In this document: piece by piece, positions 1 through 51,010 of the stretch | Layout: each line of letters opens with the position of its first letter | How positions within the stretch are numbered: the first letter of the stretch is position 1 | IMG/VR virus record: IMGVR_UViG_3300045971_000432 | Span: 1 to 51,010 of that record | Origin: a virus | Reading direction: 5' to 3' (one strand) | Length of the DNA: 51,010 nt | The notes under the pieces: generated by a model | Told to the model about the DNA's origin: nothing | The model's input: the letters and a program-made list of their open reading frames with translations, nothing else | Database searches by the model: none | Program-made: the position numbers and the translations under genes

Positions 1-265
1 CTGAATATCTAAATTCCACTCCAGCTTCTTTCTCATTTGTTGCTACAACATCAGCTACAAATAATTTCATTGCATCTGCACCGAACATCTTACCAAATGT
101 TTCAAAGTTTTTTCCACCTACTCGAGCACCAGAACCTGGGCTTCTAATAAATGTTAATGGCGCTAAAGCAGTTGAAAGCTTTTTAGCAATCTGTCCCTCA
201 AATCCTGAACCCTTTCCTTTAGAATTTATCTTTTTCTTCTTTGTAATTTCTTTTTGCTGTTCCAT
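1..265 (-). CDS. Nuclease-like protein, 3' part cut by window edge
   Basis: This gene runs off the left edge; only the first 88 codons are visible. I placed the start at the ATG at 265-263, which has an AAGGA ribosome site about 11 nt upstream and opens MEQQKEITKKKK. A basic N terminus is followed by SKGKGSGFEGQIAKKLS and RSPGSGARVGG. This pattern resembles small phage PD-(D/E)XK / Holliday-junction-resolvase-like endonucleases, in which a KGxxxE helix precedes a GSGA-type turn and then a metal-binding Asp; here an Asp-containing stretch (FVADVVATN) follows. The family call is from memory of the motif and the catalytic core is incomplete in the window. The start lies inside the last 47 nt of the upstream GIY-YIG gene. 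Confidence 0.5.
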   Translation of the reverse strand, partial: MEQQKEITKKKKINSKGKGSGFEGQIAKKLSTALAPLTFIRSPGSGARVGGKNFETFGKMFGADAMKLFVADVVATNEKEAGVEFRYS

Positions 266-971
266 TGTTTTCCATTTCCTTAAGTTGTTTTCGGGTCAAA
301 TTTAGTTCTTTCATTGCTGTCATTCCGGAAGTATATATTTTGCCAAATATATAAAAAGCATTTGCGTTTCCTGGGGTGTGTCCGGGCTTGCCTCGATTAG
401 CTTTCCCTATTTCCGACATGATATTTGATCTTTCAACCGAATTTAATTTTTTCTGAGCGATCGACATTTTTATTTTTGTTTCTGCTGATTTAGTTTGTCC
501 AGTAAGACCTAGGGATGTCTTTGTTTTATGTGCATCAGACATAGGTTTTCCTCGCCTACCCTTACCATAGATTTTATTTCTTTCATCAACAGAAAGTGAA
601 TCATAATATGCTTGGAGTGTTGTACTTATTTTTTTACAGATTTCTGCCTTTCTTAAAAATGTTTCTGGTCCCCAACCTCCTTCAGCTTTAGCGATATTAA
701 ATAGACTTATTCCTAAACTTCTAAATAATTCCATTGTTATATTCTCTTCTTTAAAATAAATCTCTTTATTATATGGTTCTAATATTTTAACTATCTCAAA
801 AGAGAAAACTATTAAGCCATGTTTATTGAATGAATTTTGAAGATTTTTATTACAGTGTTTATTAAGCAAAAGTTGTGCTTGATGGTCGCCCCAACGTCTA
901 TCGAAATTCTTTGCAGAACCAACATAAATTTGACCTGTTGTATTGTTTGTTATTTTATAAATGCCACCCAT
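219..971 (-). CDS. GIY-YIG homing endonuclease with NUMOD repeats
   Basis: Probable free-standing homing endonuclease that cuts an intron-less or endonuclease-less allele to spread itself. The N terminus (residues 2-30) shows the GIY-YIG core: GGIYKI, then GQIYVGSA, then RRW with the conserved Arg and a following His. The middle and C-terminal half hold NUMOD3-like DNA-binding repeats (GRRGKPMSDAHK, GLTGQTKSAETKIKMS, GKANRGKPGHTPGNAN), followed by a helix-turn-helix-like tail (SGMTAMKELNLTRKQLKEM). The 250-aa length is normal for the family. The start has a strong AAAGGAG site 8 nt upstream and a perfect TATAAATA late box just before it. Its last codons carry the ribosome site and start codon of the next gene. 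Lineage-specific target site is not determinable here. Confidence 0.88.
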   Translation of the reverse strand: MGGIYKITNNTTGQIYVGSAKNFDRRWGDHQAQLLLNKHCNKNLQNSFNKHGLIVFSFEIVKILEPYNKEIYFKEENITMELFRSLGISLFNIAKAEGGWGPETFLRKAEICKKISTTLQAYYDSLSVDERNKIYGKGRRGKPMSDAHKTKTSLGLTGQTKSAETKIKMSIAQKKLNSVERSNIMSEIGKANRGKPGHTPGNANAFYIFGKIYTSGMTAMKELNLTRKQLKEMENNGTAKRNYKEEKDKF

Positions 972-988
972 CCTATTCTCCTTTAGGA

Positions 989-996
989 TATTTATA
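989..996 (-). promoter_or_regulatory. T4-type late promoter box before GIY-YIG gene
   Basis: Perfect TATAAATA on the minus strand, 18 nt before the GIY-YIG start codon. T4-like gp55 sigma factors recognise this octamer as the only promoter element. A second near match, GATAAATA, lies at 1072-1079 on the same strand, just after the stop of the preceding gene. Confidence 0.6.
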
Positions 997-1039
997 GGAG
1001 GGGGTAAAGAGAAAGGATGTAGATGACCTGGGTTGTTAG

Positions 1040-1073
1040 TAAAGATACAAGTCTTGATTAGCTTGTATCTTTA
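1040..1073. terminator. 12-bp stem hairpin, probable terminator
   Basis: TAAAGATACAAG (1040-1051) pairs perfectly with CTTGTATCTTTA (1062-1073) around a 10-nt loop. It lies 16 nt past the stop of the 124-aa gene and before the GIY-YIG promoter, so it most likely ends the recombination operon transcript. The U tract on the minus strand is short (UUUA), which keeps confidence moderate. Confidence 0.5.
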
Positions 1074-1088
1074 TTTATCAGTCCTCAA

Positions 1089-1463
1089 TCAGGCTGCTCC
1101 ATCTTTATTAAAGACACCAACACTTATAAGACTATATTCGGATATATTACCATCTTTATCTATACTTCCTGTTCCCTTTGGCAAAAATTCAGCATTAGAT
1201 ATTACCTGTTCAAGTATTAGCCCCTTCGGGGTTTTTAATACCGTAACATCGCCAACTAAAAACCCATCTTCTATTCTTAGATTTTCAACTTTATGAGAAA
1301 TGTTACTAACATCTATAGTAGCCAACACTCCTCCATAGGGGTTAAACCCAAGTTCACCAAAAACGGGATACTTAACTGATTCCAAACTTTTAGCAATTAC
1401 GGCAGTTGGATAGATTCTGCCATTTTTATTTGGCTTATCTAATTCTAAAATTTTAACTTTCAT
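1089..1463 (-). CDS. gp21-fold-like small protein lacking protease residues
   Basis: A 124-aa protein translationally coupled to gp46 by an ATGA overlap. It aligns colinearly, by eye, with the phage prohead protease fold (T4 gp21, peptidase family S80). NKNGRIYP (12-19) matches the N-terminal N-x-R-x-YP element. GELGF (36-40) matches GELNHP. The hydrophobic stretch at 57-77 corresponds to the IIEDMWWKGNDVYGRA region, and the C terminus SLISVGVF matches the closing strand. The catalytic His of GELNHP is replaced, and the Ser of the SSRG element has no clear equivalent (KGTGSI). It therefore looks like a non-catalytic relative or a protein of the same fold with another task. It is also shorter than gp21 (about 212 aa). 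Function unknown; the fold match is an inference from motif order. Confidence 0.55.
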   Translation of the reverse strand: MKVKILELDKPNKNGRIYPTAVIAKSLESVKYPVFGELGFNPYGGVLATIDVSNISHKVENLRIEDGFLVGDVTVLKTPKGLILEQVISNAEFLPKGTGSIDKDGNISEYSLISVGVFNKDGAA

Positions 1464-3220
1464 GCTGCCATCTCCTCTTCGTTGGCTTCATCCATGACTC
1501 TTGAGAAGCCATTCTCTTTTTTGATAATTAATGTTCTATCAAATCGACCTATAGCTTCAGGTCTATGTGAAATAATCCATAGTCCCAAACCTTCTTCACG
1601 TGTTTTCTGTTTAAGAAGTTTGAATACTTGTTCGACACCCGATGTATCTAATGATGCATCAATCTCATCTATGAATAAACAATTTACTTTTGCATGTAGG
1701 TGGTGTAGTACATCTCTAAATGCTAGTGATAGAGAAAGATTTACTCGTTTCTTTTCACCACTAGAAAGATTACCGAAATCTAATTCACGACCATATTCCG
1801 CAACAGTGCAACTCATGTCATCATCAAATTTTACAACATGCGGTAATCCAATTTCTCGAGTGTAATGAATTAGTCTGCTGTTCAAAAATGGAATTGTTCT
1901 ATTAATTATTCTACGACGGATAAATGAATTTTTGTCCGTTAAAAGTTTAAGCAAGAATTGCTGATGTTCGATTTCTCGTTTAAGATCATCAATTTCTGTA
2001 TAATTGATTTTCTTAATTGCTATTAATTTTAATTGCTCGTATGCTTCAGTATGCGGGTTAGATTGATTAAGCAGATAATCTATTTTTTCTTGTGCACCTA
2101 AGATAATCTGTTCCATTTTAGTTGCTTCAGTTAATGAACTAAATGCTAATACAGCTTTAGCTTCAATAATTTGACTCTTAAGATTATCGCATTGCACCGT
2201 TAATTCTTGACATACTAATGAAAGAGCACTGAGTTTAGTTTCTGTTTCTTTAAGAGCATTTACCTTTTCTATTAACTTATTACCAGCACCTTCATATTGC
2301 TGTAAACAATACGGACACTTATCTTCAGTTAAATGTTTCAATTCAGCTTTTAGCTTATAAGAATCGTTAATAAGATTCTTCATATCCTTTGCGCCAATAT
2401 TGAAAGAATTATCAAGAGAATCAAAATCTTTATTAAGAGCTGCTATCAATACATGCAATTCTTTTTCTTCTTCAAAATTAACATTCTTAGAAGTTTTTAA
2501 TTGATCTTGAAGAACGGTAATCTGTTTAGCCTGATCAATATCCCAACGAGCTACTCTAAGTTCTGCATCATCGACTTGTTTCTTTTGAGAAGCAACTTGT
2601 GATTCTTGCTCCTTAATAACAGCTTCTTGGATTTGTACTGATCCTTCTGTCGTCTTAATAATTTCTTTAAGTTTGATTGCTTTTTCAGTTAACATTGTTA
2701 TGTTAAATAATTCTTCAATCTGTTGGCGCTGTTGAGCAACTGGCGTCATTAAGAATGGCATCGAATTACCAGAGAAGATAATAATCTTCGTAAACAATTC
2801 ATAGCTCATGCCAAATATTTCTTGAATAAGCTTATCATTACTAGTCACACTATCCAGAGTGATGTCGATATTATTCTTTAAAATCTGAATATTGAATGTT
2901 TCACCACGGCAGCGGTAAATTTCGTATTCGTCTTCACCTTTATCGAAAGTTAATCTAACTTCCATTAAAGTATTTTTGCTGCTGTTTGTTGAATTAATAA
3001 GACGCTGTAAAGAAATATTATCTAACGGCTTATTATAACCTGCATAACAGATAGCATTGATGATTGTAGTTTTACCTGCACCATTGGCTCCAGAATTATC
3101 TACATTCTCACCCTGAATTAAAGTTGATCCATAGTTACTTAGATCAACAGTCGTCATCTGATTACCAAATGACAGAAAATTCCGCATTTGGAGTTCTTTA
3201 AATTTTAAAAGTGTGCTCAT
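1460..3220 (-). CDS. 46: Recombination endonuclease subunit gp46 (Rad50/SbcC-like)
   Basis: ATPase subunit of the gp46-gp47 nuclease, which resects DNA ends for recombination-dependent replication and degrades host DNA. Residues 43-51 hold the Walker A motif GANGAGKTT. A long coiled coil in the middle carries a zinc hook CPYC near residue 302. The ABC signature LSSGEKKR lies near 486 and Walker B CLFIDEID near 520, and a late His in IISHRPEA completes the ABC set. At 586 aa it is close to T4 gp46 (560). The start codon overlaps the stop of gp47 as ATGA, and its own stop overlaps the start of the next gene the same way, so the subunits are probably made together. Confidence 0.96.
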   Translation of the reverse strand: MSTLLKFKELQMRNFLSFGNQMTTVDLSNYGSTLIQGENVDNSGANGAGKTTIINAICYAGYNKPLDNISLQRLINSTNSSKNTLMEVRLTFDKGEDEYEIYRCRGETFNIQILKNNIDITLDSVTSNDKLIQEIFGMSYELFTKIIIFSGNSMPFLMTPVAQQRQQIEELFNITMLTEKAIKLKEIIKTTEGSVQIQEAVIKEQESQVASQKKQVDDAELRVARWDIDQAKQITVLQDQLKTSKNVNFEEEKELHVLIAALNKDFDSLDNSFNIGAKDMKNLINDSYKLKAELKHLTEDKCPYCLQQYEGAGNKLIEKVNALKETETKLSALSLVCQELTVQCDNLKSQIIEAKAVLAFSSLTEATKMEQIILGAQEKIDYLLNQSNPHTEAYEQLKLIAIKKINYTEIDDLKREIEHQQFLLKLLTDKNSFIRRRIINRTIPFLNSRLIHYTREIGLPHVVKFDDDMSCTVAEYGRELDFGNLSSGEKKRVNLSLSLAFRDVLHHLHAKVNCLFIDEIDASLDTSGVEQVFKLLKQKTREEGLGLWIISHRPEAIGRFDRTLIIKKENGFSRVMDEANEEEMAA

Positions 3221-4260
3221 AGGAGTTCGTATATCTCAATTAATTTTTCTGGATTAATGGTTGTTGTTCCACTCATACCAGTCTGTAACATTTTAATAAC
3301 CGCATCATTCAAAGAAGAAGAATCGAAATCACCGAGTAATCCATCATCACCAGCAATTGCGTTTTTCTTTTCATCAATGTTTTCTTCTAATGAAAATTCT
3401 CTTACACCACCAGCTTTAATCATTTCTTCACGAAGAGACTGAGCATCTGTATAGCCAATGTCTGCATCAATAACACATTTCACTCTACACTTTTTTGGAA
3501 ATGAATCATATTTTCCATTTAGAATATCAGATAGTTTAATTTTTCTATAGGTTGGACAGTCTTCCCAATCTATAAAATCAACATCATCGTTACGAGTATC
3601 TAAAATAGCCATACCTCTTGCATCATCCCATGCATCGCCATAATCCATAGGAAAAGTATTTCCAATATAGATAACATTATCTAATGCTTGACGTTTATGG
3701 AAGTGACCAGAGAAAATATAGGTAGGTTCTTTGAATGCTTTATGATCGGGACCGTGTTCCATTTTCCTATCAGTACCAGTCACAACGAAATTTCTAAATT
3801 CAAAGTGCCCCATCCAATATGGGAGTTTGCTATATTGCACAAGTCCTGGATATTCATCCTTAAATAAATATGGACAGATAAGAATTTTATCTTGCAGTAC
3901 TGTTGGCTCACTAACAGTTTCAATATTTGTAAACTGCTCAAATATTTTCGTAGAAAATACTTTTCTATTTTCTCTATGATATAAATCGTGATTGCCAATA
4001 ATAATTAAAACTGGAAGACCTAAGTCATTTAATAATTTTAATGACTCTTGTGCGTAGTTCATCGTCATTACATTTACTGCATTGCGATTTTCAAACCAAT
4101 CACCCATGAATACAACATGAGAAATATCAGAATCTAATTTGACTTTATTACAGAACCATTTAACAAAATCTAAACAATCTTGATTATGCAAATATGAATT
4201 ATTTTTCTTACCAAAATGGATATCGGTGAACATTGCCACCTTTTTAAGGATCTTATTCAT
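3217..4260 (-). CDS. 47: Recombination endonuclease subunit gp47 (Mre11/SbcD-like)
   Basis: Metallophosphoesterase nuclease partner of gp46. The metal-binding motifs appear in family order: DIHFGK (D13, H15), GDWFENR (about residue 53), GNHD (about 88) and GHFHKRQ (about 185). I chose the ATG at 4260 rather than the TTG at 4296. It has a GGAAGGAAAT ribosome site 8-10 nt upstream and gives MNKILKKVAMFTDIHF, the usual short lead to motif I. The gene starts 4 nt before the end of the sigma gene's stop region and ends in an ATGA overlap with gp46, so sigma, gp47 and gp46 form one operon. At 347 aa it is close to T4 gp47 (339). Confidence 0.95.
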   Translation of the reverse strand: MNKILKKVAMFTDIHFGKKNNSYLHNQDCLDFVKWFCNKVKLDSDISHVVFMGDWFENRNAVNVMTMNYAQESLKLLNDLGLPVLIIIGNHDLYHRENRKVFSTKIFEQFTNIETVSEPTVLQDKILICPYLFKDEYPGLVQYSKLPYWMGHFEFRNFVVTGTDRKMEHGPDHKAFKEPTYIFSGHFHKRQALDNVIYIGNTFPMDYGDAWDDARGMAILDTRNDDVDFIDWEDCPTYRKIKLSDILNGKYDSFPKKCRVKCVIDADIGYTDAQSLREEMIKAGGVREFSLEENIDEKKNAIAGDDGLLGDFDSSSLNDAVIKMLQTGMSGTTTINPEKLIEIYELL

Positions 4261-4264
4261 TGGG

Positions 4265-5080
4265 TTATTTCCTTCCCGCAAAATAAGACGCTCCAATCAC
4301 GTGATCACCAGTTAGTTTATTTTTTTCAACTGGTGCAGGAACATCAGGGGCAGGCTGATTGATGATAGTAATATTTCCCTTCTCATCAACAGTATAATCT
4401 TCTGGGCTATAGATCGTTATTGTTCCTGGTTGTCTGCCTGGATGTCTGACATAATTTTCTTTTGGGAGTGGTGCTAATATAATCCCAGCTTGTATGAGTG
4501 CATTAGCAGCTGCTAACTCTGTTGCGGTCTGAACTCGTTCTAAAGCCTCAGTGAAATTTGTATTATCAACAACAGGTGCAGAAATGTCTGCGCTTATTTC
4601 ATCTGATTCTTTAATTTCAAAGTGCTGTTCATCCTTTTCTCCCTGCATAAAATTATAACTAGGATTGGATCCAGCATCAATTATCAAAGCATCTCGAATA
4701 TTTCGATGATTCTTCTCATGCCCCAAACATTGAAGGAATGAGTTATGAATAGCAGAAGTATAATATGAGAAGGGATTTTTACCGCGATCTGTATCAAATC
4801 TTAATGCATTACATTTATCATAAAGATTGAAAGTTGCTGATGCAACCATATCTTCTCTGAAAGAGTAACCGATAAAATTTGATTTTCTAGAGTAACGTTC
4901 AGCTATTAGCCGAATCATTTGATGTAATTCAGGTGTAACAAAACCTAATGCCTTTGCTCTGATTACCTCAGGTAACAGAATTGCATTAGTGACATAATAT
5001 CCTTTAGTCGAGGTTGATTTTTCCCTTTTAGCTCTTGGGGCTTTAGGTGCATCTGGTGATTTAGCTGATCTTTTAAACAA
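4265..5080 (-). CDS. 55: Late-transcription sigma factor, gp55-like, with long C-terminal tail
   Basis: Divergent sigma that directs host RNA polymerase to TATAAATA late promoters. Residues about 55-130 match the gp55 core: IRLIAERYSRKSNFIGYS, then EDMVASATFNLYDKCNAL, F(D)TDRGKNPFSYYTSAIHNSFLQ, where the NPFxYxTxxxxNxF element is the conserved sigma region 2-like helix. T4 gp55 is 185 aa; this one is 271 aa, with a basic, proline-rich N terminus and about 100 extra C-terminal residues of acidic then proline-rich sequence. The start is TTG at 5080 with GGAG 8 nt upstream; no ATG lies before residue 55. A sigma70-type promoter precedes it. I cannot see a clear T4-like clamp-binding tail. Confidence 0.88.
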   Translation of the reverse strand: MFKRSAKSPDAPKAPRAKREKSTSTKGYYVTNAILLPEVIRAKALGFVTPELHQMIRLIAERYSRKSNFIGYSFREDMVASATFNLYDKCNALRFDTDRGKNPFSYYTSAIHNSFLQCLGHEKNHRNIRDALIIDAGSNPSYNFMQGEKDEQHFEIKESDEISADISAPVVDNTNFTEALERVQTATELAAANALIQAGIILAPLPKENYVRHPGRQPGTITIYSPEDYTVDEKGNITIINQPAPDVPAPVEKNKLTGDHVIGASYFAGRK

Positions 5081-5121
5081 AATTATTTCTCCGTTAGATA
5101 AAACATTAGGAGATTAAAGTA

Positions 5122-5150
5122 ATTATATACCATTAAGTATATAAAGTAAA
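5122..5150 (-). promoter_or_regulatory. Sigma70-type promoter for sigma/gp47/gp46 operon
   Basis: On the minus strand TTTACT (5150-5145) is followed after exactly 17 nt by TATAAT (5127-5122). This is a good host-type promoter about 40 nt before the TTG start of the gp55-like gene, consistent with expression before the late phase. Confidence 0.65.
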
Positions 5151-5177
5151 CTAGACTTTTTACGATTACGTCTGATC

Positions 5178-5185
5178 CATAAATA
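5178..5185 (+). promoter_or_regulatory. Late promoter-like box before nucleotidyltransferase
   Basis: CATAAATA, one mismatch from the T4 late box, lies 28 nt before the ATG at 5214. It heads the long plus-strand baseplate transcript and faces away from the sigma operon promoter, so the 5081-5213 gap is a divergent control region. Confidence 0.5.
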
Positions 5186-5213
5186 TAAGTATGTATTAAT
5201 TAGGGAATTTACC

Positions 5214-5912
5214 ATGAATCTTATTGACGATGAACTAGAGCTAAATGCTATATTTGAAAACCTCCTGCCACAGCAGGATAAAAAGGTAATAGTTTATATT
5301 GGACGGTTCAGCCCGCCTACAGCAGGTCATTACTTTGCTATTAATCAAATGAAGAAATTCATAAGCGAGCATCCAAAACTTGGATTAGAATTTACACCTG
5401 TTGTTGTGGTTGTTGGAGGAAGTAAGTCTGATTTAGATCTTAAGAAGAATCCATTATCTGTTGATCTTAGAACAAAATTCATGAAAGCTTCTGGTAATGC
5501 CGATGGGGTTGTATTCTTAACTGCCACCAATGCATTTACTGCCTTCGAGACAATTAGAGCAGCCGGATTCGAGCCTGTAGTAATAACAGGTGGACAGGAA
5601 CGAGTAGCTGATTATATAACGTTAATGGACAAGTATCTTAGAACCGACGCCGGTTTACCTATTAAACATCAGGCACTGAAATTAATTAGAGATGAAGAAG
5701 CTGTTGATTTAAGTGGATCAGATAAGCTGAAAGCGATGGATAAACTGTTAAATTCTGGAGAGATTGAGATAGATAATATTTCTGGGTCTCTAGCTAGAAG
5801 AGCAGTTGAGTTAGGATTTAAACCTGAATTCGCAAAGATTGTAGGTCTTCAATCTAAGCCAGCTCTCGCAGCTAAAATGTTTGCTAAAATAGCTGATTCT
5901 ATTAAGGAGTAA
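5214..5912 (+). CDS. HIGH-superfamily nucleotidyltransferase (cytidylyltransferase-like)
   Basis: A 232-aa nucleotidyltransferase-fold protein. GRFSPPTAGHYFAI near residue 30 carries the T-x-G-H form of the HxGH nucleotide-binding motif. ISGSLARRAV near residue 190 fits the second signature, ISxTxxR, with the Thr changed. This fold includes NMN adenylyltransferase, FAD synthetase and glycerol-phosphate cytidylyltransferase; the sequence alone does not show which substrate is used. A Nudix domain, seen in some phage NadM proteins, is absent. It is the first gene of the late plus-strand transcript, 4 nt before the next gene. Related proteins in T4-like marine phages lie among structural genes; whether this one is packaged in the virion is unknown. 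Confidence 0.8.
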   Translation: MNLIDDELELNAIFENLLPQQDKKVIVYIGRFSPPTAGHYFAINQMKKFISEHPKLGLEFTPVVVVVGGSKSDLDLKKNPLSVDLRTKFMKASGNADGVVFLTATNAFTAFETIRAAGFEPVVITGGQERVADYITLMDKYLRTDAGLPIKHQALKLIRDEEAVDLSGSDKLKAMDKLLNSGEIEIDNISGSLARRAVELGFKPEFAKIVGLQSKPALAAKMFAKIADSIKE

Positions 5913-5916
5913 AGTT

Positions 5917-6843
5917 ATGGCGGATACTGATACCCCTTCCAAAAATGTATTGTCAGCTGAAGCTGATGCTAAAGTAGCGTCTGAAAATTTTAAACCGGGT
6001 AGCGGAGTTTCAGCATCAACTTTACCAAGTGGCAGTGATGGAGATAAAACCATCGATTTTAAAGTTAAGTTAACGGCTAAACCAACAGTTAGTGATGGTG
6101 GAATAAATCAAATTACTTTTGAAGTAATGCCTAATATTAGTGAGACACAATCAGCAGAATATGATTCTATAAGCCCGCTACATCACCCAGGTGAAATGCA
6201 AAAGTATAAGACAACTCGGGGTCGGGCTTGGTCTTTAGAAGCAAGATTGATCTCTAGAACAATTGAAGAAGCAACGACGAATTTAGCATATATTAATCTA
6301 CTACGCAGTTGGGTTATGCCATTCTATGGCAAAGGTACCCAAAAAACATTGCCAAAAATGTTAGGTTCACCTCCTCCAATTATTACTCTTAGTGGATACG
6401 GCGATACAATGATTGGGCCAGTTGCGTGCGTGCTTGAGACATATAATTGGAGATGGCCGAATGACGTTGATTATATTAAAACTGAAACTGGTTTACCATT
6501 TCCAGTAATAGTTGATGTTTCTTTATCTCTAAAGGAATCTTGGTCACCAGATGAATTTAGTAATTTTGATTTGGTTAGTTATAGAAAAGGCGATTTAAAA
6601 AGTGCATTTACGGGATCAACTGCTTCAATAGAAGCATCCGGAAAAGCATTCAATTCATCTGCCCAAGCCGCACAAGCAATGGCATCAAGTGATAAAATAC
6701 AAAAAGATATTGATACTAATGTGAAAAAAATAACTTCGCAAAATGTCGCTAGTGTCACATCTTATAATATGCCAAACTTAGCATTAGGCACAAGCAATAT
6801 TGCACAGCAACTTACAAATAACGCCATTAAAAATAATGAGTAA
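5917..6843 (+). CDS. Baseplate tail-tube cap / initiator protein, gp48/gp54-like
   Basis: A 308-aa protein likely to sit where the tail tube joins the baseplate. After a low-complexity, Ser/Ala-rich N terminus (1-45), residues 48-90 read as a beta-rich segment with YDSISPLHHPGEMQKYKTT. Then RAWSLEARLISRTIEEA and INLLRSWVMPFYG follow. This resembles the tube-like domain of T4-like cap proteins, in which a strand-rich SRT-EEA-N-x-LRSWxMP block recurs. The C-terminal 60 residues are Ala/Ser/Asn-rich and probably flexible. It lies directly before gp53, with an 8-nt overlap, and ahead of hub and spike genes, which supports a hub or tube-junction role. Sequence similarity to T4 gp48 itself is weak, so the exact equivalence is inferred. 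Confidence 0.55.
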   Translation: MADTDTPSKNVLSAEADAKVASENFKPGSGVSASTLPSGSDGDKTIDFKVKLTAKPTVSDGGINQITFEVMPNISETQSAEYDSISPLHHPGEMQKYKTTRGRAWSLEARLISRTIEEATTNLAYINLLRSWVMPFYGKGTQKTLPKMLGSPPPIITLSGYGDTMIGPVACVLETYNWRWPNDVDYIKTETGLPFPVIVDVSLSLKESWSPDEFSNFDLVSYRKGDLKSAFTGSTASIEASGKAFNSSAQAAQAMASSDKIQKDIDTNVKKITSQNVASVTSYNMPNLALGTSNIAQQLTNNAIKNNE

Positions 6844-7210
6844 TTCAAATAGCCTATACAACAAATATTCCCGCTATGTGGGTGGTGGAACTACTGAATC
6901 TGCAAATGATTTAATAGAATGGTGGGAACGTGCAGTGCTCCCTGCTTCTGATACAGATGCTATATATGTAGTTGAGAATTTTTATGAAGGTCGCTTAGAT
7001 TTAATTGCATCTGTATTTTATGATGAACCTCGATGGTGGTGGATTCTTGCACAATATAATAGCATACTTGATCCATTCGCTGAAGTAACTGTTGGTCGGA
7101 TACTTCTTATACCAGCTAAGGATAGAATAACATTAATGATTTCCACAAAGAAAGGTGGAATAGATTCTCAAAAACAACCAATCAATTCAATATCACCGGT
7201 AATAATTTAA
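6836..7210 (+). CDS. 53: Baseplate wedge protein gp53-like
   Basis: A 124-aa baseplate wedge component that in T4 joins neighbouring wedges. The diagnostic stretch is DAIYVVENFYEGRLDLIA, then FYDEPRWWWILAQYNSILDPF and a closing VGRILLIPA. This matches the gp53 pattern of YxVxxxxEGRxDLIA, DPRxWWxIAxxN and DPF, with a LysM-like G-x-x-L-x-IP end. I chose the ATG at 6836, which overlaps the previous stop (ATGAGTAA), instead of an earlier ATG at 6800 inside the cap gene. The small overlap implies coupled translation. Confidence 0.87.
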   Translation: MSNSNSLYNKYSRYVGGGTTESANDLIEWWERAVLPASDTDAIYVVENFYEGRLDLIASVFYDEPRWWWILAQYNSILDPFAEVTVGRILLIPAKDRITLMISTKKGGIDSQKQPINSISPVII

Positions 7211-7213
7211 AAT

Positions 7214-9463
7214 ATGGCTAATCAAGGCACGTTTATTAATGCAATTAATGCTAAGTCAACTAGCGTTCTTAAAGCGGATGAAGTTAGAAATAAAACAGTA
7301 GCGGTCGATCTTGCACAAAAATTATCAAATAATGCAAAGTTTGCCAATTTAGAAAGTAATAATTATAATAATCCATTAGATGCATTTAGAACTTATTCTA
7401 CTCATTTTATATTAACAGTCTCTAATTCGTCTGAGGCATTTAGAGCGGGTATTGGTAACACAGATGAAACACCTGCAATAATTTCTAAAGTTGGTAATAC
7501 TGAATTAGGTGAACCTATTAAAATAGGAGAAAATAAAACTGCATACCTAATGTTAGATTCAAGAAGATTTTCTCAATATGCTATAACGGATTTTGAATTT
7601 ACTACAGGCTTCGGTGCGAATGTTGATCCATCGAATCCTATTTTTATTTCTAGTATATTAACTATGAAATTGACTGATAATACTGGATTATCTTTCTTTA
7701 ATATGTTAATGGAATTATCTAGGAATAAGCTCCAATCTACTACCTCTTCAATGTATTTTTTATTGAATATGATTTTTGTGGGGCACCCTGATAATGGTGG
7801 TGATCCAGTTACTGTTTCAACTTGTAATATTTTAATGAATTTAAATAGAGTCGGCTTTGAGCTTACATCATCCGGTGGAACATTTGAATTATCATTCACA
7901 GAAGCAACCGGTCATAGTGGCGCAGCAGCTGATGGTGTTAATATCAATACTGATTATATGGGGAATGTTAAAGTTCTTTCATCTCAAGGAAAATCAAATA
8001 CTATTGGGAGTCTGATTGATTCTCTAGAGGATCAATTAAACATTCAGTCACTTGAATTTTATCAAAAGTTCACAAATAATGCGGGGGCTAATGGCAGTAA
8101 ACCGGATAACAAAAAAGTTAAATACGGCAAATTAGTTCAATATATGATTACAGTGCCGGATAATATCAGAGGTTTACCAGTTGACACTGCTGTAAAAGCA
8201 AGCAATAAAGAATCAACTTTTCTATCTAAAAAGCCAACTAGTGCAGCAACAGAAGAAACTAAAGCTAAAGTTTCAATAGAACAAGATTCCAAACAAAACG
8301 AATATTCACTTATATCATTCGGCCAAACAACTACTATTTCAGCAGCTATATTAAGCATACTAAAAACGTCTAAAGATTTTCTAAAATTATCAACAGATGC
8401 TGAAATAAAAAGTGAAAATGGAAAATTCGTTAGAACTATGATTACTAATACTTCTGATGATGTAACTCATGCAATTCATTTTGATATAATGTTTAACGAT
8501 ATCCCATTAGTATCGAAAATGGATGCTCGTGGTGCGCAAAATAATCCAGTGAATGTTATAAAATATGATTACATTTTCACTGGACATAATAGTCATATTT
8601 TAGATTTTAAATTAGCATATAATCCAGCAGCGGCAATATCAAGTATTGATATGGAGGTTGGTATAGGTAAAAATAGACATGCGACATTGGCTGCAGCGGG
8701 ACAGACTAAGGCTGCAGTTGCAGCCGAAAATAAGGGTGTTAACACCACTTCCGAAAGTAATACTTATGTTAGACAACAAGATCCAGTATTTTTTGCTATA
8801 TCAACTAAAAACGCAATAACAAGTAATGTTGATCAATACACAGAAGGTGTTAGTAAAGAGCAAGCAATTGAGGCTTTTAAATATAAACAAAATTTTGACA
8901 AGACTTATGCTAAGATAAATTTCGTTGGTACTCTTCATGCTGAATTAGCTATACGCGGTAATCCGAATATTATTAAGAAATATGCTGATAGGGCTGAAAG
9001 GAACGGGATTCCTCCTCACAGCATAATTGTAACAGGTGCTGTTGTTAATAGCCTAATTAATAAAGGTGAGAAAACAGCACAAGATAATTTTTTCAAAATA
9101 GTTAAACCAGGTTTAATTACCGCTAAACAGAATTATATTAATTCATATTTGACTCCAAAAATTAAAGCATTTGCTGATGCAGTTGCTAAGAAAAATTCAG
9201 ATGAAAGTCTATTGAATAATATTGATGTTTCAATGTTGCCTGTTTTTGTTAAATTAAATATTAAATATCCAAACACCGATTTTAATGGCAATTATAAAAT
9301 CGGTCAAGAGATGTTTACATCTGATTTTTTCTTTAACGGATATTATCAAATTTTAAAAATTCGTACTACTTATAATGGTGGCAATTTTACGCACAATATG
9401 TCAATTTATCCATGGGAAATTGATGAGGATATTTTTTCGCAGAAAGATGAAAAGGCTAAATAA
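7214..9463 (+). CDS. Large baseplate hub protein (gp27/gpD-like position)
   Basis: A 749-aa late structural protein between gp53 and the spike gene, the place of a baseplate hub. The N-terminal half (residues 55-230) is strand-rich and includes a long segment of aliphatic and aromatic strands around residues 120-220. The C-terminal end, NTDFNGNYKIGQEMFTSDFF, then NGYYQILKIRTTYNGGNF and MSIYPWEI, looks like the last hub domain of tail proteins of the gpD/gp27 class, where a QxFxxxYYVxxVxHxFxxGxF pattern is common. It is nearly twice as long as T4 gp27 (391 aa). The stop overlaps the next ATG by 1 nt (TAATG). The hub assignment rests on the C-terminal pattern and gene order rather than a strong global match. 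Confidence 0.5.
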   Translation: MANQGTFINAINAKSTSVLKADEVRNKTVAVDLAQKLSNNAKFANLESNNYNNPLDAFRTYSTHFILTVSNSSEAFRAGIGNTDETPAIISKVGNTELGEPIKIGENKTAYLMLDSRRFSQYAITDFEFTTGFGANVDPSNPIFISSILTMKLTDNTGLSFFNMLMELSRNKLQSTTSSMYFLLNMIFVGHPDNGGDPVTVSTCNILMNLNRVGFELTSSGGTFELSFTEATGHSGAAADGVNINTDYMGNVKVLSSQGKSNTIGSLIDSLEDQLNIQSLEFYQKFTNNAGANGSKPDNKKVKYGKLVQYMITVPDNIRGLPVDTAVKASNKESTFLSKKPTSAATEETKAKVSIEQDSKQNEYSLISFGQTTTISAAILSILKTSKDFLKLSTDAEIKSENGKFVRTMITNTSDDVTHAIHFDIMFNDIPLVSKMDARGAQNNPVNVIKYDYIFTGHNSHILDFKLAYNPAAAISSIDMEVGIGKNRHATLAAAGQTKAAVAAENKGVNTTSESNTYVRQQDPVFFAISTKNAITSNVDQYTEGVSKEQAIEAFKYKQNFDKTYAKINFVGTLHAELAIRGNPNIIKKYADRAERNGIPPHSIIVTGAVVNSLINKGEKTAQDNFFKIVKPGLITAKQNYINSYLTPKIKAFADAVAKKNSDESLLNNIDVSMLPVFVKLNIKYPNTDFNGNYKIGQEMFTSDFFFNGYYQILKIRTTYNGGNFTHNMSIYPWEIDEDIFSQKDEKAK

Positions 9464-10731
9464 TGAATAACAATACATCGAAATATGCGGCTGCTTCGAT
9501 ACCATTTATGATGGAGGGACAGGTGATCGCCACGAATGATCCGGACCAAATGGGTCGTTTAAAGGTGTGGGTCCCGGCTTTAGATGGTGAAAATTTTAAT
9601 GAAGATGAATTGCCATGGACTGATTATGCATCTCCATTTTCTGGATTTACTGTTGACATGCCAGCGGGAGGAACACCAGTAGCGAATTCCTCCCATGCAG
9701 CTTACGGTATGTGGGCAATACCAAAAATTGGTGCAACAGTTATAATATTCTGTCTTAATGCTGATCCTTCAGCTCGATTTTATTTTGCTTGTACGACAAG
9801 ACTTCATAGAAACCGTTCATTACCAGCAGGTAGAAATTTTGATGTTAACGGCAAAGAAGGACCATTTGGAGATGCTGGAGATGAGAGCGGGAATTTAAAT
9901 CCAATTCAACCAGCGTATGCTAATTTGAGAGAACAATTTCAGGATAAAACTAAACAGTCTGAATCTATTACTAGAGGTTTTTATGAGAGGCAAGTTGCTC
10001 AAGCAAAATCTAGTAAAGATGGTACTGAGGGATATTCAGAAAGTCCAGTAGATTCCTATTTAGATCCACAGACATCTTGCTGGGTTTCTCCAGGTAGACA
10101 TGCTATTATTTTTCAAGATGATCCTAAACGTTCTAGATTTAGAATAAAAACAGCTGAAGGTCATCAGGTTATTTTTGACGATGCAAATGAGAGAATTTAT
10201 ATCTCAACAGCTAAGGGTAAAAGTTGGGTTGAGATGGATCAAGATGGTCATATTAATATTTTTGGTTCTGATTCAATTAGTGTTAGATCTGGAAAGGATA
10301 TAAACTTTTTTGCTGATAGAGATATCAATCTTGAAGCTGATAGAGCTGTTAATATTAAAGCAAATAATGGTGACATACGACTTAATACAACTAAATCATT
10401 TCAAGTTAATGCTGGAGAATCTATAGTCCAGAGTGCTTGCGGTATTTTTGATATAAATTCAGAAAAGAGTTTAAAAATCACCGCAGCTATGGGATTAGAT
10501 GTAAGAGCTGGCACAGGATTAAAATTAACTGGAGACTCAACAGTAGATATAAAAGCTGGATCAATGATTAGAGAAAGTGCAACTAGAATAGATCTTAATG
10601 GACCTCCAGCCCAAACTGCTGAAAAAGCATCTTGTGCTAAACTTGCTGAACCTCCTACAGTTGTACCAGGTCATGAACCTTGGACTAGACCTGTATCTGA
10701 TAAGAAGCGCGGGCCGAATTGGAAACAGTGA
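9463..10731 (+). CDS. 5: Central spike protein, gp5-like, OB-fold plus beta-helix, no lysozyme domain
   Basis: A 422-aa trimeric cell-puncturing spike. Residues 14-110 form an OB-fold typical of gp5/VgrG: EGQVIATNDPDQMGRLKVWVP, then WAIPKIGATVIIFCLNADPS. Residues about 200-370 carry the VgrG/gp5 beta-helix. CWVSPGRHAIIFQDD leads to GHQVIFDDANERIYISTAKG, then short strands with DI-xx-x repeats (GKDINFFADRDINLEADR, AVNIKANNGDIRLNTT). T4 gp5 (575 aa) has a lysozyme domain between these two parts; here residues 110-200 are a short linker with no recognisable catalytic motif. The C terminus (VPGHEPWTRP) matches the tail of marine T4-like gp5 proteins as I recall them. Peptidoglycan-cutting during entry must come from another protein. 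Confidence 0.85.
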   Translation: MNNNTSKYAAASIPFMMEGQVIATNDPDQMGRLKVWVPALDGENFNEDELPWTDYASPFSGFTVDMPAGGTPVANSSHAAYGMWAIPKIGATVIIFCLNADPSARFYFACTTRLHRNRSLPAGRNFDVNGKEGPFGDAGDESGNLNPIQPAYANLREQFQDKTKQSESITRGFYERQVAQAKSSKDGTEGYSESPVDSYLDPQTSCWVSPGRHAIIFQDDPKRSRFRIKTAEGHQVIFDDANERIYISTAKGKSWVEMDQDGHINIFGSDSISVRSGKDINFFADRDINLEADRAVNIKANNGDIRLNTTKSFQVNAGESIVQSACGIFDINSEKSLKITAAMGLDVRAGTGLKLTGDSTVDIKAGSMIRESATRIDLNGPPAQTAEKASCAKLAEPPTVVPGHEPWTRPVSDKKRGPNWKQ

Positions 10732-10744
10732 TTATTATAGACTT

Positions 10745-10752
10745 AATAAATA
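10745..10752 (+). promoter_or_regulatory. Late promoter-like box before gp25
   Basis: AATAAATA, one mismatch from the late octamer, lies in the short gap between the spike gene and gp25, 21 nt before the gp25 ATG at 10774. An AAGGA ribosome site follows it. Confidence 0.4.
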
Positions 10753-10773
10753 GAACTCAATTAAGGATTTAAT

Positions 10774-11139
10774 ATGTCAATTTATAAAGGTTTTTCAACG
10801 TTAAATTGGGGATCAACTAGAACGTTCAATCTTACTGATATTGAATTAGTAAAAAGGGACTTAATGATTCATATTTTCACTATTAAAGGTGAACGGGTTA
10901 TGATGCCTGGATTTGGAACAAGAATTCCAATGCTAGCATTTGAACCTAATGACGAAGAAACTAGAAAAGTAGTAGAATCCGATTTAACAGAAGTATTTAA
11001 TTATGATCCCCGGGTTAAATTAATAGCATTAGAAGTGCTATGTCTGCCAGATAATAATGCTATTATAGCGCTAGCAGATCTTCTATATGTAGAATTTAAT
11101 GTAAGAGATACATTACGAATTGATGTACCAACGCAATAA
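10774..11139 (+). CDS. 25: Baseplate wedge protein gp25
   Basis: A 121-aa member of the GPW/gp25 family, the conserved sheath-initiator wedge protein of contractile tails. The key block is IKGERVMMPGFGTRIPMLAFEP (residues 36-57), in which GER-x-x-x-P-x-FG-x-x is the family signature. DPRVKLIALEV follows near residue 86 and corresponds to the DPR-x-x-x strand. Length matches T4 gp25 (132 aa). The EPR-type core that recruits sheath is present in conserved position as FEPND. It is followed after 5 nt by an inserted HNH gene. Confidence 0.93.
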   Translation: MSIYKGFSTLNWGSTRTFNLTDIELVKRDLMIHIFTIKGERVMMPGFGTRIPMLAFEPNDEETRKVVESDLTEVFNYDPRVKLIALEVLCLPDNNAIIALADLLYVEFNVRDTLRIDVPTQ

Positions 11140-11144
11140 GAGAA

Positions 11145-11924
11145 ATGTTTAAAGATAACAAATATAAAACTTGGTATTTAAGTCTTATGACTAAATCGAA
11201 TAACAGAAATTTGTCATCTGAAATTTATACTGAGTCGCATCATATTATTCCTAGAAGTTTAGGTGGAACAAATGAAGATTCTAATCTTGTGGTATTGACG
11301 GCTAGAGAGCATTTTATTGCGCATTTACTTTTAAGCAAATTTACTACTGGACAAGCAGTGTATAAAATGAATAAAGCAGTAAAAATGATGACTTGTAATA
11401 TAGTGCTCAGAGATAAATCTATTATCAGTCGGTACAATCCTCCTTCTAAAATCTATGAAATACTTAGGAAGTTATCTAATGGTGAACATTCTAAAGAGAC
11501 TAGAAAATTAATTTCGGAAAATTTAAAAGGTTGGACATCAAGAAAAAATCCCGAAGAATTAATAGCAATGAAAATTAAACAGAGTAAAGCACATTTAGGA
11601 AAGAAATTAACTGAAATTACTAAGTTAAAGATGGGACAAGCTAAAATTGGCAAAGCTAGAAATCCAGAAATAGGAAAAAAGATTGGAATTTCGCAAACAG
11701 GTAAATACGTATCAAATGAAATATGTCTTAAAATTAAAAATTCATTAAAATATCAATGGACGTTAAAAAATCCAGAAGGTTTGATATTAATATCAGATGA
11801 TTTATTACAATTCTGTGATGATAATTCAGTAGTTTATTCATCATTAATAAAAACACTAGTGTCAGGCATGCCTTTAGAAAAAGGTAGATCAAAAGGCTGG
11901 CAAGTTATAGGAAGAACTAAATGA
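11145..11924 (+). CDS. HNH homing endonuclease with NUMOD3 repeats
   Basis: A 259-aa homing endonuclease lodged between gp25 and gp6. Residues 28-60 hold the HNH core ESHHIIPRSLGGTNEDSN, followed by LVVLTAREHFIAHLLL. The paired His, the Asn and the distal His are all in place. From about 110 to 190 come NUMOD3-type DNA-binding repeats (GEHSKETRKLISENLKG, then KQSKAHLGKKLTEITKLKMG, AKIGKARNPEIGKKIG). The C-terminal DDNSVVYSSLIKTLVSG looks like a helix-turn-helix (IENR1/NUMOD1-like) element. The stop overlaps the gp6 start as ATGA, so its insertion kept translation of gp6 coupled. It is richer in Lys/Ile than its neighbours. It is likely mobile and not needed for tail assembly. Confidence 0.88.
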   Translation: MFKDNKYKTWYLSLMTKSNNRNLSSEIYTESHHIIPRSLGGTNEDSNLVVLTAREHFIAHLLLSKFTTGQAVYKMNKAVKMMTCNIVLRDKSIISRYNPPSKIYEILRKLSNGEHSKETRKLISENLKGWTSRKNPEELIAMKIKQSKAHLGKKLTEITKLKMGQAKIGKARNPEIGKKIGISQTGKYVSNEICLKIKNSLKYQWTLKNPEGLILISDDLLQFCDDNSVVYSSLIKTLVSGMPLEKGRSKGWQVIGRTK

Positions 11925-14900
11925 CAATAAGAAATACTTATGCAGCAGAGAGTTGGGATAAAGTTTATAGCGCATTCACACAGATAAATTTTACGTCATA
12001 TGATTTCGATGTTGTCAAAGAATCACTCCTTCAGTATTTAAAAATTTATCATGCTGAACACTTTAATGATTTTATTGAAAGTTCAGAACTAATTGCTATC
12101 TTAGAACTATTTGCATATGTGGCTGAATTATTAGCATATCGTGTGGATACAATGGCTCATGAAAATTTTATCACAACAGCACAACGTAAACAATCAATTT
12201 TACGTTTAGCAAGATTAATTTCATATCGTGCAGCGAGGAATATTCCAGCTCGTGGATTAGTTAAAATTACTACTGTCAAAACATCAGAAGTAATTTTTGA
12301 TTCACTTGGTAATAATTTAGCTAATATTGCTATAACTTGGAATGATGCAAATAATACTAATTGGAAAGAACAATTCTTTTTAGTTATTAATAAATCATTA
12401 ACTACTAGATTTGGACAACCATCCAAATCATTCCAAGTTGGCGACGTATTAATGCAGCTCTATACATTTAATAATCAAGCGAATGATTTTGCTAATGGTG
12501 TTTTTCCATTTACTGTTCCTGGAGATGGAATTAATATGGAACTAGTTCCAGTTGATATAGATGAAAATGGTCCATTCGAACGAGCACCGGATGTAAATCA
12601 ACAGTTTAATATTGTTTATGCAACTGATGGAAAAGGAGATGGATCTGATTTTACTGGATTCTTAATATTTGCTAAGCAAGGATCAATGACTCGTCTTGAT
12701 TATACTATTAATGAACCAGCGGCCAATAGAAGATTAGAATTGGATGCTGTTAATATTAATGACACAGATATCTGGATTTATAGAGTTGATGATAATGCTG
12801 TCGTTACTGAAATTTGGAAGCGAGTTGAAACATTAAATGAACAGAATTTATTCTTTAATGATGATGCATCGTCACGGAAGAAATTTGAAGTTGAAACATT
12901 AGAAAATGATAGAATTGCTTTAATTTTTGGAGATGGAAATTTTAGTGACACACCTGTTGGAAAGTTCCAAATATGGTCACGCACATCTATAAATCAAGAT
13001 TTAAATATTCAGAAAAATAAAGTTGTTAATCAACGTATGGCATTTAGATATGTTACACCAACTAATTTAAATCAAGAATTTAATTTAACATTCTCATTAA
13101 CAGCTGCCATTCAAAACAATGCACCATCTGAAACAGCTGAACACATTAGACAATCTGCGCCATCAACATATTATGCGCAGAATAGAATGGTTAATGGACA
13201 AGATTATAATACGTTCATGTTAAAAGATTCTACAATTTTACGATTAAAAACTATTAATAGAACTTTTGCAGGTCAACCTAAATTTATAGAATGGAATGAC
13301 GCATCTCGCAAATATGAAAATATAAAACTGTTTGGTGATGATCTTAAAATGTTTTTAGATGTATCGGCAGACATGGTTGAAACCAGATCTAGTTCAAAAA
13401 CTATCATTGACAGCTTTATTGAACCATTATTGCAGTCCAATTCTATTCTAAATGTGCTAACACATATTTTAGCAAGTGATGCTGAGTCTGCTGGAATTAT
13501 TACCTATCCACGCAGAAAATTTATAGAAGACAATAGACGTATCTATAAAGATATTAATGGAGACAATGTTAATCCATATGGTAAAAATTTAGCTGCTCCA
13601 ATTTACGATGCAGATACTGGAACATATTCTCCTGGCGATCCTGATACTGCTGAATATGTTCTTGGAGATATTTCAGAAGTAAACGGAAGCTTAAATGAAA
13701 AGACTGTTATTCAAGCAGCACTTGATCAACACTGGTTCGGTGAGCCATCATCATATGCTACTATTAATGGTACACGTCATGGTGTTATTGCTGATCCTAT
13801 TTTATTCCCAGAAGATGATGGAAAAATTTATGTATCTGATTTGCCTAGAACTATTGATGGTGTAAACACTTATCCACCGGGTGATTCAGGGTCAGGGCTT
13901 CAACCTATAGCAAGACAGAAATATTTTGGTTTGCGATATAATAAATTCCTATCTGCATTTGGTGATGGAAAGATTGAACTATTTAATTTTGATTCTACTG
14001 TTTCTGGGAACTATGGACCTACATCAGTAGCCGCCGGTATAGAATATGATATCAGTAAAATTGAAACGATTACAATTGAATTAACATCTGACACAACAAC
14101 ATTTTCTGTTATAAGTAATGTTCGTGGTAAATTAGCAGATTACAGTCTAATATCAGCTAATACTAAGTGGTCCGAACAGCACAGTGGAATTGCACCAATT
14201 GATTTTGTTATTACAAATACAGGTACTCCATTTGCAGCAGGCGATTCTTTTGCTGTTGATATTAAACATAACGGAACTTCATTTGAGGCTAATGTCAGAT
14301 CATTCGGTACCCAAACAGCTTATAAATTTAATACTATTGGTTGGTGGGAATTAGTTCCGACTGATGTTATAACTCAAACAGTAGATAAGGGTGGGTCGGG
14401 CATTTTTACTGGAACAGTTGCAACGGATGGAACTACTGGTATTACAGATGCAGTTGATCAAGAGACGGCGCCAAATGATGCACCCACTTTAGTACAGCAA
14501 ATGACATTCGATGAATCATCTCAGGCTACTTCTTGGGTATTTTTGATTGCTAGAAATGATGATGATACTACTGGAGAAGATAGAAGCTGGTACATCTATA
14601 ATAGAAACATGAAGATAGTTGTCGACAGCCCAGCAACAAAATTTTGGTATAACCAAACATCGCAAATAATTGATAGTGATACAAAGAAACCAGTATTTGA
14701 TAAAATTAGAATTCTTAGATCTAATTTAGATGAAAATGGAATCCCGTTGAAAAAGGCTGACATTTATGACGTTGTTGGATTTGTTTATGATGCTGACGGT
14801 ATTAATAATTTTAATCAATTAGAAGTTCTACCGACTGACACTATTAATTTCACCCAAGCTGGTGACACAATTCCAGATAATGTATTACAGTTTGAAAATT

Positions 14901-15835
14901 TTGCTAAGAATTCCTATCAGTATGGAATTTATAATACTGAAACAAAAGAAATTGACTGGTTTGGTTGCGATTCAAATGGTCCTGGATATGAATTACTTGG
15001 ATATGATGAAGTAGATTATGATACAATTCCATACGATACGATAGGCTTACGTATTACTGGCGGGGCAGACTATTGGTTCCCTAATGGTAGCATGGTTGGT
15101 CAGATACCAGCTGGTAGCGCAGAAATTAATCCACAAACTGTAGTTAGAAGATTGATGGTTGTTTCACCTGTATCATTTGTTGATACGTCGAATGACGTTT
15201 ATGGTTGCAATATTATTAAGGGATTGGATTTTATGTGGCAACACTTTAGTCCGGTTACAAATTTAATTGATCCATCTGTAACAAATATTCATGATGCATT
15301 TATTATGACCCGTGGATATTATAATAGCATGTCAGACTATATTAAGGGAATTTCTAATATTGAACCATCTCCACCTACACCGTTGGATTTGAGAACATCA
15401 TATGGTTATTTGTTAAAGAACAAAATGCTTTCAGATACTGTTGTTTTGCATTCTGGAAAACTTAAGCTTCTATTTGGACCTAAAGCTGATCAGAGATTTA
15501 GAGCAAAGTTTAGAGTTATTATTGCTCCAGGCGCAACATTTTCTAGTGAGAGAATTAAATCAGAGATAATAGCAGTAACTGATACGTTCTTTGATATTCA
15601 AAATTGGGATTTCGGAGATAAGTTTTATGCAACGGAATTGATTTCACTAATACATCAAAGACTAGCAACTCAAATATCGTCAGTAGTTATTGTTCCTACG
15701 TATTCTATTAATTCTTTTGGATCATTGTTTACTATTGATTCAGGTTTTGATGAGATTCTTCAGTCATCAGCAACAGTAGATGATGTTGAAATTGTAGATG
15801 CTCTTACTCCATCAGTATTGAGACAGATCAGGTAG
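11921..15835 (+). CDS. 6: Baseplate wedge protein gp6, enlarged
   Basis: Major wedge ring protein. The N-terminal 110 residues carry the gp6/gpJ hallmark: ELFAYVAELLAYRVDTMAHE, then TTAQRKQSILRLARLISYRA-ARNIPARG. Residues about 320-480 include the ring-forming segment LIFGDGNFSDTPVGKFQ, in which a GDG turn is typical. At 1304 aa it is twice T4 gp6 (660). The extra length lies mainly after residue 550 and includes, at about 716-785, one copy of a beta module ending FVITNTGTPFAAGDSFAVDI that recurs in the next two proteins. The C terminus (RFRAKFRVIIAPGATF, then SLIHQRLATQISSVVIVP) resembles the usual gp6 end. It starts inside the HNH stop. Confidence 0.88.
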   Translation: MTIRNTYAAESWDKVYSAFTQINFTSYDFDVVKESLLQYLKIYHAEHFNDFIESSELIAILELFAYVAELLAYRVDTMAHENFITTAQRKQSILRLARLISYRAARNIPARGLVKITTVKTSEVIFDSLGNNLANIAITWNDANNTNWKEQFFLVINKSLTTRFGQPSKSFQVGDVLMQLYTFNNQANDFANGVFPFTVPGDGINMELVPVDIDENGPFERAPDVNQQFNIVYATDGKGDGSDFTGFLIFAKQGSMTRLDYTINEPAANRRLELDAVNINDTDIWIYRVDDNAVVTEIWKRVETLNEQNLFFNDDASSRKKFEVETLENDRIALIFGDGNFSDTPVGKFQIWSRTSINQDLNIQKNKVVNQRMAFRYVTPTNLNQEFNLTFSLTAAIQNNAPSETAEHIRQSAPSTYYAQNRMVNGQDYNTFMLKDSTILRLKTINRTFAGQPKFIEWNDASRKYENIKLFGDDLKMFLDVSADMVETRSSSKTIIDSFIEPLLQSNSILNVLTHILASDAESAGIITYPRRKFIEDNRRIYKDINGDNVNPYGKNLAAPIYDADTGTYSPGDPDTAEYVLGDISEVNGSLNEKTVIQAALDQHWFGEPSSYATINGTRHGVIADPILFPEDDGKIYVSDLPRTIDGVNTYPPGDSGSGLQPIARQKYFGLRYNKFLSAFGDGKIELFNFDSTVSGNYGPTSVAAGIEYDISKIETITIELTSDTTTFSVISNVRGKLADYSLISANTKWSEQHSGIAPIDFVITNTGTPFAAGDSFAVDIKHNGTSFEANVRSFGTQTAYKFNTIGWWELVPTDVITQTVDKGGSGIFTGTVATDGTTGITDAVDQETAPNDAPTLVQQMTFDESSQATSWVFLIARNDDDTTGEDRSWYIYNRNMKIVVDSPATKFWYNQTSQIIDSDTKKPVFDKIRILRSNLDENGIPLKKADIYDVVGFVYDADGINNFNQLEVLPTDTINFTQAGDTIPDNVLQFENFAKNSYQYGIYNTETKEIDWFGCDSNGPGYELLGYDEVDYDTIPYDTIGLRITGGADYWFPNGSMVGQIPAGSAEINPQTVVRRLMVVSPVSFVDTSNDVYGCNIIKGLDFMWQHFSPVTNLIDPSVTNIHDAFIMTRGYYNSMSDYIKGISNIEPSPPTPLDLRTSYGYLLKNKMLSDTVVLHSGKLKLLFGPKADQRFRAKFRVIIAPGATFSSERIKSEIIAVTDTFFDIQNWDFGDKFYATELISLIHQRLATQISSVVIVPTYSINSFGSLFTIDSGFDEILQSSATVDDVEIVDALTPSVLRQIR

Positions 15836-15913
15836 TCTCATTCCGTCCGTTTCAGAAACGGAATAAATAATCTATCAAGCTATTAAGATTATTTCTTTCC
15901 GTTTCTGGACATT
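15836..15913 (+). promoter_or_regulatory. gp6-gp7 gap with hairpin and late promoter-like box
   Basis: This 78-nt gap holds ATTCCG (15840-15845) pairing with CGGAAT (15859-15864), with the nested palindrome CCGTTTCAGAAACGG inside. Directly overlapping is AATAAATA (15862-15869), a one-mismatch late box. CCGTTTC appears again at about 15899, just before the next ATG, where the ribosome site (CTGGA) is weak. The layout suggests a local promoter and perhaps a structured leader for the giant gp7-position gene. Confidence 0.4.
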
Positions 15914-18900
15914 ATGACAAAAAAACAAATCCTAGATTTAAACAAATTAGTTCCTGGTTCACTTAAAAATGAAACTTTAACTAGTCTTGTATCCAACCTG
16001 TTTAACAGGTTTGTCTCCGAAGAGAGAAGTGTAAATGTTGATGGTCGCATAGGAAAACCTGTTACTGGCGATGCAAATATTGCTGCACCTACTCTTGATA
16101 GAGAACAGAATGCTTTAATACCAGCTCTTTATTTCAAAAATGGATCTGAAGAAAATATTTTCATGTTTGATGACATGTTAAATAAGCTAAAGGTGCTTAA
16201 TGCTGATGTTAGTAATTTGGATAATTGGATGGCTGAACAGTCATTCAATTTCACATCTCCTATCAGTGTAGATAAACTTATTAACTATGCAAATTATTAC
16301 TGGGTTTTAGATAGATCATTAACACCTTCCATCCCAGCATGGAATAAGAAAATTGTGCCTGAATATTATGTTATTCAGCGACCAGATAATGATAGCACAC
16401 AGAAGCTTCCGGTTATTCTAGCAACAACTAGACCAATTAATAAATTTTTAAATGATCGTCCGCCTGAACAGTTTACTGTTACATTCACGTCAGTGCCACC
16501 AGCACCAGGTGTAGCGCAATTTACAATTACTAGCAATCACGGAACAGTTTTCACAAATACAAATACGTTATCTTCTTCTGACGCATTTAGCGAAACTAAT
16601 ATTGTATTAACAGGTCCAGATTCTGGAACAGATACAGTATGGGAATTAGATGATCCAGATTTAATACCAGAACCACTATGCTCTTTCACTATAACTAATG
16701 GTTATGTACCATTTACTGCGGGTGATTCATTTACTGTAGACATAACATATTTTACCAGTGAGATTTATATTGCATTTAATTCCCCAAATCAAATTGGAAA
16801 GGGAACGATAAATGGTGTAGTAACTGAAGCCAAAAATATGTATATTGATGGCGTAAAAATTATGCCAGGAAATAGAATTTTAGTTTGGCAGCAGGGAGCA
16901 AAACAAAATAATGGTATCTATACTGTAAGTGCTTCTAAAAAATGGGTACGCACAGATGACGCGACACTTGAATCAAACTTCCCACTCAATATGACAGTTT
17001 ATGTTGAGTCAGGAACGCTGTATGGCGGCAAATCTTTTGTGCTTACTAATAAGCAAATTCTTGGAACTAATCCAGATGGATCAGTAAACAGTAAACTATT
17101 TTTTGAATTATCCCCAGTACATATTGACAAGCAAGTTAATCAATGGCAGGAATTTAACTTATGGCAACATAGAGATGATTTGCTTGCTAAAAATATTTCT
17201 ATTGATTCTTTTGCACAAGCTAAACGACCAATTATAGAATACTTTAATACAGTAGAAATGAATACGGGTGTTATTAATAGCGAACCAGTAAATTCTGTTA
17301 ATAATTATCAACAGCAGAAAACTAGATTTAATCAAATACCACAATTTAATCTTTATAGATATGATGGTACATACCATGGCGCTACGAGCGGATTATTTTT
17401 CTATGTTGAGGATCCAGATTTTGACACTGATCCAGTACTATTGAAGAAAATAAAAGTAACCTCTGATGCAGATTATATTTTTGGAACTGGTACTACAGAT
17501 TCTGAAGGAAGACTTCTTTACTACTCACAAGCATCAGAGCTTAAATCTGTATGGCAAGCTGGTCCAACTGTATCCACAGTATCTAATATAACTTTTAATG
17601 GTGGTGCAGATAAAGGTAGTTTAGTAGTTTCTGATCTTGATCAAATAACTGATAATCAAACATGGACTTTAACAAATCTAAGCCCAACTACTTTTTCTGT
17701 GGTTGGTACAAGAAGCGGTCAACTTGGTAATTTAACAGTAGGAACGCCGTTTGTAGCTGATGATTTAACTTTAACTATCAATGACGGATTAAATCAATTT
17801 TCAGTAAATGAATCTTTTACTTTTAAATTACATTCGCCAATAGCTCCTAGGTATGTTCGCAAGGATAATGATGGAAATATTGTTAACTATATTGGTGGGG
17901 TTGCTGGCGATGCAACAGATGGATTAATTGATGGTACTTGGTTGAATCCTCTAAGAATGTTTCAGAACTTGGAAAGAGAAACGCGTCAAGAAATTACTAA
18001 TGGTGATTTATTAAATCACGTTAGAAGTGTTATTAAAAATCAAAATGGATTTACTGGAACTTCATTTGGAAATAATAATGTTCGCTCACTAAATTATGAA
18101 TCGGGACTCGGTGGAACGATAAGAGAATATAGCAGCAATTTTCCTTTACTTGCTTCAATGCTCATTCAAAGAGATGTGTCGCCATTAACTATTATTGATT
18201 TTGCTGAAAGACAGTATATGTCAGCTCTTTCCAGCATTGATCAATTTATTATTAACGAATTAGCAAACTACTTAGCTACTGTGGGTGTAGTTACATCTTC
18301 AGTGATTGATCCAAATGCTCCAGACATTGTAGCATTATCTAATTATTTTGAATCATTAAGATCTGAAGATGTTATTCTTAGAGATACGTTTAGTGGAACA
18401 ACAGCTAAAGTGACAAATTGGCCAGCTACGTTACCTATGATAGGTTTAGCTGAAGCTGTTGTGCCTAGTATTTCTTTTGACTATGAATTAGGTATCAACA
18501 TTATTGTTCATCATGATGGACATATTTCTCCAATTGCAGTTTCTAATCCAGAGTTTGATAGAACGTTGGTTAAATCTATTGTGGGCAGATCTGATGGTGC
18601 AATGACAGCAGGTATTTTTTCAGAAACAGCGCCAATGTCTGCATATGCACGTCAACTCTGGATGAAGTCTTCTACATTAAGCGTTTCAATATTTGATGTC
18701 ATAGATGATTCTGACACACCTATTAATGGTGCGGCTGGTGACTTTTGGTTTAAAAAATCAACATCAACTCTTTATGAATGGGATGTAGTAAGTAATTTAT
18801 GGTTGGTAAGTGGAGATAGTATCGCATCTAGATGGATTCCAATTAAGACTGATGCTATAAGAAATAGTTTGGTTTTATCTATCGAAAATAAATTGTATGC

Positions 18901-21900
18901 TAGTGTTCATCCATCTCAGCAGATAAATTTAGATTTAACTGCTGCTAGAGATACCTTTTATTCACAGCTAGAATTAGCTAGATTTTCGGCTAAAAATAAT
19001 TATGATACATTTGCTCCTGATTATATTTCAACAGATGCGTTTACTTGGAATTATAAACAAGCTGTTATACCAGGTATAGCTATTACACCAGCTAGATGGT
19101 ATGACATATATGCAGAATATTTTAATAACCCAGGTGTAACTATTTCTACAGTAAGACCTAATCTTGAGCCTTGGAAATTAGTTAATTTTAATACTAAGCC
19201 GGGTGGCTGGGATGCCGCATATAAATGTACTAATCAAGGTAGTGCAAATGTTACCGCTAATGTTAAAGTTGTGGCGCAAGTAGATATTGCTGTTCTTTTT
19301 GGTCTTCAAACTATTGACGGAGTTTCATTAGTTGCTGGGGATAGAGTTTTATTAACGGCTCAGTCATTAAGTCAATTCAATGGTTTATATACTGTAAGCT
19401 CAACTGGATGGGCAAGAACTTCAGACGTATTAACAAATCAATTAACTGTACCTGTAACATCCGGTTCAATGGAGAACACTTGTTGGTCTATAACTACACC
19501 TAATCCTTTTGTTACTAATATAGATTCAATTACGTTTGAACAAGTTAGAATGTGGTCAACACAAATGTGGTTAGATATTAAATCAGCAAATCCAGCATTA
19601 AAATTATGTGTCAACATTAATAATGATTCGCTAATTCCTCCATATGTTTCTTCAACTAAATTTTATTCAAGTGATGCATTGCTAACATCTATTCCTAATG
19701 ATATTGATGCGGGATACATATATGGCGATAATGGTCCTATTGAATTAGTATGGTCAAAATCAATAGAATATCTATACAGTCTTGCACGTAGCATGTTTAG
19801 AATAAGCCCACTAGAATTTTTAGATAAATCCTGGGGTGAAACATACATGCAGGTTGGAACAAATGCTAGAGTTGAACGCAATTTAATGAGTCCTCTCCCA
19901 TCATCCAAATTTCTTTTGCATGGTGAAAGATTGAATATAGTAAATTCATATTCATCACAAGAAATTTTTAATAGAATAAATGCTAGTGCAGGAATTATTA
20001 ATTGGGTAGGTGCAGGCAAAATTGAATTTGAAGTTACACATTGTGCTAATAATTTAACTGTCTTCAATGTATATGTTAACGGACAAGACATGGGTATAGT
20101 TAATGAGGGTCAACTGTTTTCAATTCCAACAACAGATGGACTTACATTAACAAATATTAAAATAGATGATTTGGGTATCCCATTTGAATTGGGCGATAAA
20201 TTAGTAATTACATTTTTAGATGATATTTTATCTCTTGATCCAAATGCACCTGTTATTCCTGCATTAGAGCTTGGATGCGAGGGTTGTGTAGCAGATGGAA
20301 CTCCAGATGTAGCAGTGGTAATCATAAGAACTCCTCAGACTCCGCTATTTTCTCATGTTGCAGCAACCACTAAGAAATTTAAAGGGTTAGGACAGTGGTT
20401 TACACAATTATTAAATTATAATTATACTGATAAGGATTCATCATTTACAGTAAATGCATATAGAAATTGGACAATTAAATTAGCACACAGAACTGGTTCA
20501 TTAATTAGACCAGATTCGTTGACGATTAATACTACTCAGGGATTCTTACCACAGACTGCATTTGAAACAGTTCTAAGAAGAGCAACAAATACTCAAAGCA
20601 TTTGGTTATCAGCATTGCGTATACAATTAACGTCTATGGGCACAAAGAAAATAAATGATGAGGGTTTATTTGTCCCCGCATTTAATGGTGATAGTGCAGA
20701 TAATTGGACATTTAGAATTGAGACATATAATCCTCAACACCCATTAATAGAATACTATGTTCTTGATACAGCTGGAGATTATCAGACTTTTTATGCTCTT
20801 AATAAGCAGCGAACTGATTTGGCATTTAAGCGTCTTACAACTTCAACTGCATTGCAACAAACTACCACACCAATTTCTATAACAGGTTTACAGAATGTTA
20901 TTAATTTCATTTATGGCTATGTTGATCGTTTAGAAAATTTAGGTTGGAAAACAAATGCAGATGATTTCCCATCAATAGATGCAGAAACAGGTAGAAATAT
21001 TGACTGGCAATTAGAAGTAGAAAAGCTTATCGATAGAGTGTATGGAGGTATGAGTGTTGGTGAAGGACATATTTTAAATCCATTTATGTATAAAATGAAT
21101 TTACAGACTCCTGTTGGGTTGATGTCTCGATATGCCGACGTAAGTTTTATTGATGCATATTCAATACAAGCTGCATATGATGTTGTTGGAGATGTAATTA
21201 ACATCAAAGACTTATATGTTACTAGAACTGACGAAGAAACATTTACACGTTCTAATACACCTATTTTCTCTGCACATGTATTCATTGATGAATTCGAACA
21301 TGTAATTTCTTTGAACCAAAAATTCGCTGATGAAATTAATGCACCAATTATATTTGATTCTTTCTTAGGTCAGAAAATTGATAGCGCTTATTTAAATTAT
21401 GTGAAGCAGGATGGTTCAGAAGGTAAGCCTACATTTGACGGATTCTTCTTAAGTGGCAATGATGTGCAGCGAAACATTACGTCTAGCATTAGTAATATGG
21501 GAAATTACTATGATGCATCGAAAACTTATTCCGAAGAAACGACAGCTAAACATGCTCTAGCACTATTAGGTTATACTAAAAAGGATTATTTTACAAACAT
21601 CGGTATTAATAGTACCACACAGTTCAATTTCTGGAGAGGATTAATTCAAGCTAAAGGAACTAATATGACAGTAGATGCATTTGTGAATTACAAAAAATTC
21701 ACTGATGCAAGTGTTGATGAGTTTTGGGCTTACAAAGTTGCCACTTATGGCGATGCGCGCGAACGTACTTTCCCTGAAGTTAAGATTGAAGCCGGTGACG
21801 TGACACAGAAATTTACACGAATTCAATTTTACGATATTAATTTACCGCAAAATCCGTTGCCACAATATACGCAAATAGAAAACACTGATACAGCTAGATG

Positions 21901-24817
21901 GTATTCTATTGACGATTTAGGCAAAGGCATGAAATTCGAATCTCTTCGTATAAATGAAAGATTGGAACCTGCAGATGTTGTGATAAATCAGATTATTAGA
22001 TTAGCGAATATCTATCACAATGGCGATGATTGTGCTCCAATTGTCAGACACGTAACGATTCAAGAAAAACAATTAACTAATACAACCAATTCACCATTAT
22101 CCGTTACTGATATAAGTGTGCTAAACTCCAGCATAGCTAAAATTATTAATGCGTCGATGATAAAATTCATTCAAGTGCCAACATTTGTTGCTCGTCCTGG
22201 ATATAATATTATAGATCAGTATTTTGAAGTTGTAGGTTACACATGGATTAATCCAACTAAACTTTCTCCTATTAAATTATTTGATTATAAAGAAAATACT
22301 TTAGTAAAAGAAATCGGTTTATGGCATCCTGCTATTGGTATTCATTCAGCAATGCCGCTTGAAATTGTTAATATGATAACTGATGTTGATCCTGCTGCTT
22401 ATAATTACACAACTCAAACGGTTAATAATCAAAATTATAAGCATCTTAAACCATGGGGACAACGCGAAGTAGGTCAAGTATGGTGGGATGTTAAACAACT
22501 TAGTTATATTCCGTATTATGATTCATCTATTTTCCCAAATAGAGATTCACGTCATTCCCGCTGGGGTGCATTAGCTGAATGGTCAAGTGTTAATTTATAT
22601 CAGTGGACAGAGAGCGATGTTCATCCTTCAAGCTATGATGCTTTGGCATCCTCACAAGAAGGCAATTCAAGTATAGATAAAACAGTTAGATTGTCTGGAA
22701 AAGCTGCTAATAAGAAATATTATAAGCGCGATAGAATTATTAATATTCGTCCTGTTGCTTGGTCTCAAATCGGTGGTGGTAATCAAAACGCCCATCCTGC
22801 TTTTGGACCTGCAGAATTTACAGCAACAAAAATTTCAGCTGCTGGCAATATTATTATCGCTGACAAAGGTAGAGTTGAAGATCTAAATCTAATTACTGAC
22901 AGACATTTTGCAGCATGGAAGGATAATAAACCAGTTGGTGAAGTAATAATCGGAGATGTTAAAGCATATGACATAGGATCAGAAAATACTTTTTCTGTAC
23001 CTACCATTATTTCAGATATACCAAGTATTGAATCAGTTAGATTATCTTCAATTGAAGATGGTTTATTTGGTTCACGTATTGGTGCAATATTCCTAAATGA
23101 TAAAAATTTCGGTGACGGAACAAATGCTCTTCGCATGAGTGATTCACAGGGATTTTATGAAGACGTTGTTATGATAGATTGGTTTAGTGATAATCCTGCT
23201 GTTGATTCTGAATTGGTAATACCATTTGTTAAATTTGGTTTGAATGTTATCTTAACCAGATCAACTGCTTTGCCTTATGCGGATTCTATAAGTGCTCTTG
23301 ACTTAATTTCTGCAGCTTCAAATGAAGCAAATGATATTTTTATCAGAGAAGCAATATCATTCACAGAAATTATTCCATTACCTGATATTATTTTTATTAA
23401 TAACCCTATTGATCCGCTGTTACAGAATCCGCTTTACTCTAATACAGAATATGAATGGAGAACTTGGAATGTTCCTACACAGTCAGAATTAAGTTCTGAT
23501 TTAATTTATCCTCGTAATACTTGGTTACCATATCTTGGCGACCAAGTTGTGATTACTGCATCTCCTTCTGTAGTTGCAGCAATTTCTAGTCCTGAAGCAA
23601 ACCTATCTCTTAGATCTGGTATATCGATTAACAGATATAATTCTATTTGGACTAACTGGGAAGAGCTACAAGTCGATCAACAAGAAATCATTAGTGATGG
23701 AACAAATTATATTTCTGTTAATTTGACAGACCCAATAGACATTACTAGATTATCTGTTTACTCAAATGGTATTCAAGTTAATCCATCAGGATATGTCGTT
23801 ACCGGAAATCTAATACAAATCGTAAATATACTACCGGAAGGAACTATATTAACAATTCTTTACCGTGCTTATTCTCCGTCAAGCAGTGAATTATCATTTA
23901 ATCCAGATGTTTCAGATGATCCTTCTATTCAGACACAGTATAAGTTAGATTATCAATTTACTCAGTTAGAAGTAAGAGACGAAAGTGGCAATGTTTCAGG
24001 CACTAAGTATTATTTCTGGGTACAAGATAAAACGATTCCTCAACCTGGTAAAAATATGTCACTAGTGCAGGCCGCAAATATACTTACCAGTGGTGCATCT
24101 GAATATACTATCTTCTCTAAATTAATTAAAGATACATCAGTAGATTCTTTGGGAGCATCATTTGATTCTTGCGCTATAGCTGGTTTGAATTACTTGGTTA
24201 CTAAAAACAATTCTTATAAATTACGCTTCTTAAGAAATTTTACCTTAAGAGATGATCCACAAGAATTAGATTTGAAAAACGTTCATACTGAATGGGCATT
24301 AATTAGAAAATCTCAATCGTCTAAAATCCCAAAAGCATTATGGGATGCAATAACTAATGCTGCAGCTGGACAAGATCTTGGTGGGAAAGCATTACCTTCT
24401 CAGACTAGATTAGATTATGATTCTAAGAACGGTACACGCACTCAATATGGATTAGGAATTGGACAAATATTTGCAGATTCAGATTTAGTTAAAGATACTA
24501 TAACTTATACTATTCTCAACACACAGTTGATACTTCGACTTGGAGATAAAATTATCACTGATAATATCTCAGCATTGAATTACGAAAATTCAGATACATG
24601 GTTTGATTCGCCAGAGAATACAAGAACAACAATGGGAATAATTTGGAATACTGGTAGAGCAAATCAAATTAATGAAATCTTTTTCAATGTATTAGATGAT
24701 TCTCTAGCTTGTAATTTTGAATTCGGTGATATATTTAAAACATCGTTAATAACAGTTAGTTCAACTACAAAAATAACAGAAACAATTCAACAGGAGCAAG
24801 TAGATGAGCTCTACTAG
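15914..24817 (+). CDS. Giant baseplate wedge protein in gp7 position (2967 aa)
   Basis: Very large tail protein between gp6 and a gp8-position gene, the place of T4 gp7 (1032 aa). The N terminus (LDNWMAEQSFNFTSPISVD, then KLINYANYYWVLDRSLTPSI) and long stretches of mixed beta/alpha structure fit a baseplate arm. Inserted modules are clear. A beta module occurs three times, at about residues 185-280 (FTAGDSFTVDI), 557-639 (FSVNESFTFKL) and 1367-1437 (FELGDKLVITF). A second module of about 100 aa occurs twice, at 286-405 (DGVKIMPGNRILVWQQ, NNGIYTVS, WVRTDDA) and 1117-1210 (DGVSLVAGDRVLLTAQ, FNGLYTVS, WARTSDV). Its last codons overlap the next gene. Calling it gp7 rests on order and size class, not on a direct T4 match; host-range or peripheral-arm roles are possible. 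Confidence 0.62.
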   Translation: MTKKQILDLNKLVPGSLKNETLTSLVSNLFNRFVSEERSVNVDGRIGKPVTGDANIAAPTLDREQNALIPALYFKNGSEENIFMFDDMLNKLKVLNADVSNLDNWMAEQSFNFTSPISVDKLINYANYYWVLDRSLTPSIPAWNKKIVPEYYVIQRPDNDSTQKLPVILATTRPINKFLNDRPPEQFTVTFTSVPPAPGVAQFTITSNHGTVFTNTNTLSSSDAFSETNIVLTGPDSGTDTVWELDDPDLIPEPLCSFTITNGYVPFTAGDSFTVDITYFTSEIYIAFNSPNQIGKGTINGVVTEAKNMYIDGVKIMPGNRILVWQQGAKQNNGIYTVSASKKWVRTDDATLESNFPLNMTVYVESGTLYGGKSFVLTNKQILGTNPDGSVNSKLFFELSPVHIDKQVNQWQEFNLWQHRDDLLAKNISIDSFAQAKRPIIEYFNTVEMNTGVINSEPVNSVNNYQQQKTRFNQIPQFNLYRYDGTYHGATSGLFFYVEDPDFDTDPVLLKKIKVTSDADYIFGTGTTDSEGRLLYYSQASELKSVWQAGPTVSTVSNITFNGGADKGSLVVSDLDQITDNQTWTLTNLSPTTFSVVGTRSGQLGNLTVGTPFVADDLTLTINDGLNQFSVNESFTFKLHSPIAPRYVRKDNDGNIVNYIGGVAGDATDGLIDGTWLNPLRMFQNLERETRQEITNGDLLNHVRSVIKNQNGFTGTSFGNNNVRSLNYESGLGGTIREYSSNFPLLASMLIQRDVSPLTIIDFAERQYMSALSSIDQFIINELANYLATVGVVTSSVIDPNAPDIVALSNYFESLRSEDVILRDTFSGTTAKVTNWPATLPMIGLAEAVVPSISFDYELGINIIVHHDGHISPIAVSNPEFDRTLVKSIVGRSDGAMTAGIFSETAPMSAYARQLWMKSSTLSVSIFDVIDDSDTPINGAAGDFWFKKSTSTLYEWDVVSNLWLVSGDSIASRWIPIKTDAIRNSLVLSIENKLYASVHPSQQINLDLTAARDTFYSQLELARFSAKNNYDTFAPDYISTDAFTWNYKQAVIPGIAITPARWYDIYAEYFNNPGVTISTVRPNLEPWKLVNFNTKPGGWDAAYKCTNQGSANVTANVKVVAQVDIAVLFGLQTIDGVSLVAGDRVLLTAQSLSQFNGLYTVSSTGWARTSDVLTNQLTVPVTSGSMENTCWSITTPNPFVTNIDSITFEQVRMWSTQMWLDIKSANPALKLCVNINNDSLIPPYVSSTKFYSSDALLTSIPNDIDAGYIYGDNGPIELVWSKSIEYLYSLARSMFRISPLEFLDKSWGETYMQVGTNARVERNLMSPLPSSKFLLHGERLNIVNSYSSQEIFNRINASAGIINWVGAGKIEFEVTHCANNLTVFNVYVNGQDMGIVNEGQLFSIPTTDGLTLTNIKIDDLGIPFELGDKLVITFLDDILSLDPNAPVIPALELGCEGCVADGTPDVAVVIIRTPQTPLFSHVAATTKKFKGLGQWFTQLLNYNYTDKDSSFTVNAYRNWTIKLAHRTGSLIRPDSLTINTTQGFLPQTAFETVLRRATNTQSIWLSALRIQLTSMGTKKINDEGLFVPAFNGDSADNWTFRIETYNPQHPLIEYYVLDTAGDYQTFYALNKQRTDLAFKRLTTSTALQQTTTPISITGLQNVINFIYGYVDRLENLGWKTNADDFPSIDAETGRNIDWQLEVEKLIDRVYGGMSVGEGHILNPFMYKMNLQTPVGLMSRYADVSFIDAYSIQAAYDVVGDVINIKDLYVTRTDEETFTRSNTPIFSAHVFIDEFEHVISLNQKFADEINAPIIFDSFLGQKIDSAYLNYVKQDGSEGKPTFDGFFLSGNDVQRNITSSISNMGNYYDASKTYSEETTAKHALALLGYTKKDYFTNIGINSTTQFNFWRGLIQAKGTNMTVDAFVNYKKFTDASVDEFWAYKVATYGDARERTFPEVKIEAGDVTQKFTRIQFYDINLPQNPLPQYTQIENTDTARWYSIDDLGKGMKFESLRINERLEPADVVINQIIRLANIYHNGDDCAPIVRHVTIQEKQLTNTTNSPLSVTDISVLNSSIAKIINASMIKFIQVPTFVARPGYNIIDQYFEVVGYTWINPTKLSPIKLFDYKENTLVKEIGLWHPAIGIHSAMPLEIVNMITDVDPAAYNYTTQTVNNQNYKHLKPWGQREVGQVWWDVKQLSYIPYYDSSIFPNRDSRHSRWGALAEWSSVNLYQWTESDVHPSSYDALASSQEGNSSIDKTVRLSGKAANKKYYKRDRIINIRPVAWSQIGGGNQNAHPAFGPAEFTATKISAAGNIIIADKGRVEDLNLITDRHFAAWKDNKPVGEVIIGDVKAYDIGSENTFSVPTIISDIPSIESVRLSSIEDGLFGSRIGAIFLNDKNFGDGTNALRMSDSQGFYEDVVMIDWFSDNPAVDSELVIPFVKFGLNVILTRSTALPYADSISALDLISAASNEANDIFIREAISFTEIIPLPDIIFINNPIDPLLQNPLYSNTEYEWRTWNVPTQSELSSDLIYPRNTWLPYLGDQVVITASPSVVAAISSPEANLSLRSGISINRYNSIWTNWEELQVDQQEIISDGTNYISVNLTDPIDITRLSVYSNGIQVNPSGYVVTGNLIQIVNILPEGTILTILYRAYSPSSSELSFNPDVSDDPSIQTQYKLDYQFTQLEVRDESGNVSGTKYYFWVQDKTIPQPGKNMSLVQAANILTSGASEYTIFSKLIKDTSVDSLGASFDSCAIAGLNYLVTKNNSYKLRFLRNFTLRDDPQELDLKNVHTEWALIRKSQSSKIPKALWDAITNAAAGQDLGGKALPSQTRLDYDSKNGTRTQYGLGIGQIFADSDLVKDTITYTILNTQLILRLGDKIITDNISALNYENSDTWFDSPENTRTTMGIIWNTGRANQINEIFFNVLDDSLACNFEFGDIFKTSLITVSSTTKITETIQQEQVDELY

Positions 24818-27800
24818 TAATTATATTAATGTTTCAAGTGGACACATCGACAGCCTAATTAATTATGTTGTTGATGTTAAACCGTATCACGTAAAATTAT
24901 CTGCTGTTGTAGAGCAATATCTATTCGAAGATACAGTTAATGCTAAAATAACAGAAGAACATAAACTATTAGCATTTCTTGGCGCTGATATTTTGCCTGC
25001 AACATCTCAGGCCCCCGGTGTTAGAGCACGCCGCTCATCATCCTGGTTCAGAGATGTTGTGTCTGATGGTCAGCGAAGAGTTTGGCCCGCACCATTAACT
25101 TCAGTTCATAAGTTGGCCAGTCATTCTAGTCAAGAGAAATTTACCTGTGGCGTAAATGACGATTTTCAAATTCCTGGAATCGGTCCGGGTGTATTTAATC
25201 AAAAGCGCTGGGATGGCCCGGGCATCACAGATGTATCTCATAATGGTGAACACCAACAAGATTCATTTGATTATTTTTTAAGTCATGGTGTCTACTCATT
25301 TGATATTAGACCTTTAGGAAGATGGAAAGAATTAAACATTGCACACGTTCCAGCGTTTGCTGAGAATCCTGGTGAGTTATTTTATTTAGATGTAGTTAAA
25401 TCATTTGGTACTATATCTAATATAGTCGGTGGTAATTATGAAGAATGGACAATAAAATGTATCAATGATGATATTGGCATTTTTGATGTTATAGGTTCAT
25501 CATCTGGTTTCATTGGTAACGTTGAATTTAATAATACTTTTACCCACTCATTGATTTCGTTTTCTTTCTTTCCTTCAGCTGGAGATTCAGAACCTTTTTT
25601 CTCAGATGGATTATCGGATATCAATGATGACGATCAAGGATTAATAGATGTTAGAAATTTTTCTAGTCAGAGTATATTCACGTTAACGCCATTTAATAAA
25701 ATAACTGTTGCACCAGATGCACCAATAGAATCTTGGTCTTTAATTAAAACTAATCCTATTGCTCTTACATCAAAACCGCAATTCTATTCACCTATGATAG
25801 GTAGATTGGATGTTCCCGCGCTTGAGGTTCATACTCGATCATTAGATAGAGCAACCGAGGATGCCACATGGATAGTAACCTTTGGAGCACAGGGTACATA
25901 TACAGTTCAAAAAATTAGTTTTAGTCAAACGTACATTAATTCAGAAAATTTAAGAAATGGATGTTCATTTAAAAATGATGATGTGCATTTTACCATCCTT
26001 CCAACTACAACTGGATTTTATCCAGGTGACTCATTCACATTTACATCGTCAGCTAGAGTTGAAAATTATCTAGTATTCGGTTCTATATCTGGATATCAAG
26101 CAAATGCTAAAATTGGAGAATGGTATTGGAATGGAAAAATTGGATTTAAGATTCCAGCTCTTGATTATTTTCCACATGTTCACAATACAACAATCATAAC
26201 ATCAAAAACTGCAGATATTAATTCTTGGCAGACTGTTGTAAGTAACAATCAAATATTGAAAAGCGTTTCATATGCTAATGGTTTCTTTTTAACAGCTGGA
26301 GAAAATTCGATTGTTGGTGCATCAGCAGATGGAAAAGTATGGTCTTCAGATGTTGCTTCAAATTTTACACCGGTGCCAAATACAATACTAACAGTAGTTG
26401 GAGCTGGTGGATCAATAGGAACAAGCACAGACGGAAATTTATGGTTAAAACAAGAAAGTCATACAACACATAATTTAAATGATACAGCAAATATTCCTAA
26501 TTTGTTATCATTATCCCTATTAGATCCTGCACCAACCGTAAATAGCATTTTAGTAGTAGGTGATCATGGAACTATTTTAACATCAGTAAATGGATCAGGC
26601 TGGGCAGATCAAAATAGCGGTACTCTACAGAATCTTAATGGTATCGCATGGTCAAATGATGGTATAATAGTCGTAGGTAGTAATGGAACAATTTTAAAAT
26701 CCTTAGATAGAATTTCGTGGGTTCATATACCTTGTCCAACAGGCTCCAATCTAAATAAGGTAATTTATGATATTTCTTCTAGTAGTTTTATTGCTGTGGG
26801 TGATAATGGATCAATAATAAAATCAACAGATGGCGGTGATACCTGGTTATACAAGGGAAATTCTGCACTCGTAGATTACAATTTAACGTCTATTGCTTCT
26901 GGTGATGGTAGATTAGTTGCTGTTAGTCCAAATGGATTGATAGTGACATCATTTTCTGCCGGCGATTCATGGCCTAGTCAACAATTCGGTAGAAAATTAA
27001 ATTCAATAACATACGGCGAAGGTGCGTGGGTTGCCGTGGGTGGTAAGTCTGATGAAAATATTTTCTTTAAGGCTCTCAAGACTGTTCACTCAATAGCTGA
27101 ACCTTCAGTCTACACGATTACATTTACATCTGCCACAACAGCAACAGTAGTAAACAATATCTATGGATATAGAAAAGGAGTTACTTATTTAAATCCAGCT
27201 TCTGACGGCAATTTTTATATTCATGTTGAAGATGAATTTGTAGAATTTAGTTTACAAGTAATTCCAAATCAATTTCAGTATCAAGCTGGAGACATTGTAA
27301 CTGTTCACTTAGCTCCAAGATATACATATGCTGGTTCAGCTTGGTATGATGAAAACTTTTATGATTTTTCTCCATATGATACCGGCATAGCTGACCTAAC
27401 AACAGCATTACTATATAATGAAGAATTATTTCCTCTTTACCATAGTCATGGATCAGTAATTTTTAAAACCTGTAATGCGGGTGATAAAATTATCATTGAC
27501 AAAGCATTTTTGGATTTAATGAGATTTAGAATTTTAGCTTCTTCAAGTACTCATCCAGAACTTGCAGCTATTGATGATTGGGTTCCATTAGAATTTAGAT
27601 ATTATGATCGATTAACTTCTGGCGCGCCATCATCTGAAGCTCACTTTTCAGATTTAACAACTTATATTGAAGCATATTTATCTAGCGATCCTTCTGTTAG
27701 AGTTCTATCTATTGCCCAACCACGTTTTGAAAAGACTAATAGGAATACATCTGCTACTTTAACATTTGATGCAGCGTTCTTTCTAAAGTACATGAAATTT

Positions 27801-28550
27801 AAGACTAAATATTCTGTCTTATATTTGCCAGATGATTCATATGGTCAACGTTTACGTGTAAAGATAACAGAAAATCTTAGAACTTATGCAAGAGTTAGAT
27901 TAATCTTCGATGAAATTGCTCTCATTAATATTAACGATTCGCCAGTTCAGCATTTCCATATAATTGGAGATATTGATTTCATCGATGTATTTAATGTACA
28001 ATTTGTAGAGGGTGGAGCTTTACCAATTGATGGTGGATATGATGTTTTCCCATATGACGTATTTAATTATGATCAGCGTATTCATAATGGTGTTCTTTCT
28101 GGTTTAGTTGAAGTGTCTCCTGGTGTTTATGATTGGACGGGTAACCCTGAAGATTATATTATGCCAAAGCCTACACTATCTCCTAGTATTTTCATAGAAG
28201 AAACTCCTAATCCTGATGCAGCATCCACATCATTTGTGGAAGGATTATTTATCGCAGAGAAAATAGTAGGTCAACCTATAATAGAACGCCTACACGTCAA
28301 TTACGACGTCAATATTAATACTTCTGGCTTAGTTATAAATCAGCAAGCTGAAGAATATGTTATAACTCACAATGGGCCGCCAGCTACCCCAACATTAAGT
28401 ATAGAATCATTAAATAATCTGGGAGTATTTGCTAGTCCTATGCCTAATTTATATCCATATCTTCAAATACCTACTGCATTAAGCTTAAAATCGTTCTCAT
28501 TTACTCTTCCGCCTGGCTTCTCTGCTCCATTTAAGCTGACGGTGGCGTAA
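24804..28550 (+). CDS. Baseplate/tail protein in gp8 position with seven-blade Ycf48-like propeller
   Basis: A 1248-aa structural protein starting 14 nt inside the gp7-position gene, with a good AGGAG site. The N terminus has DSLINYVVDVKPYHVKLSAV, a YxxDVKPYHxKL segment I associate with T4-like tail proteins. Residues about 480-750 hold seven WD/kelch-like repeats of roughly 35-40 aa with the Ycf48/BNR pattern: VVGDHGTILTS-x-W, VVGSNGTILKS-x-W, AVGDNGSIIKSTDGGDTW and so on. This predicts a beta-propeller, often a glycan- or protein-binding platform. Copies of the beta module found in gp6 and gp7 lie at about 200-266, 352-417 (FYPGDSFTFTS) and 765-839 (YQAGDIVTVHL). T4 gp8 is only 334 aa, so equivalence is positional. 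Confidence 0.58.
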   Translation: MSSTSNYINVSSGHIDSLINYVVDVKPYHVKLSAVVEQYLFEDTVNAKITEEHKLLAFLGADILPATSQAPGVRARRSSSWFRDVVSDGQRRVWPAPLTSVHKLASHSSQEKFTCGVNDDFQIPGIGPGVFNQKRWDGPGITDVSHNGEHQQDSFDYFLSHGVYSFDIRPLGRWKELNIAHVPAFAENPGELFYLDVVKSFGTISNIVGGNYEEWTIKCINDDIGIFDVIGSSSGFIGNVEFNNTFTHSLISFSFFPSAGDSEPFFSDGLSDINDDDQGLIDVRNFSSQSIFTLTPFNKITVAPDAPIESWSLIKTNPIALTSKPQFYSPMIGRLDVPALEVHTRSLDRATEDATWIVTFGAQGTYTVQKISFSQTYINSENLRNGCSFKNDDVHFTILPTTTGFYPGDSFTFTSSARVENYLVFGSISGYQANAKIGEWYWNGKIGFKIPALDYFPHVHNTTIITSKTADINSWQTVVSNNQILKSVSYANGFFLTAGENSIVGASADGKVWSSDVASNFTPVPNTILTVVGAGGSIGTSTDGNLWLKQESHTTHNLNDTANIPNLLSLSLLDPAPTVNSILVVGDHGTILTSVNGSGWADQNSGTLQNLNGIAWSNDGIIVVGSNGTILKSLDRISWVHIPCPTGSNLNKVIYDISSSSFIAVGDNGSIIKSTDGGDTWLYKGNSALVDYNLTSIASGDGRLVAVSPNGLIVTSFSAGDSWPSQQFGRKLNSITYGEGAWVAVGGKSDENIFFKALKTVHSIAEPSVYTITFTSATTATVVNNIYGYRKGVTYLNPASDGNFYIHVEDEFVEFSLQVIPNQFQYQAGDIVTVHLAPRYTYAGSAWYDENFYDFSPYDTGIADLTTALLYNEELFPLYHSHGSVIFKTCNAGDKIIIDKAFLDLMRFRILASSSTHPELAAIDDWVPLEFRYYDRLTSGAPSSEAHFSDLTTYIEAYLSSDPSVRVLSIAQPRFEKTNRNTSATLTFDAAFFLKYMKFKTKYSVLYLPDDSYGQRLRVKITENLRTYARVRLIFDEIALININDSPVQHFHIIGDIDFIDVFNVQFVEGGALPIDGGYDVFPYDVFNYDQRIHNGVLSGLVEVSPGVYDWTGNPEDYIMPKPTLSPSIFIEETPNPDAASTSFVEGLFIAEKIVGQPIIERLHVNYDVNINTSGLVINQQAEEYVITHNGPPATPTLSIESLNNLGVFASPMPNLYPYLQIPTALSLKSFSFTLPPGFSAPFKLTVA

Positions 28551-28561
28551 CTGACTAACCC

Positions 28562-28569
28562 TATAAATA
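28562..28569 (+). promoter_or_regulatory. T4-type late promoter box before 206-aa tail gene
   Basis: Perfect TATAAATA 33 nt upstream of the ATG at 28603 and 12 nt past the preceding stop. It starts a separate late transcript for the fibre region. Confidence 0.65.
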
Positions 28570-28602
28570 TCTTATGTTTTAAAGAACACTTACGGAGATG
28601 GA

Positions 28603-29223
28603 ATGAATTCAGCAATTTTAACTACTAAGATAACAGGACACGTACATATCGGGTCCAGACTAATCGGCGAGGTTGATGTAGCATATACGACAGAACTAGA
28701 CAAGTTTAATGCTGTCCACAATAAAAATATGGCAATTGCAATTGCTCGTGGATTAGCAAATGAACCACCTGATATCGGTTCTGGTATAGGTAAACATCAG
28801 ATCTTTAAGATCAAGCTTGGAAATGGCGGTTCGACCATTGACAGTATGAATATGATTACTTATCAACCGCCAAATGTCACCGGTGCTTCAGCGACTCTAT
28901 ACAATGCTACATATTCTGAAATAATTGACGAATCTCAAGCTGGTACTCCATCTGAAAATTCAGTAACGTATCAAGAAAGCCCAGCACCAGATGAAACAAC
29001 TATTGTTATATGCACAGCAACAATTGCTGCAGGCGAACCAAGTGGACAAGACTTAACCGATTCTCCACCAAATCCAAATCCTGAAGCGCAATTTGCATTC
29101 GACGAACTTGGATTGTTTACATATGATGACAAATTATTAACTCATATAATATTTTCTCCTATCTTAAAAACATCCAATAGAGAACTTGTAATTACTTACA
29201 CTTTAACTATTGCGGTTTCCTAA
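28603..29223 (+). CDS. Probable tail structural protein, unknown family
   Basis: A 206-aa protein with no membrane segment. It opens MNSAILTTKITGHVHIGSRLIGEV. The C-terminal part, FAFDELGLFTYDDKLLTHI followed by FSPILKTSNRELVITYTLTI, is a pattern seen in phage virion proteins that decorate the baseplate periphery, where an FDELGLFT segment and a closing beta strand recur. It has a weak GGAG site and follows a perfect late box, so it is made late. Position between the gp8-place gene and fibre genes suggests a connector such as T4 gp9-gp11, but I do not recognise any of these in the sequence. Confidence 0.55.
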   Translation: MNSAILTTKITGHVHIGSRLIGEVDVAYTTELDKFNAVHNKNMAIAIARGLANEPPDIGSGIGKHQIFKIKLGNGGSTIDSMNMITYQPPNVTGASATLYNATYSEIIDESQAGTPSENSVTYQESPAPDETTIVICTATIAAGEPSGQDLTDSPPNPNPEAQFAFDELGLFTYDDKLLTHIIFSPILKTSNRELVITYTLTIAVS

Positions 29224-29280
29224 GCTTTAACTTGATCAATTAAATGATCATGCTAATATAAGAAAAGAGGGCTAACCTGA

Positions 29281-30282
29281 ATGCGTATAACTTTCAGACA
29301 AGGGTTAATTAGACATCAAACATCGTTATCTGGTCCAGACTGGTTACAAAAAACCAGTCTTTCAGGCACGTCAATTGATTTAAATGTGTCGGAAGAACCG
29401 ACCGTTATTACCTTCTCACATTACGGTGCAAATTATCTATTCGAAGAGAATAGAACTATTGTTGGCGCATGGGGTAGTGGTGCACTTGGATCTACTAATG
29501 GACCGTTAACTGCATCGGGACAAACACAGTATCTTTATTGGGATGTTGATTTAGCAACTGGTGCCCTCACACGAGGCTGGACATTAATACCACCATTTAT
29601 TTCTTCGACTGAACCAACAAACCCATTACCAGATTCGCATTGGTTTGATTTAATTAATACTCGCATGCGGGTCTTTAGAAAGCCTGGCTCAAGTCCTGGT
29701 TCATGGCAAGACAAAATACGTTTATTCGCAGCAACATATAGTTCCTCAGCAACAATTATACCTTTTCCTATTGGTTCGCAAGTAGGCATTACAGATGGAA
29801 ATTATACAACTGGTAATTTAATACTAGGTGTTAATAATAAACCACTTAAACAATCAGATGGAACATTTGCTACTACTGAATCTGATTTAATAATTTATCA
29901 AACTAGCGGTCAAAATGTTAAATTTGACATGGCTTTGGTGTATGCTCAAGCTAGTGAAGAAATACCAAAATTTTATCTAGTCTCATTTCAGCCAGACAGA
30001 AGAATGGGATTAGCATCATCTAACAACATGAATAGTTTTGTTAGTGGAATAGTAGTTGAGGATTTACACCAAGAAGAAGTCGGTCAGATAATAACCGGGG
30101 GTGTAGTTAGAAATGAACAATGGAATTGGGGTACTGCAAATATTAATAGACCACTATTCTGTGGCGCATCTGGAGAAATTAAATTAACTCCACCAGCAGT
30201 TGGATTCGTGCAGCAAGTTGGATTTGTATACGATCAAGATTCAATTTATTTTAACCTATTCGCACCAGTGAGGTTAAGATGA
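29281..30282 (+). CDS. Probable baseplate-fibre connector / tail structural protein
   Basis: A 333-aa protein without signal or membrane segment. The N terminus MRITFRQGLIRHQT and the strand LNVSEEPTVITFSHYGANYLFEE are followed by YWDVDLATGALTRGWT. The C-terminal block GGVVRNEQWNWGTANINRPL, CGASGEIKLTPP and VGFVYDQDSIYF reads as a beta-rich end domain. I recall similar blocks in fibre-associated proteins of marine T4-like phages, but I cannot name a family. Its stop overlaps the next start as ATGA, so it is made with the fibre-like protein that follows; the pair may assemble together. Confidence 0.5.
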   Translation: MRITFRQGLIRHQTSLSGPDWLQKTSLSGTSIDLNVSEEPTVITFSHYGANYLFEENRTIVGAWGSGALGSTNGPLTASGQTQYLYWDVDLATGALTRGWTLIPPFISSTEPTNPLPDSHWFDLINTRMRVFRKPGSSPGSWQDKIRLFAATYSSSATIIPFPIGSQVGITDGNYTTGNLILGVNNKPLKQSDGTFATTESDLIIYQTSGQNVKFDMALVYAQASEEIPKFYLVSFQPDRRMGLASSNNMNSFVSGIVVEDLHQEEVGQIITGGVVRNEQWNWGTANINRPLFCGASGEIKLTPPAVGFVQQVGFVYDQDSIYFNLFAPVRLR

Positions 30283-31253
30283 GTCATATAGTTGGTTTAA
30301 AACCGATAGTCATTGAGATAGATGGTGTCTACGGACAGTTACCTGATGGTGGAATATTAAATGCTGGTGGAACAAGCTTTAGTTCTTGGACAGTCGATGG
30401 CCGTGGCTTACTATTTGATGATGGTACAAGCACGGCCCCTGGTTCAGGCACAGCTAACTCAATAACGCTTCAGTCTGTTTATAATAATAGCCCAACCGCT
30501 GCGGGCGCAACATCAATAAAATTATCTACTGGCAAAGATTTCGTAATATCAGATGATACTGATGACGGCATATATTTTAAAATAGATGCTGAGACTGGTA
30601 AGGTAACTATTACTGGTGATTTAGAAGTTCTTGGTTCTTCTTCAGTTATCGATTCCATAATTCAAGATAGTGATCACTGGTTAATCAGTCCTAAATTAGG
30701 AACAACATCTGCTCTTAAAATTGAACCAGATTTTGGTGTAATACCGGTCGTAGATTTAGTAACAATAAGAAGAACATTCGCTTCATTGCCAGTATTCAGA
30801 ATCGATTCATCTGGTAATTTAATTGCGTCACAAAATTTAACTATTGGCGGATTGATAAATGGTGTAAACATTGTCAGTCTTAAAAGTGAAGTTGATCATC
30901 ATGCTGCGGGAGATACCGGATATAGACATTATGCAGATGATGTAGATATTTTACCTATCCCTGGTTTAACCGGGGCATCCAATGTTCAGGAAGCTCTTGA
31001 ACAAATAAATAACAATGTTAATTCTGGAGGAGGTGGAGGCGGTTCAGTAATTGGATATGAACACGTTCAATCTGCACCATCAACATTGTGGACAATTACC
31101 CACAACAAAAATACATTTAAACTTCAGACAACAATTTACAATACTAATTGGGAACAGCTCGTTCCTAACAATATACAAATAATAGATAACAACACCGTTC
31201 TAGTGTCATTTAATGCACCAATAGCTGGTAGAGCAATGCTACTTTTGTTCTAA
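30279..31253 (+). CDS. Tail fibre-like protein with C-terminal WxIxH module
   Basis: A 324-aa fibre-type protein. Residues 1-60 resemble a virion-attachment part, residues 85-200 are short beta repeats (KDFVISDDTDDGIYFKIDAE, GKVTITGDLEVLG, DSSGNLIASQNLTIGGLING) of the kind found in fibre shafts, and a helical stretch with TGASNVQEALEQINNNV precedes a Gly-rich hinge (six Gly near residue 252). Residues 259-324 are the module shared with four downstream genes: WTITHNKNTF, then QLVPNNIQIIDNNTVLVSF and a hydrophobic LLLF end. The attachment helix EALEQI with GASNVQ is common before fibre tips. It likely acts in host contact. Confidence 0.65.
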   Translation: MSHIVGLKPIVIEIDGVYGQLPDGGILNAGGTSFSSWTVDGRGLLFDDGTSTAPGSGTANSITLQSVYNNSPTAAGATSIKLSTGKDFVISDDTDDGIYFKIDAETGKVTITGDLEVLGSSSVIDSIIQDSDHWLISPKLGTTSALKIEPDFGVIPVVDLVTIRRTFASLPVFRIDSSGNLIASQNLTIGGLINGVNIVSLKSEVDHHAAGDTGYRHYADDVDILPIPGLTGASNVQEALEQINNNVNSGGGGGGSVIGYEHVQSAPSTLWTITHNKNTFKLQTTIYNTNWEQLVPNNIQIIDNNTVLVSFNAPIAGRAMLLLF

Positions 31254-31268
31254 AAAACTACGAATTGC

Positions 31269-31276
31269 CATAAATA
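31269..31276 (+). promoter_or_regulatory. Late promoter-like box before DUF5659-like gene
   Basis: CATAAATA, identical to the box at 5178, lies 44 nt before the ATG at 31320 in the gap after the fibre-like gene. Confidence 0.42.
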
Positions 31277-31319
31277 TTATCGAACGTCTATCATAACTCA
31301 GACTAAATAGGATGACATA

Positions 31320-31550
31320 ATGTCAAAGAAAACAATAGAAACACAAGATATAGTGCTGGCAGCAACCCTAAAAATGCTTGGATATCGCCTCGAAACGATT
31401 GAAAAGATTGGCAACAAAGGAATTTTTAAGTTCCCGGATGTTGATGACAATGTCGTAAATGACTTTGATTTAGGCAATCTAAAAGTAGAACCAGTTTCTT
31501 TTAATTCAGCCATTAAGGCATTAACAACTGCAAGTCGCAGAACACTTTAA
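31320..31550 (+). CDS. Small DUF5659-like protein
   Basis: A 76-aa protein with the pattern ETQDIVLAATLKMLGYRLE, then KGIFKFPD and a closing helix AIKALTTASRRTL. This resembles DUF5659, small phage proteins of unknown function in which T-x-D-x-x-LAA-x-L-x-x-x-GY is the opening and an F-x-F-x-D strand follows. It sits alone between two fibre genes with its own late promoter-like box; in other phages such proteins also lie among tail genes. A chaperone or regulatory task is possible, but nothing in the sequence shows it. Confidence 0.6.
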   Translation: MSKKTIETQDIVLAATLKMLGYRLETIEKIGNKGIFKFPDVDDNVVNDFDLGNLKVEPVSFNSAIKALTTASRRTL

Positions 31551-31598
31551 TCTGTGATAGAAAAAGTAATTTAACAACACCTCATAGGGAGATTCCAA

Positions 31599-34136
31599 AT
31601 GAAGATCAATGGTAATTTAGTATTTAACTCAGATGCAACTGGTGAAGTCCAGCATGCATATATAGAACGTAGAGCTTCTGCTCCTGGATTTGACAGTGGT
31701 CATAAAGGTCGTTTGTATTTCAATACATCAACTTCTTTGTACTACTTTAATGATGGCGCTGCTTATGTTCCTTTCGCTACTGGCGGTAATGCAACAGCAA
31801 TTCAAAATGAAGTGGATGCTATCGAAGCTTCCCTTGGTTCTGCTGTAAATGGCGACGGTACATTTAACTCAGCTGGTATCAGTGGTTCACCAATCATCGG
31901 TTCAGCAACAAGTTTCACAAATGCTTTAAACTTATTGGCAGCTGCAGCAAATGCAACTGACACCTTAGGTGAATTGCATGACGTAACTCTTGGCACATTA
32001 GTAAATGGTCAATATTTAAGATATAATTCTGGTACTGGCATGTGGGTAAATAGCACTCTTGTAGTTGCTGATCTTACCGATCTCACTGCTTCAGCTGCAG
32101 AATTAAACATTCTTGATGGTGCAACTCTTGATGTAACTGAATTGAATTATGTTGACGGTGTTACATCTTCAATTCAAACTCAATTAAACAACAAGCAACC
32201 ACTTGATGCAGGTCTTACTGCTTTAGCCGTATTCAACTCAAACGGTATTCTTGTTCAAACTGCTGATAACGTATTTGCTGCTCGCAATTTAATCGAGCCG
32301 GCTGCTGGTGTAACTATTGCCAATAGCGATGGTGTTTCTGGTAATCCAACATTTGCTTTAGCAAACGATTTACAAGCAGTTGAAGGTCTTGCTGGTTCAG
32401 GCTATGCTGTTCGTACTGGTACAGACACTTGGACTACTCGCACTATTTCTGGTATCGCTGGTCGTACTGTTGTTTCAAATGGTGACGGTGTTGCTTCTAA
32501 CACTGATATCGATCTTGCGACTGTTACTGATTCTGGTGCTGGTACATTCAAGAAAATCACGGTAGATTCTTATGGTCGCGTAAATGGTACTGTAGCTGTA
32601 GCTGCTGCTGATATTACTGCATTAGTAAGTGGTATCTATGTAGACGTTGCTGGTGATTCAATGACTGGTAACTTGACTATGACAGGTGGTGCTACTGTTA
32701 CTGGTCTCCCAGCTCCTGTTGCTGGTACTGATGCAACTAATAAAAACTACGTTGATGCTGCTGTTGCTGGATTATCTTGGAAACAAGCTGTTCACGCAAT
32801 GTCTACAACTAACGTTGATATCTCTTCTGCTCCTACGACAGTTGATGGTCACACATTGTCAGCAAATGAACGTGTATTATTAGTTGGTCAAACAACTGCT
32901 TCTGAAAACGGTATCTACAAATTTACAGCTGCTGCAGCTGCGTTAACCCGTACTACTGATGCTGATGCATTCGGTGAATTATCTGGTGCTGCTGTCTTCG
33001 TTGAAGAAGGTACTCTTTATGCTAATTCCGGTTGGACACAATCAACTGAATTAACTTCTTTCTCTGGACAAGTATGGGCACAGTTCACAGGTGCTGGTAC
33101 ATATGTTGCTGGTGCTGGTATGTCTCTTACTGGTAATACCTTCGACGTAAATCTCGGTGCTGGTATTGCTCAGCTTCCAACAGATGAAGTTGGTATCGAT
33201 CTTTATAGCTCAACATCTGCTCTTATCCTTACAACTGACGGTACAACTGGTGGTTCAACAGCTACTGGTGCTAAGCTTCACTTGAAACTTGGTGCTGCTG
33301 GTGGTTTAGTTCAAGATGTAACTGGTCTTTATGTAGCAGCAAATGGTATTACTAATGCCATGGTTCTTAATGATACACACGCATTGAACGCTGACTCTGG
33401 TACTGGTGCTCTTGCTCTTGGCGATACATTACTTGTTGTTGGTAATTCTCCACAAGGTATCGTAACTTCTGTTGCTGGTTCTACATTCACAATTACTGCA
33501 TCTGATGCGTCAACATCACAAAAAGGTGTTGCTCGTTTTGACTCTGGTGACTTCGATGTTGCTTCTGGTATTGTATCAGTTAAGGCTGGTGGTATTGACA
33601 ATGCACAACTTGCGTTTGCTTCAGTAACTGTAACTGGTGATACTGGCTCTGATGCAGTTGCTCTTGGTGAAACATTTAGTATTGTTGGTGATGGTGAATC
33701 TGTTACAACTGATATGGTTGCTAATGAGCTTACTATCTCTGTACGTGAAGCAACTTCTTCATTAACTGGTGTTGCATCTTTTAATGCTGCTGATTTCACT
33801 GTTACTGCTGGTGCTGTTACTGCAGTTGCTAAAAATCTTGATAGCTTGACTGACGTTGCTGTATCTGGTCCTACATTTGGTGATACATTAGTTTACAATG
33901 GTACTAACTTTGTTAATGTAAAAACTTACTTCTTGTATTCTGGTTCTACTGCTACATCTCACACTGTTGATCATAACTTGGGTCAGAAGTATTGCAACGT
34001 TACTGTTGTTGATGCTACAGATGAAGTTGTTATTCCACAGAGCATTACATTTAACTCTTCTAACCAATTGACAGTTGCTTTCACTTCTTCAATTGCATGT
34101 AAAGTTGTTGTAATGGGTGTTATGAGTGCAGCATAA
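31599..34136 (+). CDS. Long repetitive tail fibre protein (845 aa)
   Basis: Probable long or short tail fibre. The N terminus (GRLYFNTSTSLYYFNDGAAY) is the virion-attachment type. Typical shaft motifs follow: LTASAAELNILDGATLDVTE, LNYVDGVTSSIQTQLNNKQP and, near residue 350, GDSMTGNLTMTGGATVTGLP with ATNKNYVDAAVAG. At about 395-500 lies the module also found twice in the gp7-position protein: LSANERVLLVGQ, ENGIYKFT, LTRTTDADAF. Residues about 776-845 form the terminal WxIxH-type module, here with VDHNLGQKYC and VVIPQSITFNSSNQLTVAF. Gly, Ala, Thr and Val dominate. Codon use (GGT, GCT, CGT, CTT) is unlike the neighbours, which prefer GGA, AGA and TTA; this can reflect strong expression or recent exchange. 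A strong AGGGAG site precedes the ATG and a strong terminator follows. Confidence 0.85.
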   Translation: MKINGNLVFNSDATGEVQHAYIERRASAPGFDSGHKGRLYFNTSTSLYYFNDGAAYVPFATGGNATAIQNEVDAIEASLGSAVNGDGTFNSAGISGSPIIGSATSFTNALNLLAAAANATDTLGELHDVTLGTLVNGQYLRYNSGTGMWVNSTLVVADLTDLTASAAELNILDGATLDVTELNYVDGVTSSIQTQLNNKQPLDAGLTALAVFNSNGILVQTADNVFAARNLIEPAAGVTIANSDGVSGNPTFALANDLQAVEGLAGSGYAVRTGTDTWTTRTISGIAGRTVVSNGDGVASNTDIDLATVTDSGAGTFKKITVDSYGRVNGTVAVAAADITALVSGIYVDVAGDSMTGNLTMTGGATVTGLPAPVAGTDATNKNYVDAAVAGLSWKQAVHAMSTTNVDISSAPTTVDGHTLSANERVLLVGQTTASENGIYKFTAAAAALTRTTDADAFGELSGAAVFVEEGTLYANSGWTQSTELTSFSGQVWAQFTGAGTYVAGAGMSLTGNTFDVNLGAGIAQLPTDEVGIDLYSSTSALILTTDGTTGGSTATGAKLHLKLGAAGGLVQDVTGLYVAANGITNAMVLNDTHALNADSGTGALALGDTLLVVGNSPQGIVTSVAGSTFTITASDASTSQKGVARFDSGDFDVASGIVSVKAGGIDNAQLAFASVTVTGDTGSDAVALGETFSIVGDGESVTTDMVANELTISVREATSSLTGVASFNAADFTVTAGAVTAVAKNLDSLTDVAVSGPTFGDTLVYNGTNFVNVKTYFLYSGSTATSHTVDHNLGQKYCNVTVVDATDEVVIPQSITFNSSNQLTVAFTSSIACKVVVMGVMSAA

Positions 34137-34160
34137 GTAGTAACTATTATGTAATAATCA

Positions 34161-34187
34161 AAAAGGAACCTGAAAGGGTTCCTTTTT
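34161..34187 (+). terminator. Intrinsic terminator after the long fibre gene
   Basis: AAAAGGAACC (34161-34170) pairs perfectly with GGTTCCTTTT (34177-34186) around a 6-nt loop and runs into a T tract. It lies 24 nt past the fibre stop and separates it from the next promoter. Confidence 0.88.
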
Positions 34188-34206
34188 CATTTGATCTACA
34201 GATTTT

Positions 34207-34214
34207 GATAAATA
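34207..34214 (+). promoter_or_regulatory. Late promoter-like box for small fibre-module genes
   Basis: GATAAATA, one mismatch from the late octamer, lies 38 nt before the ATG at 34253 and just past the terminator of the long fibre gene. Confidence 0.45.
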
Positions 34215-34252
34215 GATTTGTTGAAGAATTCTTCTATTAAAGGATAAACAAA

Positions 34253-34855
34253 ATGAAATTTTATGGCGAAGCCCATTTACAACAAAACAACTTAAGAGAT
34301 GCTGTTATTCCTCTTGATACAACGTTTCCAGTTTCACCTAAGGTCGGTCAAATTGTATTCAAAGATCGCATCTTATATATTTGCGTTGAAATAACTGGTG
34401 GTTTACCTATTTGGGTTCCACTAACAAACGAAATCACTGCGTATACGCATATTCAAAGTACTAATGCATCTTCATGGACAGTAGTTCATCCATTAAATAC
34501 TTCTCACGTGAGTGTAACAGTATATGATACTTCTAATAGAGTAGTAATACCAAACGAAGTTATCATTAACAGTTCAAGTTCCGTCTCAGTTGATTTTGGA
34601 ACACCAGCCCAAGGTAAAGTAGTAGTACTTACAGGTAACTTTGATGGACAATCAAAACCTACTTATGCTTATGAGTTCTTCCAGACTAATCCAAGCGATA
34701 CATGGGTTATTCCACATGCTCTTGGTCGTTATCCAATTATCAGAGTGTTTATTGGTAATCAGGAAGTTCAACCAGCATCAATAACATTTGACACAATGGA
34801 TCAAGTTACTATTACCTTTAGTACTCCTCAAGTTGGTCAAGTTAAACTAATATAA
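34253..34855 (+). CDS. Small fibre protein with two WxIxH modules
   Basis: A 200-aa protein. The first 60 residues (MKFYGEAHLQQNNLRDAVIP, then VGQIVFKDRILYICVE, PIWVPLT) resemble the attachment heads of phage fibres that show a visible strand pattern like the long fibre's N terminus. Two copies of the shared module follow. Residues 64-130 contain SWTVVHPLNTS, then NRVVIPNEVIINSSSSVSVD; residues 136-200 contain TWVIPHALGRYP, then NQEVQPASITFDTMDQVTIT. The pattern is aromatic-x-hydrophobic-x-H, a turn, then a VIP strand and a final hydrophobic strand. It probably binds a surface receptor or caps another fibre. The AAAGGAT ribosome site is strong; 8 nt separate it from the next gene. Confidence 0.68.
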   Translation: MKFYGEAHLQQNNLRDAVIPLDTTFPVSPKVGQIVFKDRILYICVEITGGLPIWVPLTNEITAYTHIQSTNASSWTVVHPLNTSHVSVTVYDTSNRVVIPNEVIINSSSSVSVDFGTPAQGKVVVLTGNFDGQSKPTYAYEFFQTNPSDTWVIPHALGRYPIIRVFIGNQEVQPASITFDTMDQVTITFSTPQVGQVKLI

Positions 34856-34863
34856 GGAATATC

Positions 34864-35106
34864 ATGGGACTTTGCAAACCTTCAATTTATCGTCATGTCC
34901 AAACTGATCCATCAGCATCTTGGGTAATTACGCATAATTTAGGATCTAACGGAAGCACAGGACTTCCAATTGTTGATATTTTTATTGACGATGGTGCTGG
35001 CACTATAACGAAAGTTATAGCAGCTGGCGTTGAAAAAACAAGTAGTAATGTCGTGACTGTAACCTTCGCTGAACCTAGAGTTGGTGAAGCTGTTATTATC
35101 GTTTAA
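34864..35106 (+). CDS. Free-standing single WxIxH module protein (80 aa)
   Basis: An 80-aa protein that consists almost only of the fibre-tip module: YRHVQTDPSASWVITHNLG, then LPIVDIFIDDGAG and NVVTVTFAEPRVGEAVIIV. It follows the two-module gene by 8 nt with an AAGGA site, so it is translated separately rather than as a read-through tail. A five-residue lead (MGLCK) is all that precedes the module. It may be an interchangeable tip, a decoy or a subunit that binds other fibre proteins. No signal peptide. The closest relatives are its neighbours in this window. Confidence 0.68.
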   Translation: MGLCKPSIYRHVQTDPSASWVITHNLGSNGSTGLPIVDIFIDDGAGTITKVIAAGVEKTSSNVVTVTFAEPRVGEAVIIV

Positions 35107-35115
35107 GGGGATAAT

Positions 35116-35358
35116 ATGACAACACCATCAGTAGGCGGAATTAAATTTCTAGAGTTTACACAATCTACGCCAGCAACAGTTTGGACAATTTATCATGCAT
35201 TTGGAGTTCATCCAATTATTGATGTTAATGTTAATACAGCAGGCGTAATTGCTAAAGCATTTCCAATGTCAATTGAACATGCAGATTTAAACACCTCAAT
35301 CGTACGCTGGTCAACAGCAAGAATGGGAACAGCAACACTTGCAGCAACAGTAGCATAA
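35116..35358 (+). CDS. Free-standing single WxIxH module protein, second copy (80 aa)
   Basis: Another 80-aa protein made of one module: FLEFTQSTPATVWTIYHAFG, then HPIIDVNVNTAGVIAKAF and a final strand TARMGTATLAATV. It shares layout with the preceding gene but is clearly diverged, which suggests an old duplication with separate selection. A good AGGGGAT site lies upstream. A perfect inverted repeat follows the stop and probably ends this transcript before the spanin genes. Confidence 0.66.
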   Translation: MTTPSVGGIKFLEFTQSTPATVWTIYHAFGVHPIIDVNVNTAGVIAKAFPMSIEHADLNTSIVRWSTARMGTATLAATVA

Positions 35359-35360
35359 AT

Positions 35361-35384
35361 TATAGTCTCCAGCTGGAGACTATA
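35361..35384. terminator. 24-bp perfect palindrome, probable terminator or operator
   Basis: Half-site TATAGTCTCCAG is followed at once by its exact reverse complement. As RNA it folds into an 8- to 10-bp stem with a 4-nt or larger loop. The downstream stretch is TATTATAAAAAAT rather than a pure U tract, so a protein-binding site cannot be excluded. It divides the fibre-module genes from the lysis genes. Confidence 0.5.
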
Positions 35385-35407
35385 TTATAAAAAATAGGGA
35401 GTATATT

Positions 35408-35881
35408 ATGTCGATATTAGATTTTGCTAGCGGTATTACTGGAGCAAATCCGGTGCAAAGTGCCAAATTGGTCGTAGGTGGTTTAATAATTGGTGCTGTG
35501 CTTTTAGGTGGGGGATTGTTGGCTTGGAAATATCACAGCCTAACTTCAGAAATTGAATCTCTTACAAAAGATAACGGGATTTTAACAAGCAATAATAAGA
35601 TTCTTCAAGAAAATAATAATGTTATTAAAGCTAATATGGCAACTTTAGTCGATGCAAATAAAGTTAACGCAGCAACAGCGCAAGCATTAGTTGAAGAACG
35701 CAAGCAATCTCAGACTGCTATTTCTACTTTAGCAAATACTACAGCTTCAGATAAAGCTGTAATTGCTAAACTAAATCAAAAATTAAAAGACCTAATTAAA
35801 GATCCAACAAATGATGGACCGCTTGCACCGGCTCTCCGTGAAACAGTAAGACAAGTACAAAATACTAGGAGTCCAAAATGA
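35408..35881 (+). CDS. Inner-membrane spanin-like protein (Rz-like)
   Basis: A 157-aa protein whose layout is that of an i-spanin: a short N terminus, one membrane segment at about residues 20-40 (VVGGLIIGAVLLGGGLLAWK) and a long helical coiled-coil region (residues 45-140) rich in Asn, Lys and Glu. The following gene overlaps it by 4 nt (ATGA) and encodes a lipoprotein, which is the classic two-component spanin arrangement. i-spanins span the periplasm and help fuse inner and outer membranes at the last step of lysis. Sequence similarity within this class is low, so the call rests on topology and pairing. A strong AGGGAG ribosome site precedes it. Confidence 0.78.
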   Translation: MSILDFASGITGANPVQSAKLVVGGLIIGAVLLGGGLLAWKYHSLTSEIESLTKDNGILTSNNKILQENNNVIKANMATLVDANKVNAATAQALVEERKQSQTAISTLANTTASDKAVIAKLNQKLKDLIKDPTNDGPLAPALRETVRQVQNTRSPK

Positions 35882-36264
35882 AAATTATCTTATCGATATT
35901 ATTAATCTCGCTTTTGAGTGCATGCAATTCTATTCCAACTGTTCAGCAAGAACACGTTGTGGTTAAACAAATTGAATATGTTGTTAAAATTCCACCAGCA
36001 GAATTGATGACACTTCCAGCTCAAGCTGAAAAGATAGATATTGATACGGCATCTCAAGCTTCTGTTGCGCAGTGGGTTTTAGCAAGTGAAGAAAGAACTA
36101 GAACATTGGAAAATATGTTAAAAGGTATAGCAACATTTTTCGTTGTTGAGCAAGCTAAAGCAAAAGATGCTGCCGATACAAAAAATGCATTTGCTTTAAT
36201 AGAAGCTGGCGCATCTGATGCGGCCTTTGCTGATAAAGTTATTAAAACTCCTGTTAAAAAGTAA
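35878..36264 (+). CDS. Outer-membrane spanin-like lipoprotein (Rz1-like)
   Basis: A 128-aa lipoprotein. The signal sequence MKIILSILLISLLSAC ends in a lipobox (L-S-A-C) with the modified Cys at residue 16. After it comes a Pro-containing segment, KQIEYVVKIPPAELMTLPAQ, like the PP-E-x-x-x-x-P region of Rz1 proteins. The rest is helical. It is longer than lambda Rz1 (60 aa), but long o-spanins are known. Its start lies inside the i-spanin stop. It implies a Gram-negative host with an outer membrane. Confidence 0.78.
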   Translation: MKIILSILLISLLSACNSIPTVQQEHVVVKQIEYVVKIPPAELMTLPAQAEKIDIDTASQASVAQWVLASEERTRTLENMLKGIATFFVVEQAKAKDAADTKNAFALIEAGASDAAFADKVIKTPVKK

Positions 36265-36271
36265 AATTTAA

Positions 36272-37933
36272 ATGTCTTGCAATTGCGAAAAATCTGTTAA
36301 GGTTAGTTTATGGACGCCTATTCCACCCTATAAGCAGCCAACGCCTATAATGCCAGGTGAAAATATAGATTGCTATGCGAAGCGTGCAGGCAATCAATCT
36401 GGTGAACAGCATGATATGGCTGAAAAGCCTCCCGGTAAAATAGATAATACTTCAGTTACATCTGATCTTAATGGCAAAGTAGATGAACAAATGAAATTAA
36501 CAGATGGCTCGCCAGATACACCAGCCACTTGGAGAATATGGGTTGATGGTTCTCCTGGTATACCAGCCGGTATGGGATTAAATTTTAATACAGCTACTGG
36601 AAAATTAGATGGTGAAGCAGCAGAATCATTCACTAATAAAAATTATAAAGTTTTAGTCAAAGCATTTAAGTCAGATGAAACAGAAATTGATTCGCGTGAA
36701 TTTAATCTGTTCCCAAAGAGCGCAGGCAAAGAAGAAACTATCAAATTCGTATTTCCATACTCGCCTTCCGGAAGAGTTACATCACCATTTGGACCAAGAA
36801 TACATCCAGTGACTGGAGATCAAAAGCAACATAATGGAGTTGATATTTCGCAGCCTGGTTCAGAACTAGGAAATATATTATCAGCTGCTGATGGCACAGT
36901 TGTTGCGGCTGGACCTGCTGCGGGGTTTGGAAATAGAATTATCATAGAGCATAAAGATGCAAATGGAAAATTAGTAGCATCAACATTATATGCACACATG
37001 AAAGCATCTGAAATTTATGTTAAAGTAGGGCAAAAAGTTTCTGCTGGACAAAAAATAGCTCTTGAGGGAAATGAAGGAGTTGGAACTGCATCTCATTTAC
37101 ATTTTGAAATGCATAAAGGTGCATATGGAAATCCAGTGGATGCAGTACCGTATTTAGATGGAAAATTTGATGTAGCTACTAATAATTTGCCAGGACAAAA
37201 TGGTGTACCAGATCCAGCTTCAATTAAATCCGTAGATAATAAAAATAAAGGAATGACTGGTAGTGAAACTGCAGGAAAACCTGCGGCACCAGGAAGTGCC
37301 GGTGGTGGAAATAAATGTGCAGATAGAATACCTAATCAAGCAGGAGATACGTCTACACCAGAAGAATCTGGAATGAATGGAACTGCAACAGCTAGACCCC
37401 CATTAGGAGCTGAACCAGCAGCAGTACCAGTAAGTTCTAATCCAAATAAAGCTGCAACTCAAGCACAGATACAAAAAGCATTAGATGAAGATTCAACATT
37501 AACAGCAGAAGATAAAAAACAGCTAATGATGGTTGCAAAGATAGAGAGTGGGTTTGATCCCGCTGCTAAAAATCCAACATCATCTGCTCGTGGGTCATAT
37601 CAAATGCTGGATAAAACGGCCAACACTTATTATAAAAAGATCGGTGTTGAACCAACTATAGAAAATAGAAATGATCCCTACTTAGCAACAAAAGCTCAAA
37701 TAGAATTTTATAAATCTGAACAAAAGCCAGCATATGAATCATTTATTGCTTCAGGCGGAACTAAGATAAATGGAAAGAATCTGAGTGCTGATACTCAAGC
37801 TAGATATGCTGGAATAACCCAAGGCGAATTTACCTATGGGTTAATACATCATGATGGAATTGGTAATGCTGGAAATGGGAAAGATATGGGTGGAGTAGAT
37901 TACTACCGCACCCAAATTAGAAAAGCGGGTTAA
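36272..37933 (+). CDS. Bifunctional peptidoglycan hydrolase: M23 endopeptidase plus SLT transglycosylase
   Basis: A 553-aa wall-degrading enzyme. The N terminus is Cys-rich (MSCNCEK). Residues about 75-135 look like a putative Ig fold (GLNFNTATGKLDGEA). Residues 160-290 form an M23 metallopeptidase: SPFGPRIHP, HNGVDI with the Zn-binding His and Asp, then HLHFEMH carrying the H-x-H pair. A Pro/Gly-rich linker leads to an SLT lytic transglycosylase from about 415: MMVAKIESGFDP with the catalytic Glu in KIES, then SARGSYQML. It follows the spanins by 8 nt and lacks a signal peptide. It may be the endolysin, which would need a holin, or a virion-associated hydrolase replacing the lysozyme missing from the gp5-like spike. 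No ribosome site is obvious. Its stop overlaps the convergent gene's stop. Confidence 0.88.
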   Translation: MSCNCEKSVKVSLWTPIPPYKQPTPIMPGENIDCYAKRAGNQSGEQHDMAEKPPGKIDNTSVTSDLNGKVDEQMKLTDGSPDTPATWRIWVDGSPGIPAGMGLNFNTATGKLDGEAAESFTNKNYKVLVKAFKSDETEIDSREFNLFPKSAGKEETIKFVFPYSPSGRVTSPFGPRIHPVTGDQKQHNGVDISQPGSELGNILSAADGTVVAAGPAAGFGNRIIIEHKDANGKLVASTLYAHMKASEIYVKVGQKVSAGQKIALEGNEGVGTASHLHFEMHKGAYGNPVDAVPYLDGKFDVATNNLPGQNGVPDPASIKSVDNKNKGMTGSETAGKPAAPGSAGGGNKCADRIPNQAGDTSTPEESGMNGTATARPPLGAEPAAVPVSSNPNKAATQAQIQKALDEDSTLTAEDKKQLMMVAKIESGFDPAAKNPTSSARGSYQMLDKTANTYYKKIGVEPTIENRNDPYLATKAQIEFYKSEQKPAYESFIASGGTKINGKNLSADTQARYAGITQGEFTYGLIHHDGIGNAGNGKDMGGVDYYRTQIRKAG

Positions 37934-38241
37934 CGAATTAAACCATTTGAATGTTTAGATACTAAGCTTGCTAATTTCTTTATATGCTTTCTGGCAAATG
38001 CTCCTTCTAGTTGCATATTTTGCCGGTCTGTCCACTTAGCTTCTTCAGAAGTACTAATGGATTCCTCATTTAAATATTCTAACATCTCTGCTACAACTGC
38101 AGCATAGTTACAAGGAATTGCCGAAGAGTCTTTAGATTCAAGATACTCTTGATATGCCTTTGCTTCAAGACTGTGTCCATGAATAGGGCAATCTGGATCT
38201 TCAGCAATAAATGGACCACCTATTTGATAGCATTCACACAT
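37930..38241 (-). CDS. Small Cys/His-motif protein, unknown
   Basis: A 103-aa protein beginning MCECYQIGGPFIAEDPDCPI HG, where C-x-C, C and H spaced as shown could bind zinc. The rest is mainly helical and acidic (EYLESKDSSA, MLEYLNEES), ending in a basic helix (FARKHIKKLASLVSKH). I do not recognise a family beyond a phage zinc-ribbon-like start. The gene has a strong AAGGGAG site, begins 4 nt after the upstream gene's stop region and is convergent with the hydrolase, with stop codons sharing TTAA. Confidence 0.6.
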   Translation of the reverse strand: MCECYQIGGPFIAEDPDCPIHGHSLEAKAYQEYLESKDSSAIPCNYAAVVAEMLEYLNEESISTSEEAKWTDRQNMQLEGAFARKHIKKLASLVSKHSNGLIR

Positions 38242-38244
38242 GAG

Positions 38245-38526
38245 TTAAACTCCCTTGAACATTTTACCGTGATGGATCAAATTATAAATCCAATTTGCCC
38301 GCTTGATATGTTGCCTTGCACATCCTTCATCAAATAAAACCTTACCTATTAAGCTCCAACCTTTGTTATTAAATCTCGCAACACGAAAATAATTTAAACG
38401 TTTAAATAGCTTTTTCATTTTGATTAATCCTAAAACTTTCCCAGCATAATCCCAATTAGCAGATAATTTGGTTTTGTTTCTATCTAACTGTCTGACTATT
38501 TGTTTTTTAGGAGTGTATTTAAACAT
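38245..38526 (-). CDS. Small basic hypothetical protein
   Basis: A 93-aa, strongly basic protein (Lys/Arg-rich: KKQIVRQLDRNKTKLSANW, then KMKKLFKRLNYFRVARF). It has no membrane segment and no motif I know. The aromatic-basic make-up would suit nucleic-acid binding, but this is only an inference from composition. It overlaps the upstream gene by 8 nt and is followed closely by the Cys/His gene, so the three small genes from 38827 down form one unit. Confidence 0.55.
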   Translation of the reverse strand: MFKYTPKKQIVRQLDRNKTKLSANWDYAGKVLGLIKMKKLFKRLNYFRVARFNNKGWSLIGKVLFDEGCARQHIKRANWIYNLIHHGKMFKGV

Positions 38527-38827
38527 ATGGATTAAATCCGTTTTTAGCTAAAGAGTGAACAGATACAAATTTCCCAAATTCAGATTTTAATGCATCAAAC
38601 CACTCACGATTAGACATACTAATATGGCTGTGATAAAAATCTTTAATTTTTAATCTTATAACATTTAAATCAATTTGGGAAATTTCTTTATCTGTATTTG
38701 ATTCAGCAGACAAATTAGATCCGTTATTTGAAATATAAAATCTAAGATTATCACCATTTGAAAATTTTGCAACTAATAACAAACGAGAATGAGTTTCGAA
38801 AATTTTAATAGAAGTTTCTTTATTCAT
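38519..38827 (-). CDS. Small hypothetical protein
   Basis: A 102-aa protein, first gene of a three-gene minus-strand unit. The N-terminal half is beta-like (IKIFETHSRLLLVAKF, NLRFYISNNGSN) and the second half helical (LNVIRLKIKDFYHSHIS, then REWFDALKSEFGKFVS). I do not recognise it. An AGAGAG ribosome site lies 9 nt upstream, and an extended -10 promoter lies 31 nt before its start, so it may be expressed early. Confidence 0.55.
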   Translation of the reverse strand: MNKETSIKIFETHSRLLLVAKFSNGDNLRFYISNNGSNLSAESNTDKEISQIDLNVIRLKIKDFYHSHISMSNREWFDALKSEFGKFVSVHSLAKNGFNPYV

Positions 38828-38857
38828 TTAGAACTCTCTTTAATCAATTTATAAGTA

Positions 38858-38863
38858 ATTATA
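38858..38863 (-). promoter_or_regulatory. Extended -10 promoter for the three small genes
   Basis: TGATATAAT on the minus strand gives a perfect TATAAT with a TGn extension; no good -35 is seen, as expected for extended -10 promoters. It lies 31 nt upstream of the start at 38827. The same nonamer occurs at 49.86 kb. Confidence 0.5.
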
Positions 38864-38896
38864 TCATGCAACCTGACATAAGTACACAGTTAAATT

Positions 38897-38923
38897 GTAA
38901 CAGTTTTGTTACTTCTAAGTAAC
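38897..38923. promoter_or_regulatory. Overlapping inverted repeats, operator-like
   Basis: GTAACAGTTTTGTTAC (38897-38912) and GTTACTTCTAAGTAAC (38908-38923) are two 16-bp inverted repeats that share the middle GTTAC, so three GTAAC/GTTAC half-sites line up 11 bp apart, close to one DNA turn. They lie about 35-60 nt upstream of the extended -10 site, a fitting place for a regulator. Confidence 0.4.
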
Positions 38924-39026
38924 TTTTAATGTGTATTGGTCTATACAACTTCAAAACAAACATCTCTGGGCCTCACCAGAGTGCTCTAATGATATGCTGG
39001 GTGCATAAACATAGTCCCAAATGCTA

Positions 39027-39054
39027 AACTAGCACCTTAAAGGTGCTAGTTTTT
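39027..39054. terminator. Hairpin terminator, probably bidirectional
   Basis: CTAGCACC (39029-39036) pairs with GGTGCTAG (39042-39049), flanked by A and T tracts; on the plus strand five Ts follow. It sits 15 nt past the stop of the oxygenase gene on the minus strand, whose transcript it most likely ends. Confidence 0.65.
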
Positions 39055-39068
39055 AGAACTTATAATTC

Positions 39069-39707
39069 TTAATAGTATTCAGACAACCATTCTTGCCATG
39101 TTCCTGGATGTTTGCGTGGATCATAGAACCATCGCCCACCATTCTTTTCTGTTAATCCTACATTCAATTTTATCTGATACATATCGCCTAACAGTATTGG
39201 AGATATAACGCTAATAAAATGTGGACCTGCTGGGAAGATAACAAGTGAACCACGTTGTGGCATAAGACTAAAATTGAATGCTGGGAATTCTAACTTACCT
39301 CCAAGAACTTCATGATGTGGATCAAGCGGAACATTCTCATTATAATCTTTTAGCCAAATAAAACCAACAAGATCAACATCCTTATGCATCACCCATTTTC
39401 TACGTATGTAAGATGAATTTTCGCAACCAGGCTGTTCGGCTGGAACCTTAGCATTTTCTGGATAATATTGAAATAGAGGTTTCTCTAATCCTCTATAAAG
39501 ACAATCATACTGATTTTCAACTGTAGGTATAATTTCTCTAAATCGTTCAACTATATCTTGTTCCCACTTCAAATTATGTCTTTCTAATTTTTTAGCATTC
39601 CCATCTATATCGGTATCTGGGTCAAGAACTTTTACATCATTTATAATCTGCTCACAGATGAGTGGCGATAAGAAGTCTTGAATTATTAAAAATGGTGATT
39701 TGATCAT
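39069..39707 (-). CDS. 2OG-Fe(II) oxygenase family protein
   Basis: A 212-aa member of the 2-oxoglutarate/Fe(II) oxygenase fold (prolyl-4-hydroxylase-like), common in T4-like marine phages. The iron triad is visible: H105-K-D107 in WVMHKDVDLVGFIWL, and the distal His in IFPAGPHFISV near residue 162. The following Y-x-I-K-L-N supplies a basic residue in the place of the usual 2OG-binding Arg. The segment LGGKLEFPAF matches the GGELxF strand of the family. Substrate is unknown; DNA base, protein or metabolite hydroxylation are all seen among relatives. The gene stands downstream of the membrane coiled-coil gene with a 20-nt gap. Confidence 0.82.
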   Translation of the reverse strand: MIKSPFLIIQDFLSPLICEQIINDVKVLDPDTDIDGNAKKLERHNLKWEQDIVERFREIIPTVENQYDCLYRGLEKPLFQYYPENAKVPAEQPGCENSSYIRRKWVMHKDVDLVGFIWLKDYNENVPLDPHHEVLGGKLEFPAFNFSLMPQRGSLVIFPAGPHFISVISPILLGDMYQIKLNVGLTEKNGGRWFYDPRKHPGTWQEWLSEYY

Positions 39708-39727
39708 TTTATTATCTTTATATGTTA

Positions 39728-40492
39728 TTAACGTAGTTTTACTGTTGCTGTCTGCATTTGAGTCTGAATGCTTCGTTCGACTAATGCAATATCTCTGTTT
39801 AATTCTCCAACTTCTTTGCTCAATTCTTTATGATAGCTTCGGAATTCAGGTATTGCTGCTCTAGCAAATTCATCCACTTTTTCTAATTGGGAAGAAACGC
39901 GCTGCATAATATCTTGGCTGCGCTGAATTAATTGTTTAACATTCTCATGAGCTAGAACATCCGCAGCATCATTCTTACCAATGAGTTGTTTTATTAGTTC
40001 TAAATCTCTAACAACTAATGCTGATGATTGCTGTAACTCGTGCTTAAAAGCAACCATTGCAGCTCGGTGATTTTTTAATTCTCCTTCGTGTAACAATGAT
40101 TCATTTCTGATCTCATAGACTAATGCCATGATCTTATCCATAGCAACAGTATTAGCGCTCATAAGTTCATCTCTAATTTCTGCTTGATGCGAGATTACAG
40201 ATGTCTGGGACATAGTAGTACTATCTAGCATTTCATCTCGATATTCGATATATAATTTAGAAAGATCGGCGATCCTAGAAAGTATTTCTTCTGTCAATTT
40301 ATGTTCCTTATCGTCGTCACCACCGCCACCAAGGAGACCCATTAGTCCGCCCGATTTAGGTTTTCCAGTAATTTTAAGAATCGTCTTTGTTAAAACAATT
40401 GCAACTATTAACATCAATGCTAATACTAGAACAAACTCTGTTGGAGATAATGTTGCTGCTAGTTGTTTCAAAATGCCAAATATTAAATCCAT
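39728..40492 (-). CDS. Membrane-anchored coiled-coil protein, unknown
   Basis: A 254-aa protein with one clear membrane helix at about residues 18-40 (EFVLVLALMLIVAIVLTK), a following basic stretch (KTILKITGKPK), a Gly-rich hinge (GGLMGLLGGGGDDD), then about 190 residues of nearly continuous helix with heptad-like spacing. By the positive-inside rule the coiled coil faces the cytoplasm, which argues against a T4-type holin, where the large domain is periplasmic. It may recruit phage components to the membrane. I do not recognise a family. It forms a row with two other unknown genes upstream. Confidence 0.6.
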   Translation of the reverse strand: MDLIFGILKQLAATLSPTEFVLVLALMLIVAIVLTKTILKITGKPKSGGLMGLLGGGGDDDKEHKLTEEILSRIADLSKLYIEYRDEMLDSTTMSQTSVISHQAEIRDELMSANTVAMDKIMALVYEIRNESLLHEGELKNHRAAMVAFKHELQQSSALVVRDLELIKQLIGKNDAADVLAHENVKQLIQRSQDIMQRVSSQLEKVDEFARAAIPEFRSYHKELSKEVGELNRDIALVERSIQTQMQTATVKLR

Positions 40493-40519
40493 AGTAGTTT
40501 GTCTCTTAATGATTCCTAA

Positions 40520-41275
40520 TTATTTATTAGGACCTCTGTGTTCCGTAATATTTACCTCGGGAAACAAATTAATATCAGCATTCATTAAATGCGATTGAAT
40601 AATACTAAAAATATCTTTACTTGAATAATTTTTAAACTCATAAAAACTGCCACATCCTAAGTCTTTAAAGAATGTTGCTCTTAATACACTAGGCTCAATT
40701 AATTGAGTAATTTCTGCTTCTAAACAAAAATCTGTGCTAGATAAAACCGGCCTTTTATCCGTATTAAATCTCTTGCTTAGTAAATTTCCGGTTAATTCAT
40801 GCATCGATACCAAAAAATGTTCTAAGTAATCAGATACAAAATTAGATATAAGAACAAATGTATTTGTTGAATTAGTATTTTTTAAACTTGTTTCACAGAA
40901 AGATTGAAACATTTTGACCGTATAGGCATGAATTACATTCGTAAATTTAATAATAGTTGGATCAAATACTTCTACATGGCTCTCCATCACGACTTGCATT
41001 GATCTGCATTCATCCATAAATGATTGAACTAAAGCATTTTTTAGTTTATCAGTTGTGGCACCATGACCAGATACAAGACAGATTCGTTCAACTTTATATA
41101 GCCAGTGCGACATCATATCATATTCTAAAAGAACAGATTCTTTCGGCGCACCAACAAAATTTAAATCCTTTCTAGTTAGTTGCAATAGTGCAGCTGCCTG
41201 TTTAGCTTTAAATTTTGATATTGCATCAGATGATGCAATTCTAAATATTATATTATTTTTTTGATACTCAGCCAT
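40520..41275 (-). CDS. Hypothetical protein, mostly helical
   Basis: A 251-aa protein with no signal peptide, membrane helix or motif I know. It is mainly helical, with a long aliphatic/aromatic stretch in the middle (NTFVLISNFVSDYLEHFLVS) and several Cys (positions about 77, 104, 141). The end (NITEHRGPNK) is polar. It is next to the membrane coiled-coil gene and a Pro-rich unknown gene, with short gaps, so these three may act together. A structural or host-takeover role cannot be told apart from sequence. Confidence 0.5.
   Translation of the reverse strand: MAEYQKNNIIFRIASSDAISKFKAKQAAALLQLTRKDLNFVGAPKESVLLEYDMMSHWLYKVERICLVSGHGATTDKLKNALVQSFMDECRSMQVVMESHVEVFDPTIIKFTNVIHAYTVKMFQSFCETSLKNTNSTNTFVLISNFVSDYLEHFLVSMHELTGNLLSKRFNTDKRPVLSSTDFCLEAEITQLIEPSVLRATFFKDLGCGSFYEFKNYSSKDIFSIIQSHLMNADINLFPEVNITEHRGPNK
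40521..40528 (-). promoter_or_regulatory. Late promoter-like box before membrane coiled-coil gene
   Basis: AATAAATA on the minus strand, one mismatch from the late octamer, overlapping the stop codon of the preceding gene and 29 nt before the start at 40492. Confidence 0.35.
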
Positions 41276-41284
41276 ATATTATCT

Positions 41285-42016
41285 TTATGTGTTTGGTACT
41301 GCGGGAGCTATCTCCATTTCACATGTTTGATTAATTAAGCAAGATAAATCTTTTCCAAAGATGATACTGGTATCGCCTTCAGTTTGGTTCACCTTTAATA
41401 AACAAGCATGATTTTCGTGTGAATCTTTAAATCTTAAAATAACAGCAATAGAACAATCGGTTACAACAGGATTAACATTGCGAACATTTTTAATATCAAC
41501 ACCTAAAGGATAATAGTATTCGATACCTAAATATGTAAATGTTAAATAATCACTACCATCATTTTTAACAAGTGGAACATTTAATGAACTAATTTCTTCT
41601 GTCTCACTGTAAAAACCTTCTATTTCAGATTCAGTTGTGAGTGTTAAAATTGTAACTGGTAATGTAGAAACTGCACTTGGCAATTGTGTTTCTGGTTCTG
41701 CAACTGTAGCTTCTGGTTCTGCAAAAAATGGAGCGAGACTAGCAATTGCTTCTGGATCTAATGGTAAATCCATTGGAGGTTCATCTATTGAAATTCCTGG
41801 TTCAATTGGAACTGGAATAAGATTAGGACTAATATCACTAGTAGTAACTGGTTCATCGCGAAGTCTAGCAGCAATACAAGTCAAATGATGGTCAGTATCT
41901 TCAGTAGTTCCCAACAAGGAAACTTGACACCCTAAATCCGTAAGAGTCTGCATTAATGTTGCAACTAATTCAGTCGCATTTTTGTCTGTTAAAATGTTGA
42001 TACTTATTTGATTCAT
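41285..42016 (-). CDS. Hypothetical protein with Pro/Glu-rich linker
   Basis: A 243-aa, acidic protein. An N-terminal alpha/beta domain of about 50 residues (ISINILTDKNATELVATLMQ, TLTDLGCQVSLLG) is followed by a Pro/Glu-rich linker (about 58-115, repeats of EP and PxP, for example EPEATVAEPETQLP) and a C-terminal beta domain from about 140 (YLTFTYLGIEYYYPLGVD, SIAVILRFKD). The design suggests two domains joined by a flexible spacer. I do not recognise either. It starts 10 nt after the exonuclease gene's stop region and runs into the next unknown gene. Confidence 0.5.
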   Translation of the reverse strand: MNQISINILTDKNATELVATLMQTLTDLGCQVSLLGTTEDTDHHLTCIAARLRDEPVTTSDISPNLIPVPIEPGISIDEPPMDLPLDPEAIASLAPFFAEPEATVAEPETQLPSAVSTLPVTILTLTTESEIEGFYSETEEISSLNVPLVKNDGSDYLTFTYLGIEYYYPLGVDIKNVRNVNPVVTDCSIAVILRFKDSHENHACLLKVNQTEGDTSIIFGKDLSCLINQTCEMEIAPAVPNT

Positions 42017-42026
42017 TTTTATTGTC

Positions 42027-42701
42027 CTAGGCTATCTTTAAAGATAGGTGTTTATAAAATGCATCTATTCGTTTTAATAGAGGCTCAATATAATCTAATA
42101 GATCGACATTGAATTCCTGTGGGAATCCACCAGCAGAAGACATCAAAATTACACCCTTCGTAATATTCGTATTGAACATTTCATTGTGCATTATTGAATA
42201 TGCGCACAATTGCAATTTATAATCTTCAATTCTAGATTCGTTCTTAATACTAACTGAAGTTTTAAAATCGATAATGCATGGAAGACCTTTATATGTGCCT
42301 ATTAAATCGCAACGTCCAGCTAATTCAATAAGATCGGAATATAAAGCAACTTCTTGTCCCCATACTTCTTCAACTTTATTTAGTTTTAATTTTAGAGCAT
42401 TAAAACATTTTACATCTTCAGGATTAAATTTTTCATTCGGCTTAAAAAGCTCTTCTTTATTCAAATAGCGCTCACAAAGCAAATGAACAGCAGTACCACG
42501 ATCTGCTGCTTCTTGTGTTTTCTGTTGTGCCTTATCTGCACCTAAGGAAGTCTGCCACTTTTTAAGAGCAGCAGTTTTTTCTTCTGAAGCAGTCCCACCG
42601 AGAACTGTTGTAATCGATGGGTAAAATTTACCTGTAGGTGTTTCATAAAATCTCATTCCATTAAATGGAACTGTCGACATCTCAGGATATGCAAATTTCA
42701 T
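42027..42701 (-). CDS. PD-(D/E)XK exonuclease, RecB/Cas4-like
   Basis: A 224-aa nuclease. The motifs of the RecB-like family are in order: RGTAVHLLCERYL (H-x-x-x-E, about residues 67-80), AGRCDLIGTYKGLPCIID (the first catalytic Asp), then FKTS (Asp-x-Lys-type core completed by IIDFKTS) and QLCAYSIMHNE, the QxxxY helix. I use the ATG at 42701, 24 nt inside a longer TTG-started frame, because AGAGGAAA lies 6 nt upstream. Cas4-type iron-sulphur cysteines are not apparent, so plain phage exonuclease is the better call. It may process DNA ends in recombination or packaging. Confidence 0.85.
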   Translation of the reverse strand: MKFAYPEMSTVPFNGMRFYETPTGKFYPSITTVLGGTASEEKTAALKKWQTSLGADKAQQKTQEAADRGTAVHLLCERYLNKEELFKPNEKFNPEDVKCFNALKLKLNKVEEVWGQEVALYSDLIELAGRCDLIGTYKGLPCIIDFKTSVSIKNESRIEDYKLQLCAYSIMHNEMFNTNITKGVILMSSAGGFPQEFNVDLLDYIEPLLKRIDAFYKHLSLKIA

Positions 42702-42737
42702 ACTATTTCCTCTTGTTGAAACCAACTAATATCATGC

Positions 42738-45700
42738 TTAGGATTTATTTACTGGTGCTGATGTTTCTGGTCCAGCAAGCTGTTGATCTATAAAATCTGT
42801 CAATCGCTGCATTTTAGTAACTGCTGATGTTTTTGCAGCAAACTTTAGCATCTTTGATTTAACTTGAGGCATCATCATTTGACGACTAATAGATGTTGTT
42901 TTAGCTGGATCAAATCCGAACGTGGTGAACAATTTCATCATCAACGCGTTCGCATCATCCATATTTTCCAACAGTACTGATTCTTTAATAGGCATATCAG
43001 TATCTGCCATATTTCTAGTTTTATCAGCAACACCCATAATATCCGCAATCATGTTTAAATTTGTGCGAGCTTTATTATTAACTTGAATTTGTTTAGCTTT
43101 AGCGTGGATGCTCTTTAATAATGGTCCGGAAAAAGTGGATTCAATACCTTCTGGCATGCCCAAAGCAACTATTAAATTATAAATTAAATGTGGATATTTA
43201 CCATTGAGTCTCTTCTCAAAAGATTCTGATTCTGTAACTTCATCAGCATCTTTCATAGAAGTAAGAAATTTATTTACCCACATTTTAAATGAATTGTTTT
43301 TAAGATATAATTCACCAGCAGCCTCAACTGTATTTTTCAATTCAGCTTTGTGAACTAAGAGAGCTTTTTGCGGAACTCCTAAAGCTAATAGTAATGTAAC
43401 TATAGCTTTATCTTGTTTCTTAGGAACGCTGGCTAATATTTTATCAACACTAGCAGCAAGTTTTTCTCTAGAAGCAACTACAGCTGGATCTTCAGCATTG
43501 TCAATTTCTTCTTCTTTATTTTTCTTTTCTTTACCCTCGTTCAAAACGCGTTGTAAAAATTTTTCGCCGAATGACTGCATAGATTCCTCCGTTGGGGTTT
43601 TTGGTTTTTTGTGTTTCTTTTTAGGTAAGCCACCTGGCTTAGGAGATGAATCATCTTCAGATTCTTCTTCATTTTCAGTAGGCTCTTCTTCATCATCACT
43701 CGATGCAGTTGGATCAAGATCAGTTAATTCTTCATCTTCATTCTCTTCATCGCCTGCTGGTTCTTCATCTTCATCTTCATCACTTGACACACTTGGATCA
43801 AGATCAGTTAATTCTTCGTCACTAGATGGTTCTTCATCTGCTAGTTCTTCATTATCATTAATTGAAAAATCTGGTTCTTCATTTGATTCTGGTTCGGGTA
43901 CATCATCTGTCGCAGAAAGATCATCAGAATCAACATCATCTGGACTGGTATCTGCACTAACATCATCAATATTAACATCAGTAGGAATATCGTCTACTGC
44001 TTTAACTAAAGATTCAGGCCATTCAACGTCAACAATGTCATACGTGTTAGCTAAAGTATTAATAACTTCAGCAACATCATCTTCTTGTCCCAATAATTCT
44101 GATAAAGTTTCCTCAAAATTATCAGCTTGTGCTGCATTAACATAAATCTTAACAACAGATCCATCATCTGTTTCCATACCAAATGTTACAGTATCAACCT
44201 CGTCATTTAATTCAGTTGCTTTATCTAAATATTTAGAGACATCAGTCTGATTAATATTCTGACCCATAGCAACATTGTTTCTGAGTTTTTTAAATTCAAT
44301 ATTATTTTGTGAGTTCGCTTTGTCATCCACATCTTTTGCGAATGCCATATCTCCACCAACTGCAGCATCTTCAGTAATAGATGATGTTATTGCTTTCATT
44401 AACAGTAATTTGTTTTCCATTTTTGCTTCTGGTTGCGCAAACTTTTTAATCTTTACGAAGTTTCTTGGACGACGTGTTATAACTTTGCCTTTTATTAATT
44501 TAAATGGCACTGGTGCAATATCTCCTGATACCGTAGTATCTGCAGATGCAGCTTCTCCATCCTCAATAATGGATTTCATAAATGCAAAATTTTCTTTCAT
44601 ATCTCCATCACCCTCAAAAAGAGATTCAATTGTCTTACCATATAGTGCTAACACTAATTCGCCTGGAGTCTCACTTCTAATAACTCTAGAATTTACTTCA
44701 GCAATATCCTTTTTGGTTTCTGCAAATGCTGTTAGTGTCCGCTTCATAACCTCTGGTGAAATTCCAATTTCTTTACCAGTTTTTAATTGAAGCTTGTATG
44801 TACCGGCATCCTTCTTAAAACTATCTAGAATTGAGTTAACTTCTTTTAGTGAATTTTTAAGAATTGCTGAAATTTTTATTTTTATAGATTGAAGATTTAA
44901 TATATTTAAGCTTTCAGCAATAGCTTCTGCTGTGCTCACAACATCATTTTGTTTAAATTTAGTAACGAATCTCTTTACACCTGAAGACAATGCAAGTTCT
45001 TTTGCACCTAAGATATCAGCTATTCTAATTTTTGCCTGTCCAAAAGATCCACCGCGCAATTCTAAAGTAGCATCTTGATCAGTAGTTCTAACTAAACCAG
45101 CAACTTCAGCTCTAACAGACGAATTGAATGTATTAATAGCTGTAAAAATATCCTTGTCAACAATCTTTGTCATAGCACCAGATACTGGGTCTCTAACAAC
45201 TACTCCTTCAACACCTATATCTTCAGAAGGATGTAAATCATCTGCTTGTAAGAATGGTTTTATTTTACGTACAAACTTCGTTAACAACAATTCTTTAATA
45301 GGTTTTTTAAATTCTGTTTGAATGTATTCTGCTGTCTTTTCACGAGCACTCTTTGCAGCTTCGCGTTCTGCTTTAGGAACAGATGTAAGAGATAGCTCTA
45401 CTACTTCTTGATTTGTTTTTTCTGGCAATAATTTATTTGAAGCTTGTGAGAATTTTTTAAGCTCTGCTAGTCTAGTTATTACTTCAGATGTGTCAATCTT
45501 TTCAGCATCAATAGGTTTAACTTGAACAAATTCCCATGTCATTTGTTCGTCATTTGATTCAAGGGTATTACCATCAGTTGAAGAAATTACTGTTGATGTA
45601 ACATTAACAGTCTTATTCTTGAGTGCATTCGCTAACGCATCAACTCTTTCGCTTGGCGTACCGTTTACACCTCTAAGTAATACGATGAAATTTTTATTTG

Positions 45701-46076
45701 AAACACCATAAGTAACTGTATTAGGTTGTCTACCGTATAGAACTTCAATCTCAACCATGTCACCATCTTTAAGATGCTTCTTAATAGTTGGTTCAACCTG
45801 CTCTAATGCTAGATGAGTTGCTCTAAATGAATTATAGTTAGCAACCATTTGATAATCACCGACATTATAAAATCTTGCTTTTTTAGGTGATTTACCTTCT
45901 CGAGAAGTAAACAAACCATTTTCATCTAGCCCAAACCACAGGTTAGCACCATCTAATTTTTCAGTTACTATTTTATCTTTTAAAGATTCTACTGTCCTTA
46001 TAAACTCATTTAAAGGAAGATCCTCAAGATGAGTAATAGATTCTAAAATGATAGTATTGTTTAACAATGGGCTCAT
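42738..46076 (-). CDS. Large ligase/nucleotidyltransferase-like protein with acidic repeat region
   Basis: An 1112-aa protein of three parts. Residues 1-330 look like an ATP-dependent ligase/nucleotidyltransferase fold: VTEKLDGANLWFG (K-x-DG motif I), FTSREGK (motif Ia/III), VEIEVLYG, and GVEGVVVRDP (motif IV, EG). The lead-in THLEDL before KLDG recalls a family of T4-like marine phage proteins with a TH-x-ED ... K-x-DG-x-P signature. Residues about 700-860 are extremely Asp/Glu/Ser-rich and contain two copies of ELTDLDP-x-x-SSD. The C terminus (860-1112) is helical and basic, including FGEKFLQRVLNEGKE. Motif V could not be placed, so catalytic competence is uncertain. A perfect TATAAATA lies upstream, indicating late expression. 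No ribosome site is clear. Confidence 0.62.
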   Translation of the reverse strand: MSPLLNNTIILESITHLEDLPLNEFIRTVESLKDKIVTEKLDGANLWFGLDENGLFTSREGKSPKKARFYNVGDYQMVANYNSFRATHLALEQVEPTIKKHLKDGDMVEIEVLYGRQPNTVTYGVSNKNFIVLLRGVNGTPSERVDALANALKNKTVNVTSTVISSTDGNTLESNDEQMTWEFVQVKPIDAEKIDTSEVITRLAELKKFSQASNKLLPEKTNQEVVELSLTSVPKAEREAAKSAREKTAEYIQTEFKKPIKELLLTKFVRKIKPFLQADDLHPSEDIGVEGVVVRDPVSGAMTKIVDKDIFTAINTFNSSVRAEVAGLVRTTDQDATLELRGGSFGQAKIRIADILGAKELALSSGVKRFVTKFKQNDVVSTAEAIAESLNILNLQSIKIKISAILKNSLKEVNSILDSFKKDAGTYKLQLKTGKEIGISPEVMKRTLTAFAETKKDIAEVNSRVIRSETPGELVLALYGKTIESLFEGDGDMKENFAFMKSIIEDGEAASADTTVSGDIAPVPFKLIKGKVITRRPRNFVKIKKFAQPEAKMENKLLLMKAITSSITEDAAVGGDMAFAKDVDDKANSQNNIEFKKLRNNVAMGQNINQTDVSKYLDKATELNDEVDTVTFGMETDDGSVVKIYVNAAQADNFEETLSELLGQEDDVAEVINTLANTYDIVDVEWPESLVKAVDDIPTDVNIDDVSADTSPDDVDSDDLSATDDVPEPESNEEPDFSINDNEELADEEPSSDEELTDLDPSVSSDEDEDEEPAGDEENEDEELTDLDPTASSDDEEEPTENEEESEDDSSPKPGGLPKKKHKKPKTPTEESMQSFGEKFLQRVLNEGKEKKNKEEEIDNAEDPAVVASREKLAASVDKILASVPKKQDKAIVTLLLALGVPQKALLVHKAELKNTVEAAGELYLKNNSFKMWVNKFLTSMKDADEVTESESFEKRLNGKYPHLIYNLIVALGMPEGIESTFSGPLLKSIHAKAKQIQVNNKARTNLNMIADIMGVADKTRNMADTDMPIKESVLLENMDDANALMMKLFTTFGFDPAKTTSISRQMMMPQVKSKMLKFAAKTSAVTKMQRLTDFIDQQLAGPETSAPVNKS
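43709..43817. repeat. Two direct 25-bp repeats in acidic region
   Basis: Identical 25-bp units at 43709-43733 and 43793-43817 (starting TTGGATCAAGATCAG) encode the repeated ELTDLDP segment. Exact identity at DNA level, while the sequence between differs, points to a recent duplication or conversion. Confidence 0.85.
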
Positions 46077-46110
46077 AGGGTAGTTTAAATGTATGCAGAA
46101 ATAGATTTTA

Positions 46111-46118
46111 TATTTATA
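46111..46118 (-). promoter_or_regulatory. T4-type late promoter box for the ligase-like gene
   Basis: Perfect TATAAATA on the minus strand, 34 nt before the ATG at 46076 and right after a strong terminator, so the acidic ligase-like gene begins its own late transcript. Confidence 0.65.
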
Positions 46119-46137
46119 GATTTTTCTCGCATCAAAG

Positions 46138-46163
46138 AAAAAGGAGCTCTAGAGCTCCTTTTT
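46138..46163. terminator. Perfectly symmetrical bidirectional terminator
   Basis: AAAAAGGAGCTCT is followed directly by its exact reverse complement, giving a GC-rich stem (GGAGCTC) flanked by A and T tracts on both strands. It lies 19 nt past the stop of the 90-aa gene and ends the replisome transcript. Confidence 0.88.
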
Positions 46164-46181
46164 CACTTAACTTATTTAGTT

Positions 46182-46454
46182 TTAGCTATTAACTTCTGGC
46201 TGATTTATTTCTTCTGAAGAATATTTTTGTTCATCTACCTGTTCAGTATTTATTTCTTCATTAATTAATCCTGCTAATTCTGCATCCACTGCTCTAATAG
46301 CTGCTTCAGTTTTAGCAACTGCTAGTCGTTCTTTTACCAAATCAGTTCTCCATTCAGTATGAATGCCAACTAGACGCTGAATTGTCTCGCTGAACTGAGA
46401 GATTGGATATTCTTTACCATCAAGGGTAATAGATTTAGGCATTTCGATAGTCAT
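46182..46454 (-). CDS. Small DUF6447-like protein
   Basis: A 90-aa protein with SITLDGKEYPISQFSETIQR near the start, then a long helix with AKTEAAIRAVDAELAGLI and an acidic tail. This fits, from memory, small phage proteins of the DUF6447 type, in which I-x-x-DGKEYxxxxLSxxAK is followed by a single helix with an L-x-TAR segment; their function is unknown. Good AAAGGAAAT ribosome site. It is the last gene of the replisome transcript, 19 nt after the helicase. Confidence 0.6.
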   Translation of the reverse strand: MTIEMPKSITLDGKEYPISQFSETIQRLVGIHTEWRTDLVKERLAVAKTEAAIRAVDAELAGLINEEINTEQVDEQKYSSEEINQPEVNS

Positions 46455-46473
46455 TTGTTATTTCCTTTAAAGA

Positions 46474-47820
46474 TTAAATATTCATGAGTCCTAGGACTCC
46501 TTTTGGTTTGTCGGAAGAAGCTTCCTTTTTATGTCCAAGAACAATGTCATTCGTTCCTAGAATAGTGCCATGTGTTTTCTTTTTAAGTTCAAGTCTTGTT
46601 GCTTTTGCTTGAAGAGAAAACACATTAAGTGATACTGGATCCCAGCCCATAAGAGCTCGTTTACCAACATTACCTGAATTACGTGATTTAAGACAGTCAT
46701 AATAAAGCTCACCGGCTGCTCTCATTAGATCATCTTGCTTTATACCGATAGTATAATCAGAAGTATTGATTTTAGAAATACCACCTTGGATATGAGCTTG
46801 AGACAATTTATCTGCTTCAATAGCTCCACGACCAAGCTGTGATGCAGAAATTATAATCGCATCAAAATCAAAACCTAAACTTCTAACTTCCTCAGTAACA
46901 TACTTATCTTTGATGAATAAATTGTCTAGAGAAATTTTAGTAGTTGTACCCATAATATCCAAGTAATCAACAACGATAAAGTCTGGTTTAAAACCTGTTG
47001 CTTGTTCTAATTGCTGTAAGTATGAACGAATGGTATTAACATTAGTTCTATTCTCAGGCATACGCTTGATAATAAACCTACCCATTTTTTCACCAGCTTG
47101 GGTAATAATGCCAGCAGTTTTAGAAATTTCTTTTAGTAATTCATCTTGCGCAATGTAGGTGATCATTGAATCAAGACGTTTAGAAACTGTATTTTCAGCC
47201 ATCTCCAAAGAAATATAAACACCATGTAAACCTTGTGCTAATAAATTCTTAGCAATGTTTAACATGTTCATTGATTTACCACCACCAGAATTAGCAGCAA
47301 ATAATAACATTTCTTGTCGTGATACACCACCACCAATTAAATCATCAAGCTCTGGATATCCAGTTGATATGCAAGTATTGTTTTCTAATGCCTGTCGTAA
47401 ACGGCTTTCAGGATTCTCGAAATAATTTAAACCTAAATCTTTCTGAAGACCTACAGAAATTGCTGCTTTCATTGCTTCGATAATTTGTCCGTAGTCTTCC
47501 TTCTGTAGTAACTCTGGACCAGCAATAATTGCTTCTGTTACAGCACGATTTCTACAAAAAGTTTCAACTTCATGTGAGATGAAACTAATATCAGATTTTT
47601 CTATTGTTCCGATATTATCAAGAATTAATCCGCATTCAGCTCTAACAACTTCTAATTTGGGAACTGATTTATATTCAATAAAATAGTCCTGTAAAAATTT
47701 AACAGTCTTTTTTAATGAAGGATCAAAATAGGATGGTTTAATAATACCATTACATAGAGCGAGTAAATCTCGGCTACCCGCCAGGCAGCTGATTACAAGT
47801 TTTTGTTTTTCTAAATCCAT
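46474..47820 (-). CDS. 41: Replicative DNA helicase gp41 (DnaB-like)
   Basis: A 448-aa hexameric 5'-3' helicase that unwinds the fork and works with primase. The RecA-like core shows Walker A ANSGGGKSMN near residue 177, then VYISLEMAENTVSKRLDSM, the DnaB H1a region with its Glu. Walker B is FIVVDYLDIM. QLGRGAIEADKLSQAHIQGG and IGIKQDDLMRAAGELYYDCL follow, close to motifs H3/H4, with the Arg finger R in KSRNSGNVGKR. Length is close to T4 gp41 (475). The N terminus is helical, as in the family's N domain. Its start overlaps the stop of the 86-aa gene (TAATG). Confidence 0.95.
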   Translation of the reverse strand: MDLEKQKLVISCLAGSRDLLALCNGIIKPSYFDPSLKKTVKFLQDYFIEYKSVPKLEVVRAECGLILDNIGTIEKSDISFISHEVETFCRNRAVTEAIIAGPELLQKEDYGQIIEAMKAAISVGLQKDLGLNYFENPESRLRQALENNTCISTGYPELDDLIGGGVSRQEMLLFAANSGGGKSMNMLNIAKNLLAQGLHGVYISLEMAENTVSKRLDSMITYIAQDELLKEISKTAGIITQAGEKMGRFIIKRMPENRTNVNTIRSYLQQLEQATGFKPDFIVVDYLDIMGTTTKISLDNLFIKDKYVTEEVRSLGFDFDAIIISASQLGRGAIEADKLSQAHIQGGISKINTSDYTIGIKQDDLMRAAGELYYDCLKSRNSGNVGKRALMGWDPVSLNVFSLQAKATRLELKKKTHGTILGTNDIVLGHKKEASSDKPKGVLGLMNI

Positions 47821-48080
47821 TATACTTCAGTTCTCCACTTTGCATACTCTACATTAGATTCATGGGTAACATTTTCGTCGACTAAAGCCTGATCATAAAA
47901 TGACTGAAGTATCATCATAACAAACGAAGATGCAAGAGCATAATGAGTACACTTATCAAGCACTTCTAATATTTGAAGTGATGTAGGAACTTCATCCCAA
48001 GCAATAATTAGTGGCTTCATTGATGCATCTAGATGTGAATCAGGTGCTTCGAGTAAGTGTTGTTTTATTTTATTATCCAT
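47820..48080 (-). CDS. Small protein between primase and helicase
   Basis: An 86-aa, mostly helical acidic protein (LEAPDSHLDASMKPLIIAW, then QILEVLDKCTHYALASSFVM, VEYAKWRTEV). No motif I know. It is held between gp61-type primase (4 nt away) and gp41-type helicase (1-nt overlap), so it is produced with the primosome and could be a helicase loader or accessory factor; T4's own loader gp59 is larger and elsewhere, so this is only a position-based guess. Confidence 0.55.
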   Translation of the reverse strand: MDNKIKQHLLEAPDSHLDASMKPLIIAWDEVPTSLQILEVLDKCTHYALASSFVMMILQSFYDQALVDENVTHESNVEYAKWRTEV

Positions 48081-48084
48081 GATA

Positions 48085-49071
48085 TTATTTACAATTTAAG
48101 TTAATCGATAATCGTTCAGCATCAGAATCTTTACAGATACTTTTAACTAATTCAATCGCAGACCAAATTAATCCAAACCGCTGAACACTCCTATTTAAAT
48201 CTTCAGTACCATCTGGTGAAAATGCAATCTTCCACCCATTCTTAATAACTTCTTTAGCTAAATGTTCTCCATTCTTATCCTTATCAATAATAAAAATAAG
48301 TTTCCTAGTAGACTTTTTCAATAGCTCTAATTTTGCTGGAGTTAATTTGCTTCCTAATATTGCAACACCATCAAACATCATAGAATCAAATACTCCCTCT
48401 GTCACAAATAGTGGGGCATTTGTGTGATTGTACAATTTGTCAATATTAAAAATAACTGCTTCTCTACTTACCATTGCATTTTCATATCTCTTTTTATTAT
48501 TTTCATCAATAGCTCTAGCCTGCCAATAAATTAATACCCCATCTCTATAAAATGGAATAATAACCCTGTTAATATAGCGCTCACTTAATGAAAAATAAAA
48601 TGGATACTTATCGATATTAATTTTACGTGATAGAAGATACGATACAATCTTTTCTTGATACTCTAGAAATTCAGATGTCCCACCCAATCTAAATGTCTTT
48701 GGAGGAAACTCAGCCGCGGGAGTAACAGTATTAATCTTTGTTAAACTGGCAAGAGAAATGGTTGCTGATTCTTCATCCTTCTTAAAAAAGAAAGCTGAAT
48801 TAACAATCGTACTTATTTCTGAATCATCCATATCATATGCGTTTAAAATGCTTCGCATATTCTTTGATATTTTGCCAGAAAATTCTTCATACTTACCGGC
48901 CTTACCACAATTCCAGCAATTATATCCTATTGTGTTATGATCAAACTTAAATCCAGCCCTAACTTTATAATCATTACAGCACTGACACTTCATTGAATAG
49001 AAACCCCGAGAGTCAGTCTTACCTAACGAAATCTTTTCTCGAATGAGGTCTTCTAATTTTAGTTGTTGCAT
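48085..49071 (-). CDS. 61: DNA primase gp61-like
   Basis: A 328-aa primase that makes RNA primers on the lagging strand together with the gp41-type helicase. The N terminus has a zinc-binding domain: C29-x-C31-C32 with YNCWNCGKAGK (C52, C55). The TOPRIM core follows: FVTEGVFDSMMFDG with the catalytic Glu near 222, and IFIIDKDKNGE (the D-x-D element) near 262, then PDGTEDLN. Length matches T4 gp61 (342). It lies 10 nt after the transglycosylase gene and 4 nt before the 86-aa gene. The ribosome site is weak, which suggests translation depends partly on upstream genes. Confidence 0.93.
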   Translation of the reverse strand: MQQLKLEDLIREKISLGKTDSRGFYSMKCQCCNDYKVRAGFKFDHNTIGYNCWNCGKAGKYEEFSGKISKNMRSILNAYDMDDSEISTIVNSAFFFKKDEESATISLASLTKINTVTPAAEFPPKTFRLGGTSEFLEYQEKIVSYLLSRKINIDKYPFYFSLSERYINRVIIPFYRDGVLIYWQARAIDENNKKRYENAMVSREAVIFNIDKLYNHTNAPLFVTEGVFDSMMFDGVAILGSKLTPAKLELLKKSTRKLIFIIDKDKNGEHLAKEVIKNGWKIAFSPDGTEDLNRSVQRFGLIWSAIELVKSICKDSDAERLSINLNCK

Positions 49072-49081
49072 TTTAATCCAA

Positions 49082-49735
49082 TTAAGTTTTCAGCTTAAGA
49101 TTTGATATGTGATTCAGAACACCACGGGAATAATGATTCGTTTCTGGATCTTTATTTTTAGCACCTTCAGCGCCCTGATTATAAGCCAAGGCTAATTGAC
49201 TAATAGTATTATATCCTGCTGCCTTTAGAACCATTAAATATTTACTAGCAACAGACAAATTAAATTTGTCATTTTCAATTAATTTGGCTATAACTTCTTC
49301 GTCAGTGTTTGACTGGAATTTAAATTCACTTTTAATGTTTGGATACTTATTAAGTACATCTCTCGCTGCCGCTAGTTTTAACTGTGTGACACCATAATAT
49401 CGTTCATTTGTTTTTAAACCAAATTCCTGACCAGCTACTTTATAGCTTGCTAAACTCCCAGCTTCGGATTCTTGGAGTAAAATACCTTGAAGTATTTGAG
49501 GATATTTATGGCCATCATGTTTGGCAATATCGTATGCCATACTTAAAAGTTCAACTTGTTTAGACGATAAATTTTTAGGAAGATTCATTGAAAATCCACC
49601 ACCAGGTATTCCATCTTCAGATGGCATACTAATAACTACAGTTGATTGGTTCGACATAACTAGGGTAGACATACTAACAGCCAAACCTAATATACCTGAT
49701 GCTACAATTGATAATGCAAAATTGCTTAGTTTCAT
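49082..49735 (-). CDS. Signal-anchored lytic transglycosylase (possible SAR endolysin)
   Basis: A 217-aa enzyme of the SLT fold. The N terminus has K2, then a weakly hydrophobic segment rich in Ala, Ser and Gly (FALSIVASGILGLAVSMSTL, residues 6-25) and no AxA cleavage site. This is the style of a signal-arrest-release sequence. The catalytic region reads QGILLQESEAGS (Glu in QES), then RYYGVTQLKLAAARDVL, and ALAYNQGAEGA with HYSRGVLNHI, all standard transglycosylase motifs. It cleaves the glycan chain in the periplasm. It is placed ahead of the primase in the replisome transcript and has a very strong AAGGAAGGA ribosome site plus an extended -10 promoter with an inverted repeat, an unusual setting for a lysis enzyme. 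An exclusion or early wall-remodelling role is also possible. Confidence 0.8.
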   Translation of the reverse strand: MKLSNFALSIVASGILGLAVSMSTLVMSNQSTVVISMPSEDGIPGGGFSMNLPKNLSSKQVELLSMAYDIAKHDGHKYPQILQGILLQESEAGSLASYKVAGQEFGLKTNERYYGVTQLKLAAARDVLNKYPNIKSEFKFQSNTDEEVIAKLIENDKFNLSVASKYLMVLKAAGYNTISQLALAYNQGAEGAKNKDPETNHYSRGVLNHISNLKLKT

Positions 49736-49853
49736 TATTATTCCTTCCTTGTTTAAGGGTTGGCCTACTAACTAATGTTTAGAAAGCAGAACTTTACTGA
49801 TTATAAATCAGAGTTACTGGGTATATCCTTTTATGTGTTTATTTTATTCTTTA

Positions 49854-49859
49854 ATTATA
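49854..49859 (-). promoter_or_regulatory. Extended -10 promoter before transglycosylase/primase
   Basis: TGATATAAT on the minus strand gives a consensus TATAAT with TGn. The start codon at 49735 is about 119 nt downstream. This supports pre-late expression of the transglycosylase, primase and helicase genes by host polymerase. Confidence 0.55.
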
Positions 49860-49873
49860 TCACAGCCGTGATA
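49858..49873. promoter_or_regulatory. Inverted repeat overlapping the -10 element, operator-like
   Basis: TATCACAGCCGTGATA: 6-bp arms TATCAC and GTGATA around a 4-bp centre. Its left arm overlaps the -10 hexamer, so a bound protein would block polymerase. Confidence 0.45.
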
Positions 49874-49964
49874 CTAAAGAAACTGTAACCTGCATTGTGT
49901 AATCAGGTATAAACTGGATAATCTTAATACGCTTATTCGCATTAAAATTTTATTATGATATTTA

Positions 49965-50007
49965 AAATACAAAGCCCGATACTCTCCGGCATCTCAGCTC
50001 TGTATTT
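49965..50007 (-). terminator. Hairpin, possible terminator
   Basis: On the minus strand AAATACAGAGC (50007-49997) pairs with GCTTTGTATTT (49975-49965) in an 11-bp stem with one G-U pair, closing a 21-nt loop that can form a small CCG/CGG hairpin, then TTAAAT. It may end transcription from the 146-aa gene or be a structured leader element. Confidence 0.4.
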
Positions 50008-50017
50008 CTAATTATGC

Positions 50018-50035
50018 GCTAGATATTTTTCTAGC
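50018..50035 (-). terminator. Small hairpin past the 146-aa gene
   Basis: GCTAGA (50018-50023) pairs with TCTAGC (50030-50035) around a 6-nt loop. It is near the larger hairpin and may act with it. There is no strong U tract. Confidence 0.3.
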
Positions 50036-50080
50036 TATTTGATTTATTACTTTAAAACAGACTCTTATCGAGTAGGATAT

Positions 50081-50088
50081 TATTTATA
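50081..50088 (-). promoter_or_regulatory. T4-type late promoter box after the 146-aa gene
   Basis: Perfect TATAAATA on the minus strand, directly past the stop of the 146-aa gene. It would give late transcripts through the two hairpins toward the transglycosylase, 346 nt away. Confidence 0.5.
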
Positions 50089-50090
50089 GA

Positions 50091-50531
50091 TTACTGAAAG
50101 TTACCAGTAGTTCTATCTAATGTCGCTTCTGCTGGATTAACGAATTCAGAACCGATCATAGTACTTGTACCATAAGCTGAAACTGATTCAAGACCTAAAC
50201 CTTGAGTTGTAGCACGAGCACCTTTTGGACGCTTAACTTTAACATTATTTGAGTGGAAGAAATCAAGAGCATTCATACCATTAGATAGGCGAGCTTGTGA
50301 TAACAATTCCCATGCTTCGTATTTGTCAGCATGTTGTGAGGAAACGATTTTCTTAATACGACTCTTATCAATTGCGTGAAGTGGATCAATTTCAACATAA
50401 TAAATGGAACCATCTTTATATTTTTTAACAACTAGAATCTCTTTAAGAAGCCCGGAATCATCAATGTCACATAAGAAAATATGTGGAAGAGATGTTTGAG
50501 TTAATTCGATTGTGTCTTTAGCTGTTGCCAT
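50091..50531 (-). CDS. Hypothetical protein, late expressed
   Basis: A 146-aa soluble protein with an alpha/beta N-terminal half (LPHIFLCDIDDSGLLKEIL, then DGSIYYVEIDPLHAIDKSR) and a basic, Gly/Ala-rich C-terminal half (VKVKRPKGARATTQGLG) that looks flexible. No family recognised. The ribosome site AAGGAG is strong and a perfect TATAAATA lies about 66 nt upstream, both typical of an abundant late product. The basic tail could bind nucleic acid, but nothing here proves it. Confidence 0.6.
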   Translation of the reverse strand: MATAKDTIELTQTSLPHIFLCDIDDSGLLKEILVVKKYKDGSIYYVEIDPLHAIDKSRIKKIVSSQHADKYEAWELLSQARLSNGMNALDFFHSNNVKVKRPKGARATTQGLGLESVSAYGTSTMIGSEFVNPAEATLDRTTGNFQ

Positions 50532-50596
50532 TGTGAAACTCCTTAAGGTATATAATCTGGGATACTTACGTAATATCGTAAAGCTTTATGCAGAAT

Positions 50597-50604
50597 TATT
50601 TATA
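50597..50604 (-). promoter_or_regulatory. T4-type late promoter box for the 146-aa gene
   Basis: Perfect TATAAATA on the minus strand, 66 nt before the start at 50531 and just past the upstream gene's stop. Confidence 0.6.
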
Positions 50605-50609
50605 ACTTT

Positions 50610-50900
50610 TCAGGAGCATTTAGTCAGGTTGAACTCTCGCACCAATTCTTGAACAGCAATATTTAGTTCTATCTCATCCATCTCATAAATCTTAATTGTT
50701 ACACCTGGATCTTCAGTTTTACTGGATATTTTATATCTTTGTAAATCAATCGATCCTTCAGGAACTCTACAAGCTAAGATCAAATGATCAAAATTCATGT
50801 CTAAATAACTATCACCTTCATTAACAGTAAAAATATTTCCCTGATTCGCCATACCTGCATCATCGAAAGCAAATGACACAAATTGGTTCATTATTTTCAT
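50610..50900 (-). CDS. Hypothetical protein, start uncertain (possible frameshifted gene)
   Basis: A 96-aa frame of unknown function: beta-like FVSFAFDDAGMANQGNIFTV, then DHLILACRVPEGSIDLQRYK and a C-terminal helix IAVQELVREFNL. Neither the ATG at 50900 nor that at 50891 has a convincing ribosome site. A better-placed ATG at 50940, in a different frame, opens with a GGAG site and overlaps this one. The real protein may begin there and reach this frame through a +1 shift, see the entry for 50860-50940. Confidence 0.55.
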   Translation of the reverse strand: MKIMNQFVSFAFDDAGMANQGNIFTVNEGDSYLDMNFDHLILACRVPEGSIDLQRYKISSKTEDPGVTIKIYEMDEIELNIAVQELVREFNLTKCS

Positions 50901-50940
50901 TTACTTCTGGGTGTTTAAAAATAACTAGATTAGGTTTCAT
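50860..50940 (-). CDS. Short overlapping frame, candidate N terminus of the 96-aa gene
   Basis: ATG at 50940 with TTGGAG 9 nt upstream encodes MKPNLVIFKHPEVNENNEP and stops at TGA after 26 codons. Its last 41 nt overlap the 96-aa frame, one base out of register. A single skipped base in the ATT TGT GTC region would join NEPICV to SFAFDDAG. It is either an independent tiny leader peptide, a programmed +1 frameshift site, or a sequence error. Confidence 0.35.
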   Translation of the reverse strand: MKPNLVIFKHPEVNENNEPICVICFR

Positions 50941-50943
50941 AGT

Positions 50944-51010
50944 TTAGAACTCCAAGATTGCAGATTTACGGGCTGCTGTTGTTTCTTCTTTTAGTGGAGA
51001 TCTATTTCCT
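50944..51010 (-). CDS. 3' end of a gene cut by the right edge
   Basis: Only the last 22 codons are in the window, ending KEETTAARKSAILEF and TAA at 50946-50944. The stop is 4 nt before the ATG at 50940, so the genes are in one transcript. Too little is visible to name it. Confidence 0.5.
   Translation of the reverse strand, partial: GNRSPLKEETTAARKSAILEF

Follow-up and report, generated by a model that had tools for sequence, protein, structure and literature searches.

A repeated fibre module encoded in a fixed gene array of jumbo phages, and its candidate role as a docking domain

A module of about 62 residues, present in six copies in five genes of one tail-fibre array, is read here as a docking or capping domain of jumbo-phage fibres which would also build a short accessory fibre from three small proteins (T, S1 and S2), with S2 outermost; our confidence in this reading is evenly balanced. 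The direct evidence comprises the module family itself, the fixed gene order, the vertical descent of each position, the operon signals, the domain fusions and the virion presence of the F2 orthologue of phage PaBG. The analysed stretch was a virus record of 51,010 bases, the whole of which is called the window, in which baseplate, virion, spanin and endolysin genes flank the array. F1, F2, S1 and S2 carry one copy each and T carries two. The features are as follows:

30279..31253, + strand: F1, fibre-like protein of 324 aa, with module 1 at its C-terminus (aa 260-323, about 31056-31247)
31599..34136, + strand: F2, long fibre of 845 aa, with an N-terminal attachment-type domain, a shaft and the C-terminal module 2 (aa ~777-840, about 33927-34118)
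34160..34187, + strand: terminator-like hairpin after F2, recurring in the F2-T gaps of relatives
34207..34214, + strand: GATAAATA, T4-late-promoter-like element heading the predicted T-S1-S2 unit, kept as [AC]TAAATA in relatives
34253..34855, + strand: T, 200-aa protein with a fibre-type N-terminal domain (34253-34438) and modules T1 and T2
34442-34633, + strand: module T1, aa 64-127 of T
34670-34852, + strand: module T2, aa 140-200 of T
34864..35106, + strand: S1, stand-alone module of 80 aa (module at aa 9-80)
35116..35358, + strand: S2, stand-alone module of 80 aa (module at aa ~12-77), the most variable position
35361..35384, no strand assigned: strong predicted hairpin closing the T-S1-S2 unit, upstream of the spanin gene

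The module family and its array in relatives

A leave-one-out profile recovered each copy (E 9.9e-14, 5.7e-10, 5.2e-14, 4e-12, 3.8e-14 and 8.9e-10, in gene order), while no window ORF other than the five genes fell below E 0.25 in the module-profile search. The six copies that an earlier note had placed here are therefore real (leave-one-out E 9e-10 to 4e-14), and its proposal of one family with a common fold is supported for both homology and fold; the long-fibre copy departs from the family motif in having neither its W nor its Q (SHTVDHNLG). The good ribosome site claimed for each small gene was also found close upstream of the ATG (AAAGGA at 34239 for T, AAGGAA at 34854 for S1 and AAGGGG at 35105 for S2), those of S1 and S2 overlapping the stop codon of the preceding gene. 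The AlphaFold2 monomer model of S1 had five strands (pLDDT 91.5), and that of T had the N-domain and two such modules (pLDDT 85, pTM 0.52), with unsure relative domain placement.

No Pfam family was found for the module, PDB sequence searches returned only chance matches, and tblastn with the consensus module returned only nine records, apparently F2 genes. Among BFVD predicted viral structures, 39 matched the module at E <= 1e-3, many in fibre-like proteins and often annotated as 'hypothetical' or even 'HNH endonuclease'. The latter label is probably wrong for two proteins with the fibre module at their end, encoded among tail-fibre genes (L006 4148-4957 and L007 3961-4788; also phrog_24148).

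Viral contigs were scanned twice with the T protein, and the wider scan yielded 52 loci, including contigs of 310-350 kb; named relatives were the Erwinia phages Y3 and Yoloswag, Dickeya AD1, Yersinia fHe-Yen9-02, Pseudomonas PaBG and Phage NCTB. All the loci with a complete T, which belong to jumbo phages, had F2 upstream and S1 downstream of it (n = 42/42, a figure that overstates independence, since several Erwinia loci are near-copies). F1 occupied the equivalent position in 35 loci, and S2 was present in 29 of the 42, these 29 forming the window's own large-genome group, and was missing from the Erwinia-type group. The array genes share orientation and one fixed order, and F1/F2/T/S1(/S2) was also the order in PaBG and NCTB. 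In some phages homing-endonuclease-like and other genes intervene between T and S1, indicating that close adjacency is not essential; they include homing-endonuclease-like reading frames, apparently interrupted (L016 7661-8279), and a 309-aa gene of unknown family present in several Erwinia phages and missing in others (L007 9611-10540).

A shortened T copy of 136-137 aa, with the N-domain and one module, was seen at L034 6543-6956, L041 2549-2962, L052 2587-2997 and L061 7355-7768, downstream of F2 and, where T is covered, upstream of T. Outside the array, the complete or near-complete genomes checked encoded between one and a few additional modules, some of them at the ends of proteins of 138-288 aa. 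Lu11, HRDY3 and AR9 have the F2 module and lack the T and S genes. When bacterial genomes were scanned with the alignment of T, no relatives came up, so this T family was not found in prophages.

Descent and conservation of the module positions

Identity between modules at the same position across phages was 35-55%, while across positions inside one phage it was 22-34%, no higher than across phages. On a tree of 112 modules the position labels required 6 changes (minimum 5; shuffled mean 72.8) and the phage labels 106; the alignment had only 70 columns and many forks were open, but the contrast of 6 against 106 is very large. The modules group by position and not by phage, indicating that each position descends vertically. 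Nearest neighbours from the same phage at another position were nearly absent until only very distant phages were compared, where F1, S1 and S2 had no clear same-position neighbour, as expected from signal loss.

On the tree and the identity tables, module swapping and gene conversion were rejected. The earlier note had regarded the array as a cassette of alternative or co-assembling tips, in which the small-gene modules recombine with the fibre ends to change host range. The fibre ends and the small genes do have the module in common, and the array is a fixed one; the comparison of the locus in related phages that the note had called for was run, and neither C-terminal swaps nor any exchange between positions were seen among the 112 modules. 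A reading as alternative tips is not supported, given that modules cluster by gene position across phages, and the co-oriented genes, kept in one fixed order, also speak against a recombining cassette. Contradicted across the loci examined, this explanation is highly improbable. Co-assembly, the other half of the proposal, is plausible, because T, S1 and S2 form one predicted operon and T is accompanied by S1 in 42/42 loci.

Conservation was compared as mean identities over 21 phages having all parts. The highest values were those of the T N-domain (0.63), the F2 module and T2 (both 0.59) and the F2 N-domain (0.50), followed by T1 (0.46), S1 (0.42), the F2 shaft (0.40), the F1 body and module (0.40) and S2 (0.35), the only position with variable behaviour. 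Within the long fibre, conservation is thus highest in the end module (59%, the shaft reaching 40%), and this speaks for a structural interface; the pattern of a tip, with a terminal domain more variable than the shaft, was absent in F2, and judged from sequence its end module appears unlike a host-range tip. A conserved ligand could also cause the high conservation of T2 and the F2 module.

These values bear on a second explanation, that each module is a receptor-binding head and the array a set of several fixed, different small adhesins side by side. The low likeness of modules within one phage (only ~22-34%), the variability of S2 and its tie to lectin-type domains, and the presence of the module in fibre-like proteins of many unrelated phages (BFVD) are all consistent with it. 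In contrast, the F2 end module and T2 are conserved above both shaft and endolysin, and binding domains, where found, are additions for which the module provides the base; parallel adhesins are accordingly possible yet doubtful.

Operon signals, domain fusions and virion evidence

A hairpin of -15 kcal/mol or stronger was detected in 41 of the 44 F2-T gaps examined, and all three exceptions carry X137, an additional T-like gene, within the gap; in two cases, as in L061, the hairpin precedes X137. The heptamer [AC]TAAATA, which resembles the T4 late promoter TATAAATA, was located 3' of the hairpin and <=62 nt from T in 25/26 of the large-genome-group loci examined (expectation 0.42), and was never found there upstream of S1 or S2. 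With a hairpin after F2 and the element before T only, T-S1-S2 is predicted to form one late operon, separate from F2. On the plus strand of the window, six of the eight ATAAATA sites lie 28-51 nt upstream of a gene start (positions 5179, 10746, 15863, 28563, 31270 and 34208), which suggests T4-like late promoters throughout its structural region.

Positions 24804-28550 of the window encode a 1248-aa tail-region protein, perhaps an adhesin propeller, whose YCF48/BNR-like repeats matched PSII_BNR at E 1.6e-5, narrowly missing the Pfam cut-off. Directly 3' of the fibre operon, positions 35408-37933 hold a spanin-like gene, a small gene of lipoprotein type and an endolysin gene with matches to peptidase and transglycosylase.

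C-terminal additions to S2 occur in several relatives: L032 has Laminin_G_3, L028 has F5/8 type C, L040 has PKD together with seven FG-GAP repeats, and L029 has a stretch of unknown sequence. The S2 of L022 has ~440 residues inserted between beta2 and beta3, that is, between the first two and the last three strands; its two portions align with positions 1-51 (aa 25-79) and 20-62 (aa 499-547) of the profile, and the split point was read by eye, as these profile ends overlap. Likewise, the T-type N-domain with T1 runs on into a tail protein (L062) or an S74-chaperone fibre (L063). The S2 and T-type fusions indicate that the module can serve as a base for binding domains; the 'tip' of the earlier note is hence doubtful, since in relatives the module is followed by lectin, PKD/FG-GAP or fibre domains or is interrupted by an insert. 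Inherited in fixed order and unshuffled, the set looks more like connecting joints and carriers for adhesins than like tips that could be exchanged. If the module is a docking joint, evolutionary change of the receptor-binding domains would be located at S2 and not at the end of the long fibre.

T matched phrog_21918 over its full length (E 4.7e-51, aa 1-199 on profile positions 1-199 of 200), and hhalign aligned its first ~60 residues with the first ~60 of F2 (P 4.5e-5, probability 69%, 53 columns), so T is plausibly a fibre without a shaft, made of an attachment domain and two modules. Virion evidence is available for F2: PaBG gp257 was found by MALDI in CsCl-purified PaBG particles with a listed mass of 57,162.97 (PMC7412058 Table 1), and PaBG_00257, computed at 57,162.2, is the orthologue of F2 and ends in the module. 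The T orthologue gp258 (22 kDa) and the S1 orthologue gp259 (8 kDa) were not among the 14 stained bands of the 10% gel (PMC7412058), which cannot settle the presence of gp259, as an 8-kDa protein would run off such a gel.

That S1 and S2 (or T) are non-virion assembly chaperones that aid fibre trimerisation, like T4 gp57A or the non-structural gp38, would agree with the absence of the small proteins from the bands detected in PaBG, and their genes adjoin the long-fibre gene, a classic location for chaperones. The fibre-type N-terminal domain of T argues against this, as does the occurrence of F2 with its module but without T or S in Lu11, HRDY3 and AR9; the fusions of S2 to lectin, PKD/FG-GAP and F5/8C domains and the fibres combining a T-type N-domain with S74 fit virion parts. 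Chaperones are thus unlikely, and we infer that T, S1 and S2 are virion proteins.

A slightly less likely alternative is that these proteins form the hairs on the sheath or capsid of 'hairy' myoviruses and not baseplate fibres. Phages Y3, AD1, Lu11 and JA11 have been described as hairy (PMC6143709), of which Y3 and AD1 share the array and Lu11 and JA11 carry at least F2; PHROG labels, among them virion structural and head decoration, point the same way. Lu11, however, is hairy without T and S, which are therefore not required for hairs.

Under the preferred reading of a docking or capping domain, the module would be a five-stranded beta-sandwich that closes the C-termini of F1 and F2. T would anchor to the virion through its N-terminal domain of long-fibre type, T1 and T2 would form the hub of the accessory fibre, and S1 and S2, produced from the same late message, would dock onto that hub, S2 being the outermost piece, to which carbohydrate-binding domains would be attached in some relatives. 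We further infer that T, S1 and S2 bind one another, with S2 distal. More tentatively, such fibres may consist partly of separately encoded single-domain beads, with the docking domain acting as cap, hub and free subunit and the outermost bead carrying lectin domains at its C-terminus or in a loop. A docking joint would account for a widely conserved, unannotated jumbo-phage operon and would offer a handle on accessory-fibre assembly.

Comparison with known fibre systems

In the literature, nothing specific was found on small accessory fibre proteins of this kind, and Foldseek searches of the PDB with the T and S1 models gave no match at E <= 1e-3. The second-best PDB match of the T model was TSP4 of phage CBA120 (7rej; E 9.5e-3, prob 0.90, TM 0.24), which was not within the top 50 matches of the S1 model. 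By hhalign the module scored 20.3 against XD2 of CBA120 TSP4, the null maximum being 15.3 (200 natural fragments and 150 shuffles); this weak likeness (single-sequence P 8e-4, profile P 1.9e-3) is a lead and not membership, as four XD segments were tried. No match was obtained with XD3 (P 0.39-0.59), and HMMER gave no significant sequence match between the module and the XD domains.

The XD2 and XD3 domains (CBA120 TSP4 and TSP2, and T4 gp10) are small beta-sandwich or jellyroll domains repeated in adjacent fibre or spike genes, as the module with its predicted beta-sandwich is here, and those of CBA120 TSP4 dock other tailspikes (PMC8825819). They have been shown to dock fibre trimers into branched complexes, whereas the module is known here from sequence and monomer models; moreover, the XD domains described so far form the N-terminal portions of large spikes, while the modules end fibres and stand alone as 80-aa proteins. 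The branched tail-fibre complex of RaK2, also a jumbo phage, joins several fibre proteins via repeated small XD domains; in the part of that account drawn on here (PMC10253068), its branches are large, mostly depolymerase proteins, and stand-alone single-domain proteins are not described.

Close counterparts are also the phrog_21918/T proteins of Y3 (Y3_097), fHe-Yen9-02 and PaBG (gp258), full-length two-module orthologues accompanied by a single module of 70-80 aa; these phages differ in having one stand-alone module (S1) and no S2, and the Y3 and fHe-Yen9-02 orthologues show ~37-39% identity. The T4-type gp37/gp38 pair likewise has a small late gene immediately 3' of the long-fibre gene; to our knowledge T4 gp38 has no domain in common with the fibre end, whereas the small proteins described here are themselves the fibre-end domain.

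Follow-up and report, generated by a model that had tools for sequence, protein, structure and literature searches.

A predicted late head polyprotein carrying an RNA-ligase-type domain in a T4-like jumbo phage lineage

Few enzymes are known to be carried in phage heads, examples being T4 Alt and the virion RNA polymerases, and the prohead core proteins gp22, gp67 and gp68 of T4 are cut by gp21 into several fragments. The T4 prohead protease gp21 cleaves after L/I-X-E, and the ten N-terminal residues of IPIII are enough to direct a protein into the T4 head (PMC9026906). The T4 enzyme Alt reaches the head via a capsid-targeting leader (PMC9026906, PMC9958956). Polyvalent proteins are multi-domain proteins that are thought to be injected with the DNA and have been described as released by an embedded peptidase (PMC5512222). 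A literature search for papers on a ligase in phage heads found none in the library covered.

The window analysed here is a 51-kb virus contig (51,010 nucleotides) of a T4-like jumbo myovirus lineage. It encodes baseplate proteins, primase, DnaB, SbcCD and a gp55-like late sigma factor (4265-5080(-)), and no head or protease genes were recognised within this fragment. Two homing-endonuclease-like genes are also present, at 219-971(-) and at 11145-11924(+), the second being squeezed between baseplate genes. After primase and DnaB lies an ATG-started ORF (42738-46076(-)) of 1112 aa, which forms the subject of this work. The protein resembles the T4 internal proteins and Alt in its short N-terminal [LI]xE leader, its predicted late expression and the S77 protease (here found in relatives), and Alt, too, is an enzyme that travels in the T4 head and is ejected. 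It differs from them in its ligase-like nucleotidyltransferase, which is fused to another head gene that also bears a leader, and in its several internal sites; its packaging is predicted. Like the polyvalent proteins it is multi-domain; however, no peptidase domain was matched in Pfam or PHROGs, and cutting would be performed by the prohead protease. The coordinates of the features are collected in Table 1.

Table 1. Features of the 1112-aa ORF and its upstream region, and members of the partner family (a slash marks the predicted cut point)
Feature	Position	Strand	Basis or remark
Inverted repeat GGAGCTC-TA-GAGCTCC with T-rich run	46134..46160	-	read from sequence; loop of 2 nt
T4-type late promoter element TATAAATA	46111..46118	-	42 nt upstream of ATG; conserved position
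Predicted capsid-targeting leader MSPLLNNTIILE, residues 1-12	46041..46076	-	ends in [LI]xE; leader rule and matrix rank 1
Predicted mature ligase-like enzyme, residues 13-505	44562..46040	-	nucleotidyltransferase ~13-318, helical domain ~319-487
Motif I, K40-L-D-G43, predicted adenylated lysine	45948..45959	-	sequence motif and conservation
Motif IV, E290-G291	45204..45209	-	invariant in 48 sequences
Motif V, K304-I-V-D-K308	45153..45167	-	K304 invariant in 48 sequences
Site B, E505 (MKSIIE/D)	44562..44564	-	[LIVM]xE in 12/13 close homologs; disordered in model
Disordered basic peptide, residues 506-569	44370..44561	-	pI 9.9; model
Site C, E569 (SSITE/D)	44370..44372	-	[LIVM]xE in 11/13 close homologs; disordered in model
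Folded alpha/beta module C, residues 570-691	44004..44369	-	model; separate downstream gene in relatives
Acidic disordered region, residues 692-833	43578..44003	-	model and composition
Site D, E847 (QRVLNE/G)	43536..43538	-	[LIVM]xE in 13/13 close homologs; flanks poorly conserved
Helical bead D1, residues 864-942	43251..43487	-	model
Possible site E949 (DEVTE/S)	43230..43232	-	disordered linker
Helical bead D2, residues 960-1020	43017..43199	-	homologous to D1; model
Possible site E1037 (SVLLE/N)	42966..42968	-	linker
Helical bead E, residues 1039-1100	42777..42962	-	model
Pol-beta-like members	L137:1590-2453; L007:15330-16217; L001:10570-11283 (PA5oct gp253); L002:9202-10062; L051, L052, L053, L068, others	- (L137)

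The ligase-like domain and its relatives

The first-pass annotation had recognised K-x-DG and EG motifs in the 1112-aa ORF, which are indeed present, the full set being TEK40-L-D-G43, E109-I-E111, V-E290-G291 and K304-I-V-D-K308. The covalent nucleotidyltransferase fold that it had proposed is borne out by structure prediction. The AlphaFold2 model of residues 13-506, calculated with 48 homologs, reached a pLDDT of 90 and a pTM of 0.85, and the top matches among solved structures were RNA ligases, namely Naegleria RNA ligase (Z 8.8), RNA editing ligase 1 (8.7), T4 Rnl1 (8.2) and T4 Rnl2 (8.0), with rmsd values mostly of 3.3-4.0 over ~180 residues; unrelated helical structures scored Z 6.7 and below. 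Foldseek E-values for the model were weak. When the ligase alignment was used directly as a profile against solved structures, nothing but chance matches of helical type emerged, and the fold claim accordingly rests on the model. Across the 48 sequences, E99, E278, G279 and K292 (mature numbering) are invariant, and the second lysine of motif V (K308 in the window protein) is K/R wherever this motif was recognised. EK[LI]DG occurs in every aligned member, although this universality is partly by construction, since one search pattern required motif I. In motifs I, III, IV and V the catalytic residues show little or no variation, even among relatives with as little as 21% identity; self-adenylation on K40 and strand sealing are the predicted activities.

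The Pfam family PF09414 (RNA_ligase) was matched by 38/48 members at E<=0.01 (best 3.9e-7), the window protein itself scoring 19-22 bits, which is below the curated cut-off of 27. In PHROGs there was no match for the window protein and weak RNA-ligase matches for 13/48 relatives, and the NCBIfam search gave nothing useful. The enzyme shares motifs I, III, IV and V and the nucleotidyltransferase fold with phage RNA ligases (PF09414; T4 Rnl1 and Rnl2) and the Naegleria RNA ligase, but differs from them in its low identity (~10-15%), a helical insertion before motif IV, another helical C-terminal domain and the capsid leader. A DNA ligase that is packaged to seal nicks in the incoming genome, or to circularise it, would share the packaging arguments presented below. 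This alternative is nevertheless regarded as unlikely: the domain after motif V is all-helical, unlike that of DNA ligases, RNA ligases head the list of structural matches, and PF09414 is matched while PF01068 is not among the Pfam matches of the family. Membership of the ATP-dependent DNA ligases was rejected because no OB-fold follows motif V; residues 306-475 of the model are helical, with only two short strands. In the confidently modelled structure, the fold of the window enzyme is of the RNA-ligase rather than the DNA-ligase type. Other RNA ligases of the ordinary kind, and in most cases a DNA ligase too, are encoded in the sampled genomes, and the copy studied here is therefore probably specialised.

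A profile scan of IMG/VR yielded 69 ligase loci. Among isolated phages, the domain occurs only in PA5oct-like phages and in Sinorhizobium phage Phosso. The jumbo phage homologs PA5oct gp256 and Phosso XYS97603 belong to the same ligase family, with 31-41% identity over aligned parts, and likewise lie after primase and DnaB, but they are stand-alone, lack an [LI]xE leader and are annotated as hypothetical only. The isolated phages yielded no relative with a leader, PA5oct and Paride representing the leaderless form. A single scan of bacterial genome contigs gave no relative, and therefore no host was inferred.

N-terminal leaders and the late promoter

The first 12 residues of the window protein look like a T4-type capsid-targeting sequence that ends in the prohead-protease motif, with the cut point after E12 (MSPLLNNTIILE/S). 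Across relatives, the ligase domain begins with the pattern [GSA]-I-x-H-[LIVF]-E-D-L, and the leaders ahead of it differ in sequence and length (<=23 residues). Nevertheless, [LI]xE stands exactly at the start of the domain in 26/32 distinct leaders. Shuffled leaders averaged 1.25 over 20,000 trials and never exceeded 7, and shifting the rule by 1-5 residues left 0, 1, 1, 1 and 0 matches. Leaderless relatives open directly with M-[GS]I.HLED; the leader is absent from a clade of six (L028, L029, L031, L033, L038, L055) and from the most distant members. The short N-terminal [LI]xE leader, a feature of T4-type capsid-targeted proteins, is thus present in the ligase family, and it is the most telling of the several [LI]xE junctions of the window protein.

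The ligase gene is separated from primase/DnaB by an inverted repeat with a T-run, which is the probable terminator of the upstream primase/helicase transcript, and by its own TATAAATA element. Within the window this element is not enriched (5 observed vs 9.0 expected), so that its significance derives from the conserved position only. In most of the fused-clade loci checked, which are close homologs, an exact copy precedes the gene by 33-49 nt, and one-base variants occur in the remaining ones and in many more distant loci. The position is retained even in genomes of 50-54% GC, in which there are 1-2 copies per ~17 kb. The earlier placing of the ORF under a late promoter is upheld by this conservation, at the level of sequence, and late expression, which is characteristic of T4-type internal head proteins, is accordingly predicted for the ligase family.

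These data also bear on the possibility of an ordinary late intracellular RNA or DNA ligase, in which the [LI]xE leaders and junctions would be irrelevant and the fusion accidental. Such an enzyme would agree with the absence of leaders in some relatives and with the PA5oct homolog gp256, which carries no virion-protein label and has a leader without [LI]xE. The leader rule, however, lies far beyond chance and is seen again, independently, in both the Pol-beta-like family and the downstream gene described below, the late promoter is retained and a T4-type protease is present in relatives, all of which make this explanation improbable.

Internal sites, the acidic second gene and the Pol-beta-like partner

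Further [LI]xE junctions accompany the leader as part of the suggested head polyprotein. The first-pass annotation had pointed to VLNEG as a speculative prohead-protease site; this position (VLNE/G, residues 844-848) gains support from its conservation in all close homologs despite weakly conserved flanks, and it is one among several such junctions in the window protein. In the models, E505 and E569 lie in disordered linkers and E949 and E1037 inside a linker or at its edge, and E847 falls in a low-confidence helix. The context of the E505 site among close homologs is given as xLIKSINE/D. A site matrix built from the leaders of a 358-kb relative (G004), with its ligase gene left out, placed sites 12, 505, 847 and 569 of the window protein at ranks 1, 3, 5 and 7 of ~1100 positions; both the matrix and the leader scan rely on rough gene calls, and rank 2 was taken by position 388, inside a folded helix. 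Since [LIVM]xE is also seen in folded parts of the ligase, as at residues 388 and 460, counts of the triplet alone were dropped as support for internal sites.

The acidic stretch is 142 residues long and contains 59 D/E and 17 S residues, and its densest 60-residue window holds 33 D/E, compared with a maximum of 26 over 2000 shuffles of the protein. The figure of about 160 residues of Asp/Glu/Ser reported previously thus roughly describes the length of the stretch, while the D/E/S residues themselves number 76. A profile search with the module after E569 showed that module C and the acidic region form a gene of their own immediately downstream of the ligase in unfused relatives (those of the middle clade and some of the distant one), with spacing from a few-base overlap to a gap of ~80 bases. 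In Stenotrophomonas phage RAS14 and Xanthomonas phage XacN1 they also form a stand-alone gene, in the vicinity of head genes. In 19/22 of the separate second genes, [LI]xE lies close to the start, as in MSLLNDINE/A, MKLLKTINE/F, MSLLQKLINE/T and MKFIQNLLE/T, and its internal counterpart in the fused clade, which forms a single branch with full support, is FSLLKSMNE/D. Sequence comparison thus presents the 1112-aa product as a fusion of two adjacent late genes, one for a ligase-like enzyme and one for an acidic head-core-like protein, with site C (E569) as the apparent relic of the leader of the once-separate second gene. Because relatives carry it as a leader-bearing downstream gene of its own, the acidic region is assigned to the head-core-like protein, and the fusion would have preserved the separating site. 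The acidic tract was therefore dropped as part of the ligase; the joining of the two that had been described earlier holds for the window, but it is confined to one clade and concerns a second head gene. The association of the acidic ORF with the head, also suggested before, is supported. The C-terminal region 848-1112 had no match among isolated phages. In the middle clade (ligase ORFs of L028-L048, e.g. L035:9438-10367), the ligase is followed by a different unclassified module of ~200 residues (TDKxRYxGKDAW...), which is flanked by LLxE/K and LVE/D sites; the basic tail after it, RKRNPxxKKxKFPxP, resembles window residues 531-549.

The second part is comparable to T4 gp22, gp67 and gp68 as a core-type protein with protease sites, and is also strongly acidic; it differs in that no sequence match was found and that module C and the helical beads are unclassified. 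It could be argued that the whole product serves the prohead as a core or scaffold protein; the ligase fold would then be structural, the acidic region would drive assembly and catalysis would be irrelevant. Fusion to an acidic head protein rich in protease sites, the late promoter and the other ligases already encoded in the genomes are in line with this explanation, and T4 RNA ligase 1 also helps in tail-fibre attachment. The explanation is considered unlikely, however, in view of the near-invariant catalytic residues of motifs I, III, IV and V in distant relatives and of the ligase remaining a separate protein in most relatives. Provided that packaging of the polyprotein is real, the head very probably contains an RNA-ligase-type enzyme that is catalytically intact.

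A second candidate enzyme accompanies the ligase. In more distant relatives, a Pol-beta-like family is encoded downstream of or near the ligase, and in L053/L054 it is fused. Its members start at GG[KNH]A and share the pattern LGS...SGD[IV]D...VQVD with three invariant aspartates. The Pol-beta label rests on this pattern, because no convincing match was found in Pfam, PHROGs or PDB. RNA-ligase-associated Pol-beta enzymes have been described in jumbo phages (PMC7824862), and the present family is a candidate for membership among them. Leaders of the same type (MLIRELLLE/GG, MLLTE/GG, MVSFKQFLTE/GG, MLTFKTFLLLE/GG) precede the domain, or it is leaderless (M/GG), and in the fused-clade genomes G001 and G004 the gene is separate and leader-bearing. 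The PA5oct member gp253 was annotated as structural by ESI-MS/MS, whereas the PA5oct ligase was not. The pairing of a ligase with a nucleotidyltransferase encoded side by side suggests end repair.

Head genes in relatives and the proposed course of events

An S77 (gp21-type) protease is encoded in 17/23 large relative contigs and also in G001, the Gp23 capsid protein in 16/23, and LxE occurs within the N-terminal part of the relatives' capsid protein. In the 358-kb relative, [LI]xE[GAS] falls in residues 3-25 of 35/371 proteins, compared with 11, 17 and 14 proteins in later windows, and several of the leader-type matches adjoin the capsid gene. Over this whole contig (L122-L140), ~20 proteins with CTS-like leaders are found above expectation, many of them short and unclassified; the proteins with such leaders are probably a list of head-packaged proteins in the lineage. 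The same genome contains a short ORF (L131:4831-5115(-)) with a twin-arginine-like N-terminus (SRRAFFGMA) and ~40 residues matching the start of Gp23 (FKSIIIPMIRKIIPGQIAASIVGVQPM); it directly adjoins an ordinary RNA ligase gene, and a similar match is located at G015:79165-79359. In the window, a cytidylyltransferase-like protein (weak PF01467; 5214-5912(+)) has a leader that ends in [LI]xE (MNLIDDELELNAIFE/N), as does its counterpart at 131647-132348(-) of G001 (MDEQLQLTQLFE/N); the protein is a further possible head-packaged enzyme.

A late prohead polyprotein that delivers a packaged ligase is the best explanation of the combined evidence, namely late expression, the leader rule, the sites at module borders, fusion to a head gene and the relatives' protease, and overall it is considered likely. 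After late transcription, the 12-residue leader would pull the polyprotein into the assembling prohead core in the manner of T4 capsid targeting. The S77 prohead protease would then cut after [LI]-x-E at E12, E505, E569 and E847, and possibly at E949 and E1037, releasing a ligase-like enzyme of ~493 residues, the basic peptide, the acidic head-core protein and the small helical beads. The acidic part would serve as a scaffold or core component, and the enzyme would remain in the head. Packaging and cleavage are regarded as quite probable. The enzyme would charge itself with AMP on K40, and it would most likely be ejected with the DNA to seal nucleic-acid ends before phage gene expression, RNA being the first choice of substrate and DNA nicks the second; this ejection and the repair role at entry are a guess, to which somewhat less than an even chance is given. 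The Pol-beta-like nucleotidyltransferase, following the same leader rule, might act alongside the ligase. In its fullest form, the proposal describes an end-repair kit of the jumbo phage capsid, in which both enzymes are addressed by leaders, released by the protease from polyproteins and ejected in time to mend, ahead of any phage gene expression, tRNA ends or others that host defences have cut, and this version is put forward tentatively, as rather doubtful.

Summarizing, the head polyprotein, if true, would extend the head-packaged enzymes to nucleic-acid sealing and would indicate that two capsid-targeted genes can fuse and yet retain the protease site between them. The rule of [LI]xE before the domain start would become a simple finder of packaged proteins in uncultured jumbo phages, and whether phages repair damage at entry with enzymes that they bring along would become a testable question.
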